Part shown: positions 1 to 48,705 of the stretch, piece by piece
Numbering within the stretch: position 1 is the first letter of the stretch
Layout of the letters: each line of letters begins with the position of its first letter
NCBI GenBank assembly: GCA_035303785.1
Contig: DATGRI010000036.1
Span: forward strand, 1 to 48,705
DNA from: Sphingobacteriaceae bacterium
GTDB taxonomy: Bacteria; Bacillota; Sulfobacillia; Thermaerobacterales; RSA17
DNA: 48,705 nucleotides
Reading direction: 5' to 3'
The notes under the pieces: model-generated
Told to the model about the DNA's origin: nothing
Database searches by the model: none
The model's input: only the letters and a program-made list of their open reading frames with translations
Program-made: the position numbers and the translations under genes

Positions 1-91
1 CCCCCAACGCCATCAGCAGGGTAGCCCTTCGGCCGCTGATCAAGGCCGCACCCTCCCCCAAAGTCCGGAGCAGTGGCTCCTTTCCGTCCAT
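1..91 (-). CDS. Possible 5' end of an unidentified divergent gene (partial)
   Basis: A minus-strand reading frame begins at an ATG (89-91) and stays open for 30 codons to the window edge. It starts MDGKEPLLRTLG and most codons end in G or C, as in the surrounding genes. It would be divergent from the chemotaxis operon. No convincing SD sequence lies upstream and too little is visible to name a product. A competing plus-strand frame stays open from base 2 to a TAA at 155-157 and could instead be the end of an upstream gene, so this is a tentative call. Confidence 0.3.
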   Translation of the reverse strand, partial: MDGKEPLLRTLGEGAALISGRRATLLMALG

Positions 92-247
92 CTATACGGT
101 GGGCCGGTGGGCGCCATGCGGCCCGCTCAGGTGCTCCCGCCCGCGCCCTCGCCTTAACAAATTCCGGGAAAATTCGATGATTACGGCAACAAAAGGTTTT
201 TACCCACAAACACAAATTTTCACCCGGGGAACAAGGGGGTAACTCGT
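92..247. other. Region upstream of the MCP gene
   Basis: The left part is GC-rich. Bases 150-220 are distinctly AT-richer than the surroundings, as expected for a promoter region of the chemotaxis operon. I could not assign a confident sigma-A or sigma-D pair of boxes. The SD AAGGGGG at 233-239 belongs to the gene starting at 248. Confidence 0.3.
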
Positions 248-2170
248 TTGCGAATCGGTACCAAGCTGCTCATTGCGTTCCTGGTCATGGTTCTGCCCCT
301 GGTGCTGGTGGCGGGATCGGGCTTCATGGCCATGCGGGATATAGCTTCCAAATATGACGGCCTGGTACAGGAAGTGGAGCGGTTGAACCGCAGTGCCATG
401 GAACTCCAGGGGTCCCTGTCCGATGAAGGGCAGGCCGTCACCACCTATCTGCTCACCTACAGCGACCAACAGAAAGATGAGTTTCAACGGGCCCGACAAG
501 GTACCGATGCCGCTTTGGTAGAATTGGCGTCCCTCCTGGCCGATGCCGACGGCCAGGAAAGGCTGGCGGCAGTAGAGCGGGCCATGGTGGAATTTCGCTC
601 CGCCGCTGCGCCCGTCTTTGAGCGGGATGACTTCACCGAAGGTCAAAGGGTGGTCCTGGTCACCCGCAGCCTCTACGAGCCCCAGGTAAAACTGCGGGAT
701 GCGGCGGCCGACCTGCTGGACTACGCCGCCACCAGAACCGTCCTGGTGCGGCAGCAGGCCGATGCCGCCGTCTGGCGCGCCAACCTCATCAACGGGGGCG
801 TAGCCTTGGGCGGCCTGCTGGTGGCCGTCGTCTGGGCCCTGGTCTTGTCCCGGTCCATCACCCGGCCGGTAACGGCCATCAGCGACGCTTTCGGCCGGCT
901 GTCCACCGGCGACCTTACCCTGTCGGACCTGGAAGTGACCACCACCGACGAGGTGGGCCAGATGGCCGAGGCCTTCAACCGCATGCTGGCCGACCACCGG
1001 CGCTTTTTGCTGCAAATTCGTGAAACCAGCGACGCTTTGGCCGGCAGCAGCGGCGAGATCAACCGCATCGTGCAGCAAGCCGTCGGCGCCACCGGCCAAA
1101 TCGCCACCGCCATCCAGGAGGTAGCGGCGGGCGCCAACGATCAGGCCCAGCAGAGCGAAGATACGGTGCGGGCTGTGGAGCAGTTGCGGGAGGCCATCAA
1201 CCAGATCGCCCAAGGCGCCCTGCGCCAGGCGGAATATGTCCAGCGGGCATCCCAACTGCTGGCGGGTACCGCCGAAGGCATCGAACATGCCCGCTCGGCA
1301 GCGGTGGAAGTGAACAACGCTGCCCAGCAGGCTTTGCAGTCGGCCCAGCAAGGTGGCCAGGCGGTGGAAGAAGCCTTGGCCGCCATGACCAGCATCGAAC
1401 AGGCCACGGAACGGGTGGCCGCCCGCATCAGCGGCCTGGGCGACCAATCCCAGCGCATCGGTGAAATCGTCCAGTTGATCGACGGCATCGCCGAGCAGAC
1501 CAACCTGCTGGCCCTCAACGCCGCCATCGAAGCCGCCCGGGCGGGCGAGCACGGCAAGGGCTTCGCCGTGGTGGCCGACGAGGTGCGCAAGCTGGCGGAG
1601 CACTCCCAGGAGGCCACTGCAGAGATCGCCCAGTTGGTGGCCAGCATCCGGGAAAGCGTGGACCAGACCGTCAACGCCATGATGGCCACCGCCCAGGAAG
1701 TGCAGAAGGGTTCCACCCTGGCCTCCCAGGCCGGGCAGGAGTTGAAGCAGATCTTGTCGGCCCTGGTATTGACCCACGAGAAGGCCGCGGGCATCCAGAC
1801 GGCCACGGAACGGGTGGCCGGGGAAACTACGGCGGCGGTCACCGCCATGGACGAAGTGGCGGGCGTCACCGAAGAAAACACGGCGGCCACCACCCAGATG
1901 ACCACAGCCAGCGATCAGGTGAGCAATGCCATCCACCGGGTGGCGGCGGTAGCCGAGGAAACGGCGGCCTCCGCCCAGGAGGTGAGCGCCTCCTCGGAGC
2001 AGGTGAGCGCCTCCGTGGAGCACATCGGCGTGTCCATCGGCCGGCTGGAGGAGTTGGCCCAAGACTTGCGCCATTTGGTGGACCACTTCCGGCTGGAAGG
2101 GCCTGACCCCGCCCCGGAGGCGGAGGCCCAGGCCGAAGGCGGGGCCGTGGCTCTATCATCCCTTTCGTAA
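248..2170 (+). CDS. Methyl-accepting chemotaxis protein
   Basis: A 640-residue transmembrane chemoreceptor that controls the CheA kinase through CheW. The order is a first membrane helix (about 7-29), an extracellular sensor region of about 140 residues without a recognisable ligand fold, a second membrane helix (about 173-195), a HAMP linker (about 195-248) and a long helical signalling domain. The conserved hairpin tip contains [20 protein letters not shown] near residues 413-432. The start is TTG with SD AAGGGGG seven bases upstream. It opens the chemotaxis operon, 12 bases before cheW. The ligand cannot be predicted. Confidence 0.93.
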
Positions 2171-2182
2171 GGAGACGGGACT

Positions 2183-2740
2183 ATGACGGAACTGAAAGAT
2201 CAGTCCTTGACGGTGCAGATGCCCGACGGCCATACCCAGGCGGCCGTCCCGGAACCCGAGATCACCAGCCAGCTGGTGCTCTTCACCCTGTCCGATGAGA
2301 CGTACGGCGTAGACATCCAGCGGGTGCGGGAGATCATCCGCATTCCCGAAATCACCCGCATCCCCAAGACGCCCGACTTCATCGAAGGGGTCATCAACCT
2401 GCGGGGCGGCGTCATTCCCGTGGTTGACCTGCGCAAGCGCTTCAACATGCCGGCGGCCGACCAGGCGCGCCTGGCCGAGACGGGCCGCATCGTCGTCATG
2501 GACATGCGGGACTGGACCATCGGCATGATGGTGGACGGCGTCTCGGAGGTGCTGCGGGTCCAGGGGGGAGCCGTGGAGCCGCCTTCACCCTACATCGTCA
2601 GCGCCGACACCCGCTTCATCGCCGGGGTGGTGAAGGATGGCGACCGCCTGGTGGTGCTGCTGGATTTGGATGCGGTTTTCTTCGACGAAGAGAAGGAGCA
2701 AATGGCCGGCCTGAATCAGGTGGAGGCTCCGGCGGGGTAG
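2183..2740 (+). CDS. cheW: Chemotaxis coupling protein CheW
   Basis: A 185-residue cytoplasmic adaptor that links receptors to the CheA kinase in the signalling array. Residues about 28-170 form a single CheW domain. It has the typical beginning LVLFTLSDETYGVDI, the segment VREIIRIPEITRIPKTP, and the receptor-contact region GVINLRGGVIPVVDLR. About 27 residues precede the domain and a short tail follows, so it is slightly longer than the usual 150-170 residues. The ATG has the SD AAGGAG nearby. It sits between the MCP and cheA in the same operon, which supports the assignment. Confidence 0.95.
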   Translation: MTELKDQSLTVQMPDGHTQAAVPEPEITSQLVLFTLSDETYGVDIQRVREIIRIPEITRIPKTPDFIEGVINLRGGVIPVVDLRKRFNMPAADQARLAETGRIVVMDMRDWTIGMMVDGVSEVLRVQGGAVEPPSPYIVSADTRFIAGVVKDGDRLVVLLDLDAVFFDEEKEQMAGLNQVEAPAG

Positions 2741-2744
2741 GTCC

Positions 2745-4838
2745 ATGCATGATCTGAACTTGAGTCCCGAAGAAATCAAGCTGTTTTTCGAAGAGGCCCA
2801 GGAACAGCTGGACATCATGGAGCAGACGCTGCTGGCCCTGGAGGAGCAGCCCGGCGACGGGGAACTGGTGAACCAGTTGTTCCGGGCCGCCCATACCTTG
2901 AAGGGCGGCACCGCCACCGTCGGGCTGACCGACATGGCCCACCTCACCCATGCCATGGAGTCCCTGCTGGACCAGGTGCGCCAGGGGAGCCGGGAACTGA
3001 CGGGCCACCTCATGGACCGGATGCTCCAAGGGGTGGACGTGTTGGGCTCCGCCCTGGCCGCCGTCGCCGACGGCGGGGAGGCGCCCGGGGAGCAGTTGGC
3101 CGCCCTGGCGGAAGATTTCCATGCTTTGGCCGCCGGCGGCCAGGACGCGCCGCCCGCCGCCACGCCCGGGGCCGGCGGCGCCGATTGGGCCAAGGTGAGC
3201 GACGCCCTGGGCGACCGGGACTTGCCTGTCCTCCGCTGGCAGGTAACGGTGGATCCCGACACGCCCATGGCCTCGGTGCGGGCCTACCAGGCCTTGCTGA
3301 TCATGGAAGACCTGGGCGAGGTGCTGCACACCGACCCGCCCACGGCCCTGCTGGAGGACGAGGGCACCGACACCCACCGTCTGACCATTATCCACGCCTC
3401 GGAAAATCCCCCTGAAGCGGTGGAAGCGGCCCTGCGGGGCGTGGGCAACATCATCGACATCCGGCACGAGCCCGTGGCGCCGGCCGGCCCAGAGACGGCG
3501 GCAGAGGCTGCGGATCCGTCCCCAAATGGGGCAGGGGCGCCCGCCGGGCCCCTCGGGGAGCCCCCCACCCCCCAGGCGGCTTCCGGGAGCGGCGCCACCT
3601 CCGGCGACAGGGGGGTGGGCACCCGCAGCGTCCGGGTCAACGTGGAACTGCTGGATGAACTGATGAACCTGGTGGGGGAACTGGTGGTGGACCGCACCCG
3701 GCTGGCCAGCCTGGCCCGCAGCGAACTCAACGGCAAGCAGCTGCGGGATGAACTGGACCAGCTGGCAGGCCACCTGAGCCGCATCACCGGCGATCTCCAG
3801 GACACCATCGTCAAGGCCCGGATGATCCCGGTGAAAACCTTGTTCCGCAAATTTCCCCGCATGGTGCGGGATTTGTCGCGGCAACTGGGCAAGCGGGTCA
3901 ATTTCCAGGTGTCGGGGGAAGACACGGAACTGGACCGCTCCGTCATCGAATTGCTCAGCGACCCATTGATCCACCTGCTGCGCAACGCCCTGGATCACGG
4001 CGTGGAACCGCCGGAGGAGCGTACCGCCGCCGGCAAGCCGCCGGAAGCCACCGTGCGCCTCACGGCCTACCACCGGCAGAGCCACATTTTCGTCGAGGTG
4101 AGCGACGACGGCCGGGGGCTGGACGCCGGCAAGATCCGCCGGGCTGTGGCCCGCCGGGGCCTGATGACCGAAGACCAGCTGGAGCGCCTGCCCTATGAGC
4201 AGCTGGCCGACCTAATTTTCCTGCCCGGCTTCAGCACCGCCGACTCGGTGAGCACCGTGTCGGGCCGGGGCGTGGGCATGGATGTGGTGCGGAAGAACCT
4301 GGAGCAGGTGGGCGGCAGCATCACGGTGCGCAGCAGGCCCGGCGAAGGCACCACCTTCTCCATTCAATTGCCCCTGACGCTGGCCATCATCCAGGCCCTC
4401 CTGGTGCGGATCAAGGATGTCACTTACGCCTTGCCCCTGGCCCACGTGTCCGAAGTCCTGCTGCTGACCAACGATGAAATCTATCCCCTCTACGGCCGTC
4501 AGGCGGTGCGGGTACGGGACACCACGGTCCCCCTGCTGAACCCCGCCCACCTTTGGTGCGAGGAAGGGGCTGTAGTCTGGGCCGAAGACGAGCCCAATCC
4601 CGTGGTCGTCATCCAAGGGGACATGGAGCCCTTGGCCCTCATGGTGGACCGCCTCATCGGCGAAGAGGAGATCGTGATCAAAAGTTTGGGGCCGCTCACC
4701 GGCAGGGTGGGCGGCATATCCGGAGCCTCCATTCTGGGCGACGGCCGGGTGGCCCTCATCGTGGACGTGCCCAGCCTGTGCCGGGAGGCCCGGCAGGTCT
4801 TGGCCCGCGATAATTTCCGCCAGTTAAAGGGAGGTTGA
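2745..4838 (+). CDS. cheA: Chemotaxis histidine kinase CheA
   Basis: A 697-residue kinase that phosphorylates CheY and CheB. The order is the HPt domain (1-110, phosphorylated His50 in RAAHTLKGG), a CheY/CheB-binding P2 domain (about 160-240), a Gly/Pro/Ala-rich linker, the P3 dimerisation helices (about 283-350), a HATPase domain (N box HLLRNALDHGVEPPEER; G boxes SDDGRGLD and GRGVGMDVVRKN), and a C-terminal CheW-like P5 domain (about 545-690). All catalytic motifs are present and the length is normal. It starts four bases after cheW. A second ATG two codons downstream is an alternative start. Confidence 0.96.
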   Translation: MHDLNLSPEEIKLFFEEAQEQLDIMEQTLLALEEQPGDGELVNQLFRAAHTLKGGTATVGLTDMAHLTHAMESLLDQVRQGSRELTGHLMDRMLQGVDVLGSALAAVADGGEAPGEQLAALAEDFHALAAGGQDAPPAATPGAGGADWAKVSDALGDRDLPVLRWQVTVDPDTPMASVRAYQALLIMEDLGEVLHTDPPTALLEDEGTDTHRLTIIHASENPPEAVEAALRGVGNIIDIRHEPVAPAGPETAAEAADPSPNGAGAPAGPLGEPPTPQAASGSGATSGDRGVGTRSVRVNVELLDELMNLVGELVVDRTRLASLARSELNGKQLRDELDQLAGHLSRITGDLQDTIVKARMIPVKTLFRKFPRMVRDLSRQLGKRVNFQVSGEDTELDRSVIELLSDPLIHLLRNALDHGVEPPEERTAAGKPPEATVRLTAYHRQSHIFVEVSDDGRGLDAGKIRRAVARRGLMTEDQLERLPYEQLADLIFLPGFSTADSVSTVSGRGVGMDVVRKNLEQVGGSITVRSRPGEGTTFSIQLPLTLAIIQALLVRIKDVTYALPLAHVSEVLLLTNDEIYPLYGRQAVRVRDTTVPLLNPAHLWCEEGAVVWAEDEPNPVVVIQGDMEPLALMVDRLIGEEEIVIKSLGPLTGRVGGISGASILGDGRVALIVDVPSLCREARQVLARDNFRQLKGG

Positions 4839-4842
4839 CCGG

Positions 4843-5199
4843 GTGGCGCTGGTACTGGTGGTGGATGACGCGCAGTTCATGCGGATGCGGTTGCGGAAGC
4901 TGCTGGAAGAGGAAGGTCACCAAGTCATCGAGGCCGGTGACGGCGAGCAGGCGGTGGAGGCCTACTCCACCAACAAGCCCGACCTGGTGCTTATGGACAT
5001 CACCATGCCCAACATGGACGGGCTGACGGCCTTGAAGACCATCAAGTCCCAATTCCCCGAGGCCAAGGTGGTCATGTGCAGCTCCCTGGGGCAGAAGAGC
5101 GCCGTATTGGAAGCCATCAAGGCCGGGGCCAGGGACTTCATCGTCAAGCCTTTCGAGGCCGAGCGGGTGCAGAACGTAGTACGGAAACAGGTGGGTTGA
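4843..5199 (+). CDS. cheY: Chemotaxis response regulator CheY
   Basis: A 118-residue single receiver domain that carries the signal from CheA to the flagellar switch. The acidic pocket is Asp8/Asp9 with phosphorylated Asp52 in LVLMDITMPNMDG. The conserved hydroxyl residue lies in VVMCSSLGQ and the conserved Lys in FIVKPFEAE. There is no output domain. The GTG start is four bases after cheA and has the SD GGGAGG upstream. An operon position between cheA and cheB is consistent with the true chemotaxis CheY rather than a generic receiver. Confidence 0.94.
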   Translation: MALVLVVDDAQFMRMRLRKLLEEEGHQVIEAGDGEQAVEAYSTNKPDLVLMDITMPNMDGLTALKTIKSQFPEAKVVMCSSLGQKSAVLEAIKAGARDFIVKPFEAERVQNVVRKQVG

Positions 5200-6318
5200 A
5201 TGACCAAGGGCGTACGGGTGCTGGTGGTGGATGATTCGGCCCTCATGCGGCAGATGGTGTCTCGCTTTCTGACAGAAGCCGGCTTCACCGTGGTGGGCAC
5301 CGCCGCCAACGGCCGCCTGGGCCTGGAGAAGGCCTTGGCCCTCCGCCCCGACGTGATCACCCTGGATGTGGAGATGCCGGAGATGAACGGGCTGGATATG
5401 TTGCGGCTGTTGATGGCCCAGGCTCCCACTCCCGTGGTGATGCTGTCGGGCTTGACCCAGGCCCAAGCCCCGGCTGCGGTGGAGGCCCTGGCCCTGGGGG
5501 CGGTGGACGTGGTGGCCAAGCCGGGGGGCGCCGCCATCTCCCTCCAGCTGGGCGATGTGCGGGACGAACTGGTGCAGAAGGTGGCCGCCGCCGCCCGGAG
5601 CCGCCCGCGGGGAGGGGCCTTGCCATCCCGGCCCTATCCCAGGCCCGTCCAGACCCCCGGGAAGGCCGCGGGCCCCGAGGCCGGCGGTCCGGCAGGCAGC
5701 GGGCCGGCCGGTGCGCCACCGGTGGGGGTCATCGTCATCGGCTGCTCCACCGGCGGCCCCGGCGCCCTGTCGGTGGTCATTCCCCAACTGCCCCAGGACT
5801 ACCCCTGGACGGTGCTGGTGGTGCAGCACATGCCTCCGGGCTTTACCGCTTCCCTGGCCCGGCGCCTGGACGACATGTCCGCCGTGCCGGTGCAGGAAGC
5901 CCAGGACGGTGTGAAGCCCGGGGCCGGCGAGGTTTGGATCGCACCGGGCGGCCGTCACCTGATTATGGACGCCGCGGGTGTCCTGCGGCTGACCGAAGAC
6001 CCGCCGGTGCACGGCGTCCGCCCGGCTGTCGACTTGACTTTGGTTTCCACCGCGGCCGTCTGGAGGCGGCGGGTTGTGGCTGTGATCATGACGGGCATGG
6101 GCCGGGACGGCGCCCGGGGCGCCGAGGCCGTGAAGGCGGCGGGTGGCCGGGTGCTGGCCCAGGATGAAGCAAGTTCCGTCGTATTCGGGATGCCCCGAGT
6201 CGTCATCGAGCAGGGCCTGGCCGATGAAGTGCTGTCCTTGGACGACATGGCCCAGGCGTTGGCTTGCTTGGAGGCGCCGGGCGTTCCGGTGGGGGGTGGT
6301 AGATGTGTCCAGGCCTGA
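5200..6318 (+). CDS. cheB: Chemotaxis methylesterase/glutamine deamidase CheB
   Basis: A 372-residue enzyme that removes methyl groups from chemoreceptors during adaptation. Residues 1-120 are a receiver domain (phosphorylated Asp56 in ITLDVEMPEMNG). A Pro/Gly/Ala-rich linker (about 133-175) joins it to the methylesterase domain. The Ser-His-Asp triad is visible as Ser183 (GCSTGGPGAL), His210 (VVQHMPPGFT) and Asp303 (MTGMGRDGARGA). The ATG follows the cheY stop directly (TGA-ATG), indicating translational coupling. Its 3' end overlaps cheR by 14 bases. Confidence 0.96.
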   Translation: MTKGVRVLVVDDSALMRQMVSRFLTEAGFTVVGTAANGRLGLEKALALRPDVITLDVEMPEMNGLDMLRLLMAQAPTPVVMLSGLTQAQAPAAVEALALGAVDVVAKPGGAAISLQLGDVRDELVQKVAAAARSRPRGGALPSRPYPRPVQTPGKAAGPEAGGPAGSGPAGAPPVGVIVIGCSTGGPGALSVVIPQLPQDYPWTVLVVQHMPPGFTASLARRLDDMSAVPVQEAQDGVKPGAGEVWIAPGGRHLIMDAAGVLRLTEDPPVHGVRPAVDLTLVSTAAVWRRRVVAVIMTGMGRDGARGAEAVKAAGGRVLAQDEASSVVFGMPRVVIEQGLADEVLSLDDMAQALACLEAPGVPVGGGRCVQA

Positions 6319-7114
6319 TGACGGCTACCAGATGCTGGCCCAAAGGGTGCGCCGTTTGACGGGCTTGGATTTAAGGCATTACCGGCAGCAGCAGTTGCAG
6401 CGCCGGCTGAAGGCCTATTTGGACCGGCACGGGCTGCCCGACTACGGGTCCCTGGCCCGGCGCATCACGAATGATTCCCAGGCCCTGCGGGATTTCATGG
6501 ATTATTTGACCATCAACGTCACCGAGTTTTTTCGCGACGGCCGCCCTTTCGACATGCTGGTCCGGGATGTGCTGCCCAGCCTGCTGGCGGAATTCCGCCG
6601 CCTGAAGGTGTGGAGCGCCGGCTGCGCTTCCGGGGCCGAAACCTACTCCCTGGCCATCCTGCTGGAGGAGTTGGATCCCGGGGGCGGCCACCAGGTGCTG
6701 GGCACCGATGTGGACGGGACGATCCTGAAGCTGGCCCAGGAAGGTGTTTACGACGAGCATGCCCTGAGGGGCGTGTCGCCGGAGCGGCGCCGGAAATTTT
6801 TCGAAGAAGTGGCGCCGGGCATGTGGCGGGTCCTGCCGGAACTGCGGCGCAAGGTCCGCTTCGTGCGCCACGATCTGCTGGCGGACCCTTATCCCGAGGA
6901 GCAGCATCTCATCTTGTGCCGGAACGTGGTCATTTACTTCACCGAGGAAGCCAAGAGCCGGGTCCACCGGCAGCTGGCCGAGTCCCTGGTGCCCGGCGGC
7001 TACCTGCTGGTGGGGGCCACCGAGACCTTGCTCATGCCGGGCCCCCTGGGCCTGGAAATTGCCGGCCCATTCTTGTACCGCCGCACGGCGCCCCAGCCGG
7101 CGGCTGTGGAATGA
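6305..7114 (+). CDS. cheR: Chemotaxis methyltransferase CheR
   Basis: A 269-residue enzyme that transfers methyl groups from S-adenosylmethionine to receptor glutamates, opposing CheB. The N-terminal helical domain contains FMDYLTINVTEFFRD. The SAM-binding domain has VWSAGCASGAETYSLAILL and, near the end, LILCRNVVIYFTEE, both hallmarks of CheR. I chose the GTG at 6305, with a G-rich SD just upstream, because it matches the usual family length; the frame stays open much further upstream inside cheB. It overlaps the cheB stop by 14 bases, implying coupled translation. Confidence 0.94.
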   Translation: MSRPDDGYQMLAQRVRRLTGLDLRHYRQQQLQRRLKAYLDRHGLPDYGSLARRITNDSQALRDFMDYLTINVTEFFRDGRPFDMLVRDVLPSLLAEFRRLKVWSAGCASGAETYSLAILLEELDPGGGHQVLGTDVDGTILKLAQEGVYDEHALRGVSPERRRKFFEEVAPGMWRVLPELRRKVRFVRHDLLADPYPEEQHLILCRNVVIYFTEEAKSRVHRQLAESLVPGGYLLVGATETLLMPGPLGLEIAGPFLYRRTAPQPAAVE

Positions 7115-7144
7115 CGATCGTTGGGCATCAGTTGACGGGGAGGC

Positions 7145-7621
7145 ATGGGGTTGAAGGCTGAATACATCAAGCCCTTCGTGCAGGCCGCCCACCGGGTTCT
7201 GAAGCAGGAACTGGGCATAGAGCCCCAGCGGGGCGACCTGCGCCTGGAAAACACCTATTACACCACCAAGGACATCACCGTCCTCATCGGCGTCACCGGC
7301 GACGTGGAAGGAACGGTGCTGTACGGCACCAGTGAGGAAACGGCCAAGGCCTTGGTCCAGAACATCATCGGCGAGCACCGGCCCCGGTTCGACGAAATTT
7401 GCGAGAGCGCCGTGGCCGAAATCGGCAACATGATCTCCGGCCATGCCGGTGCCCTCTTTGAGGAGTTGGGCCTCTCCTTCAACATCACCCCGCCCAACTT
7501 GATCCTCAACCGGGGCACCCTCATCGCCAACTCGGCCATCAAGCGGCTGATCATACCCATCCGGCTGGAGTTCGGTGAGATCGAAATCGCCGTTTCCTTG
7601 CGGGAGACCAAGCCCCGTTGA
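7145..7621 (+). CDS. cheX: CheX-type CheY-P phosphatase
   Basis: A 158-residue protein of the CheC/CheX/FliY family that dephosphorylates CheY-P. The visible active-site signature is ESAVAEIGNMISGHA, with the Glu and Asn spaced as in the catalytic E-x2-N motif. Only one such motif is present, as in CheX, whereas CheC has two. The remainder is the usual alpha-beta fold ending in a strand-rich segment. The ATG has SD GGGGAGG. It is the last gene of the chemotaxis operon and converges on the next gene with only 13 bases between stops. No cheC or cheD is seen here. Confidence 0.85.
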   Translation: MGLKAEYIKPFVQAAHRVLKQELGIEPQRGDLRLENTYYTTKDITVLIGVTGDVEGTVLYGTSEETAKALVQNIIGEHRPRFDEICESAVAEIGNMISGHAGALFEELGLSFNITPPNLILNRGTLIANSAIKRLIIPIRLEFGEIEIAVSLRETKPR

Positions 7622-7634
7622 CGGCTGCCCGTGG

Positions 7635-8894
7635 TCAGAGGGGACAGTCCAAAGGCGTGGACCCGGCAAAGGTGCAGGCCGGCGGCAGGGGCAGGCCCCG
7701 CTTATACAAGGGTGACGGGCCCAGGAGGTCGACCGTTTCCCGGTGGGCCTCTTCCAGCCGCTGCAGGTCCCCGGTGGCCAGGGCCGGCAGCGCTGCCGAC
7801 GGGTCGCCGGTGAGCACCGCCTGATACCTGGTCAAGCCCCCCTGGTGCCAGCGATGGACCCAAACGGGCCGGTAGGCGACCTCCTCCAGGATGATCCTGG
7901 GAGGCTCGTCCCCGGCCTGCCGCATTTTGTAGGTCACATGGACGATGATGCCCGTGTCGGTGTACGGAAACTGCTGGTTGGACACGAAATTGCCCATGGA
8001 GTAGATGACCACGGTAGGCCGCCCATGCCCTGCATTCCCCGGCTCGGGCCACAAAATCTCCGCCGGCTGGACCACGTGGGGGTGGGCCCCCAAGACCACG
8101 TCAACACCCAGCTGGTGGAGGAACCGGGCCAGTTCCCGCTGCTCCCGGCTGGGCTGCCGGGAGTACTCCTGCCCCCAATGCATGGCCACCATCAGCAGAT
8201 CGGGCTCCTCCGTCCGGGCCAGTTCAATGTGCCGGGCGATGGCTTCCTTGTCAATCAAATTGATGAGATGGGGCTCGGGCACCGGTATGCCGTTGGTGCC
8301 GTAGGTGTAGGCCAGCACCGCCACCCGGAAGCCCTTGGCCGTCACTATGGCATAAGGAGGCTCGTCGGGCTCCAGGCGGGTGCCCGTAACGTCCAGCCCC
8401 GCCTCCCGGATCACCGACAAGGTGCGCCGGAGGCCGGAGGCTCCCCGGTCCAAGGCGTGGTTGTTGGCGGTAGTCAGCATGGTGACGCCGCTGTCAATGA
8501 GGGCGTCCAGCAGGGCGTCGGGGGTGTTGAACAGGGGGTAGCCGCTGTACCCTGCCGCTTCTCCCGCCAGGGTGGTTTCCAAATTGGCGATGGTGATGTC
8601 CCCCCGCTGCAGCTCCGTTGCCACGGGCGCGAAGAGGGGGCGGAAGTCGTAGCCGCTGCCGGTGGCGGCAGCCCGCACCAAAGGCAGGTGCATCAACAGG
8701 TCGCCCACGGCGGTGATGGTGAGGCGCTCTTCCACCACCTGCAATGTGTCGGGAGAGGCCGTCGCCAGGAGGCCGCCGGCGGGCAGAGAACCTGAGTCCC
8801 TTGGGTTAATGGGGGCTCCCCACCAGGCGCAGCCGCCCGCCAACAGCAGCAGGGCGGCCAGCAGCACCAGCAGGGCGCCGCGGCCTGCCTTCAT
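7635..8894 (-). CDS. CapA-family (PGA_cap) lipoprotein
   Basis: A 419-residue secreted protein of the CapA/PgsA metallophosphatase-like family, related to proteins that help make polyglutamate capsules. The N-terminus has a hydrophobic signal with a probable lipobox cysteine at residue 22. Family motifs are LTITAVGDLLMH, DITIANLETTLAG, TANNHALDRG, ELARFLHQLGVDVVLGAHPH and YSMGNF, including the metal-binding Asp, Asn and His residues. The SD AAGGAGG precedes the ATG. No capBC homologues are adjacent, so a capsule role is not shown; many such genes in Bacillota stand alone. It converges on cheX and diverges from the PDZ-Lon gene. Confidence 0.85.
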   Translation of the reverse strand: MKAGRGALLVLLAALLLLAGGCAWWGAPINPRDSGSLPAGGLLATASPDTLQVVEERLTITAVGDLLMHLPLVRAAATGSGYDFRPLFAPVATELQRGDITIANLETTLAGEAAGYSGYPLFNTPDALLDALIDSGVTMLTTANNHALDRGASGLRRTLSVIREAGLDVTGTRLEPDEPPYAIVTAKGFRVAVLAYTYGTNGIPVPEPHLINLIDKEAIARHIELARTEEPDLLMVAMHWGQEYSRQPSREQRELARFLHQLGVDVVLGAHPHVVQPAEILWPEPGNAGHGRPTVVIYSMGNFVSNQQFPYTDTGIIVHVTYKMRQAGDEPPRIILEEVAYRPVWVHRWHQGGLTRYQAVLTGDPSAALPALATGDLQRLEEAHRETVDLLGPSPLYKRGLPLPPACTFAGSTPLDCPL

Positions 8895-9006
8895 CCCGCC
8901 ACCTCCTCCTTTGTGCCATCATAACCCTTGCCTTTCCCCGCGCAAGGCCTTTCGCCGCCGGAAGGGCCGGGCCCGGCAATGTAAAATGAAGCCCGGAGGG
9001 ATCCCT

Positions 9007-10125
9007 TTGACTGACGACCACCTGGAATCCCGCCCCAAGCAGGCCGGATTTCCCCGGAGGGCGCTGCTTCTTTGGGCGGCTGCCCTATTCCTGGCGGCAA
9101 TCCTTTTCTGGCGGGTGCACGTGCCCCTGTTCATCATCGCCCCCGGTTTGACCATGCCGGCCGGGGAAATTGTTAAGGTAAGCGCCGAAGGGGCCGTGGA
9201 GCAGGAGCGGGGAACCTTTTTGGTGACCACCTTGGCGGCCCGGCAGGCTTCCCTGGGCACCGCCCTGGCCGCCATCTTCGATCCCCGCTCCCATGTGGTG
9301 CTCCGGCGCCAGTTGGTGCCGCCCGGGCAGACGGTGGATGAATATTTGGCCGAAAACGAGGAACTGATGCGGCAGAGCCAGGTGTATGCCATGGCCGCCG
9401 CCTTGGACTACCTGGGCTACAGCCCCCGGGTGACGGGCGCCGGGGCGGAGGTCAGGCGGGTGCTGCCGGGCTTAAGGCCTGCGGGCGCCCTCCAGGTGGG
9501 CGACGTGATCGTGGCGGTGGACGGCCGGCCCGTCCACCTGGCCGAAGACCTGCACGACTATGTGGCTTCGGTGGGGGAGGGCCGGCAGGTGGCGGTGGAT
9601 TTCCTCCGGGACGGCCGCCGGCAGGGCGGCCGGGTGGAGACGGTGGACGACCCCTGGACAGGCGCCGGCCAGGCCCGGCTGCCCGTGCAGGTATGGACCC
9701 ACCGGCTGGAGGTGGAACTGCCCCCGGGCATGGAGATTGAAATCGACGCCCGGGAGATCAGCGGCCCCTCGGCGGGGCTCATCTTCGCCCTGGAAATCGC
9801 CAACCGCTTCACACCGGTGGACTTGACCGGGGGCCGCATCTTAGCCGGGACGGGCACCATCGACGCCCGGGGGCGCCTGGGCGCCGTGGGCGGGGTGCCC
9901 TTGAAAATGATGGCTGCCATGGCGGCAGGGGCCGAAGCTTTCGTCATGCCCGAAGCCGTGGCGGCCCAAATGGATGGGGACCGCTTCTCCATGGAAGTAT
10001 TGGCGGCGCCCGATTTGGCCACCTTGGCCGATGCCCTGGCCCGGCGGTGGGCAGGCGAACCGGCGGCCGTGCCCGGGGGCGGCGCCCCCGGCCTGTTGTG
10101 GGGAGGTTTCCAAATTGATTATTGA
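9007..10125 (+). CDS. Membrane-anchored PDZ-Lon (S16) protease, YlbL-like
   Basis: A 372-residue protease with its catalytic part outside the membrane. It has one N-terminal membrane helix (about 18-36), a PDZ domain (about 150-210, with ALQVGDVIVAVDGRPV) and a Lon-type S16 protease domain (about 225-350). The Ser-Lys dyad is Ser255 (SGPSAGLIFALE) and Lys300 (GGVPLKMMAAMAAGA). There is no AAA+ domain. B. subtilis YlbL has the same architecture and lies beside ylbN (yceD) and rpmF, as here. I chose the TTG at 9007 because GGAGGG lies six bases upstream; an in-frame ATG at 8986 lacks an SD. It overlaps the next gene by 11 bases. Confidence 0.87.
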   Translation: MTDDHLESRPKQAGFPRRALLLWAAALFLAAILFWRVHVPLFIIAPGLTMPAGEIVKVSAEGAVEQERGTFLVTTLAARQASLGTALAAIFDPRSHVVLRRQLVPPGQTVDEYLAENEELMRQSQVYAMAAALDYLGYSPRVTGAGAEVRRVLPGLRPAGALQVGDVIVAVDGRPVHLAEDLHDYVASVGEGRQVAVDFLRDGRRQGGRVETVDDPWTGAGQARLPVQVWTHRLEVELPPGMEIEIDAREISGPSAGLIFALEIANRFTPVDLTGGRILAGTGTIDARGRLGAVGGVPLKMMAAMAAGAEAFVMPEAVAAQMDGDRFSMEVLAAPDLATLADALARRWAGEPAAVPGGGAPGLLWGGFQIDY

Positions 10126-10645
10126 TCTGCGGGAAATATTGCAGGAACAGGGCTTGAGCGCCACCCACCGGCAAACCATCGCCGACCCCTACGTGGCCTT
10201 GGAGGATCTGCCGCCGGGTTTCGACGCGCCCATTCACGTCCAGGCCACGGTTCAGAACACCGGGTCCTCGGTGCTGGCCACCGTATCCTTGGAGACCCAG
10301 GTCACCATGCCTTGCTCCCGCTGCCTGACGCCGGTGACCATGCCCATCCGGGTAAAGTACGTGGAGGAGTACGTCCCCGCCGGCGACAATGAGGGGCTCT
10401 CGCCCGAAGAGGCGGGGGTGGCGGGCGTCTACCAGGACCAGCAGCTGGATTTGTCGGCGGGCATCCGGGAAAACCTGCTCCTGGCCCTGCCCATGAAGCC
10501 CTTGTGCCGTCCCGACTGTGCCGGCCTTTGCCCCCAGTGCGGCCAGAACCTTAACGACGGGACCTGCTCCTGCGAGACGGCCCCCGCGGTGGATCCCCGG
10601 CTGGCCCAGCTGCAGCGCCTCCTGGAAGGCGAAGGGAACTCTTAA
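10115..10645 (+). CDS. yceD: YceD/DUF177 family protein
   Basis: A 176-residue protein of the YceD (DUF177) family. Members usually sit directly before rpmF and are linked genetically to rRNA or ribosome biogenesis, without a firmly established activity. The central family core is LQTQVTMPCSRC-like, here with the CSRC pair, and a Cys-rich tail CRPDCAGLCPQCGQNLNDG probably binds a metal. The start is TTG with GGGAGG eight bases upstream, overlapping the protease gene by 11 bases. The rpmF neighbour supports the call. Confidence 0.88.
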   Translation: MIIDLREILQEQGLSATHRQTIADPYVALEDLPPGFDAPIHVQATVQNTGSSVLATVSLETQVTMPCSRCLTPVTMPIRVKYVEEYVPAGDNEGLSPEEAGVAGVYQDQQLDLSAGIRENLLLALPMKPLCRPDCAGLCPQCGQNLNDGTCSCETAPAVDPRLAQLQRLLEGEGNS

Positions 10646-10678
10646 CCGGCGGCCCGCTACAAAATTGCAAAAAAGCGT

Positions 10679-10684
10679 TATAAT
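10679..10684 (+). promoter_or_regulatory. Candidate -10 box for rpmF
   Basis: A perfect TATAAT lies in an AT-rich stretch 57 bases before the rpmF start. No good -35 hexamer is found at 16-18 bases upstream; a TTGCAA at 10665-10670 is too close. The promoter is therefore only suggested. Confidence 0.3.
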
Positions 10685-10740
10685 AGGTCGTTAGTTTTTA
10701 CCGGCCAAGGAACTGATTTTCGACAAGGAGTGGCGACATC

Positions 10741-10917
10741 ATGGCTGTGCCCAAGCGCAAGACTTCGAAAGCCCGGCGGGACAAGCGCCGCACCCATTAC
10801 AAGCTCACGGCGGCCGGGTTGACGCCTTGCCCCCGCTGCCGGGAGCCCCGCCTGCCCCACCGGGTTTGCCCCAACTGCGGCTACTACCGCGACCGGCAGG
10901 TAATCGAACAGGAGTAA
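10741..10917 (+). CDS. rpmF: Ribosomal protein bL32
   Basis: A 58-residue large-subunit ribosomal protein. It begins MAVPKRKTSKARRDKRR, the invariant L32 start, and carries a zinc ribbon with two CxxC pairs (Cys30/Cys33 in CPRC and Cys43/Cys46 in CPNC), so it is the zinc-binding (C+) form. The length is normal. AAGGAG precedes the ATG. The yceD-rpmF pair is conserved across bacteria, and fatty-acid genes commonly follow, as here. Confidence 0.97.
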   Translation: MAVPKRKTSKARRDKRRTHYKLTAAGLTPCPRCREPRLPHRVCPNCGYYRDRQVIEQE

Positions 10918-10936
10918 GGGCCGGCTGCGGCCCTTT
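10917..10936 (+). terminator. Hairpin after rpmF, possible weak terminator
   Basis: AGGGCCG and CGGCCCT form a 7-bp stem with a GCTG loop directly at the rpmF stop codon, followed by only three T residues. It may separate rpmF from the FapR-regulated operon but lacks a proper U tract. Confidence 0.4.
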
Positions 10937-10988
10937 GAAGGGAACGCCCACGGGCAGGGGGTGGTGGAACCGGTGCCGCCGCCCCCTC

Positions 10989-11018
10989 TTGCTTTGTTTT
11001 GGCACCACCCCTTATACT
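10989..11018 (+). promoter_or_regulatory. Sigma-A promoter of the fapR-fab operon
   Basis: TTGCTT (10989-10994) and TATACT (11013-11018) are separated by 18 bases. Transcription would start near 11025, placing the FapR operator just downstream of the start point. The short leader then reaches fapR at about 11080. Confidence 0.6.
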
Positions 11019-11035
11019 TGGTGTTAAAAGCTCCT

Positions 11036-11054
11036 ATTAGTACCTCGTGCTAAC
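11036..11054 (+). promoter_or_regulatory. FapR operator
   Basis: ATTAGTACCTCGTGCTAAC is an imperfect palindrome that closely matches the FapR box known from Bacillus (TTAGTACCT, two bases, then an inverted half). It lies 11 bases after the predicted transcription start and upstream of fapR itself. FapR should bind here and block transcription until malonyl-CoA accumulates. Confidence 0.85.
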
Positions 11055-11079
11055 AGCAAGCCCGGGGGTGTGTCCATTG

Positions 11080-11658
11080 GTGCCAACCCGCAATCTGACC
11101 CGCGCCCAGCGGCAGCGCAGGCTGGAGGAGCGCCTGGCCGCCGACCCCTTCCTCACCGACGAGGAACTGGCAGATCTATTCTCTGTCAGCGTGCAGACCA
11201 TCCGGTTGGATCGCATGGCCTTGGGCATCCCCGAAGTTCGCCAGCGCACCCGGGAAGTGGCCCGCCGCACCTACGCCCGCCTCAAGTCCATCGGCTGGCG
11301 GGAAGTGGTGGGCGAGCTGGTGGACCTGCAGTTGGGCCGTTCGGCCATTTCCATCTTTGAAACCACCGACGACATGGTTTTCGAGAAAACCCGCATCGTC
11401 CGCAGCCAGTTCGTCTTCGCCCAGGCTGATTCCCTGGCCCTGGCGGTCATCGACGCCGACGTGGCGGTAACGGGCCTGGCCAACATCAAGTACAAGCGCC
11501 CCGTGGAAGCCGGGGAGCGCCTGGTGGCCAAAGCCGAGGTCATCCGCAAGAAGGGCGATGACAAGTTCGTGGTGCTGGTGGTCACCCGGGCGGGCGAGGA
11601 CGTAGTTTTTAGGGGCAAGTTCGTAGTGTTTGCCCTCAAAGGGGTTGGACAGAATTGA
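11080..11658 (+). CDS. fapR: Fatty-acid/phospholipid biosynthesis repressor FapR
   Basis: A 192-residue repressor that senses malonyl-CoA and controls fatty-acid synthesis genes. An N-terminal DeoR-like helix-turn-helix (about 20-45, FLTDEELADLFSVSVQTIRLDR) is followed by a linker and a hot-dog-fold ligand domain (about 80-190). The frame is open to a GTG at 11047, but that codon lies inside the FapR operator. Starts at TTG 11077 or GTG 11080 match the family N-terminus and have a G-rich SD, so I chose 11080. Its stop overlaps the TTG start of fabH (TTGA). Autoregulation is expected from the operator upstream. Confidence 0.92.
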   Translation: MPTRNLTRAQRQRRLEERLAADPFLTDEELADLFSVSVQTIRLDRMALGIPEVRQRTREVARRTYARLKSIGWREVVGELVDLQLGRSAISIFETTDDMVFEKTRIVRSQFVFAQADSLALAVIDADVAVTGLANIKYKRPVEAGERLVAKAEVIRKKGDDKFVVLVVTRAGEDVVFRGKFVVFALKGVGQN

Positions 11659-12689
11659 CCGGTTCCGCCGGCAGCGGTGATGGGCAGGCCCGACGGGCCG
11701 CCATTGCCGGCATCGGCTCCTTCGTCCCGGAGCGCGTGGTCACCAACGACGATTTGGCCCAGACGCTGGACACCAGTGATGAGTGGATCCGCTCCCGCAC
11801 CGGCATCGGCAGCCGGCGGGTCATCGACCCCGAAAACGCCACCTCCGACCTGGCCGTGGCGGCCGCCCAGAAGGCTTTGGACCGGGCCGGGATCGAACCG
11901 TCCCAAGTGGACCTCATCATCGTAGCCACCGTAACTCCCGACATGATGTTCCCCTCCACCGCCTGCCTGGTCCAGGAGCGCCTGGGGGCCAAAAGGGCCG
12001 CCGCCTTCGACTTGGAGGCGGCCTGCTCCGGCTTCATTTACGCCCTGGCCACCGGCGCCCAGTTCATCCAATCGGGCTTCTACGACACGGTGCTGGTCAT
12101 CGGCGCCGAAACCTTGTCGAAAATCACCGACTGGTCCGACCGCTCCACGGCGGTGCTCTTCGGCGACGGGGCCGGCGCCGTGGTCCTGCGGCCGGTGCCG
12201 GCAGACCGGGGCGGCATTCTCAGCGTTCACCTGGAAGCCGACGGGGCCGGCGCCGACTTGATCCAGCAGCCCGCCGGCGGCTCCCGCTTGCCGGCCTCCA
12301 ACGAGACGGTGGCCGCCCGGCTTCACTTCCTCCAGATGAACGGCCGGGAAGTATACAAGTTCGCCGTCAAGGCCATGGGCGACGCAGCGGCGGCGGCGGT
12401 GAAAAAGGCGGGCCTCACCTTCGGGGACATCGATCTTTATGTGCCCCACCAGGCCAACTACCGCATCATCGAGGCCTCGGCCCGCCGGTTCGGCCTGCCC
12501 ATGGACCGGGTGGTGGTCAACATCGAGCATTACGGCAACACCTCTGCGGCCTCCATCCCCATCGCCCTGGACGAAAGCTTCCGCTCCGGGCGCATCAAGG
12601 CGGGCGACAACGTGCTTATGGTGGCCTTCGGAGGCGGGTTGACCTGGGCCGCCGCCGTGGTCCAGTGGACCTTGTCGGACAGGGGTTGA
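11655..12689 (+). CDS. fabH: Beta-ketoacyl-ACP synthase III (FabH)
   Basis: A 344-residue enzyme that starts fatty-acid synthesis by condensing an acyl-CoA with malonyl-ACP. The Cys-His-Asn triad is Cys124 (EAACSGF), His265 (YVPHQANYR) and Asn295 (HYGNTSAAS). The TTG start overlaps the fapR stop. Its place directly after fapR is where plsX often sits in Bacillota; plsX is absent here. Substrate preference for straight or branched primers cannot be read from the sequence. Confidence 0.96.
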   Translation: MTGSAGSGDGQARRAAIAGIGSFVPERVVTNDDLAQTLDTSDEWIRSRTGIGSRRVIDPENATSDLAVAAAQKALDRAGIEPSQVDLIIVATVTPDMMFPSTACLVQERLGAKRAAAFDLEAACSGFIYALATGAQFIQSGFYDTVLVIGAETLSKITDWSDRSTAVLFGDGAGAVVLRPVPADRGGILSVHLEADGAGADLIQQPAGGSRLPASNETVAARLHFLQMNGREVYKFAVKAMGDAAAAAVKKAGLTFGDIDLYVPHQANYRIIEASARRFGLPMDRVVVNIEHYGNTSAASIPIALDESFRSGRIKAGDNVLMVAFGGGLTWAAAVVQWTLSDRG

Positions 12690-12693
12690 TGGT

Positions 12694-13638
12694 GTGTCTA
12701 TAGCCTTTATGTTTCCCGGCCAAGGCGCCCAATACGTAGGCATGGGGCGGGATTTCCACGACCGTTTTGACGCCGCCCGCCGGGTTTTCCACGAGGCCGA
12801 CGAAATCTTGGGGATGCCCATCAGCTCCCTGTGCCTTGAAGGGCCTGAAGAGGCCCTAATCCCTACGGAGATTCAGCAACCTGCCATTTTGACCGTCAGC
12901 GTGGCCATGCTGGCCGTCCTCCGGGAGATGGGCGTGGAACCCGTGCGGGTGGCCGGCCTGAGCCTGGGGGAATACGCCGCCCTGGTGGCAGCCGGCGTGT
13001 TGTCCTTTGAAGAAGCCCTGCCCCTGGTCAAGGACCGGGGCCGCTACATGCAGGAGGCGGTCCCCCCGGGGGTGGGCGCCATGGCCGCCGTCATGGGCCT
13101 GGACCGGGAGGAAGTGGCCGCCGCCTGCCGGGAGACGGCCGCCGCCCTGGATACGGTGGTCCAGCCGGCCAACTACAACAGCCCGGGCCAGATCGTCATC
13201 GCCGGCACCGCCCAGGGGGTGGAGGAAGCGGCAGAATTGTGCCGGGTCCGGGGCGCCCGCCGGGTGGTGATGCTGCCCGTCAGTGCTCCCTTCCACAGCC
13301 CGTTGATGGAGCCGGCGGCCCGGCGCCTGGCCCAGCGCCTGGAGTCGGTCACCTTCCACGACGCCCGGGTGCCCGTGGTGGCCAACGTGGACGCCCGGGA
13401 GCGGACGGCGGCCCACGAGTTCGTACCCGCCCTCATCGACCAGGTGGCCATGCCCGTCCTGTGGGAGGACTGCATGCGCACCATGCTGGCGGCGGGCTGC
13501 CGGGTGTTTGTAGAGGTGGGCCCGGGCAAGACCTTGTCCGGGTTCATGCGCCGTCTCGATTCTTCGGTAAATTGCCTTTCCACCCAGGAGCCGGACAGTC
13601 TGGAAGGTTTGCTTGCCACTGTAGGGGAGGTCGGCTAA
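12694..13638 (+). CDS. fabD: Malonyl-CoA:ACP transacylase (FabD)
   Basis: A 314-residue cytoplasmic enzyme that loads malonyl groups on the acyl carrier protein. Motifs are FMFPGQGAQYVGMG at the N-terminus, nucleophile Ser90 in GLSLGEYAAL (the GLS form common in Bacillota) and His201 in SAPFHSPLM. The QQPAI segment and the conserved Arg/Gln environment are present, and the length is normal. The GTG start lies four bases after fabH. It is part of the FapR-controlled operon. Confidence 0.96.
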   Translation: MSIAFMFPGQGAQYVGMGRDFHDRFDAARRVFHEADEILGMPISSLCLEGPEEALIPTEIQQPAILTVSVAMLAVLREMGVEPVRVAGLSLGEYAALVAAGVLSFEEALPLVKDRGRYMQEAVPPGVGAMAAVMGLDREEVAAACRETAAALDTVVQPANYNSPGQIVIAGTAQGVEEAAELCRVRGARRVVMLPVSAPFHSPLMEPAARRLAQRLESVTFHDARVPVVANVDARERTAAHEFVPALIDQVAMPVLWEDCMRTMLAAGCRVFVEVGPGKTLSGFMRRLDSSVNCLSTQEPDSLEGLLATVGEVG

Positions 13639-13639
13639 A

Positions 13640-14386
13640 ATGTGCTTGGCCAACAGGGTAGCCCTGGTGACGGGTGCCTCTCGGAATATCGGCAGGGCCA
13701 TAGCCTTGGCCCTGGCAAAGCGTGGAGCAGCAGTAGCCGTAAACTATGCCAAATCTGCTGCGGCAGCCCAAGAAGTGGTGGCTGAGATCGAAGCCGGCGG
13801 TGGACGGGCCTTTGCCGTTCAGGCCGACGTTGCCGACGCCGATGCGGCCGCTGCGATGGTGCAGGCCGTCGAAGAGCACCTGGGTCCCATAGACATCCTG
13901 GTCAACAACGCGGGCATCACCCGCGACGGGCTGTTCGTAAGGATGAAGCCCGAGGACTGGGACGCGGTGATGGGCACTAACCTGAATGGCCTTTTTTATA
14001 TTGTGCGGCCGGTGGTCCGAGGCATGATGCGTCGGCGGTGGGGCCGCATCATCAACATCTCGTCCATAGCCGGCCTGGTGGGCAACTTCGGCCAGGTCAA
14101 CTACGCCGCCAGCAAGGCCGCCATCCTGGGCTTCACCAAGGCTCTGGCCCGGGAGGTGGGATCCCGCGGCATCACCGTCAATACCGTGGCGCCGGGCTTC
14201 ATCGAGACCGACATGACGGCCGATCTGCCCGAGGAGGTGCGGGAGACGATGCTGGCCCGCACGGCCCTGGAGCGCTTCGGCCGGTCCGAGGAAGTGGCGG
14301 CCGCGGTGGCTTTTCTGGCCGGGGAGGAGGCCGGGTACATCACCGGCCACACCCTGGTGGTGGACGGCGGCTTGACGATGATTTGA
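13640..14386 (+). CDS. fabG: 3-oxoacyl-ACP reductase (FabG)
   Basis: A 248-residue NADPH-dependent short-chain dehydrogenase that reduces 3-oxoacyl-ACP. The cofactor motif is TGASRNIGRA, followed by NNAG at about 89-92 and the catalytic Ser142, Tyr155 and Lys159 (NISSIAG; NYAASKA). It ends with the FabG-like segment GYITGHTLVVDGGLTM. The ATG has SD GGGGAGG nine bases upstream and starts one base after the fabD stop. The operon context separates it from other short-chain dehydrogenases. Confidence 0.95.
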   Translation: MCLANRVALVTGASRNIGRAIALALAKRGAAVAVNYAKSAAAAQEVVAEIEAGGGRAFAVQADVADADAAAAMVQAVEEHLGPIDILVNNAGITRDGLFVRMKPEDWDAVMGTNLNGLFYIVRPVVRGMMRRRWGRIINISSIAGLVGNFGQVNYAASKAAILGFTKALAREVGSRGITVNTVAPGFIETDMTADLPEEVRETMLARTALERFGRSEEVAAAVAFLAGEEAGYITGHTLVVDGGLTMI

Positions 14387-14441
14387 ACCGGCGCCCCGGG
14401 CGCCGTGATTCCTCAGAAACTGCAAGGAGGTGCCGCTGGTT

Positions 14442-14693
14442 ATGTCGGATGACGCTATTCTCCAGCGCATTAGATCCATCATTGTCGATCAGTTGGGCGT
14501 GGAAGAAGAAGAAGTTAAGCCGGAAGCTTCCTTCATTGACGACCTGGGTGCCGATTCCTTGGATTTGGTGGAATTGATCATGGCCCTCGAAGAAGAATTC
14601 GGCACCGACATCCCCGACGAAGACGCCGAGCGCATCAACACCGTCGGCGATGCCATCGAATACATCCGGGAGCGGCAGCAACAGCAGCAGTAA
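14442..14693 (+). CDS. acpP: Acyl carrier protein
   Basis: An 83-residue acidic carrier that holds growing acyl chains on a phosphopantetheine arm. The attachment site is Ser39 in [12 protein letters not shown]. The four-helix pattern and acidic composition are typical, and a run of glutamines ends the protein. I start at ATG 14442; the upstream in-frame GTG (14430) lies within the AAGGAGG SD. A GGCGCC-CCG-GGCGCC-like hairpin sits between fabG and acpP and could adjust the level of this abundant protein. Confidence 0.96.
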
Positions 14694-14768
14694 CCTGCTC
14701 CAACGGAAGGGCCGCCGGCCTCCTCGGGGCCCGGCCGGCTGCATGCGGTGCGAAATGGGGTGGCTCCC

Positions 14769-16085
14769 GTGAGCAGAGACACCGGCAACGGATACGCCCA
14801 CCGGGTCGTGGTCACCGGCTTGGGCGTGGTCAGCCCCGTCGGTATCGGTGTAGACGTCTACTGGGACCGGATTTTGAAGGGCGAGTCGGGAATCGACATT
14901 TTGACCCGCCTCAATCCTGACGACTACCCGACGCGGATGGGCGCCGAGGTCAAAGATTTCAACCCCGGGGACTTCATGGAGCGGCGGGACGCCCGGCGCA
15001 TGGACCGGTTCACCCAGTACGCCGTGGTCGCCGCCGACATGGCCCTGGCCGACGCCGGCATCGGCGACAACCTCCTGCCCCGGGAGCGCCTCGGGGTGGT
15101 CATCGGCACGGGCATCGGCGGCATGGAGACCTTGGACGAGCAGTTCCGCCTCATGAACGAGAAGGGTCCCGACCGGGTCAGCCCCTTTTTCGTGCCCATG
15201 ATGATCGCCAATATGGCGGCGGGGCAGATCTCCATCCGCCACGACCTGCGGGGCCCCAACAGCACCTTGGTGACCGCCTGCGCCGCCTCGGCCCACGCCA
15301 TGGGCGAGGCCTTCCGCATCCTGCAGCGGGGCGACGCCGACGTCATGGTCACCGGCGGCGCCGAAGCCGCCTTCGTCCCCTTGGCCTTTGCCGGCTTCTG
15401 CACCATGAAGGCCATGTCCACCTGGTCCGGGCCGCCCCAAGAAGCCTCCCGCCCCTTCGACGTGCGGCGGGACGGCTTCGTCATGGGGGAGGGCAGCGGC
15501 ATCCTGGTCTTCGAGCGGCTGGACCATGCCCTGGCCCGGGGCGCCAAGATTTATGCCGAGGTGCTGGGCTTCGGCATGAGCGCCGACGCCCACCACATCA
15601 CGGCCCCCGCCCCCGGCGGCAGCGGCGGCGCCCGCTCCATGCAGCTGGCCCTGGCCGACGCCGGGCTGGAGCCGGAAGCCATCGACTACATCAACGCCCA
15701 CGGCACCGGCACCCCGCCGGGGGACATCAGCGAGACCGAGGCCATCAAGTCGGTTTTCGGCGAGCATGCCTATAAGCTGGCCGTCAGCTCCACCAAGTCC
15801 ATGATCGGCCACTTGCTGGGGGCCGCCGGCGCCGTGGAGGCCATCGCCTGCATCCTCGCCATTCGGGACAATGTGGTCCCGCCCACCATCAACCTGGATG
15901 AGCAGGATCCCGCCTGCGATCTGGACTACGTGCCCTGGAAGGCGCGTCCCATGACCGTGGACCGGGTCTTGAGCAATTCCTTCGGTTTCGGCGGGCAGAA
16001 CGCCACCCTCATCTTCGGCCGCTACCGGCCCGAAGGCGGCAACGATGCCGGGCCGGGCAAGGCAGAGGGGAACAGTGACGCTTAA
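14769..16085 (+). CDS. fabF: Beta-ketoacyl-ACP synthase II (FabF)
   Basis: A 438-residue chain-elongation condensing enzyme. The Cys-His-His triad is Cys171 ([11 protein letters not shown]), His311 ([11 protein letters not shown]) and His348 ([12 protein letters not shown]), with the conserved Lys343. It ends with [15 protein letters not shown], typical of KAS I/II. GTG 14769 is preceded by GGGGTGG; another GTG seven codons upstream (14748) is possible. The 75-base gap after acpP holds a GC-rich inverted repeat (GCCGGCC/GGCCGGC). No enoyl-ACP reductase is encoded in the cluster. Confidence 0.95.
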
Positions 16086-16810
16086 TGTCGGCCGGCCGGT
16101 CCTCGCCCCGGGAGCGTGCTGAAGCCCTGGCGCGGCTGGCGGAGTTGACGGGCCGGGAGCCCCGGCAGCCGGAACTGTTCCTGCAGGCCTTGACCCATCC
16201 TTCTTACGCCAATGAGCACCCCCAGGAGATGCACAACCAGCGCCTGGAGTTCCTGGGTGATGCGGCCCTGGGCCTGGTGGTGGCGGAGGAGTTGTACCGG
16301 CGGTTCCCCGACAAGGACGAAGGGGATCTGACCCGCATGCGGGCCGCCGTGGTCTGCACCCCCACCTTGGCCCGGGTGGCCCGGCGCCTGGACCTGGGCC
16401 GATTGCTGCGCCTGGGCCAGGGCGAGGAAGGGTCGGGCGGGCGGCAGCGCAGCTCCCTCCTGGCCGACGCCTTGGAGGCGGTCATCGGGGCCCTCATGCT
16501 GGAAGGGGGCCTGGAGACCGTGCGGGACTTCGTCTTTCGCCACCTGTCCCAGGAGATGGAGGAGGCGGCCGCCGGGTCCTTGGTGGAGGATTTCAAAACG
16601 TTCCTGCAGGAGGAAGGCCAGCGTCGCTTCCGGGCCGATCCCGTCTACCGGGTGGTGGGCGAGGAAGGGCCCGATCACAACAAATCCTTCACCGTGGAAG
16701 TGTTGATCCAGGGGAAAGTGATGGGCACCGGCACCGGCAGGAGCAAGAAGGAAGCGGAACAGGCGGCGGCGGAGCAGGCGGTGGCCCGCCTGCAGGCAAC
16801 GGCCCCGTAA
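16085..16810 (+). CDS. rnc: Ribonuclease III
   Basis: A 241-residue double-strand-specific RNase for rRNA processing and RNA turnover. The catalytic domain (about 10-155) contains NQRLEFLGDAAL with the metal-binding acidic residues and a second acidic site in LLADALEAVIGAL. A double-stranded RNA-binding domain follows (about 165-240), ending GTGTGRSKKEAEQAAAEQA. The ATG overlaps the fabF stop (TAATG), so translation is coupled. The acpP-fabF-rnc-smc order is conserved widely. Confidence 0.96.
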   Translation: MSAGRSSPRERAEALARLAELTGREPRQPELFLQALTHPSYANEHPQEMHNQRLEFLGDAALGLVVAEELYRRFPDKDEGDLTRMRAAVVCTPTLARVARRLDLGRLLRLGQGEEGSGGRQRSSLLADALEAVIGALMLEGGLETVRDFVFRHLSQEMEEAAAGSLVEDFKTFLQEEGQRRFRADPVYRVVGEEGPDHNKSFTVEVLIQGKVMGTGTGRSKKEAEQAAAEQAVARLQATAP

Positions 16811-16852
16811 TTCCCGGCGGGAGCTGGGCGGGGCCGGCCCCGAGGGCAGGTG

Positions 16853-19800
16853 ATGAAGTTGTCGGGCGGTGGTACCCATATGGATGGCCTGGACCGGGCC
16901 TCCCCCGGCAGCGGCATCATATTAAGAAGGTTGGAACTGCAAGGCTTCAAGTCTTTTGCCGACCGGACGGTGCTGGAGTTCGGCCCCGGCATTTCCGCCA
17001 TCGTCGGACCCAACGGCTCGGGCAAGAGCAATTTGAGCGAGGCCTTCCGCTGGGTTTTGGGCGAGCCCAACGCCCGCCAGCTGCGGGGCAGCCGCATGGA
17101 AGACGTCATTTTCGCCGGCAGCGCCGGCCGGCGCCCCGTAGGCCTGGCCAAGGTGTCCATCACCTTGGAGAACACCGGCGGCCTGGACCTGCCCTTCAAC
17201 GAAGTGACCATCACCCGCCGGGTGGACCGGGGCGGCACTTCTGAGTTACTCCTCAACGGCATCCCTTGCCGGCTGCGGGACGTGCAGCAGCTTTTACAAG
17301 ATACGGGTCTGGGCCGGGAGGCCTACTCAGTGGTGGGCCAAGGCCGGGTGGACCAGGTGCTGAGCAGCCGGGGCGAGGACCGGCGGGTGCTGGTGGAGGA
17401 AGCCGCCGGCATCATCGGCTACAAGGAGCGGCGGCGGGAAGCCTTGCGCCGCCTGGAAAGCGTGTCCCAGCGCCTGGAGCGCCTGGGCGACATCCTGGCG
17501 GAACTGCGGGACCGCATCGCCCCCCTGCGCCTGGAGGCCCAGCGGGCCCGGGAGCATCGCCTCCTTAAAGAGGAATTGACTGCCTTGGAATTGCAGATCC
17601 ATCGCTCCCGCCTGGCGGACCTGACCCGCCAGGTGGACCGGGTTCAGGACAAAGTGGCCGCCGCTCAGGCTCAACTGGCCGCGGCCCGGGATGAACTGCA
17701 GGCAGGGGAGGCGGAACTGGCTTCAGCCCGGCGACGGCTCGATGACGTGGACGACCGGCTGGCCGCCCTCCGGCAGACCCTCGATGATTTGACCCCCCGC
17801 TTGGAAGAAGCCCGGTCCGGCGTCCGCCTGGCCGAGGCCGGTCTGCAGCATCTGGACGCCGAGGAAGATCGCCTGAACCGGGAGATCGCCCGGTTGACCG
17901 AGAGTTTGATGGAACTGGGGCGCCAGGCGGAAGTGGACCATTCCGAAGCGGAGCTGCTGGCCCGGCAGGTGGCCCGGCGGGAAGAGGAACTGGCCCGCCG
18001 GGAAGAGGCGGCGGCCGAGGCCGACCGCCGGCTGGCCGTCGTGCGGGAAGAGATCCGGGCCGCCCAACAGCGATTGATGGCTTTGATGGAAGAGCACGGC
18101 CGCAGCCAGGAGGAGGCGGCCCGCCTGGCGGCCCGGCTCCAGGAATTGCAGGACCGCCGCTGGGAAGGAGAGGGCCGCCGGGCCGAACTGGCGGCGGCGG
18201 CCGCCGCCTTGACGGATCAGGTGGCCCAGGCGGAGCGGGAACTGGCCGCCGCCCAGGAGGCCTTGCACCAGGCCCTGGCGGAGCGCGACCGCCGGCAGCG
18301 CCGGCGGGATGAGCAGGCCGCCCTGCTGGCGGTGAAGGAGCAAGGGGTCCTCAAGGCCCAGGAAGCCGCCGGCGCCCTGGAGTCCCGCCTGGCGGTGCTC
18401 CAGGACATGCAGCGGGAGTACGAAGGCTACGGCCGGGGCGTGCGGGCCGTCATGGCGGGACAGCGGCAGGGGGACCCTGCCTTCAGCGACGTCATCGGCA
18501 CCGTGGCCGAACTATTGACCATCCCCGCCGAATATGAAGAAGCCTTGGAAGCCGCCCTGGGGGCCGCCGCCCAAAACGTGGTAACCAAAACGGGCCGGGG
18601 CGCCCAGCGGGCCGTGGAAGAATTGAAGCGCCGGAACTTGGGCCGGGCCACCTTCCTGCCCTTGGACGGCCTGGCCGCCGCCGGGCCTGCTCCGGCCCAC
18701 CGGCGACTGGGTCAGGAGCCGGGCATCCGGGGCTGGGCCCTGTCCCTGGTTTCCTTCGACCCCCAGCTGGAGCCGGCTATGGTCCACCTCTTGGGCCGCA
18801 CCTTGGTGGCCGAAGATTTGGCCGCCGCCCGGAAGGCGGCCCGCAAGGGCGATTTCCGCTACCGGGTGGTTACTTTGGACGGCGACCTGGTTCATGCCGG
18901 GGGCGCCATCAGCGGCGGCAGCCGCAGCAGCGGGCGCCAGTCGGGGCTGCTGGCCCGCCGTCGCCTCCTGGAGGAGTTGTCCGGCCGCTTGGCCGCGGCC
19001 CGGTCAGAACTGGCGGCGGTTCAACAAAAGGAAGAAGCCGTCCGGGCCGCCTTGGCCCAGATGACGGCGGCGGTGGCCCAGGCCGACGAAGAATGCCGCA
19101 GGCTGGAAAGCCGCCGGCTGCAGACCGCCGGCCGGCTGGAGGAATTGAAGGCCCAGCAGGACCGCACCCAGCGGGAAGTGGCCGCCTTAGCAGCCCAGCA
19201 GGAGCAGTTGGCGGCCGCCGCGGCGGAACTGGCGGTGCAGGTGGAGGCTGCCCGGGACCAAGCCGGCCGCACGGCTCGGGAGATGGAGGAGGTCCGGACC
19301 CGCCTGGCCGGCCGGGAAAAAGCCCTGGCCCAGGCCGAAGAGGAGAGCCGGGCCGCCCACGCAGCCCGGGAAGCAGGCCTGCTGGAACTGGAGCGGGCCC
19401 GCCAGGGGCTGGACGCCATGCTGGCGGTGCACCGCCGGACCGGCGACGAGCGGCGCCGCATGGAGCAGGCCGTCACGGAGCGGCAGCAGCAGCTGGGGGA
19501 ACTGGCGGAGCGCCGCCGGGCCGCCGGGGAGGGGCTCCAGGCCGCACGGCGGGAAGTGGCCGCCTATGCCCAGCGGCAGGAAGCCCTCCGCCGGGAGTTG
19601 GAGGAGGGGCGCCGGGAGCGGGAGGAGGCCGCGGCCTTGATCCGCTCCTGGGAGGAGGCGGTGGCCGGCCTTCGGCAAAAGGTGGAGGAAGCCCGGGAAG
19701 AATTGTACCGCCACCAGGTGGAACTGGAGCGGCGCCAGGCCCAGTTGGAGCAGGCCCGGGAGGAACTGGCCCAGTGGCAGGACCTGCCCGGGGACTGGGA

Positions 19801-20599
19801 AGCAGCCGGCGAGACCCTGGGAGAAGACGCCCTGCTGACACCCGGCCAGCTGCGGGAGCGCCAGCGCCGGGTCCGGGAACTGCGGCAGCAGCTGGCGGAC
19901 CTGGGCGAGGTGAACCCCCTGGCGGAAGCCCAGCTGTCCCAACTGGTGGGCCGGGAGGCCTTCCTCAGCCACCAGTACGCCGACTTGTCCGAAGCGGCCA
20001 AAGGCCTGCGGGCAGCCCTGTCCATGCTGGAAAGCCGCATGGAGGTCCTCTTCATGGACGCCTTCCACCGGCTGCGGGAACGGTTCAACGCCGTCTTCCA
20101 GGAGTTGTTCGGCGGCGGCCGGGCCGATCTGGCCCTGGTGCCTGCGGCGGGCGCCGCAAAGAATGGCGGCGATGGGGCAGGGGCCGGCCCTGAGGCCGGG
20201 AGTGATGACGGGGACGATGCCGATGACGCCGGCACCCTTTTGAACGCCGGGCTGGATATCGTGGCCCAGCCGCCCGGCAAGCGTCTCCAGCACCTGTCCC
20301 TGCTGTCGGGGGGTGAGCGGGCCTTGACGGCCATCGCCCTCCTGTTCGCCCTTTTGGAAGTGAAGCCCACGCCTTTCTGCGTGCTGGACGAAATAGACAC
20401 GGCCTTGGACGAAGTGAATCAAAGACGGTTTGTGCAATACTTGTCCCGGTTGAGCCGGCAGGTGCAGTTCATCATCATCACCCACCGGAAGATCACCATG
20501 GCCGCCGCCGACTGCCTGTACGGGGTGACCATGGGCGAAGCGGGGGTATCGCAACTGGTGGCCGTGCGCATGGCCGATGCCGCTGCCGGCGCCCAATGA
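16853..20599 (+). CDS. smc: Chromosome segregation ATPase SMC
   Basis: A 1,248-residue condensin subunit that acts with ScpA and ScpB. It has the N-terminal head with Walker A (GPNGSGKSN, near residue 53), a first long coiled coil, a hinge (about 520-690), a returning coiled coil, and the C-terminal head with signature LSGGERALTAIALL and Walker B (FCVLDEIDTALDE). The coiled coils are very rich in Ala, Arg and Glu. An unusual insert of about 30 Gly/Ala/Asp-rich residues (about 1096-1128) interrupts the C-terminal head between the FGGGRADLAL and GLDIVAQPPGK segments. Start codons GTG 16850, ATG 16853 and ATG 16880 are all possible. Confidence 0.97.
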   Translation: MKLSGGGTHMDGLDRASPGSGIILRRLELQGFKSFADRTVLEFGPGISAIVGPNGSGKSNLSEAFRWVLGEPNARQLRGSRMEDVIFAGSAGRRPVGLAKVSITLENTGGLDLPFNEVTITRRVDRGGTSELLLNGIPCRLRDVQQLLQDTGLGREAYSVVGQGRVDQVLSSRGEDRRVLVEEAAGIIGYKERRREALRRLESVSQRLERLGDILAELRDRIAPLRLEAQRAREHRLLKEELTALELQIHRSRLADLTRQVDRVQDKVAAAQAQLAAARDELQAGEAELASARRRLDDVDDRLAALRQTLDDLTPRLEEARSGVRLAEAGLQHLDAEEDRLNREIARLTESLMELGRQAEVDHSEAELLARQVARREEELARREEAAAEADRRLAVVREEIRAAQQRLMALMEEHGRSQEEAARLAARLQELQDRRWEGEGRRAELAAAAAALTDQVAQAERELAAAQEALHQALAERDRRQRRRDEQAALLAVKEQGVLKAQEAAGALESRLAVLQDMQREYEGYGRGVRAVMAGQRQGDPAFSDVIGTVAELLTIPAEYEEALEAALGAAAQNVVTKTGRGAQRAVEELKRRNLGRATFLPLDGLAAAGPAPAHRRLGQEPGIRGWALSLVSFDPQLEPAMVHLLGRTLVAEDLAAARKAARKGDFRYRVVTLDGDLVHAGGAISGGSRSSGRQSGLLARRRLLEELSGRLAAARSELAAVQQKEEAVRAALAQMTAAVAQADEECRRLESRRLQTAGRLEELKAQQDRTQREVAALAAQQEQLAAAAAELAVQVEAARDQAGRTAREMEEVRTRLAGREKALAQAEEESRAAHAAREAGLLELERARQGLDAMLAVHRRTGDERRRMEQAVTERQQQLGELAERRRAAGEGLQAARREVAAYAQRQEALRRELEEGRREREEAAALIRSWEEAVAGLRQKVEEAREELYRHQVELERRQAQLEQAREELAQWQDLPGDWEAAGETLGEDALLTPGQLRERQRRVRELRQQLADLGEVNPLAEAQLSQLVGREAFLSHQYADLSEAAKGLRAALSMLESRMEVLFMDAFHRLRERFNAVFQELFGGGRADLALVPAAGAAKNGGDGAGAGPEAGSDDGDDADDAGTLLNAGLDIVAQPPGKRLQHLSLLSGGERALTAIALLFALLEVKPTPFCVLDEIDTALDEVNQRRFVQYLSRLSRQVQFIIITHRKITMAAADCLYGVTMGEAGVSQLVAVRMADAAAGAQ

Positions 20600-20612
20600 G
20601 GAGGATGCACCG

Positions 20613-21557
20613 TTGAATCAAGAGCAAGGTTCGGGTCGCGCAGGCCTTTGGGGACGGCTCCGGGCCGGGCTGGCCAAGACCCGCCAGGCCATCACCCAGC
20701 GGCTCCAGCTGTCCAGGGACGGCGACGCCGCAGAAATGCTGGACCGCCTGGAGGAAGCCCTCATCACCGCCGACGTGGGCGTGGCCACCACCATGGACCT
20801 CCTGGACGATCTGCGGCAGGCGGGCCTGGACAGGGCCCGCAGCGGCCAGGAAGTGCTGGAGGGCCTGCGCCGGCGGGTGGAAGAACTTGTCGGCGCCGAG
20901 CCCGAGCCCCTGAACATCGAGAAGGGACGGCTTAACGTGGTCCTGGTGGTGGGCGTCAACGGGAGCGGCAAGACCACCAGCGTGGCCCGGCTGGCCCACC
21001 GCCTCCAGAACGACGGCTACTCCGTCCTGCTGGCCGCCGCCGACACCTTCCGGGCCGCCGCCGTGGAGCAGTTGGTGGTGTGGGGCCGGCGGCTGGGGGT
21101 GGACGTCATCCGCCAGCAGCAGGGGGCCGACCCGGCGGCGGTGGCCTTCGATGCCGTGCAGGCGGGGCGGGCCCGGGGCGTGGACGTGGTGCTGGTGGAT
21201 ACGGCGGGCCGCCTCCATACCCAGGTGAACTTGATGGCTGAATTGGAAAAGATCCGGCGGGTCATCGGCAAGGCCCAGGAGGGGGCGCCCCACGAAATTC
21301 TCCTCACCTTGGACGCCACCATGGGCCAGAACGCCCTGGTCCAGGCCCGCATGTTCCACGAAGCCCTGGGGGTGACGGGCATCATCCTGACCAAGCTGGA
21401 CAGCACCGCCAAGGGCGGCATTGTCCTGGCCGTCCAGCGGGAATTGGGCCTGCCGGTGAAATTGGTGGGCCTGGGGGAAGGCATGACGGACATGATCCCC
21501 TTCTCGCCCCAGGATTTCGTTTCGGCCCTCTTCAGCGGCCTGGACGAAAGCCCCTAG
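20613..21557 (+). CDS. ftsY: Signal recognition particle receptor FtsY
   Basis: A 314-residue SRP GTPase that receives ribosome-nascent chain complexes at the membrane. It has the N helical bundle and G domain without the long acidic A domain of E. coli. GTPase motifs are GVNGSGKTT, DTFRAAAVEQL, DTAGRLHT and TKLDSTAKGG. The TTG start has GAGGAGG eight bases upstream, just past the smc stop; an ATG at 20577 inside smc has no SD. It is followed by ffh, so both SRP GTPases are adjacent. Confidence 0.96.
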   Translation: MNQEQGSGRAGLWGRLRAGLAKTRQAITQRLQLSRDGDAAEMLDRLEEALITADVGVATTMDLLDDLRQAGLDRARSGQEVLEGLRRRVEELVGAEPEPLNIEKGRLNVVLVVGVNGSGKTTSVARLAHRLQNDGYSVLLAAADTFRAAAVEQLVVWGRRLGVDVIRQQQGADPAAVAFDAVQAGRARGVDVVLVDTAGRLHTQVNLMAELEKIRRVIGKAQEGAPHEILLTLDATMGQNALVQARMFHEALGVTGIILTKLDSTAKGGIVLAVQRELGLPVKLVGLGEGMTDMIPFSPQDFVSALFSGLDESP

Positions 21558-21572
21558 GGGAGCGGCATTTCG

Positions 21573-21601
21573 TTGACGCCCCTATTCCCTTGCGCTATAG
21601 T
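21573..21601 (+). promoter_or_regulatory. Sigma-A promoter for ffh
   Basis: TTGACG (21573-21578) and TATAGT (21596-21601) are spaced by exactly 17 bases in the ftsY-ffh gap. This is the best promoter match in the window. It would start transcription near 21608, only about 16 bases before the ffh start codon. Confidence 0.75.
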
Positions 21602-21623
21602 CGGTGCGTAATGGAGGGACGCC

Positions 21624-23069
21624 TTGTTTAGTTCGCTGAGTGACCGGCTGCAGGGGGTTTTGCGGCGCCTGCGGGGCCGCGGCCGCCTTACGGAAGCCGA
21701 CGTAAATCAAGCACTGCGGGAAGTGCGCCTGGCCCTCCTGGAGGCCGACGTCAACTTCCGCGTGGTGAAAGATTTCATCGAACGCCTGCGGGAGCGGGCC
21801 GTGGGCGAAGAGGTGCTGGGCAGCCTGACGCCCGGCCAGCAGGTCATCAAGATCGTCCACGACGAACTGACGGAACTCATGGGCGGCGGCCAGGCCAAGC
21901 TGGCCTCGGGCGGCTCGCCCACCGTCATCATGCTGGCCGGCCTGCAGGGCTCGGGCAAGACCACCTCTGCCGCCAAGCTGGCCCTCCACCTGCAGCGGGA
22001 GGGGCGCAGGCCCCTGCTGGTGGCCGCCGACACCCGGCGTCCGGCTGCCGTGGACCAGCTGCAGCAACTTGGCGCCCGCATCCAGGTGCCCGTGTTCACC
22101 CCTATGGACACGGGGGCTGCTCCCGGCGAGCCGGTGGACCCCATTCCCGTGGCGACGGCCGCCATTCCCCATGCCGTCAAGGCGGGCCGGGACACGGTCA
22201 TCATCGACACCGCCGGCCGCCTCCACGTGGACGACCAGTTGATGGCCGAACTCCAGGGCATCTTCCAGCAGGTGAAGCCCCACGAGGTGCTTCTGGTCAT
22301 CGACGCCATGACGGGCCAGGAAGCGGTGGCGGTGGCCGAGAGCTTCCACGGCGCCCTCCAACTGACGGGCTTGATCTTGACCAAGCTGGACGGCGACACC
22401 CGGGGCGGCGCCGCCCTCAGCGTGCGGGCCGTCACCGGCTGCCCCATCAAGTTCGTGGGCACAGGGGAGAAGATGGAGGCCTTGGAGCCCTTCCACCCCG
22501 AACGGATGGCTTCCCGCATCCTGGGCATGGGCGATGTCCTCACCCTGGTGGAGCGGGCCCAGCGGGAAGTGGACGCCCAGGAGGCTCAGCGCATCGCCCA
22601 GCGCCTTCAGGACGACAAGTACGACCTGGAGGACTTCCTGGGCCAATTGCAGCAAATGCGCAAGATGGGCCCCATGGACCAAATCTTGTCCCTCTTGCCC
22701 GGCATGGGTCCCATGAAGCAAGTGCGGGACCTGCAGATCGACGAAAGCCAGTTGACCCGGGTGGAAGCCATCATCCAATCCATGACCCCGGAGGAGCGGC
22801 GGAACCCGTCCATCATCAACTCCAGCCGCCGCAAGCGGATTGCCCGGGGCAGCGGCACCACCGTCCAGGACGTCAACCGGCTGCTGAAGCAGTTCAACGA
22901 GACCAAGCAGTTGGTCCGGCAGTTGACCGGCGGCGGCGCCGGCGGCCCCGGCAGGAAAAGCGCCAAAGAGGGCAAACGGGCCAAGGGAGCCAAAGGGAGC
23001 AAGAAGGCCAAAGGCGCCAAGGGGGGCAAGAGCTTTCCCCGCCTCCCCGGCTTGCCTTTTAAATTTTGA
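21624..23069 (+). CDS. ffh: Signal recognition particle protein Ffh
   Basis: A 481-residue protein that binds signal peptides and SRP RNA. It has N and G domains with GLQGSGKTT, DTRRPAAVDQL, DTAGRLHV and TKLDGDTRGGA, then the M domain containing MGPMDQILSLLPGMG and the RNA-binding NSSRRKRIARGSGT. The tail after about residue 435 is a Lys/Gly/Ala stretch with several KGAKG-like units, ending PGLPFKF. The start is TTG with GGAGGG upstream. A promoter lies immediately before it. No ylxM is present between ftsY and ffh. Confidence 0.97.
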   Translation: MFSSLSDRLQGVLRRLRGRGRLTEADVNQALREVRLALLEADVNFRVVKDFIERLRERAVGEEVLGSLTPGQQVIKIVHDELTELMGGGQAKLASGGSPTVIMLAGLQGSGKTTSAAKLALHLQREGRRPLLVAADTRRPAAVDQLQQLGARIQVPVFTPMDTGAAPGEPVDPIPVATAAIPHAVKAGRDTVIIDTAGRLHVDDQLMAELQGIFQQVKPHEVLLVIDAMTGQEAVAVAESFHGALQLTGLILTKLDGDTRGGAALSVRAVTGCPIKFVGTGEKMEALEPFHPERMASRILGMGDVLTLVERAQREVDAQEAQRIAQRLQDDKYDLEDFLGQLQQMRKMGPMDQILSLLPGMGPMKQVRDLQIDESQLTRVEAIIQSMTPEERRNPSIINSSRRKRIARGSGTTVQDVNRLLKQFNETKQLVRQLTGGGAGGPGRKSAKEGKRAKGAKGSKKAKGAKGGKSFPRLPGLPFKF

Positions 23070-23105
23070 TGATGACTCATTTCGTGCAGAAAGGGGGTCG
23101 GCCTC

Positions 23106-23423
23106 ATGGCTACCCAGATCAGGTTGAAGCGGGTCGGCAGCAAGGGTCAGCCGCGCTACCGGGTGGTGGTGGCCGACAGCCGCTCGCCCCGGGACGGCCG
23201 CTTCATTGAGACGTTGGGCCATTACAACCCCACGGCCGTGCCCGCCGAAGTGAAAGTGGACGAGGAGCGGGCCCTAAACTGGCTGCGGCAGGGCGCCCAG
23301 CCCACCGAGACCGTAAGGAACCTGTTCCGTCAGTTGGGCATCATGGCCAAGTTCCGCGGGGGCGCCGCTGAAACCGCCGGGGAAGACCAGGCTTCGCCCG
23401 CCCCGGAGCAGCAGGAGGCCTAA
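23106..23423 (+). CDS. rpsP: Ribosomal protein bS16
   Basis: A 105-residue small-subunit ribosomal protein. It begins [20 protein letters not shown], continues with [18 protein letters not shown] and has the [18 protein letters not shown] segment, all typical of S16. The last 20 residues are a family-variable tail rich in Ala, Glu and Gln. The ATG has AAAGGGGG upstream. It opens the rpsP-khpA-rimM-trmD group conserved in Bacillota. Confidence 0.97.
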
Positions 23424-23429
23424 GGGCCG

Positions 23430-23699
23430 GTGTCGGGTGTACTGGCCCAGAACAAGGGGCCCGAGGCCATCGGGGACTTGGTGGAATACCTGGTCCGCGC
23501 CCTGGTGGACAACCTGGACGCGGTGTCGGTGGAGGCCAAGGAGACCGATGAGGCCGTCGTGGTAACCATCCACGTAGACCCGGAGGACATCGGCAAGGTC
23601 ATCGGCCGCCACGGCAGCACCGTCCGGGCCGTCCGCACCTTGGCCCGGGCCATGGGTCAACTGGACGGCCGGCGGGTGGAGGTGGAGGTGGCTGAATGA
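23430..23699 (+). CDS. khpA: KH-domain RNA-binding protein KhpA
   Basis: An 89-residue single KH-domain protein (YlqC). KhpA partners with KhpB (Jag) in RNA binding and cell elongation in several Bacillota. The KH signature is IGKVIGRHGSTVRAVRTL with the GxxG loop GRHG. It begins at a GTG six bases after rpsP. Its stop codon overlaps an ATG (ATGA at 23696-23699) that is in the wrong frame for rimM as sequenced. Confidence 0.92.
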   Translation: MSGVLAQNKGPEAIGDLVEYLVRALVDNLDAVSVEAKETDEAVVVTIHVDPEDIGKVIGRHGSTVRAVRTLARAMGQLDGRRVEVEVAE

Positions 23700-23700
23700 T

Positions 23701-24258
23701 CTGCCGCCGCCCGAAGTCGCCATCGGCCGGCTGACGGCCCCCCACGGTGTGCGGGGCCATATGCGTTTATTGCCCCTCACCGATTTCCCCGAAAGGCTGC
23801 AGCCGGGCCTGTCGGTTTATCTGGAGCCGCCTTCGGGCTCCCCTCTGTCCGGTCGGTGGGTGACAGTCCGGTCGGTGCGTCCTTACCGGGGGCAAATGCT
23901 GATCGTCTCCCTGGAAGGTGTGGACACCCGGGATGAAGCGGAACTGCTGCGGTCCGCCTTGCTGAAGGTGCGCCGGCAGGACCGGCATCCCGTGCCCCCC
24001 GACACCTTCTATGTGGATGACCTGGTGGGCCTGCCCGTCTACACTGCCGCCGGCGGCGACCCCGTGGGCCGGGTGGCGGCCGTCCATCCCGGTCCCGGCA
24101 ATGACGTCATCGAGGTGGCGGCGGGGGAGCGGCGGGCTCTGGTGCCCATGGTCAAGGAGTTTGTCACCGTCGACTTGCCGGCGGGGCGCATCGTGGTGGA
24201 CCCCATCCCCGGCATGCTGGACGACCTGCTGCCGGAGACGGCTGAAAATGCGCATTGA
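23701..24258 (+). CDS. rimM: 16S rRNA processing protein RimM (start unclear)
   Basis: A protein of about 180 residues that assists 30S maturation by binding S19. The N-terminal RimM domain begins [26 protein letters not shown], in two adjoining segments, and the C-terminal PRC-barrel domain has [12 protein letters not shown] and LVPMVKEFV. The first ordinary in-frame start is GTG 23749, which would delete the conserved IGRLTAPHG segment. No ATG, GTG or TTG exists in frame between there and well inside khpA. The well-placed ATG (23696) with GGAGG seven bases upstream is one base out of frame. I use CTG 23701 as a working start; a sequence error or frameshift near 23698 is equally likely. Confidence 0.8.
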
Positions 24259-25036
24259 TGTTGTGACCATTTTCCCCAGCATCATCACCGGCGGCCTGTC
24301 GGAGGGCATTCCCGCCCGGGCGGCCGCCAAGGGCATTGTGGACCTCCATGTCCACAACCTGCGGGACTTCACCACCGACCGCCACCGGACCGTGGACGAC
24401 ACCCCCTACGGGGGCGGCCCCGGCATGGTCATGAAGCCCGAACCCTTTTTCCGGGCCGTGGACGCCATCCGGGAACAGGCGGCCCAAGGGGCAGAACCCG
24501 GCCGGGCGGAGCCTCGCGTCATCCTGCTGGATCCCCAAGGCCCCGTGTTCAATCAAGCCAAGGCCCGGGAACTGGCCCAGGCAGGGCATATTGTATTGCT
24601 GTGCGGCCGCTATGAAGGGGTGGACGAACGGGTCCGGACCCACCTGGCCACCGAGGAGCTGTCCATCGGCGATTACGTCTTGAGCGGGGGCGAGATCCCC
24701 GCCTTGGTGGTCATCGACGCCGTGGTGCGGCTGCTGCCCGGGGCCGTGGGCACCGCCGAGTCGGTGGAGCAGGAGTCCTTTGCCGCGGGGTTGCTGGAAG
24801 GCCCCCAATACACCCGGCCCCGCACATTCCAGGGGGTTTCGGTGCCGCCCATCCTCCTGTCGGGGGATCATGGGGCCATCCGGCGCTGGCGCCGCCAGCA
24901 GGCCCTGCTCCGGACCCGGGAGCGACGGCCCGACCTGCTGGCCGCCGCCCAACTAACCCCCGAGGACTTGGACTTTCTGGCCCAAGCCGGCGCGGAAGGG
25001 GCGGGGGCAGGGGAGAAAGACGAGAACACCCGGTAA
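24248..25036 (+). CDS. trmD: tRNA (guanine-N1)-methyltransferase TrmD
   Basis: A 262-residue SPOUT methyltransferase that makes m1G37 in tRNA. It begins [12 protein letters not shown] and has [16 protein letters not shown], the knot segments [13 protein letters not shown] and [11 protein letters not shown], and the C-terminal [19 protein letters not shown]. The ATG lies inside the end of rimM (11-base overlap), implying coupling. The length is slightly above 240 residues because of an Ala/Gly/Glu-rich tail. Confidence 0.96.
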
Positions 25037-25040
25037 AATG

Positions 25041-25069
25041 TGCTTGCCCTCCGGCGGGTGTGGTATAAT
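25041..25069 (+). promoter_or_regulatory. Extended -10 promoter for rplS
   Basis: TGGTATAAT (25061-25069) is an extended -10 element. At 17 bases upstream the -35 position is TGCTTG, a poor match, which is usual for extended -10 promoters. Transcription would start near 25076, about 35 bases before rplS. Confidence 0.55.
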
Positions 25070-25110
25070 TGCCGGTGTGTTTCCCCCATGCAAGCAGAAA
25101 GGAGGCTGCC

Positions 25111-25455
25111 GTGGTGTCTTGGCTGCGCAGCCTTGAACAGGAACAACTGAGAGATGACATCCCCGACTTCAAGCCCGGCGACACCGTCCGGGTCCACGTC
25201 AAGGTACGGGAAGGCAACCGGGAGCGGATCCAGGTGTTCGAGGGTCCGGTCATCGCCCGGCAGGGCAGCGGCCTGACGGAGACCTTCACCGTGCGCCGCA
25301 TCGCTTCCGGCGTAGGGGTGGAGCGTACTTTCCCCGTCCATGCGCCCGTAATCGACAAGCTGGAAGTGGTCACCCGCGGCAAGGTCCGCCGGGCCAAGCT
25401 GTATTACTTGCGCGGTCGTCGCGGCCGGGCAGCCCGCATTAAAGAACGCCGCTGA
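25111..25455 (+). CDS. rplS: Ribosomal protein bL19
   Basis: A 114-residue large-subunit ribosomal protein. Recognisable segments are [37 protein letters not shown], and the C-terminal [23 protein letters not shown] 25111 (or GTG 25114) follows SD AAAGGAGG at 25098-25105. An upstream ATG in the same frame (25069) overlaps the -10 box and is not a credible start. It has its own promoter and is followed by lepB. Confidence 0.96.
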
Positions 25456-25490
25456 AGCTTGGGCCGTTGCAGCGGGGAGGGCCCGATGTA

Positions 25491-26111
25491 TTGGAAGAAT
25501 TGGCCGGCACCGACCGCGGCAAGCATTGGCTGCGGGAGATATTAGAAACCGTTCTTATTGCCTTCATCCTGGCATTTCTGCTGCGCATGTTCGTAGTGGA
25601 ATCCTTCCTGGTGCAAGGCACTTCCATGCATCCCACCCTCCACGACAGCGAGTACCTGCTGGTGGACAAACTGGTCTACCGGTTGAGCAATCTGCGCCGT
25701 TCGGACATCGTCGTCTTCCGCTACCCCATGAACCCCAGCAAGGACTTCATCAAGCGGGTGGTGGCCCTGCCCGGCGACCGGGTGCGCATCGAGGGCGGCC
25801 GCCTGTATGTGAACGGGGAATTGATCTCCGAGCCCTATGTGCTGAACCGGGATCGGGGCGACATGCCCGAACGCATCGTGCCCCCCGGGCACATTTTCGT
25901 CCTGGGGGACAACCGGATCAATTCCGAAGACAGCCGCTCCTTCGGCACCGTCTCCATGAACCTGGTGGTGGGGCGGGCCTTCGTCGTCTGGTGGCCCCCC
26001 ACCAACGTCCGGCGGATCAAGACGCCCACCACCGACGTCTTTCCGGCCGAGGAGCGGCAAAGCGCCGGTGAAGTTTCACCCCGGGCCGGCCCCGCCGGCT
26101 TCAGTCCTTAG
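25491..26111 (+). CDS. lepB: Signal peptidase I
   Basis: A 206-residue membrane protease that cleaves signal peptides of exported proteins. One N-terminal membrane helix (about 17-38) is followed by the catalytic domain. The Ser-Lys dyad is Ser45 (GTSMHPTL) and Lys88 (FIKRVVALPGD), with the later boxes GHIFVLGDNRINSEDSR and GRAFVVWWPP. I chose TTG 25491, ten bases after GGGGAGG; another TTG at 25467 is possible. The rplS-lepB-rnhB arrangement matches other Bacillota. Confidence 0.95.
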   Translation: MEELAGTDRGKHWLREILETVLIAFILAFLLRMFVVESFLVQGTSMHPTLHDSEYLLVDKLVYRLSNLRRSDIVVFRYPMNPSKDFIKRVVALPGDRVRIEGGRLYVNGELISEPYVLNRDRGDMPERIVPPGHIFVLGDNRINSEDSRSFGTVSMNLVVGRAFVVWWPPTNVRRIKTPTTDVFPAEERQSAGEVSPRAGPAGFSP

Positions 26112-26115
26112 GACC

Positions 26116-26898
26116 ATGAGGACACCGGATCCCAGTCATTTTCATCGTCTGCCCCTATCCCATCTGAACAGGCTGGTGCGGGAAGCACCTTTTGAAGATC
26201 TGCCCCGGCTCATGGAAGCCTTGGCCGCCGATCCCCGCCGCGGCTGCCGATCCCTGGCCGAACAGGCCCGGCGAAGGTGGCAGCGGGAGCAGGAAGAGCG
26301 GGCGGCCTACCGGCAGCGCTTTGCCCACGAACTCCGATTTTGGCGCCGCGGCCTGCGGCTGGTGGCCGGGGTGGATGAAGCGGGCCGGGGTCCCCTGGCA
26401 GGGCCCGTGGTGGCTGCCGCCGTGGTGTTGGAGCCCGACGCATATCTCCCCGGTCTGAAAGATTCCAAGCTGTTGGACGCCCGCCGCCGGGAGCGGCTGT
26501 ACCGGCTGATCCTGGCCCGGGCTCTGGCGGTGGCCGTAGCCGCAGCTCCCGCCGCCCGGGTGGACCGGCTCAATATCCACCGGGCGGGCCTGGCGGCCAT
26601 GGCCCGAGCGGTGGGCCGCCTGCCGGTCAGGCCGCAAGCGGTTCTGGTGGACGGCTTTACCATTCCCGGCCTGCCCCTTCCCCAGGAGGCCCTGGTGGGC
26701 GGCGACAACTTGAGCAACTCCATCGCCGCCGCCGCCGTGGTGGCCAAGGTCCACCGGGACCGGCTCATGCTGGCCCTCCACCGGCGCGCCCCCCAATACG
26801 GCTTCGCCCGCCATAAGGGCTACCCCACCCAGGAGCACCGGCAGGCCATCAGCCGGTTCGGACCCTCGCCCCATCACCGGCGTTCGTTCAAGTGGTAG
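26116..26898 (+). CDS. rnhB: Ribonuclease HII
   Basis: A 260-residue enzyme that cuts RNA in RNA-DNA hybrids and removes misincorporated ribonucleotides. The catalytic core starts at VAGVDEAGRGPLAGPVV (Asp87 and Glu88) and contains KDSKLLD, DGFT and HRDRLM. An N-terminal extension of about 80 residues is typical of the Bacillus form. Start ATG 26116 is four bases after lepB. Its 3' end overlaps the convergent yifB/comM gene by 25 bases. Confidence 0.95.
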   Translation: MRTPDPSHFHRLPLSHLNRLVREAPFEDLPRLMEALAADPRRGCRSLAEQARRRWQREQEERAAYRQRFAHELRFWRRGLRLVAGVDEAGRGPLAGPVVAAAVVLEPDAYLPGLKDSKLLDARRRERLYRLILARALAVAVAAAPAARVDRLNIHRAGLAAMARAVGRLPVRPQAVLVDGFTIPGLPLPQEALVGGDNLSNSIAAAAVVAKVHRDRLMLALHRRAPQYGFARHKGYPTQEHRQAISRFGPSPHHRRSFKW

Positions 26899-28445
26899 TA
26901 GCCTTGGATTTGGTCCAGGCGGCGCAGGTCCAGGGCCTGGGCGATGTGGTCGGCGGTGACCTCCTGGCAGCCCTCCAGGTCGGCGATGGTGCGGGCCACC
27001 TTGAGGGCGCCGTAATAGCCCCGCATGGTGAGCCCCTTTTTCCGGTAGGCCTCCTGGAGCAGGAGGCGTCCTTCCCCGTCGGGCCGGCAGTAGCGCTCCA
27101 ACTGCTGGCGGCCCATTTCCGCGTTGCACTGGAGGCCGTACCGCTGGAGGCGATGACGCTGGATCTGCCGGGCTTCCTCCACCCGGCTCCGCACCTGGGC
27201 GCTGCTTTCCGCCGGCGCCTGGGAAAAAACGTCGGTCCAGGCCGGCCGGGCCAAGGGCACATGGATGTCCAGGCGGTCCAGCATGGGTCCCGACAAAGTG
27301 GCCCAGTACCGCCGCACCGCCAGGTCGGTGCAGCGGCAGGGGAAGTCGGCGTCGCCCCGGTGGCCGCAGGGGCACGGGTTCATGGCGGCCACCAGGCTGA
27401 CCACGGCGGGCAGGCGGCAGGAGCCCTGGAGGCGGGCCACGGTGACCCAGCCCTCGGCCAGGGGCTCCCGCAGGGCCTCCAGAGTGCTTCTTTGAAATTG
27501 GGCCAATTCGTCCAGAAACAGCACGCCCCGGTGGGCCAGGGAGACCTCCCCCGGCTCGGGGATGGCGCCTCCCCCCACCATGGCCGTGGGAGGCATGGTG
27601 TGATGGGGCGCCCGGTAGGGTCGCCTGATGGATCCGCCGGCCGTCATGGGGGGCTCCTGGCCGGCGGCGCTGTACACCGTGACGATTTCCAAAGCTTCCT
27701 CCTTGGTGGGGCTGGGCAGGATGCCCGGCAAGGCCTGGGCGAGGGTGCTCTTGCCTGTGCCCGGAGGGCCTATGAGCAGCAGGTTGTGGCCGCCCGCCGC
27801 GGCGATTTCCAGGGCCCTGCGGGCGTGCCGGTGGCCTTCCACGTGGGCCAGATCCTGGTAGTCCGTTGATTGGTCCGGCGGGCTGTTGCAGTCCGGCTGA
27901 GGGGGCCGGGGCTCTGGCCTGGGCATGGGGGAGCAGCCCTGGCGGATCCAGCGGCAGACGGCTTCCAGGTTGGGCAGGGTGATGATTTCCAGGTCGGGAA
28001 GCAGATGGGCCGAACCGGCTTCGTCCATGCCCATAACCACCCCGGGGACGCCCCGGCGCCCCAAGTGGTGCAGGATGGGCACCAGGCCCCGGATGGGCCG
28101 CAGGGTGCCGTCCAGGGACAACTCGGCCAGGAGGGCCAGGTTCTGCCAGCGGCCGCCGGGTATCTGGCCTGTCTGGTGCAGGATGCCCAGGGCGATGGCC
28201 AGATCGAAGCCGGTCCCCCGCTTGGGCAGGTCGGCGGGGGCCAGGTTGATGGTGATCCGGGCCAGAGGAAAATCGTAGCCGGCGTTCTTGATGCCGGCCC
28301 GCACCCGCTCCCGGGCCTCCCGCACCGGCGGCCCCGCCAGCCCGACAATGTCGAAGGCCGGCAGGCCCCGGCTTACGTCAACTTCCACACTGACCTGGTA
28401 CCCCTCTACGCCCCAGAGGGCGCCGCTGACCAGGCGGGTGACCAA
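26874..28445 (-). CDS. comM: YifB/ComM-family Mg-chelatase-like AAA+ ATPase
   Basis: A 523-residue protein of the YifB/ComM family; ComM is a branch-migration helicase that helps integrate DNA taken up during transformation in Gram-negative bacteria. The N-terminal Lon-like fold domain (about 20-170) is followed by the Mg-chelatase-type AAA+ domain, with Walker A LIGPPGTGKSTLAQALPG, Walker B GVLFLDELAQF and the sensor region VAAMNPCPCGHRG. A C-terminal helical domain carries the arginine-rich end. The start is TTG with GGAGG seven bases upstream. The dprA and topA genes further on make a DNA-uptake role plausible but unproven. Confidence 0.92.
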   Translation of the reverse strand: MVTRLVSGALWGVEGYQVSVEVDVSRGLPAFDIVGLAGPPVREARERVRAGIKNAGYDFPLARITINLAPADLPKRGTGFDLAIALGILHQTGQIPGGRWQNLALLAELSLDGTLRPIRGLVPILHHLGRRGVPGVVMGMDEAGSAHLLPDLEIITLPNLEAVCRWIRQGCSPMPRPEPRPPQPDCNSPPDQSTDYQDLAHVEGHRHARRALEIAAAGGHNLLLIGPPGTGKSTLAQALPGILPSPTKEEALEIVTVYSAAGQEPPMTAGGSIRRPYRAPHHTMPPTAMVGGGAIPEPGEVSLAHRGVLFLDELAQFQRSTLEALREPLAEGWVTVARLQGSCRLPAVVSLVAAMNPCPCGHRGDADFPCRCTDLAVRRYWATLSGPMLDRLDIHVPLARPAWTDVFSQAPAESSAQVRSRVEEARQIQRHRLQRYGLQCNAEMGRQQLERYCRPDGEGRLLLQEAYRKKGLTMRGYYGALKVARTIADLEGCQEVTADHIAQALDLRRLDQIQGYYHLNERR

Positions 28446-28578
28446 AGGGACCTCCTCCCTTCCTTGCCCTCCCCGGCTCGGCTACAATACCGCCTAAGGG
28501 AGGGCGGCCCATCAGTAGATTACCATAAAATGGAAGCCCATGTTAGTGGCTTCAAAGAACAGTTTCAGGAGAGGGGAT
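28446..28578. other. Divergent intergenic region comM/ytxJ
   Basis: It contains the two divergent SD sequences, a small CCGCC/GGCGG inverted repeat near 28490-28507 and AT-rich bases (28515-28545) that could hold promoters. I could not assign boxes with confidence. Confidence 0.3.
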
Positions 28579-28932
28579 GTGCCGGTGGCAGTCAATGCCC
28601 GGAGGCTCAACAGTGAACAGGCATTGCAGGAACTGATGGAGCGGTCGAACCAGGAGCCGGTGTTCATCTTCAAGCACAGCGCCACTTGCCCCATTTCAGC
28701 GGCGGCCATGGAGGAATTCAGCGGTTTCCTGGCCCAGTCCCAGGAGGGCAGGTTCGCCGCCGGCTACCTCATCGTCCAGGAGGACCGGCCCATTTCCAAC
28801 ACCGTGGCCGAGCAGTTGGGGGTCAAGCACGAAAGCCCCCAGGCCATCCTGGTGAAGGACGGCCGGGCCGTCTGGCATGCTTCCCACTGGAACGTTACCG
28901 CCGCTGCTCTGAAGGAAGCCTTGGCAGGCTGA
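28579..28932 (+). CDS. ytxJ: YtxJ-type (DUF2847) thioredoxin-like protein
   Basis: A 117-residue thioredoxin-fold protein similar to YtxJ, annotated as a monothiol bacilliredoxin acting in bacillithiol redox systems. The single active-site cysteine is Cys37 in FKHSATCPIS, followed by a family-typical segment AEQLGVKHESPQAILVKDGRAVWHASHW. GTG 28579 has AGGAG seven bases upstream; an ATG at 28540 in the same frame has no SD. If bacillithiol is made by this organism, the protein could reduce mixed disulfides. That pathway is not visible in this window. Confidence 0.85.
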   Translation: MPVAVNARRLNSEQALQELMERSNQEPVFIFKHSATCPISAAAMEEFSGFLAQSQEGRFAAGYLIVQEDRPISNTVAEQLGVKHESPQAILVKDGRAVWHASHWNVTAAALKEALAG

Positions 28933-28990
28933 GCCGGCAGCGCCGAGTTGGTGCGGTGCCCCATGGATCGAAGGCTCCGGGTCCGGCTCA
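28930..28990. repeat. Inverted repeat enclosing two convergent stop codons
   Basis: TGAGCCGG (28930-28937) and CCGGCTCA (28983-28990) form a perfect 8-bp inverted repeat. Each arm begins with the stop codon of one of the two converging genes. The 45-base interior can also pair partly. There is no U tract, so terminator function is uncertain. Confidence 0.4.
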
Positions 28991-29371
28991 GCCGATGCCC
29001 GGCCAGTGCTGCACCTGGGGCGGCTCCCCGGTAGGCGGCCAGTAGATGGTCACCGCATCCAGGCGGAAAGGATCCCCGGGGCGTCCCAGGGCGGCCAAAT
29101 AGTGGGCCGCCAGGCGGCGCAGCCGGTGGATTTTCTGCGGGGTCAAGGATAGCTCGGGGCGCCCGAAGCGGGCGCTCCGGTAGGTGCGCACCTCCACGAA
29201 CACCCAAGGGGGCCCGTCTCCGGGCCCCCGGCACACCAGGTCGATTTCCCCGTAGCGGGAATGGACGTTGCGGGCCACCACCCGGAAACCCCGCCGGGTC
29301 AAATAGGCGGCGGCCATGATTTCCCCCAGGCGGGCCGCCTGCCGGCGGCGCCGGGTTGTCCTGCCGGACAT
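28988..29371 (-). CDS. yraN: YraN-family endonuclease-like protein
   Basis: A 127-residue protein of the UPF0102 (YraN) family with a restriction-endonuclease-like fold. The core is LGEIMAAAYLTRRGFRVVARN, then the acidic motif RYGEIDLVCRG and the EVR motif WVFVEVRTYRS, which correspond to the D-x(n)-ExK-like metal centre of nucleases. ATG 29371 has GGGAGG upstream. In many Bacillota yraN follows rnhB, so its place here near rnhB and comM is expected. The function is not firmly known. Confidence 0.9.
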   Translation of the reverse strand: MSGRTTRRRRQAARLGEIMAAAYLTRRGFRVVARNVHSRYGEIDLVCRGPGDGPPWVFVEVRTYRSARFGRPELSLTPQKIHRLRRLAAHYLAALGRPGDPFRLDAVTIYWPPTGEPPQVQHWPGIG

Positions 29372-29441
29372 GGAATCCTGCCTCCCGGGGCCGGGCAAAC
29401 TTCTCGTGCCAGATAATGGAAGGATTCCTCCCGCCGGTAAG

Positions 29442-29471
29442 TTTACCTGCCTAGTCGAACCCGGGTATAAA
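29442..29471 (+). promoter_or_regulatory. Candidate promoter for pyrB
   Basis: TTTACC (29442-29447) and TATAAA (29466-29471) are 18 bases apart and would start transcription near 29478, giving a leader of about 95 bases before pyrB. A second TATACT at 29514-29519 lacks a -35 partner. Confidence 0.5.
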
Positions 29472-29572
29472 AACACCTCGTACAGATCCCTCCAGCCTGT
29501 CCGGCCGGTGTAGTATACTTGGCCGTGGAAATGGGCATAGTTTGCCAATGCCTGGCGAGAGGGGCGTCCTCC

Positions 29573-30508
29573 TTGCGTCATGTCTTGAGCGCCCGCCAAT
29601 TCAACCGGGTTCAACTGGAGCACTTGTTCAATTTAGTGGAAGAGACGGAGAGAAAGCTGGCGGTGATGCCGGGCGAAGAACCCTTGCGGGGCCGCATCAT
29701 GGCCAGCCTTTTTTATGAGCCCAGCACCCGCACCCGCCTTTCCTTCGAGACGGCCATGCTGCGCCTGGGCGGCCAGGTGATCACCACAGAAAACGCCCGG
29801 GAATTTTCTTCCGCCATCAAAGGGGAGTCCTTGGAAGACACCATCCGGGTGGTGTCGGGCTACGCCGATGTGGTGGTGCTGCGCCACTTTGAGGAAGGCT
29901 CGGCGGCCGCGGCGGCCCGGGTGGCGTCGGTGCCCATCATCAACGCCGGCGACGGCCCCGGCGAGCACCCCACCCAGGCCCTGCTGGACCTGTACACCAT
30001 CCACAAAGAGTGCGGCCGGGTGGACGGGCTGAAGGTGGCCCTCATCGGCGACCTGGCCTACGGGCGGACAGTTCACTCCCTGGCCTACATGCTGAGCAAC
30101 TACGACGACATCGAGCTGCTGCTGGTGGCGCCCCCCGGCGTCCCCATGCCCCAGGAGGTATTGTCTTTCGTCGCCCAGCGGGGCGTCCACTGGCGGCAGG
30201 TGGATGACCTGCGGGAGGCGGCCGCGGCGGCCCAGGTGCTTTACCAGACCCGCATCCAGCGGGAGCGCTTCCCGTCGGAGGAGGAATACAAGGCGGCCTA
30301 CGGCCGCTTCGTCATCGACCAGGAGATCATGGGGGTCATGGCCCCCGAGGCCATCGTCCTCCACCCCCTGCCCCGGGCCGGCGAGATCGACCCTGGGGTG
30401 GACGACGATCCCCGGGCCGCCTACTTTCGCCAGGCGCAAAACGGCGTCTACGTGCGCATGGCGCTGCTGCAGCTTTGCCTAGGCTTGGTCAATCTGCCAG
30501 AACATTGA
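29573..30508 (+). CDS. pyrB: Aspartate carbamoyltransferase, catalytic chain
   Basis: A 311-residue enzyme that forms carbamoyl-aspartate, the first committed step of pyrimidine synthesis. The carbamoyl-phosphate site is FYEPSTRTRLSFETAM, followed by SSAIKGESLEDT and NAGDGPGEHPTQALLD; the aspartate domain ends with HPLPRAGEID. TTG 29573 has AGAGGGG upstream and gives the usual length; a TTG 18 codons upstream is less likely. No pyrI regulatory subunit is present. The gene overlaps a small antisense ORF by 20 bases at its end. Confidence 0.95.
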   Translation: MRHVLSARQFNRVQLEHLFNLVEETERKLAVMPGEEPLRGRIMASLFYEPSTRTRLSFETAMLRLGGQVITTENAREFSSAIKGESLEDTIRVVSGYADVVVLRHFEEGSAAAAARVASVPIINAGDGPGEHPTQALLDLYTIHKECGRVDGLKVALIGDLAYGRTVHSLAYMLSNYDDIELLLVAPPGVPMPQEVLSFVAQRGVHWRQVDDLREAAAAAQVLYQTRIQRERFPSEEEYKAAYGRFVIDQEIMGVMAPEAIVLHPLPRAGEIDPGVDDDPRAAYFRQAQNGVYVRMALLQLCLGLVNLPEH

Positions 30509-30740
30509 GGACATGCCGGTAGTAGGGTGAAAAACGGAGCCGCCGCCACGCCTGGGCCGGCGTCAGGCCTGTGCCGGCCACCAGGGCGTTGCTCCTGGCC
30601 ATGGCCCGGGCGCGGGTGAGGGTGCCCGCCCGGGCTTCCCGCAGGAGGGCCTTTGCCGTCCGGCGCTGGGCCGGGGTAAGCTGGTGGCGGTGCTTTTGAT
30701 AAAGATTGAACAATACCCGTAGACTTGCTTCTCTGCTCAT
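30489..30740 (-). CDS. Small basic hypothetical protein antisense in the pyrB-pyrC gap
   Basis: An 83-residue reading frame between pyrB and pyrC on the opposite strand. The codons are strongly G/C-ending for most of its length, as in the neighbouring genes, which favours real coding. The protein is predicted to be all helical and basic (many Arg and Ala) and repeats the short element LTPAQ at two places (LTPAQRRTAKALL and LTPAQAWRRLRF). I do not recognise a family. Its SD is weak (GGGAC), and its 3' end overlaps pyrB by 20 bases. Confidence 0.5.
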   Translation of the reverse strand: MSREASLRVLFNLYQKHRHQLTPAQRRTAKALLREARAGTLTRARAMARSNALVAGTGLTPAQAWRRLRFSPYYRHVLNVLAD

Positions 30741-30885
30741 GCTGCGTCCCGTCGAACGCCCGCGCCGTAGGCTGGTCAAGACGGCCACCCGTCCTCTCCC
30801 CCTGAGGGCTTGCTGGCACAGCATATGTGGGCCGGCCGCGGGATGTCCTTGACGTCCGGGAGGCAGGGCGAAGGAGGGGTAGGCC
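30741..30885. other. Leader region of pyrC
   Basis: This stretch precedes pyrC and contains its SD AAGGAGG (30871-30877). I see no convincing promoter, PyrR-type binding loop or terminator-antiterminator pair in it. Confidence 0.3.
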
Positions 30886-32289
30886 GTGGGGCGTGTCATC
30901 TTGACGGGCGGCCGGGTCATCGACCCGTCGTCGAATTTGGACGCCGTGGCCGACCTGGTCATCGAAGACGGCAGCATCGCCGCCGTGGGACCCGGACTGG
31001 CGCCCGCCGAAAGCGATGCCCAAGTTTGGGATGTATCCAACTGCATCATCGGCCCCGGCCTGGTGGACATCCACGTCCACCTGCGGACGCCGGGCCAGGA
31101 GCATAAGGAAGACATAGTTTCCGGCACCGCCGCCGCTGCGGCGGGGGGCTACACCACCGTCTGCTTCATGCCCAACACCCAGCCGCCCCTGGACGATCCC
31201 CGGCTGCTGGAGTCCGTCTTGGACCGGGCGGCCAAGGAAGGGATCGTCCGGGTGTACGGCGCCGCCGCCGTCACTCGCGGCCTCCAGGGCCGGGAACTGG
31301 CGCCCCTGACGGAACTGCGGGCCGCCGGCGCCGTGGTGTTCACCGATGACGGCCTGCCCGTGGCCGACAGCGGCCTCATGCGGGCGGCCCTCCTCCAGGC
31401 CCGGGACCTGGGGGTTCCCGTAGCCCAACACACCGAAGATCCCGCCCTGACGGCGGGCGGCGTGGCCCATCCGTGCCCGGCCTCGGAGCGGCTGGGATTG
31501 CCTCCATACCCGCCGGAAAGCGAAGCGGCCCTGGCGGCCCGGGACTGTGTGCTGGCTTCCGTCACCGGCTCCCGCCTCCATGTGCAGCATGTCAGCGCCG
31601 CCGCCACGGTGAAGGTGCTGGCGGCCGCCAAGGAGCGGGGCGTGCCCGTCACGGCGGAAGTCACTCCCCATCACCTCCTCCTTACCGCCGATGCCCAGTT
31701 GGACAAGTGGGGCCGGGACCCGGTAACCAAGGTGAACCCGCCCCTGCGGGGCGAGGAGGACCGGCAGAGCCTGATCCAGGCCTTGTTGGACGGTGTGATA
31801 GACTGCATTGCCACGGACCACGCGCCCCATCACCGGGAGGATAAAAGCCTGCCTTACGAGGAGGCGGCCTTCGGCATTTCCGGCCTGGAGACGGGGCTGT
31901 CGGCATCGGTGGCGGCCTTGATCACCCCGGGATTGATGGATTGGCCCCGCTTGCTGCGGCTTATGTCCACGGTGCCGGCACGGATCTTGGGGCTGCCCGG
32001 GGGCACCCTGGCGCCGGGGTCGCCGGCCGACGTGGTGGTCATCGACCCCCATGCCTGGTGGCTGGTGGACCCAGTGGCCTTCTTCTCCCGGGGCCGCAAC
32101 ACACCCATGACGGGGCGCCGCCTGCCCGCCCGGGTGGTCCTCACCTTGGTGGGCGGCCGCATCGCCTACAACGGCCTTATGGCCGACAACCGCTACGTGG
32201 AAAACGCCGCCGGCGGGCGGCTGTGGGGGGAGCCCCTCCACCTGGTCGGCCCCCCGCCCGGGGACGGCGAGAGGGGAGAGCCTGCATGA
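30886..32289 (+). CDS. pyrC: Dihydroorotase (type I)
   Basis: A 467-residue zinc amidohydrolase that closes carbamoyl-aspartate to dihydroorotate. Metal-binding motifs are DIHVHLRTPGQEHKED, the histidine in VQHVS and the catalytic ATDHAPHH segment. It is the long class-I form found with pyrB in Bacillota. GTG 30886 has AAGGAGG eight bases upstream. The C-terminus is about 30 residues longer than usual and Gly/Pro-rich. Its stop overlaps the pyrF start (ATGA). Confidence 0.95.
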   Translation: MGRVILTGGRVIDPSSNLDAVADLVIEDGSIAAVGPGLAPAESDAQVWDVSNCIIGPGLVDIHVHLRTPGQEHKEDIVSGTAAAAAGGYTTVCFMPNTQPPLDDPRLLESVLDRAAKEGIVRVYGAAAVTRGLQGRELAPLTELRAAGAVVFTDDGLPVADSGLMRAALLQARDLGVPVAQHTEDPALTAGGVAHPCPASERLGLPPYPPESEAALAARDCVLASVTGSRLHVQHVSAAATVKVLAAAKERGVPVTAEVTPHHLLLTADAQLDKWGRDPVTKVNPPLRGEEDRQSLIQALLDGVIDCIATDHAPHHREDKSLPYEEAAFGISGLETGLSASVAALITPGLMDWPRLLRLMSTVPARILGLPGGTLAPGSPADVVVIDPHAWWLVDPVAFFSRGRNTPMTGRRLPARVVLTLVGGRIAYNGLMADNRYVENAAGGRLWGEPLHLVGPPPGDGERGEPA

Positions 32290-33020
32290 AGCCTGCCCAA
32301 GCCCGGGACCGGCTCCTGGTGGCCTTGGACGTGCCCCAATGGGACGACGCCGCCGCCCTGGTGGACCAACTGGCCCCGGAAGTGCACCGCTATAAGGTAG
32401 GATTGGAATTGTTCACCGCCGCAGGACCCGAGGCGGTGGCCCGGCTCCAAGAGCGGGGCTGTGATGTTTTCGTAGATTTGAAGCTCCACGACATTCCCAC
32501 CACGGTGCGGCGGGCGGCCGCCGCCCTGGCCCGGCTGGAGGCCTTCATGTTCACCGTCCATGCGGCAGGCGGCCCCGACATGATGGCCGCCGCCTGCGAG
32601 GGGGCCCGCAGCGGCGACGGGCGGCCTCCTTTGGTGGTGGCGGTGACGGTGCTCACCAGTTGGTCGCCCGAGGCGTGGGCCGCAGCCGGCAACGGGGGGA
32701 CCATTGGTGAAGCTGTATTACGCCGGGCCGAGCAGGCATTGACCGCCGGGGTGGACGGCATCGTCTGCAGCCCCGCCGACCTGCCCGTCTTGCGGGGAAC
32801 CTTCGGCGACCAACTGCTCTACGTCTGCCCGGGCATCGTGGTGACCACCGGAGCCGAGGGCCGCAGGGATCACGGCCGCAGCGGCACCCCGGAGCAGTCC
32901 CTGGCCGACGGGGCCGACTTCCTGGTGGTGGGCCGGCCCATAACCCGGGCCGACGATCCCGCCGCTGCCGCCCGGCAGGTGCTGGCCCGCATGGGCGGCC
33001 GGGACGGGGATGCAGAATGA
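32286..33020 (+). CDS. pyrF: Orotidine 5'-phosphate decarboxylase
   Basis: A 244-residue TIM-barrel enzyme that converts OMP to UMP. It has LLVALDVPQWDDA at the N-terminus, the catalytic DLKLHDIPTTV (Lys between aspartates), VTVLTSW, and GIVVTTGAEGRRDHGRSGTPEQ with the phosphate-binding region VVGRPIT. The ATG start overlaps the pyrC stop, and its own stop overlaps pyrE, so pyrC, pyrF and pyrE are translationally coupled. Confidence 0.96.
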   Translation: MKPAQARDRLLVALDVPQWDDAAALVDQLAPEVHRYKVGLELFTAAGPEAVARLQERGCDVFVDLKLHDIPTTVRRAAAALARLEAFMFTVHAAGGPDMMAAACEGARSGDGRPPLVVAVTVLTSWSPEAWAAAGNGGTIGEAVLRRAEQALTAGVDGIVCSPADLPVLRGTFGDQLLYVCPGIVVTTGAEGRRDHGRSGTPEQSLADGADFLVVGRPITRADDPAAAARQVLARMGGRDGDAE

Positions 33021-33658
33021 AAGGGGATAGGCAGCCCATGAACACCGGGATGAACGAAAGGGCCGGGGCCTGCGAAGCCGCCCAACGCCTGCAGGAGGCC
33101 CTCAACCGTTCCGGGGCCATGCAGGAAGGCCATTTCCGCCTCACCTCAGGCCGCCACAGCGACCGTTTTTTCCTCCTGTCCCTGCTGTTTCAACACCCCG
33201 CCCTGGCGGGAGAGGCCGCCGGCCTGCTGGCCGACCTGCTCCGGCCCTACGGGGCCGCCACGGTCATCGGCCCCGCCATGGGCGGCGTCATCCTGGCTTA
33301 TGAAACGGCCCGCCATCTGGGCCTGCGGGCCATGTACACCGAAAAGACCCCTCCCGGCGACGCCGGTGCCGGTCCGGCCATGGCCCTGCGCAGGGGGTTC
33401 CGGCTGGAGCCCGGCGAAAAGGTGGTCATGGTGGAAGACGTGCTGACCACCGGCGGATCCCTGCGGGCCGCCATAGAGGCCGTCCGGGCCGCCGGGGGCG
33501 ACATCGTGGCGGCGGGCGTCTTGATCGACCGGAGCGGCGGCACCGCCGCCCTGGACGTGCCCCTGCTCAGCGTCTGGTCCACCACCGTGGCCGATTGGGC
33601 CCCCGAGGAGTGCCCCTTGTGCCGGCAGGGGATTCCCTTGACCTTGCCCAAAGCTTAG
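33017..33658 (+). CDS. pyrE: Orotate phosphoribosyltransferase
   Basis: A 213-residue enzyme that makes OMP from orotate and PRPP. The PRPP-binding motif is VVMVEDVLTTGGSLR, preceded by IGPAMGGVILAYETA and the flexible loop YTEKTP. The start ATG overlaps the pyrF stop; a second ATG seven codons on (33038) is possible. Its last codons are part of a 23-base tandem duplication that continues past the stop. The genes carAB, pyrK and pyrD do not occur in this window. Confidence 0.94.
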   Translation: MKGDRQPMNTGMNERAGACEAAQRLQEALNRSGAMQEGHFRLTSGRHSDRFFLLSLLFQHPALAGEAAGLLADLLRPYGAATVIGPAMGGVILAYETARHLGLRAMYTEKTPPGDAGAGPAMALRRGFRLEPGEKVVMVEDVLTTGGSLRAAIEAVRAAGGDIVAAGVLIDRSGGTAALDVPLLSVWSTTVADWAPEECPLCRQGIPLTLPKA

Positions 33659-33684
33659 CCTTGAGCTTGCCCAAAGCTTAGGCT
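33643..33684 (+). repeat. 23-base tandem duplication forming a hairpin at the pyrE stop
   Basis: CTTGCCCAAAGCTTAG occurs at 33643-33658 and again at 33666-33681, exactly 23 bases apart. The pyrE stop TAG is in the first copy. The duplication lets AGCCT..AGCTT (33657-33668) pair with AAGCT..AGGCT (33674-33684), a 10-bp stem interrupted by a small internal loop, just before the SD of the next gene. No U tract follows. Confidence 0.6.
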
Positions 33685-33700
33685 GAAGGAGTTGTTGATT

Positions 33701-34651
33701 TTGGCTGAGGAGTTGACCGGGCTGAACCAGCCGCCGGCCCGCCATGTCATCTGGGTTGTGGCCCAGGGACTGGGAGCCGATTCACTGGATTTCTATGACG
33801 GCGAGGGCAACGGCCCCAAGGTGGAGGCACCCAACTTGAAGGCCATGGCCCGGCTGGGCGTCCGGGTGGGCCATTGCTCCGGGCTGGATCGGCGGGATCC
33901 CGGCCATTCCGTCGCCTACCTCCTCAGCAGCGGCCTGGCCGGTGACGGCGACCCCGCCGCCGTCCGGCGGCAGGCCGGGGACCAATGGCTGCCCCGCCGG
34001 GCTTCCCAGCGGGACAAGATGTGGCTCAGCCTCCTGCCCCATGCCGAACTTGACTGGGTGGTCCAGGCCAACGACGACCTGCCCCGGTGCGAATTGGCCG
34101 TCAACCTGCCGTCGCCCGCCGCAGGCATCCACTGGCCGGACCTCATCGGCGCCTCGCCCCGGGTGTGGGTGGACAACCTGGAGGACGGCGAGGAGATGCA
34201 GTCTTTTGTCGGGCGCATCATCGACCGGTTTCCCGGCGTGGCCACCCAGATCCGCCAGGGCAACGCCCCCGAGGGCGCCATGGAAGCCTGGCTGGAATGG
34301 CTGGGCGACGCTTTCCTAAGGTCCGTCTGGTACTCCCTGCCCCGGTCCACCGGGATGATGGCCTTTCTATACCATCCCGGACCCGAATGGTACGGCCGGC
34401 AGGCCGGCGAGGCGGGATACATCCGCGGTGTAGAAGCGGTGGACGATCTGGTGGGCAGGCTCCTGGTGCTCCAAGACCACGACCAGGTGGGCGGCGACAT
34501 GCTGGTGGTGGTGTCAGGGGACTACGCCTGGTCCCAGGCAGCCGAAAACCGGGTGCCGGTGCTCATCCTGGGGCCGGGGGGCGAGTCCGGCCTCCGGGTG
34601 GAGCAGTGCAGCCTGGCCGACGTGACCCGCCTGGTGGCGGCCAGTTTGTGA
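33701..34651 (+). CDS. Alkaline-phosphatase-superfamily-like protein lacking metal ligands
   Basis: A 316-residue protein I could not assign to a named family. Its pattern follows the phosphodiesterase/phosphoglycerate-mutase branch of the alkaline phosphatase superfamily: HVIWVVAQGLGADSL, then APNLKAMARLGVRVG, then AGYIRGVEAVDDLVGRLL, and MLVVVSGDYAWS before VPVLILGPGG. At each metal-binding position the usual residue is changed: Asp to Gln22 (AQG for DG), DxxGH to EWYGR, and SDH to GDY. It has no signal peptide or membrane helix. TTG 33701 is nine bases after GAAGGAG. It is downstream of pyrE and probably co-transcribed. The fold is inferred, and activity appears unlikely. Confidence 0.6.
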   Translation: MAEELTGLNQPPARHVIWVVAQGLGADSLDFYDGEGNGPKVEAPNLKAMARLGVRVGHCSGLDRRDPGHSVAYLLSSGLAGDGDPAAVRRQAGDQWLPRRASQRDKMWLSLLPHAELDWVVQANDDLPRCELAVNLPSPAAGIHWPDLIGASPRVWVDNLEDGEEMQSFVGRIIDRFPGVATQIRQGNAPEGAMEAWLEWLGDAFLRSVWYSLPRSTGMMAFLYHPGPEWYGRQAGEAGYIRGVEAVDDLVGRLLVLQDHDQVGGDMLVVVSGDYAWSQAAENRVPVLILGPGGESGLRVEQCSLADVTRLVAASL

Positions 34652-34669
34652 GCGCCACGGCTCCGATAA

Positions 34670-34983
34670 GTCACTTTATTGCCCATCCCGGCGCTGCTTC
34701 GCAAAGTGTGACGCATCTGATCCGGGCTTTGCCTGGCACTGTTTGAGTTTTTGGATCTCGGAACCGGGCCAAGTGCCCGGGCTTTAGGCCAAATTCAGCC
34801 TTATTGCCGGGCTTGATGAGGTAAATTGTGCCGATCGGCTTTCATCCAGGCCAAATTCACCCTCAAAATTCGACCCCCTACGACCCAAAAACTCAAAATC
34901 TCGCCCTATAGGCTCAAGAAGTATATCTATAGATTTTGCGGATTCTCAAAACCAAGTCGTTCAACAGACGTATTTCACCGGCC
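34670..34983. repeat. Direct repeat copy 1 (noncoding)
   Basis: The core (34670-34945) matches 35080-35355 base for base in length, without any net insertion or deletion over 276 bases and with roughly 25-30 substitutions. Similarity resumes in a shared end, TTTCACCGGCC. Composition is near half A+T, far above the flanks. The first 40 bases form an imperfect hairpin (GTCACTTT with AAAGTGTGAC). A second stem pairs GCCCGG with CCGGGC near 34774-34812. The motif GGCCAAATTCA occurs twice inside each copy. The nature is unknown; an eroded mobile-element end is one possibility. Confidence 0.85.
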
Positions 34984-35079
34984 TCGGATCTGCCCCGCGG
35001 CCGGTCCCGGTCGAAATGGCCGACGCCATGCTGCCGAGGGGGCAGCTGGCCCTGGGATATCGATTCCAACTGAAGATTT

Positions 35080-35415
35080 GTCACTTTATTGCCCATCCCG
35101 GCGCCGTTGGGCAAAGTGTGACGCATCTGATCCGGGCTTTGCCTGGCACTATTTGAGTTTTTGGATCTCGGAACTGGGTGGAGTGCCTGGGCTTTAGGCC
35201 AAATTCAGCCTTATTGCCGGGCTTGATGGGGTAAATTGTGCCGATCGGCTTTCATCCAGGCCAAATTCACCCTCAAAATTTGAACCCCTACGACCCAAAA
35301 CCTCAAAATTTCGCCCTATAGGCTCAAGAAGTATATGTATTGATTTTGCGGATTCCCATTATTTCACTCATGAGGAATCAAAACAAAGCCCATTAACAGC
35401 AGATTTTCACCGGCC
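35080..35415. repeat. Direct repeat copy 2 (noncoding)
   Basis: Second copy of the 276-base repeat, offset by exactly 410 bases from copy 1. Its first hairpin is stronger than in copy 1, because TTGCCCA pairs with TGGGCAA. In the second stem GCCTGG faces CCGGGC, keeping pairing through a G-U wobble. About 60 further bases precede the shared end TTTCACCGGCC, compared with about 38 in copy 1. Confidence 0.85.
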
Positions 35416-35485
35416 CTGGAGTCCCAGAGTCCCGGAGCTCAGGAGCCCCGGAGCACCGGGCTCCCGGCCTAGCGGCCGGCCCTGG

Positions 35486-35517
35486 GCGAAAGAAGGAGCC
35501 GGGGCGTAGTCCCCGGC
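35486..35517 (-). terminator. Likely terminator for the DUF1540 gene
   Basis: GCCGGGG (35498-35504) and CCCCGGC (35511-35517) form a perfect 7-bp stem with a six-base loop. On the minus strand it is followed by TCCTTCTTTC, a pyrimidine-rich run. It lies about 80 bases past the stop of the minus-strand gene. Confidence 0.5.
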
Positions 35518-35597
35518 TTGTGTGCGCTGGCTTGTGCTGGCTGAAACCGTTGTGCCGTCTCGTTTTATTGGGTGGTTCTGTCGGGTGGTGAGGCGGT

Positions 35598-35813
35598 TCA
35601 GTTCTGCCGGCGGGGCTTGAAGGTTACGCACTGGGTTTGGGCCGAGGTGCGCACCACCTTGCTTTCGCCGATGGCGCCCACCTCCATGTCCCGGCGCCCG
35701 CTGCGGCCGTTAGCCATCAGGGCGGCCACAGTGATCTCCGAAGCGCCGCAGACGTTGCCCTTTTCCCAGTACACGCAGGCGTCAACGGTGCAGTTTACCT
35801 TGGTCACGGGCAT
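35598..35813 (-). CDS. DUF1540 domain protein
   Basis: A 71-residue protein with the DUF1540 pattern: Cys8 and Cys13 in NCTVDACVYWEKGNVC, then Cys22, and Cys62 near the end in TQCVTF. The four cysteines suggest a small metal-binding domain. Such proteins are common in spore-forming Bacillota and have no established function. The ATG directly follows GGGGAGGG. It is a monocistronic gene next to the repeat region, with a hairpin terminator about 80 bases downstream. Confidence 0.85.
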   Translation of the reverse strand: MPVTKVNCTVDACVYWEKGNVCGASEITVAALMANGRSGRRDMEVGAIGESKVVRTSAQTQCVTFKPRRQN

Positions 35814-35985
35814 CCCTCCCCTTGTAGGTTCTCGCTGCGACTGCTTCGTATGCCTGTCTGAAATTGGCGCCGCGGGTGCCCTTGGCCCTGCGGGTGCCCT
35901 TGGTGCCGCGCCCGTTCTGCCGCAGCGCGGACAAACATAAAGACAAACATAAACATGTCTGCGAAATCGGCGGGGAGGGAACCAT
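35814..35985. other. Divergent intergenic region with short tandem repeats
   Basis: GCGGGTGCCCTTGG occurs twice with an 18-base period (35872-35885 and 35890-35903). GACAAACATAA occurs twice with a 12-base period (35931-35953). The AT-rich second pair is a plausible promoter or operator area for either flanking gene, but I cannot assign boxes. Confidence 0.5.
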
Positions 35986-37620
35986 ATGACTGCGGCCGGG
36001 AACCGCCGGCCCCGGTGGACCGCCGCCGTGGCCGGCGCCCTGTTGTCGGCGCTGCTGCTCCTGGCGGGATGCGGCGGCCTCCTGCCCGGCGCCGGGCTGC
36101 CCCAGCGGCCCGACGGTGTGACGGGAGGCATTTGGGAGGAAGCCATTTCCCGGGATCCCCACACCTTGGATCCGGCCCATGGGGTGACCCTGCTGGACAG
36201 CCGCCTCATTGCCATGCTGTTCAACGGCCTGGTGGCCTTGACCCCGGACGGGCGGCTGGTGCCCGACCTGGCGGCCCGCTGGGAAGTGGACGACGACGGC
36301 TTGACCTACACCTTCACCTTGCGGGAAGGGGTCAAGTTCCACAGCGGCAGGGAAGTTTCCGCCGAGGATGTGGTGTTCAGCTTCACCCGGCTGCTGTCGC
36401 CTGAGACGGCTTCCCCGAGAGCATGGGTTCTGTTTCCCATCGCCGGCGCCCAGGCCTTCCATACCGGCCTGGCCGGGGAAGTAGCCGGCCTGGAAGCCTT
36501 GGATGAAAAAACCATCCGCATCACCTTGGAGCAGCCCATGGCCCAGTTCCTGCACCGGCTCACCATGCCCGCCGCCTCGGTGGTGGACGGCACCGCCCTG
36601 CGGTCTCTGGAGGGCGATGGCCCAGGGTCCGCCGGCACCGGCCCCTTCCGCCTGGAGAGGTGGGAGCGGGGCCGGCAGCTGGTGTTCACCGCCCACCGGG
36701 ACTATCACTGGCAGCGTCCCTACTTGGACAGCATCCGCTGGTACATCATGCCCGACCGGGCCGCCATGATCCAGGCCTTCAGCGAGGGCCGCCTCCACGC
36801 CGTCGAACTGACGCCGGCGGAGCTGCGCTACTTGACCGACACCTTGGGCTGGTCGGGGCCCCTGCACAAAATCACCCTGCCCGCCGTCTACTACCTGGCC
36901 TTGAACAACCAGGCGCCGCCCTTGACCGATCCCCTGGTGCGCATGGCCGTCCATATGGCCATCGACCGGGAGGACCTGCTGCGCCGCTGGCTGCCCCGGG
37001 GCTATGTGCCCGCCCAGGGAGCCATTCCCCCGGGCATTGCCGGCTACGATCCCGACAGGCAGCTGCCCGGCTACGACCCCCTCCAGGCCAAGCAGCTATT
37101 GGACCAGGCCGGTCTGGGCACGGGGTTCACCTTGACCATCACCCAGACGCCGTCCCCCGCCTTCCAGCAATTGGGCCGGGAGTTGGCTGAAATGCTGGGC
37201 AAGGTGGGCATCGAGGTTGAACTGCGCACCTTGAGCAGCCGGGAATTTTATGAGGCCGTCGACCGGGGCGACGCCCAGGCCTTCATCATTTCCTGGTACG
37301 GCGACTATCCCGACGGGGAGAACTTCCTATATCCCTTGTTCCACTCATCGGCCTGGGGGGCGGCGGGCAACCGGGCCCGCTTCGCCTCGCCGGAAGTGGA
37401 TCTGATGCTGGCGGAGATTCACAATCTGCCGGATGAAGACCGGCGGGTGGACCTGTACCGCCAGGTGGAGGACGCCGTTTTCAAGGCCGTGCCCTGGGTG
37501 CCCTTGTTCCACCCGGTGCGCTACCACGTCACCCAGCCCCAGGTGAAGAACTATCAACCGGCGGGCTACTACCAAGGGCAGCGCTTGTGGTCCGTCTGGC
37601 TGGAGGAAGACAGCCCCTGA
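35986..37620 (+). CDS. ABC-type peptide-binding lipoprotein (SBP family 5)
   Basis: A 544-residue extracellular substrate-binding protein related to OppA/DppA. A signal peptide ends at a lipobox with Cys29 (LLLAGCGG). Family motifs follow: LMAMLF-like NGLVAL, LAARWEVDDDGLTYTFTLREGVKFHSG, DVVFSFTRLL, TGPFRLERWERG, VRMAVHMAIDRE, and SWYGDYPDGENFLYPLFHS. The ATG has GGGGAGGG upstream. No permease or ATPase genes adjoin it, so it must work with a transporter encoded elsewhere. The ligand is probably a peptide but cannot be specified. Confidence 0.9.
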   Translation: MTAAGNRRPRWTAAVAGALLSALLLLAGCGGLLPGAGLPQRPDGVTGGIWEEAISRDPHTLDPAHGVTLLDSRLIAMLFNGLVALTPDGRLVPDLAARWEVDDDGLTYTFTLREGVKFHSGREVSAEDVVFSFTRLLSPETASPRAWVLFPIAGAQAFHTGLAGEVAGLEALDEKTIRITLEQPMAQFLHRLTMPAASVVDGTALRSLEGDGPGSAGTGPFRLERWERGRQLVFTAHRDYHWQRPYLDSIRWYIMPDRAAMIQAFSEGRLHAVELTPAELRYLTDTLGWSGPLHKITLPAVYYLALNNQAPPLTDPLVRMAVHMAIDREDLLRRWLPRGYVPAQGAIPPGIAGYDPDRQLPGYDPLQAKQLLDQAGLGTGFTLTITQTPSPAFQQLGRELAEMLGKVGIEVELRTLSSREFYEAVDRGDAQAFIISWYGDYPDGENFLYPLFHSSAWGAAGNRARFASPEVDLMLAEIHNLPDEDRRVDLYRQVEDAVFKAVPWVPLFHPVRYHVTQPQVKNYQPAGYYQGQRLWSVWLEEDSP

Positions 37621-37633
37621 CCAGGGGCCGGCT

Positions 37634-37676
37634 ATTAAAAGGAAAGGCGGCGGGTCCCATCGGGAGACCCGCCGCC
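37634..37676 (-). terminator. Intrinsic terminator of the HtrA-like gene
   Basis: GGCGGCGGGTC (37646-37656) and GACCCGCCGCC (37666-37676) form a perfect 11-bp stem. Read on the minus strand the hairpin is followed by TTTCCTTTTAAT, a good U-rich tract, 31 bases after the stop codon of the minus-strand gene. On the plus strand no U tract follows, although the hairpin may also help end the convergent transcript. Confidence 0.8.
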
Positions 37677-37706
37677 GTTGCCCGATCCATTAAAGGTCTT
37701 CTTTTT

Positions 37707-38669
37707 TCAGCGCTGCTTGCCGCCGAAAGGCTCCGGAATTTCTTCGATCTTCACGTCCAAGGAGAGGACGTTGTCGCCCCGCAGCACCTTGAGGGATGCC
37801 GTTTCGCCCACCGACAGGCCTTCGATGGCCCGGCGCAGGCTGCCCACCGAGGAGATTTCCCGGCCGTTGCAGGCTACGATGAGGTCGAACACCTGTAGAC
37901 CCGCCCGCTCCGCCGGGCTGTCGGGAGCCACCTTAGTGATGAGGGCGCCCCGGGCGTAGGGCAGTTCGAACATCTTGACCCACTGGGCATCGATGCGCTC
38001 CGTCTGGCCTTCGATGCCCAGCCACGGATGCCGGGCCCGGCCTTGGTCCCGCAACTCCCGGTAGACCCGCAGGGCCAAGTTGATGGGAATGGCGAATCCC
38101 AGGCTTTGGGCCCCCGCCATCATGGCGGTGGTCACGCCCACCACCTTGCCGTCCAAGGTGGCCAGCGGCCCGCCGCTGTTGCCCGGGTTAATGGCGGCGT
38201 CGGTCTGGATGAGGCCGTCCAAGGTGCTGCTGCTGGTGATTATGGACCGCTCCAAGGCGCTGACCACGCCGAAAGTGACCGTCCAGTCCAAGCCGAAGGG
38301 GTTGCCTACGGCAATGACCATGTCGCCTACCCGCAGGGATTCGGAATCTCCCATGGCGGCAGGCTGCAGATCTTCCACCCCCGGCACGTGGAGCACGCCC
38401 AGGTCCAGCCGGGTGTCCGCGGCCACTACGTCCGCCCGGGCCCGCCGGCCGTCGATGAAGGTGACGGTGGGGTGGGGCTCCTTGGCTACTACGTGGGCAT
38501 TGGTCAGAATGTATCCTGCGTCGACGATAATACCCGAGCCCAGGGCTTGGACCCCGGGGCCCTTGCTTTCCCAGCGGCCCGGGCCGATCTGCACCACTGC
38601 CGGGCCAACCAGTGCGGCTGCCTCGGCTACCATGTCGTAGAGGTTGTCGCTTATACCGGCCACTGCCAT
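37707..38669 (-). CDS. HtrA/DegP-like serine protease without signal peptide
   Basis: A 320-residue trypsin-like protease with the triad His59 (LTNAHVV), Asp89 (DTRLDLGVL) and Ser165 (INPGNSGGPL), followed by a PDZ domain (about 225-310, with SPAERAGLQVFDLIVACNG). Unlike most HtrA proteins of Bacillota it has neither a signal peptide nor an N-terminal membrane helix. The region upstream of the ATG offers no alternative start encoding one. It may therefore act in the cytoplasm. A strong terminator follows. It is divergent from the SLH-GH18 gene. Confidence 0.9.
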   Translation of the reverse strand: MAVAGISDNLYDMVAEAAALVGPAVVQIGPGRWESKGPGVQALGSGIIVDAGYILTNAHVVAKEPHPTVTFIDGRRARADVVAADTRLDLGVLHVPGVEDLQPAAMGDSESLRVGDMVIAVGNPFGLDWTVTFGVVSALERSIITSSSTLDGLIQTDAAINPGNSGGPLATLDGKVVGVTTAMMAGAQSLGFAIPINLALRVYRELRDQGRARHPWLGIEGQTERIDAQWVKMFELPYARGALITKVAPDSPAERAGLQVFDLIVACNGREISSVGSLRRAIEGLSVGETASLKVLRGDNVLSLDVKIEEIPEPFGGKQR

Positions 38670-38974
38670 ACCCCCCGGCTGCCCCAGTGAGAAAAACCGT
38701 CAACGTCACTGTTGCCGGACCAGGGCCAATGGGTTTGCTGTTTTTTGACGTTTCTATGTTTACCCCTATGCTAATGGCACGGTTTTCCCATGTCAAATCC
38801 CCGCCGCCCGGGGAGTGCGGGCCCCGGCCCAAACGGCAGAACATGGCGCCGGGCCTAGCCTTTCCCAGCCTTCCCAGGGCAGGAGGCCCAAGGCCTTCCG
38901 CCGAACCCACCGGGCGATTCCTGGCATCCCTGAATTTTGCAATATTACAGAATGTTGTGGGAGGCGCAAGAATT
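38670..38974. other. Divergent intergenic region htrA/GH18
   Basis: About 305 bases without a gene. The right end (38935-38955) is AT-rich; CTGGCA (38921-38926) and TATTAC (38943-38948) are a possible weak promoter for the plus-strand gene. A second AT-rich part (38730-38790) may hold the promoter of the minus-strand gene. Nothing else is recognised. Confidence 0.3.
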
Positions 38975-40684
38975 ATGCTGGGCACCCAATCCTTGTGGAA
39001 TGTCCGGAGGATGGCCGGGGGAGGGGTCAGGGGCCGGGTCCTGGCCCTGGCCTTGGCGGTCCTGGTCCTGACGGCATCCCTGCCGGCCGCCGGCGGCAGC
39101 CTTGCCGCGGCCTGGGCCGCTCCCGCCGCCGAGGGCGATGCCGCCGGCTTCACGGACCTGCAAGGCCATTGGGCCCGGGAGATCATCGCCCCCTTGGCCC
39201 GGGCGGGCATCGTCCAAGGCTATCCGGGGGGCTTGTTCAAGCCCGATCAGCCCATATCCCGGCTGGAGTTCACCGTCATCCTGGCCAGGGGCCTGGGGCT
39301 GGCGGGCGACGCCCGGGGATCCTTGCCCTTTCCCGACGCCGGCGCCATCCCGTCCTGGGGCCGGACCGGGGTAGCCGCCGCCTATGCCGGCGGTTTGATC
39401 CGGGGTGATGCCCCCACCGGCGCCTTCAACGGCCACCGCCCCCTGAACCGGGCCGAATTGGCGGCCATGCTCCACCGGGCCCTCCTGGCCCAGGCGGGCA
39501 GCCGCCTCCAGGAAGAAGCCGGCGCCAAGCCCGATTTCGGTGACTGGTCCCTGATCCCCCCGTGGGCCCGGGAAGCGGCCCTGGACTTGGGTTCCGTAGG
39601 CATCATGGCCGGCCGCCCCGGCTCCTTGTTCGCCCCCACGGCCCCCGCCGCCCGGGCCGAGGCCGCGGCGGCCCTGGGGCGCCTCCTGGCCTGGCTGGCG
39701 GGAGAGGAGATCCCCCTTCCCGCCGGCTCCTTCATCGCCCTAGCCTACGCCTACGGCGCCCAGCCTCTGCTGGCCGGCCGCCCCTTGACCAGCGGTGATG
39801 GGCAAATTTCCGCCCTGGCCCACGTGGGCTTCCGCCTCCATCCCGGCGGCGCCCTGTCGGGACAGCCCGATCCGGGCCTCATCGCCCGGGGCCGGGAGGC
39901 GGGCCTGAAGGTGCTGGCCGTCGTCAACAACGACGGCCCCCAGGGCTTCAGCCGGGCCGACGCCTCGGCCCTGCTGGGGGACCCGGCCCACCGGGCCCGG
40001 GCTGTCCAGGAGATCCTCCGCCTGGTGCAGGGTCATCAATATGACGGCATCAATTTAGACCTGGAAAACGTGGATCCCCGGGATAGGGACCTGCTGACGG
40101 CCTTCGTGGCCGAACTGCGGGACGCCCTGGCGCCCTCCGGCTACCTGCTCACCGTGGCCGTGCCCGCCAAGGTGGCCGACGACCCCCACCACCAGTGGTC
40201 GGGCGCCTTTGACTACGCCCAACTGGGCCGGCTGGCGGATTACATCATTATTATGACCTACGATGAGCACTGGGCCGGCGGATCGCCGGGGCCCGTGGCC
40301 TCCCTGCCCTGGGTGGAGCGGGTGGTGGCCTACGCCCGGCGGCAAATGCCGGCGGGCAAGATCGTCCTGGGCCTGGCCGCCTACGGCTACGACTGGCCCG
40401 TCGGCGGCGGGGCCGCCAGGGCCTTGAGCGCTCCCCAGGCCATGAACCTGGCCCAGGCCAACAACGTGGCCATCCAGTGGGACGACACCGCCCAAGCCCC
40501 TTACTTCTCCTATTGGTCCGGGGGCGTCCGGCGCATCGTCCACTTCGAAAACCGCCACAGCGCCGCCTTCAAGCTGGCCTTGGCCCGCCGGGAAGGCCTG
40601 GCCGGCGTGGCCTTGTGGCGCCTCGGCCTGGAGGAGCCCGACCTGTGGCAGGTTCTGGCTGCCGCCGGCAGGCCCATGCCATAG
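38975..40684 (+). CDS. Exported SLH-domain GH18 glycoside hydrolase
   Basis: A 569-residue secreted protein. A signal peptide (about 13-48) is followed by three SLH domains (about 59-105, 120-170 and 185-235), which anchor proteins to cell-wall polymers, and a C-terminal family-18 catalytic domain (about 245-565). The active-site motif is DGINLDLEN, with Asp357, Asp362 and catalytic Glu364. Other barrel features are IIIMTYDEHW and LGLAAYGYDW. Its closest style is the spore cortex-lytic YaaH/SleL group, so it may hydrolyse peptidoglycan. ATG 38975 has GGGAGG ten bases upstream. Confidence 0.9.
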   Translation: MLGTQSLWNVRRMAGGGVRGRVLALALAVLVLTASLPAAGGSLAAAWAAPAAEGDAAGFTDLQGHWAREIIAPLARAGIVQGYPGGLFKPDQPISRLEFTVILARGLGLAGDARGSLPFPDAGAIPSWGRTGVAAAYAGGLIRGDAPTGAFNGHRPLNRAELAAMLHRALLAQAGSRLQEEAGAKPDFGDWSLIPPWAREAALDLGSVGIMAGRPGSLFAPTAPAARAEAAAALGRLLAWLAGEEIPLPAGSFIALAYAYGAQPLLAGRPLTSGDGQISALAHVGFRLHPGGALSGQPDPGLIARGREAGLKVLAVVNNDGPQGFSRADASALLGDPAHRARAVQEILRLVQGHQYDGINLDLENVDPRDRDLLTAFVAELRDALAPSGYLLTVAVPAKVADDPHHQWSGAFDYAQLGRLADYIIIMTYDEHWAGGSPGPVASLPWVERVVAYARRQMPAGKIVLGLAAYGYDWPVGGGAARALSAPQAMNLAQANNVAIQWDDTAQAPYFSYWSGGVRRIVHFENRHSAAFKLALARREGLAGVALWRLGLEEPDLWQVLAAAGRPMP

Positions 40685-40719
40685 CCCAAGGACAAAAGTA
40701 AATCTTTGGCAGGAAAAAT

Positions 40720-41859
40720 TTGCCTGCCGCCGAAGTCTCCCTCATGGCTGGCGACGACCATAGGGTATTCCTGGCCCTGCTGCGTCAACTGCCTGGCCTG
40801 GGCCCCCGCCGGGTGGCCCGCCTGGTGGAGCAGTTCGGCTCGGCCCACGAGGCCTGGCGCCGGTTCGGCCCCCCTTGGCTGGCGGTGCCCGGCATCGGCC
40901 CCCAGGATCTGGCCCTGTGGCGCCCCCTGCGGGAAAAGCAAGATCCCGACCAATTCCGCCGGGCCCTGGGCCGGCTCGGGCTGATGCTCCTCGTCCCCGG
41001 CGATGAAGGCTACCCCCAGGAGCTGTCGGTCATGCCCAGCCCGCCGCCGGTCTTGTTCGCCGCCGGCGCCTTGGGCTACCTGGCCCGGCCCATGGTCACC
41101 ATCGTGGGCACCCGCCGCAGCACTCCCTACGGCCGGCAGGTGGCCTCCCGCATGGCCCTGGACCTGAGCCGGGCCGGGGTCACGGTGGTCAGCGGCCTGG
41201 CCGTGGGCATCGACGGGGCCGCCCACCGGGGCGCCCTCAGCGGCGACGGCGGCACGGTGGCGGTGCTGCCCTGCGGGCTGGACGTCCCATATCCTGCCTC
41301 CCACATTTCCTTGGCCCGCCGGATCCGGCAGCGGGGAGCCCTCCTCAGCGAATACGGCCCCGGCGTGGCGGTGGACGTGGGGCGCCTCCGGGCCCGCAAC
41401 CGCCTCATGGCCGCCCTGGGCCAGGTAGTGGTGGTGGTAGAGGCGGGCCTTAAGAGCGGCACCATGATCACCGTCCGCTACGCCTTGGCCTACGGCCGCA
41501 CCGTGGCGGCGGTGCCCGGCCCGGCGGGCGTATCCTCCAGCCAGGGCTGTAATAACCTTATCCGGGAAGGGGCCCATCTGGTGGAGGACGCCGGCGATGT
41601 TTTGACCCTTCTGGGCATGGCCAAACCCCATGCCCCGCAGCCGGAGGTCTCCTTGACGCCCGAGGAAAGGCTCCTGTATGCTTTGCTAGACGCGGGCCCG
41701 GCTGATTATGAGCAGTTGTCGGCCCGTAGCGGCCTCCCTGCAGGCCGGATCGGTGCAGCCTTGATGCGCCTGGAACTAAGAGGTTTGGCCCACTGCGTGG
41801 GCAATGGCTTGTTCGTCCGGGCGGCTCCCCAAGAGGAGCCGCGCCTGCATAAGGAGTGA
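40720..41859 (+). CDS. dprA: DNA-processing protein DprA (Smf)
   Basis: A 379-residue protein that loads RecA on incoming single-stranded DNA during transformation. The Rossmann-like domain has VTIVGTRRSTPYGRQVA, VSGLAVGIDGAAHRGAL, LPCGLDVPYPASH and VVEAGLKSGTMITVRYAL, with a GCNNLIREGAHL end segment. A helix-hairpin-helix-like N-terminus (about 20-55) and a C-terminal winged-helix (about 310-370) are present. The TTG start follows AGGA. It begins the dprA-topA-trmFO-xerC-hslVU block. Natural competence is not established by this gene alone. Confidence 0.94.
   Translation: MPAAEVSLMAGDDHRVFLALLRQLPGLGPRRVARLVEQFGSAHEAWRRFGPPWLAVPGIGPQDLALWRPLREKQDPDQFRRALGRLGLMLLVPGDEGYPQELSVMPSPPPVLFAAGALGYLARPMVTIVGTRRSTPYGRQVASRMALDLSRAGVTVVSGLAVGIDGAAHRGALSGDGGTVAVLPCGLDVPYPASHISLARRIRQRGALLSEYGPGVAVDVGRLRARNRLMAALGQVVVVVEAGLKSGTMITVRYALAYGRTVAAVPGPAGVSSSQGCNNLIREGAHLVEDAGDVLTLLGMAKPHAPQPEVSLTPEERLLYALLDAGPADYEQLSARSGLPAGRIGAALMRLELRGLAHCVGNGLFVRAAPQEEPRLHKE
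41821..41842 (+). other. Hairpin at the end of dprA
   Basis: GCGGCTCC and GGAGCCGC form a perfect 8-bp stem with a six-base loop inside the last codons of dprA, just ahead of the topA SD AAGGAG. No U run follows, so it may be an mRNA processing or stability element rather than a terminator. Confidence 0.4.
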
Positions 41860-41868
41860 TGAGGTCCG

Positions 41869-44085
41869 GTGTCCAGGTCTCTGGTCATCGTCGAAAGTCC
41901 CGCCAAAGCCAAGACAATCGAAAAAATCCTGGGCCGCCGGTACAAAGTGGCCGCCTCCATGGGCCACGTCCGGGACCTGCCCAAGTCCCAGTTCGGCGTG
42001 GACCCCGAGCGGGGCTTCGAACCCCGGTACATCACCATCCGGGGCAAGGGTCCCATCCTCAACCAATTGCGGGCCGAAGCCCAAAAGGTCGACAAGGTGC
42101 TGCTGGCCACCGACCCTGACCGGGAAGGGGAGGCCATTTCCTGGCACCTGGCCCAGGCCTTAGGCTTGGACCCCGACGATGACGTGCGGGTGGTCTTTCA
42201 GGAAATCACCAAAGACGCCGTGAAGGAGGCCATCAAGAAGCCCCGGGGCATCAACCACAACCTGGTCAATGCCCAGCAGGCCCGGCGCATTTTGGACCGG
42301 GTGGTGGGTTACCGTCTGAGCCCCCTGCTTTGGCGCAAGATCCGCCCGGGCCTCAGCGCCGGCCGGGTGCAGTCGGTGGCCGTCCGCCTCATCGTGGACC
42401 GGGAAATCGAAATTGAAAATTTTGAGCCCCAGGAATACTGGAGCCTGACCGCCCACTTCGCCACCGGCGGCGGCGATCTGTTCAGCGCCCGCTACCACGG
42501 CGACCAGCAGGGCAAGCGGGAAATAAACAATAAGGAAGAAATGGACGCCCTCTTGGAATCCTTGGAGGGGGCCCGGTTCCAGGTGGCTTCCGTCACCCGC
42601 AAGGAACGGAAGCGCAACCCGGCGCCGCCCTTCACCACCAGCACCTTGCAGCAGGAGGCGTCCCGCAAGCTGGGCTTCAGCGTCCGCCGCACCATGCGGG
42701 TGGCCCAGCAGCTGTACGAGGGCTTGGACATTCCCGGCGTGGGCTCCGTCGGTCTCATCACCTACATGCGCACCGACTCCACCCGCGTCTCCCAGCAGGC
42801 CGCCGCCGAAGCCGCCGCCTTCATCAAGGAGCGGTACGGCTCCCAGTACGTGGGCGGCAGGAGGCGGTCCCGGCAGAACAACCGGGTGCAGGACGCCCAC
42901 GAAGCCATCCGGCCCACCTCGGTCACCCGGCTGCCCGACGACATCAAGGGCGCCCTGACCAGGGATCAATACCGACTCTACCGCCTCATCTGGGAGCGGT
43001 TCACCGCCAGCCAGATGGCGCCGGCGGTGCTGGACACCGTCACAGTGGACATCGCCGCCCTAGGGCCCGAAGCCCGGTCCGACATGAATGCCATTGTTGA
43101 GGCAGGCGTCCGGGCCATTTTCCGGGCCACCGGGTCGGTCATCAAGTTCCCCGGCTTCATGCAGGTATATATTGAAGGAACCGATGACGCCGAAAACAAT
43201 CAGGAGACGGGCGACAAGCCCCTGCCCCCCCTGCGGGAGGGGGAGGAGCTTCTCCTCCAGGATATGGAGCCCCAGCAGCACTTCACCCAGCCGCCGCCCA
43301 GGTACACCGAGGCCAGCTTGGTCAAAGCCCTGGAGGAGCACGGCATCGGCCGCCCCAGCACCTACGCCCCCACCATCGAAACCATCCAGGATCGGGGCTA
43401 CGTGGTGCAGGAGCAGAAGCGGTTCAAGCCCACGGAACTGGGCCGGCTGGTGACGAAGATGCTTAAGGAGCATTTCCCCAGCATCATCGACATCGAATTC
43501 ACGGCCCAGATGGAAAGCGAACTGGATGCCATCGGCGAGGCGGGGCGGGATTGGCGCGAGGTGCTGCAGGGCTTTTACGAGCCTTTCACCGAAGCCCTGG
43601 CCAAAGCCGACAAAGCCATCCAGCAGGTGGACCTGGAGCCGGAGGAGACCGACGAGGTCTGCAGCCGGTGCGGCCGTAACATGGTTATCAAGTACGGCCG
43701 GTACGGGCCCTTCCTGGCCTGCCCCGGCTATCCCGAGTGCAAGAACACCCAACCCCTGCTGGAGAAGATCGGGGTCAACTGCCCCAAGTGCGGCAGAGAT
43801 CTGGTGGTGCGGCGCACCAAGCGGGGACGGGTCTTCTACGGCTGCAGCGGGTATCCCGACTGCGACTTCCTCAGTTGGGACAAACCGGCCGGGCGCAACT
43901 GCCCCCGTTGCGGCACCTACATGGTGGAAAAGTCCTCCCGGCGCAGGGGCAAGCACCTGGCCTGCGCCAACGAAGAGTGCGGCTACACCGAGAACATCGG
44001 CGAAACCAGCGACACCGGCGAAACCGGGGAAACCGCCGACACCCCGGCAGCAACGGAAGAGGTGGTGACCCGGAACCGGTCCTAG
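41869..44085 (+). CDS. topA: DNA topoisomerase I
   Basis: A 738-residue type IA topoisomerase that relaxes negative supercoils. The Toprim domain has [17 protein letters not shown] and [14 protein letters not shown], and the catalytic tyrosine is Tyr299 in [12 protein letters not shown]. Three C-terminal zinc ribbons (from about residue 600) have CSRCG, CPKCG and CPRCG pairs with their partner cysteines. The final tail is Thr/Glu-rich with GET-type repeats. The start is GTG, ten bases after dprA. Length and motifs are normal. Confidence 0.97.
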
Positions 44086-44111
44086 ACAGCCGGCAAGGGA
44101 GGGAGCCAGGG

Positions 44112-45491
44112 ATGACTTCAGGCAAGGGGGTTCTTACCGTCATCGGCGGCGGCCTGGCCGGATCGGAAGCCGCCTGGCAGGCGGCCCGGCTGGGCGTTAC
44201 CGTCAGGCTGTATGAAATGCGTCCCCACCGGCAGACCCCCGCCCACCACACCCAGCAGCTGGCGGAACTGGTTTGCACCAACTCCCTGCGGGGCACGGGG
44301 CTGGCCAGCGCCCCCGGCCTGCTGAAAATGGAGATGGAGATGCTGGGCTCCATCACCATGGCCGCTGCCGCCGCCAACCGGGTGCCGGCGGGGTCGGCCC
44401 TGGCCGTGGACCGGGAAGGTTTCGCCCAATTCGTCACCGACGCCTTGGCCCGCCACCCCCTCATCACCATAGTGCGGGAGGAAGTGACGGCCATCCCCGA
44501 GCCGGGGGACGGGCCCGTCATCATCGCCACGGGGCCTCTGACCAGCGACCCTCTGGCCGACGCCATCGCCCGGTTCACCGGCCGGGACCATCTGGCCTTC
44601 TACGATGCGGCGGCGCCCATCGTCACCTACGAAAGCCTGAACCATTCGGTCATTTTCCGGGCCTCCCGCTACGACAAAGGGGAAGCCGCCTATTTGAACT
44701 GCCCCATGAACGAAGAGGAGTACAACCGCTTCTGGGAAGCCCTGGTCCAGGCGGAGCGGGTGGAACGGCACCCCTTCGAGGAGGACCTGGTCTTCGAAGG
44801 CTGCCTGCCCGTGGAGGAAATGGCCCGCCGGGGCCGGGACACCCTGCGCTACGGCCCTCTGAAGCCTGTGGGCCTGCGGGATCCCCGCACGGGCCGCATG
44901 CCCTACGCCGTGGTCCAGCTGCGGCAAGATAACGCCGCCGGCAGCCTATATAATATGGTAGGTTTTCAAACCAGCCTGAAATGGGGTGAGCAGCAGCGGG
45001 TGTTCCGCCTCATTCCCGGCCTGGAGGAAGCGGAGTTCGTCCGCCTGGGGGTCATGCACCGCAACACCTTCATCTGCTCCCCGGCGGTGCTCCAGCCCAC
45101 CCTCCAGACCCGGCAGCGGCCCGACCTGCTGTTCGCCGGCCAGATCACCGGGGTGGAGGGCTACATCGAATCGGCCTCGGGGGGAATTGTGGCAGGCATC
45201 AACGGCGCCCGGCTCCTCCGGGGCGAGCCGCCCCTCACCTTCCCCCGGGACACGGCTATGGGCGCCCTTTGCCATTACATCACCGCCGCCGACCCGGACC
45301 ACTTCCAGCCCATGAACATCACCTTCGGCCTGCTGCCGCCTCCCGGCGACCAGGTGCGGGGCAAGCGCCGCCGCAAGGAGGCCCAGGCCCGCCGGGCCCT
45401 GGCTTCCCTGCGGGACTTCATGGGCCGGCACGGGCTGCCCGGGGCCCAGGCCGAGGGAGCCCAAGTCGAGGTGCCTGTGGATGTCCCGTGA
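44112..45491 (+). CDS. trmFO: tRNA U54 methyltransferase TrmFO
   Basis: A 459-residue folate/FAD-dependent enzyme that makes m5U54 in tRNA. The FAD site is [19 protein letters not shown], followed by [15 protein letters not shown] with the catalytic Cys region, [15 protein letters not shown] and [16 protein letters not shown] 44112 has GGGAGGGAG upstream; the frame is open inside topA but has no signal there. Its 3' end overlaps xerC by 11 bases. The topA-trmFO-xerC order matches Bacillus. Confidence 0.96.
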
Positions 45492-46437
45492 GAAGGCCCC
45501 GGGCCTGTACAGCCAGTTCATGGACTACATGGCGGTGGAGCGGGGGGCTTCCCCCTTGACCTTGGATGCCTACGGCGCCGACCTCCAGGACTTCTTCGCC
45601 TGCCTGGACCTGCCGCCGGAGCCGCCGGCCGCCGCCCTCCGGGAAATCACCCATCACCATATCCGCCGCTATTTGGCTCAACTCCACTCCCGGGGATACC
45701 AACGGCGCACCACCGCCCGGAAATTGTCGGCCCTCCGGTCCTTTTTCCGCTTCCTGGTCAAGCGGGGCCACCTGCAGTACAACCCCATGGTCCACGTGAG
45801 CACGCCCAAGCAGCCCAGCAAATTGCCCGGCGCCTTGGAGCCGGCGGCGGTGGAACTCCTCCTGGCCCAGCCCGATGCCACCGATCCCATCGGCCTGCGG
45901 GACCGGGCCATCCTGGAGACTTTCTACAGCAGCGGCCTGCGGCTGTCGGAATTGGTGGGGCTGGACGTGGGCCACATCATGGCTCCCCAGTCGGGGGAGG
46001 ACACGGGCCTGCTGCGGGTGCTGGGCAAGGGCAGCAAGGAGCGCATCGTGCCCATCGGCCGCAAGGCCCTGCGGGCTTTGACGGAATACCAGCGGGCGGC
46101 CCGCCCCCATCTTCTGCGCCTGGGTAAGAACCTGCCGGCCCGGGTGACCGCCGATGCCCAGCAGGCCCTCTTTCTCAGCCGCCGCGGGCGGCGCATGACC
46201 CAGCGGGCGGTGGCCTACCGCATCGCCCAATACGCCGCCGCCGCCCATGTGGGCCCCGGCACCTCGCCCCACACCCTGCGCCACACCTTCGCCACCCACC
46301 TGCTGCAGGGCGGGGCCAACCTGCGGGCGGTCCAGGAAATGCTGGGCCATGCTTCTTTATCATCCACGCAGGTTTATACTCATATATCGATGGAACATCT
46401 CCAGGCAGTCTACAAATCCGCTCATCCCCGTTCTTAG
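45481..46437 (+). CDS. xerC: Tyrosine recombinase XerC (CodV-like)
   Basis: A 318-residue recombinase that resolves chromosome dimers. An N-terminal SAM-like core-binding domain (about 8-105) precedes the catalytic domain, with Arg154 (SGLRLSEL), Lys183 (LGKGSKER), His264 and Arg267 ([12 protein letters not shown]), His290 ([16 protein letters not shown]) and nucleophile Tyr299. A position between trmFO and hslV is as in B. subtilis codV. The length is close to normal. No dif site was identified in the window. Confidence 0.95.
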
Positions 46438-46446
46438 GAGGACATC

Positions 46447-47001
46447 ATGGCCTTACCAGCCTCGGGATCCTTGCACGGCACCACCATCGTGGGCGTCCAC
46501 CGGGACGGCCGGGTGGCCCTGGCCGGCGACGGGCAGGTGACTTTGGGCGACCGGACTGTCATGAAACATAAAGCCCGCAAGGTCCGGCGTATTTATCAGG
46601 GGCAAGTGCTGGCCGGCTTCGCCGGCGGGGGCGCCGACGGCCTCACCCTGCTGGAACGCTTTGAAGCCCGCCTGGAGCAGCACGCCGGGCAGCTATCCCG
46701 GGCCGCCGTGGAACTGGCCAGGGAGTGGCGCTCCGACCGGGTGCTGCGGCGGCTGGAAGCCTTGCTGCTGGTGGCCGACCGCCACCAGCTGCTGGTCATC
46801 ACCGGCAACGGCGAGGTGCTGGAGCCCGACGACGGCATCGCCGCCATCGGCTCCGGCGGGGCCTTCGCCATGGCCGCCGCCCGGGCCCTGGTGCGCCACA
46901 CCGACTTGGACGCCGTGGCGGTGGCCAGGGAGGCTTTGCGCATTGCCGCCGAACTGTGTGTATATACGAATCAGGAAATCGTCCTGGAGGAATTGGCTTG
47001 A
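46447..47001 (+). CDS. hslV: ATP-dependent protease subunit HslV (ClpQ)
   Basis: A 184-residue proteasome-like peptidase subunit that forms a ring complex with HslU. The motif [20 protein letters not shown] places the catalytic Thr after an 11-residue N-terminal extension, as in Bacillus ClpQ; this extension would need removal for a free N-terminal Thr. Later segments [38 protein letters not shown] and [14 protein letters not shown] are typical. The ATG follows AGGAGG. The catalytic residue (Thr12 or Thr13) is inferred. Confidence 0.95.
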
Positions 47002-47034
47002 TCTCGCCCCATGGGCGCAAAGGGAGCGTACGCC

Positions 47035-48447
<1,413 letters not shown>

Positions 48448-48627
48448 TCCCGTCCGGCCCGCCCGCCCCATAGGTCCAAGGTCCGGGGACCCCACGGGGG
48501 GTAAACAACAAATTTTTTAATTCGAATAGGAAATTAGAAGGATTTTTTCGACACCGGTCGAATACTGAAGGCACATTGAACCCTGGTCGGTATTTCCAGG
48601 GTTGCCATAACAACAACAAAAGCCCTT
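48448..48627 (+). other. hslU downstream region with two hairpins
   Basis: ACCCC-ACGG-GGGGT (near 48487-48500) could form a weak hairpin, with a run of six T about eleven bases later, a poor terminator for hslU. TTCGAC-ACCG-GTCGAA (48547-48562) is a perfect 6-bp hairpin. AACCCTGG (48579-48586) pairs with CCAGGGTT (48596-48603), a perfect 8-bp stem. The region is AT-rich (48505-48550) and probably contains the promoter of the riboswitch-controlled transcript. Confidence 0.5.
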
Positions 48628-48705
48628 TCCGATAAAGGCAAACCCGTCGAAAGGCGGGGGCGCAAAGCCACGGGTCTAAAGTCTTTCAAGACCATGACAG
48701 CCGGG
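48628..48705 (+). ncRNA. Cyclic di-GMP-I (GEMM-I) riboswitch, truncated by window end
   Basis: The aptamer consensus is visible in order: AAAGGCAAACC, a stem CCCGTC-GAAA-GGCGGG closed by a GAAA tetraloop, the invariant GCGCAAAGCCACGGGTCTAA, a small variable hairpin (GTCTTTCAAGAC) and CATGACAGCCGGG. Only the last P1 strand, expected as TTGCC, lies outside the window. The purine aligned with Vc2 G20 is G, which fits c-di-GMP rather than cGAMP specificity; this alignment is from memory. It lies on the plus strand downstream of hslU. The regulated gene is off the edge. Confidence 0.9.

Follow-up and report, generated by a model that had tools for sequence, protein, structure and literature searches.

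We found that the 3' end of the 48,705-nucleotide stretch analysed here (the window) carries a genuine c-di-GMP-I (GEMM-I) riboswitch aptamer, and that this aptamer stands in the leader of a flagellar operon whose first gene is flgB. The leader is probably a transcriptional OFF switch, in which the 5' strand of the aptamer itself would serve as the antiterminator.

The aptamer was identified with the Rfam model RF01051, the sole family to reach its cut-off when the whole window was searched with cmscan. The match occupies positions 48627-48705 of the forward strand, where its 3' end is cut by the contig end, and covers model positions 1-79 of 87 with 79.4 bits (E 4.4e-14), compared with a gathering score of 35 bits. 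The original prediction, made from the letters of the window, had recognized GEMM-I elements up to the window end, and its coordinates were off by only one base. On contig C7, which continues the sequence, the aptamer is complete, and the Infernal search of this extended sequence matched all 87 of the 87 model positions with 95.4 bits (E 1.1e-18), so that the covariance score is high, rather than very low, with or without the missing end. The closing helix P1 is formed by AAAGCCCUUU (48619-48628, forward strand) and AAGGAGCUUU, which was looked for and found just past the window edge, immediately 3' of the aptamer on C7; it has one mismatch and is present in the terminator-state fold. The GNRA loop of the aptamer is GAAA. 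In the RF01051 alignment, the equivalents of Vc2 G20 and A47 are G48637 and A48664, and that of C92 is a C just beyond the window edge (L005:9939, minus strand of C7); these three are ligand-contact positions named in PMC11218506. The key residues are therefore of the c-di-GMP type, with G at the G20 equivalent and not A20 as in cGAMP-type aptamers, and binding of c-di-GMP is predicted. Two other flgB-leader aptamers of the class, L051:502-592 and L068:494-577, have A at this position (AAAAGC and CCAAGC), which has been linked to the choice between c-di-GMP and cGAMP, and may sense another ligand. Just upstream of the aptamer, positions 48579-48603 form a perfect inverted repeat, AACCCTGG-N9-CCAGGGTT, which could be an operator or an RNA hairpin.

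The window spans contig C36 of its genome from end to end, so its edge is an assembly break. Its terminal 141 nt (48565-48705, forward strand) are identical to the end of C7 (10083-9943, minus strand) as an assembly-graph overlap; C7 is 10083 bases long and stops exactly where the identity ends, and the stretch is common to no other contig of the genome. An end-to-end overlap of this kind would be expected at an unresolved junction if a de Bruijn assembler had used a k near 141. The putative join of C36 to C7 rests on this overlap and on the same gene order in relatives, and is backed by the nearest relative (G001; record PKRI01000012, isolate ZC4RG18), which has hslV-hslU-aptamer-flgB on a single contig. 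The two GEMM-I matches in the genome are consequently not two riboswitches; they are one riboswitch, the only c-di-GMP-I riboswitch in this genome, seen at two overlapping contig ends. A search of the genome for a c-di-GMP-II riboswitch gave no match, although the controls of that search gave no signal either. No overlap with other contigs was found at the left edge of the window or at the far end of C7, so that the rest of the flagellar operon is unplaced, and the phage records gave no match.

Upstream of the riboswitch, on the forward strand, lie a xerC/codV-type tyrosine recombinase (45481-46437; PF00589 E 4e-38, PF02899 E 1.4e-20), hslV (clpQ; 46447-47001; NF003964, 276.3 bits) and hslU (clpY; 47011-48447; TIGR00390, 652.9 bits). 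The riboswitch thus sits directly after hslVU, as had been proposed, with hslU ending at 48447. On C7, a terminator and then a ribosome-binding region separate the aptamer from flgB, which starts at L005:9837 (minus strand; TIGR01396, 102 bits, cut-off 59); after flgB come flgC, fliE, fliF, fliG, fliH, fliI, fliJ, flgD and a FlgE-like gene that runs off the contig. The motility operon that had been placed beyond the window edge is therefore present. The gene order in Bacillus subtilis is codV-clpQ-clpY-codY-fla/che. The order here is the same up to flgB, except that codY is missing and that clpY/hslU and flgB are separated by a c-di-GMP-I riboswitch. Of the analogy with Bacillus drawn in the original prediction, the flagellar genes hold and codY does not: searches for a CodY domain found none in the genome of the window or in the order's other family, and in G001 gave no more than a weak match below threshold, elsewhere in the genome. 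The left edge of the window does carry a chemotaxis block (MCP, CheW, CheA, CheY, CheB and CheX); its suggested connection with the riboswitch transcript found no support. The genome encodes three GGDEF and two EAL domains; the GGDEF motif is intact in two of the three, and the DDFG motif is found in both EAL proteins. No sigma-70-like promoter consensus was found in the leader.

Among 101 genomes drawn from the family, order and class to which the window belongs, 92 contain RF01051. We took 60 regions upstream of flgB from the class and searched them for RNA families; 51 of them contained the aptamer no more than a few hundred bases from flgB. At 36 of these 51 loci hslU was in view upstream, including the nearest relative and G003, which was taken as Thermaerobacter marianensis; the genus of G002-G005 shares the arrangement. 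The codY gene lies between hslU and flgB at 22 of the 36 loci and is absent from this position at 14. Spacing is similar in the nearest relative, with about 150 nt from hslU to the aptamer compared with about 180 nt here, and 97 nt from the aptamer to the flgB match in both. The placement had been regarded as the novelty, but it is not peculiar to this genome: the arrangement is conserved within the class. Outside the class, the aptamer was found with a strong score at only three of 80 named hslU loci (G001 being one of the three), although codY and flgB occurred together with hslU at 12 of the same 80; this rules out the riboswitch as part of the hslU-codY-flgB arrangement in Bacillota generally. 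It seems that the riboswitch entered an ancient codV-clpQY-codY-fla neighbourhood no later than the ancestor of this class, and that some branches lost codY afterwards. Copy number and position also vary: c-di-GMP-I matches number up to 14 in G040 and 11 in G018, compared with one in the genome of the window; tandem aptamers precede flgB at L061:581-873 (RF03167 and RF01051) and L094:408-659 (two RF01051); and at L085 and L093 (family f24) the aptamer and a strong hairpin are found not directly before flgB but about 1.8-2.5 kb upstream of it.

A search for a terminator between the aptamer and flgB found a strong intrinsic one, AACGGTGTGTGCCTTTATCGGGCATACACCGTT followed by a T run (L005:9898-9866, minus strand of C7), with 14 pairs and a five-base loop. 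It lies 36-69 nt downstream of the aptamer, and its U tract ends about 20-30 nt before flgB. The aptamer 5' strand, UCCGAUAAAGGCA (48628-48640, forward strand), has a 13-nt complementarity to UGCCUUUAUCGGG, which comprises the terminator loop and the adjoining bases of the 3' arm (L005:9889-9877, minus strand); within it, CCGAUAAA (48629-48636, forward strand) is part of the predicted helix with the terminator loop. In G001 the equivalent helix, between GUUUCCCGAUAAAGG and CCUUUAUCGGGAAAC, is 15 pairs long, and both of its strands have changed outside a conserved core. When the two folds were enforced, they differed by about 1 kcal/mol here (terminator -68.9, antiterminator -67.7 kcal/mol) and were nearly equal in G001 (-91.0 and -91.1 kcal/mol, respectively). 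In growing ligand-free transcripts, the computed probability of the antiterminator helix was about 1 from synthesis of the loop until the terminator 3' arm was nearly finished, and four relatives showed the same elongation behaviour. The full-length, ligand-free transcript at equilibrium slightly favoured the terminator (0.85 compared with 0.15), and antitermination would therefore need kinetic trapping.

From these features we infer ligand binding, the direction of control and its timing as follows. At high c-di-GMP, the aptamer would form and hold its 5' strand in P1/P2; with this strand locked by the ligand, the downstream terminator would fold and transcription would stop before flgB. At low c-di-GMP, UCCGAUAAAGGCA would pair with UGCCUUUAUCGGG as soon as the latter is made, and the resulting helix would dismantle the aptamer and block termination, so that the flagellar genes are transcribed. 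Ligand binding uses the switching strand, since G48637 and the GC at 48638-48639 belong to the binding site. Because ligand and antiterminator need the same strand, they are predicted to be mutually exclusive, and the ligand should favour the terminator; this predicted exclusivity is conserved at the level of sequence, and it would operate through the 5' and not the 3' strand. The OFF direction is further supported by the precedent of Cd1, the c-di-GMP-I riboswitch before flgB of Clostridioides difficile, which is an OFF switch (PMC6366702).

The proposed wiring was examined across the class. No terminator, or only a weak one, was found in 10 of the 56 aptamer leaders scanned. In 46 class leaders with a clear terminator, we determined the best helix that the aptamer 5' strand could form with the terminator loop and 3' arm, and obtained a null by permuting partners among genomes (50,000 permutations). 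The complementarity had a z of 6.5, with none of the 50,000 permutations as high, and persisted when each family was represented by a single leader (z 4.5, p 0.0002), whereas a reversed-sequence control for composition gave z values of 0.8-1.5. An earlier unrestricted complementarity scan (p 0.0013) is superseded by this test, which is restricted to the terminator loop. The signal had a z of 6.0 without the family of the window and of 4.6 without its order, and became weaker when both its order and family f7 were left out (z 2.4, p 0.014); several lineages therefore contribute, and not all relatives use 5'-strand wiring.

An OFF switch could alternatively be wired as published for Cd1 (Cdi-1-3), whose antiterminator joins strands T, A and H (PMC9262584), with the 3' strand of the aptamer pairing with the terminator 5' arm. 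That wiring belongs to an experimentally studied relative located, like this one, before flgB. However, the leader described here offers for it only a 5-bp CCGTT:AACGG match, ranking 22 of 45, and across the class the corresponding 3'-strand pairing had a z of 1.15 (p 0.13), or 1.49 (p 0.07) with one leader per family, which makes it unlikely that the leader follows the Cd1 wiring.

The leader also contains a weak, terminator-like first hairpin, GCCGAAGAAGGAGCUUUCGGU with a U run (L005:9940-9920, minus strand of C7), of 7 pairs, 3 of them G-C. It overlaps the 3' strand of P1, competes with this helix and would act in the opposite way to an OFF switch. If the ligand prevented this hairpin, with which P1 is mutually exclusive, it would raise flagellar expression, and a weak and a strong terminator in series do follow another c-di-GMP-I aptamer, Bc1 (PMC11218506). 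Nevertheless, so poor a hairpin would still be followed by the strong second terminator, and an ON switch would be at odds with how c-di-GMP usually acts on flagella and with the Cd1 precedent; we consider it very improbable. An aptamer that binds its ligand but exerts no regulation, or regulation at a different level, for example by Rho or a promoter-bound repressor, is likewise very improbable: Bc1 of Bacillus thuringiensis does bind c-di-GMP with no response in vivo (PMC11218506), and the inverted repeat at 48579-48603 lies upstream, but aptamer, position and terminator are conserved over many families, which points to selection for function.

The preferred reading, an OFF switch with a 5'-strand antiterminator, shares with Cd1 the aptamer class, flgB as first gene, an intrinsic terminator between the two and the predicted direction of control. 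It differs in lying after hslVU, where codY was not found, and in the predicted pairing of the 5' strand with the terminator loop and 3' arm, whereas in Cd1 the published antiterminator draws on the opposite side of the aptamer. It resembles Bc1 in aptamer class, in the series of a weak and a strong terminator and in a motility-related target, which for Bc1 is mcp (PMC11218506); the two hairpins of the leader may thus be two terminators in series, as in Bc1. In contrast, Bc1 controls a chemoreceptor gene, shows no c-di-GMP response in vivo and has a longer platform (PMC11218506). Riboswitch control of flgB is therefore already known, but the conserved placement and the 5'-strand wiring appear to be undescribed. 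A literature search, with subscription journals mostly outside its reach, found no paper on riboswitch placement in hslVU-codY-flgB or on Thermaerobacter riboswitches. The predicted 5'-strand antiterminator is possibly a new variant of expression platform.

In conclusion, we lean towards the view that, in a class of deep-branching Bacillota, a riboswitch placed anciently between hslVU(-codY) and flgB controls the flagellar operon, and that in several lineages its platform is not of the Cd1 kind, the 5' strand being the antiterminator to the terminator loop and 3' arm, so that the choice between ligand binding and read-through falls to a single strand. Gating of a flagellar operon by a second messenger through RNA would then extend beyond C. 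difficile, in a syntenic position across a class of mostly uncultured Bacillota. The predicted antiterminator would also offer a simple, mutable design for studying riboswitch decisions during transcription. Thermaerobacter marianensis is a cultured member with the hslU-riboswitch-flgB arrangement, in which the prediction is testable. This species has been described as non-motile with flagellar genes present (PMC3035304), and silencing by c-di-GMP could be one reason for its lack of motility.
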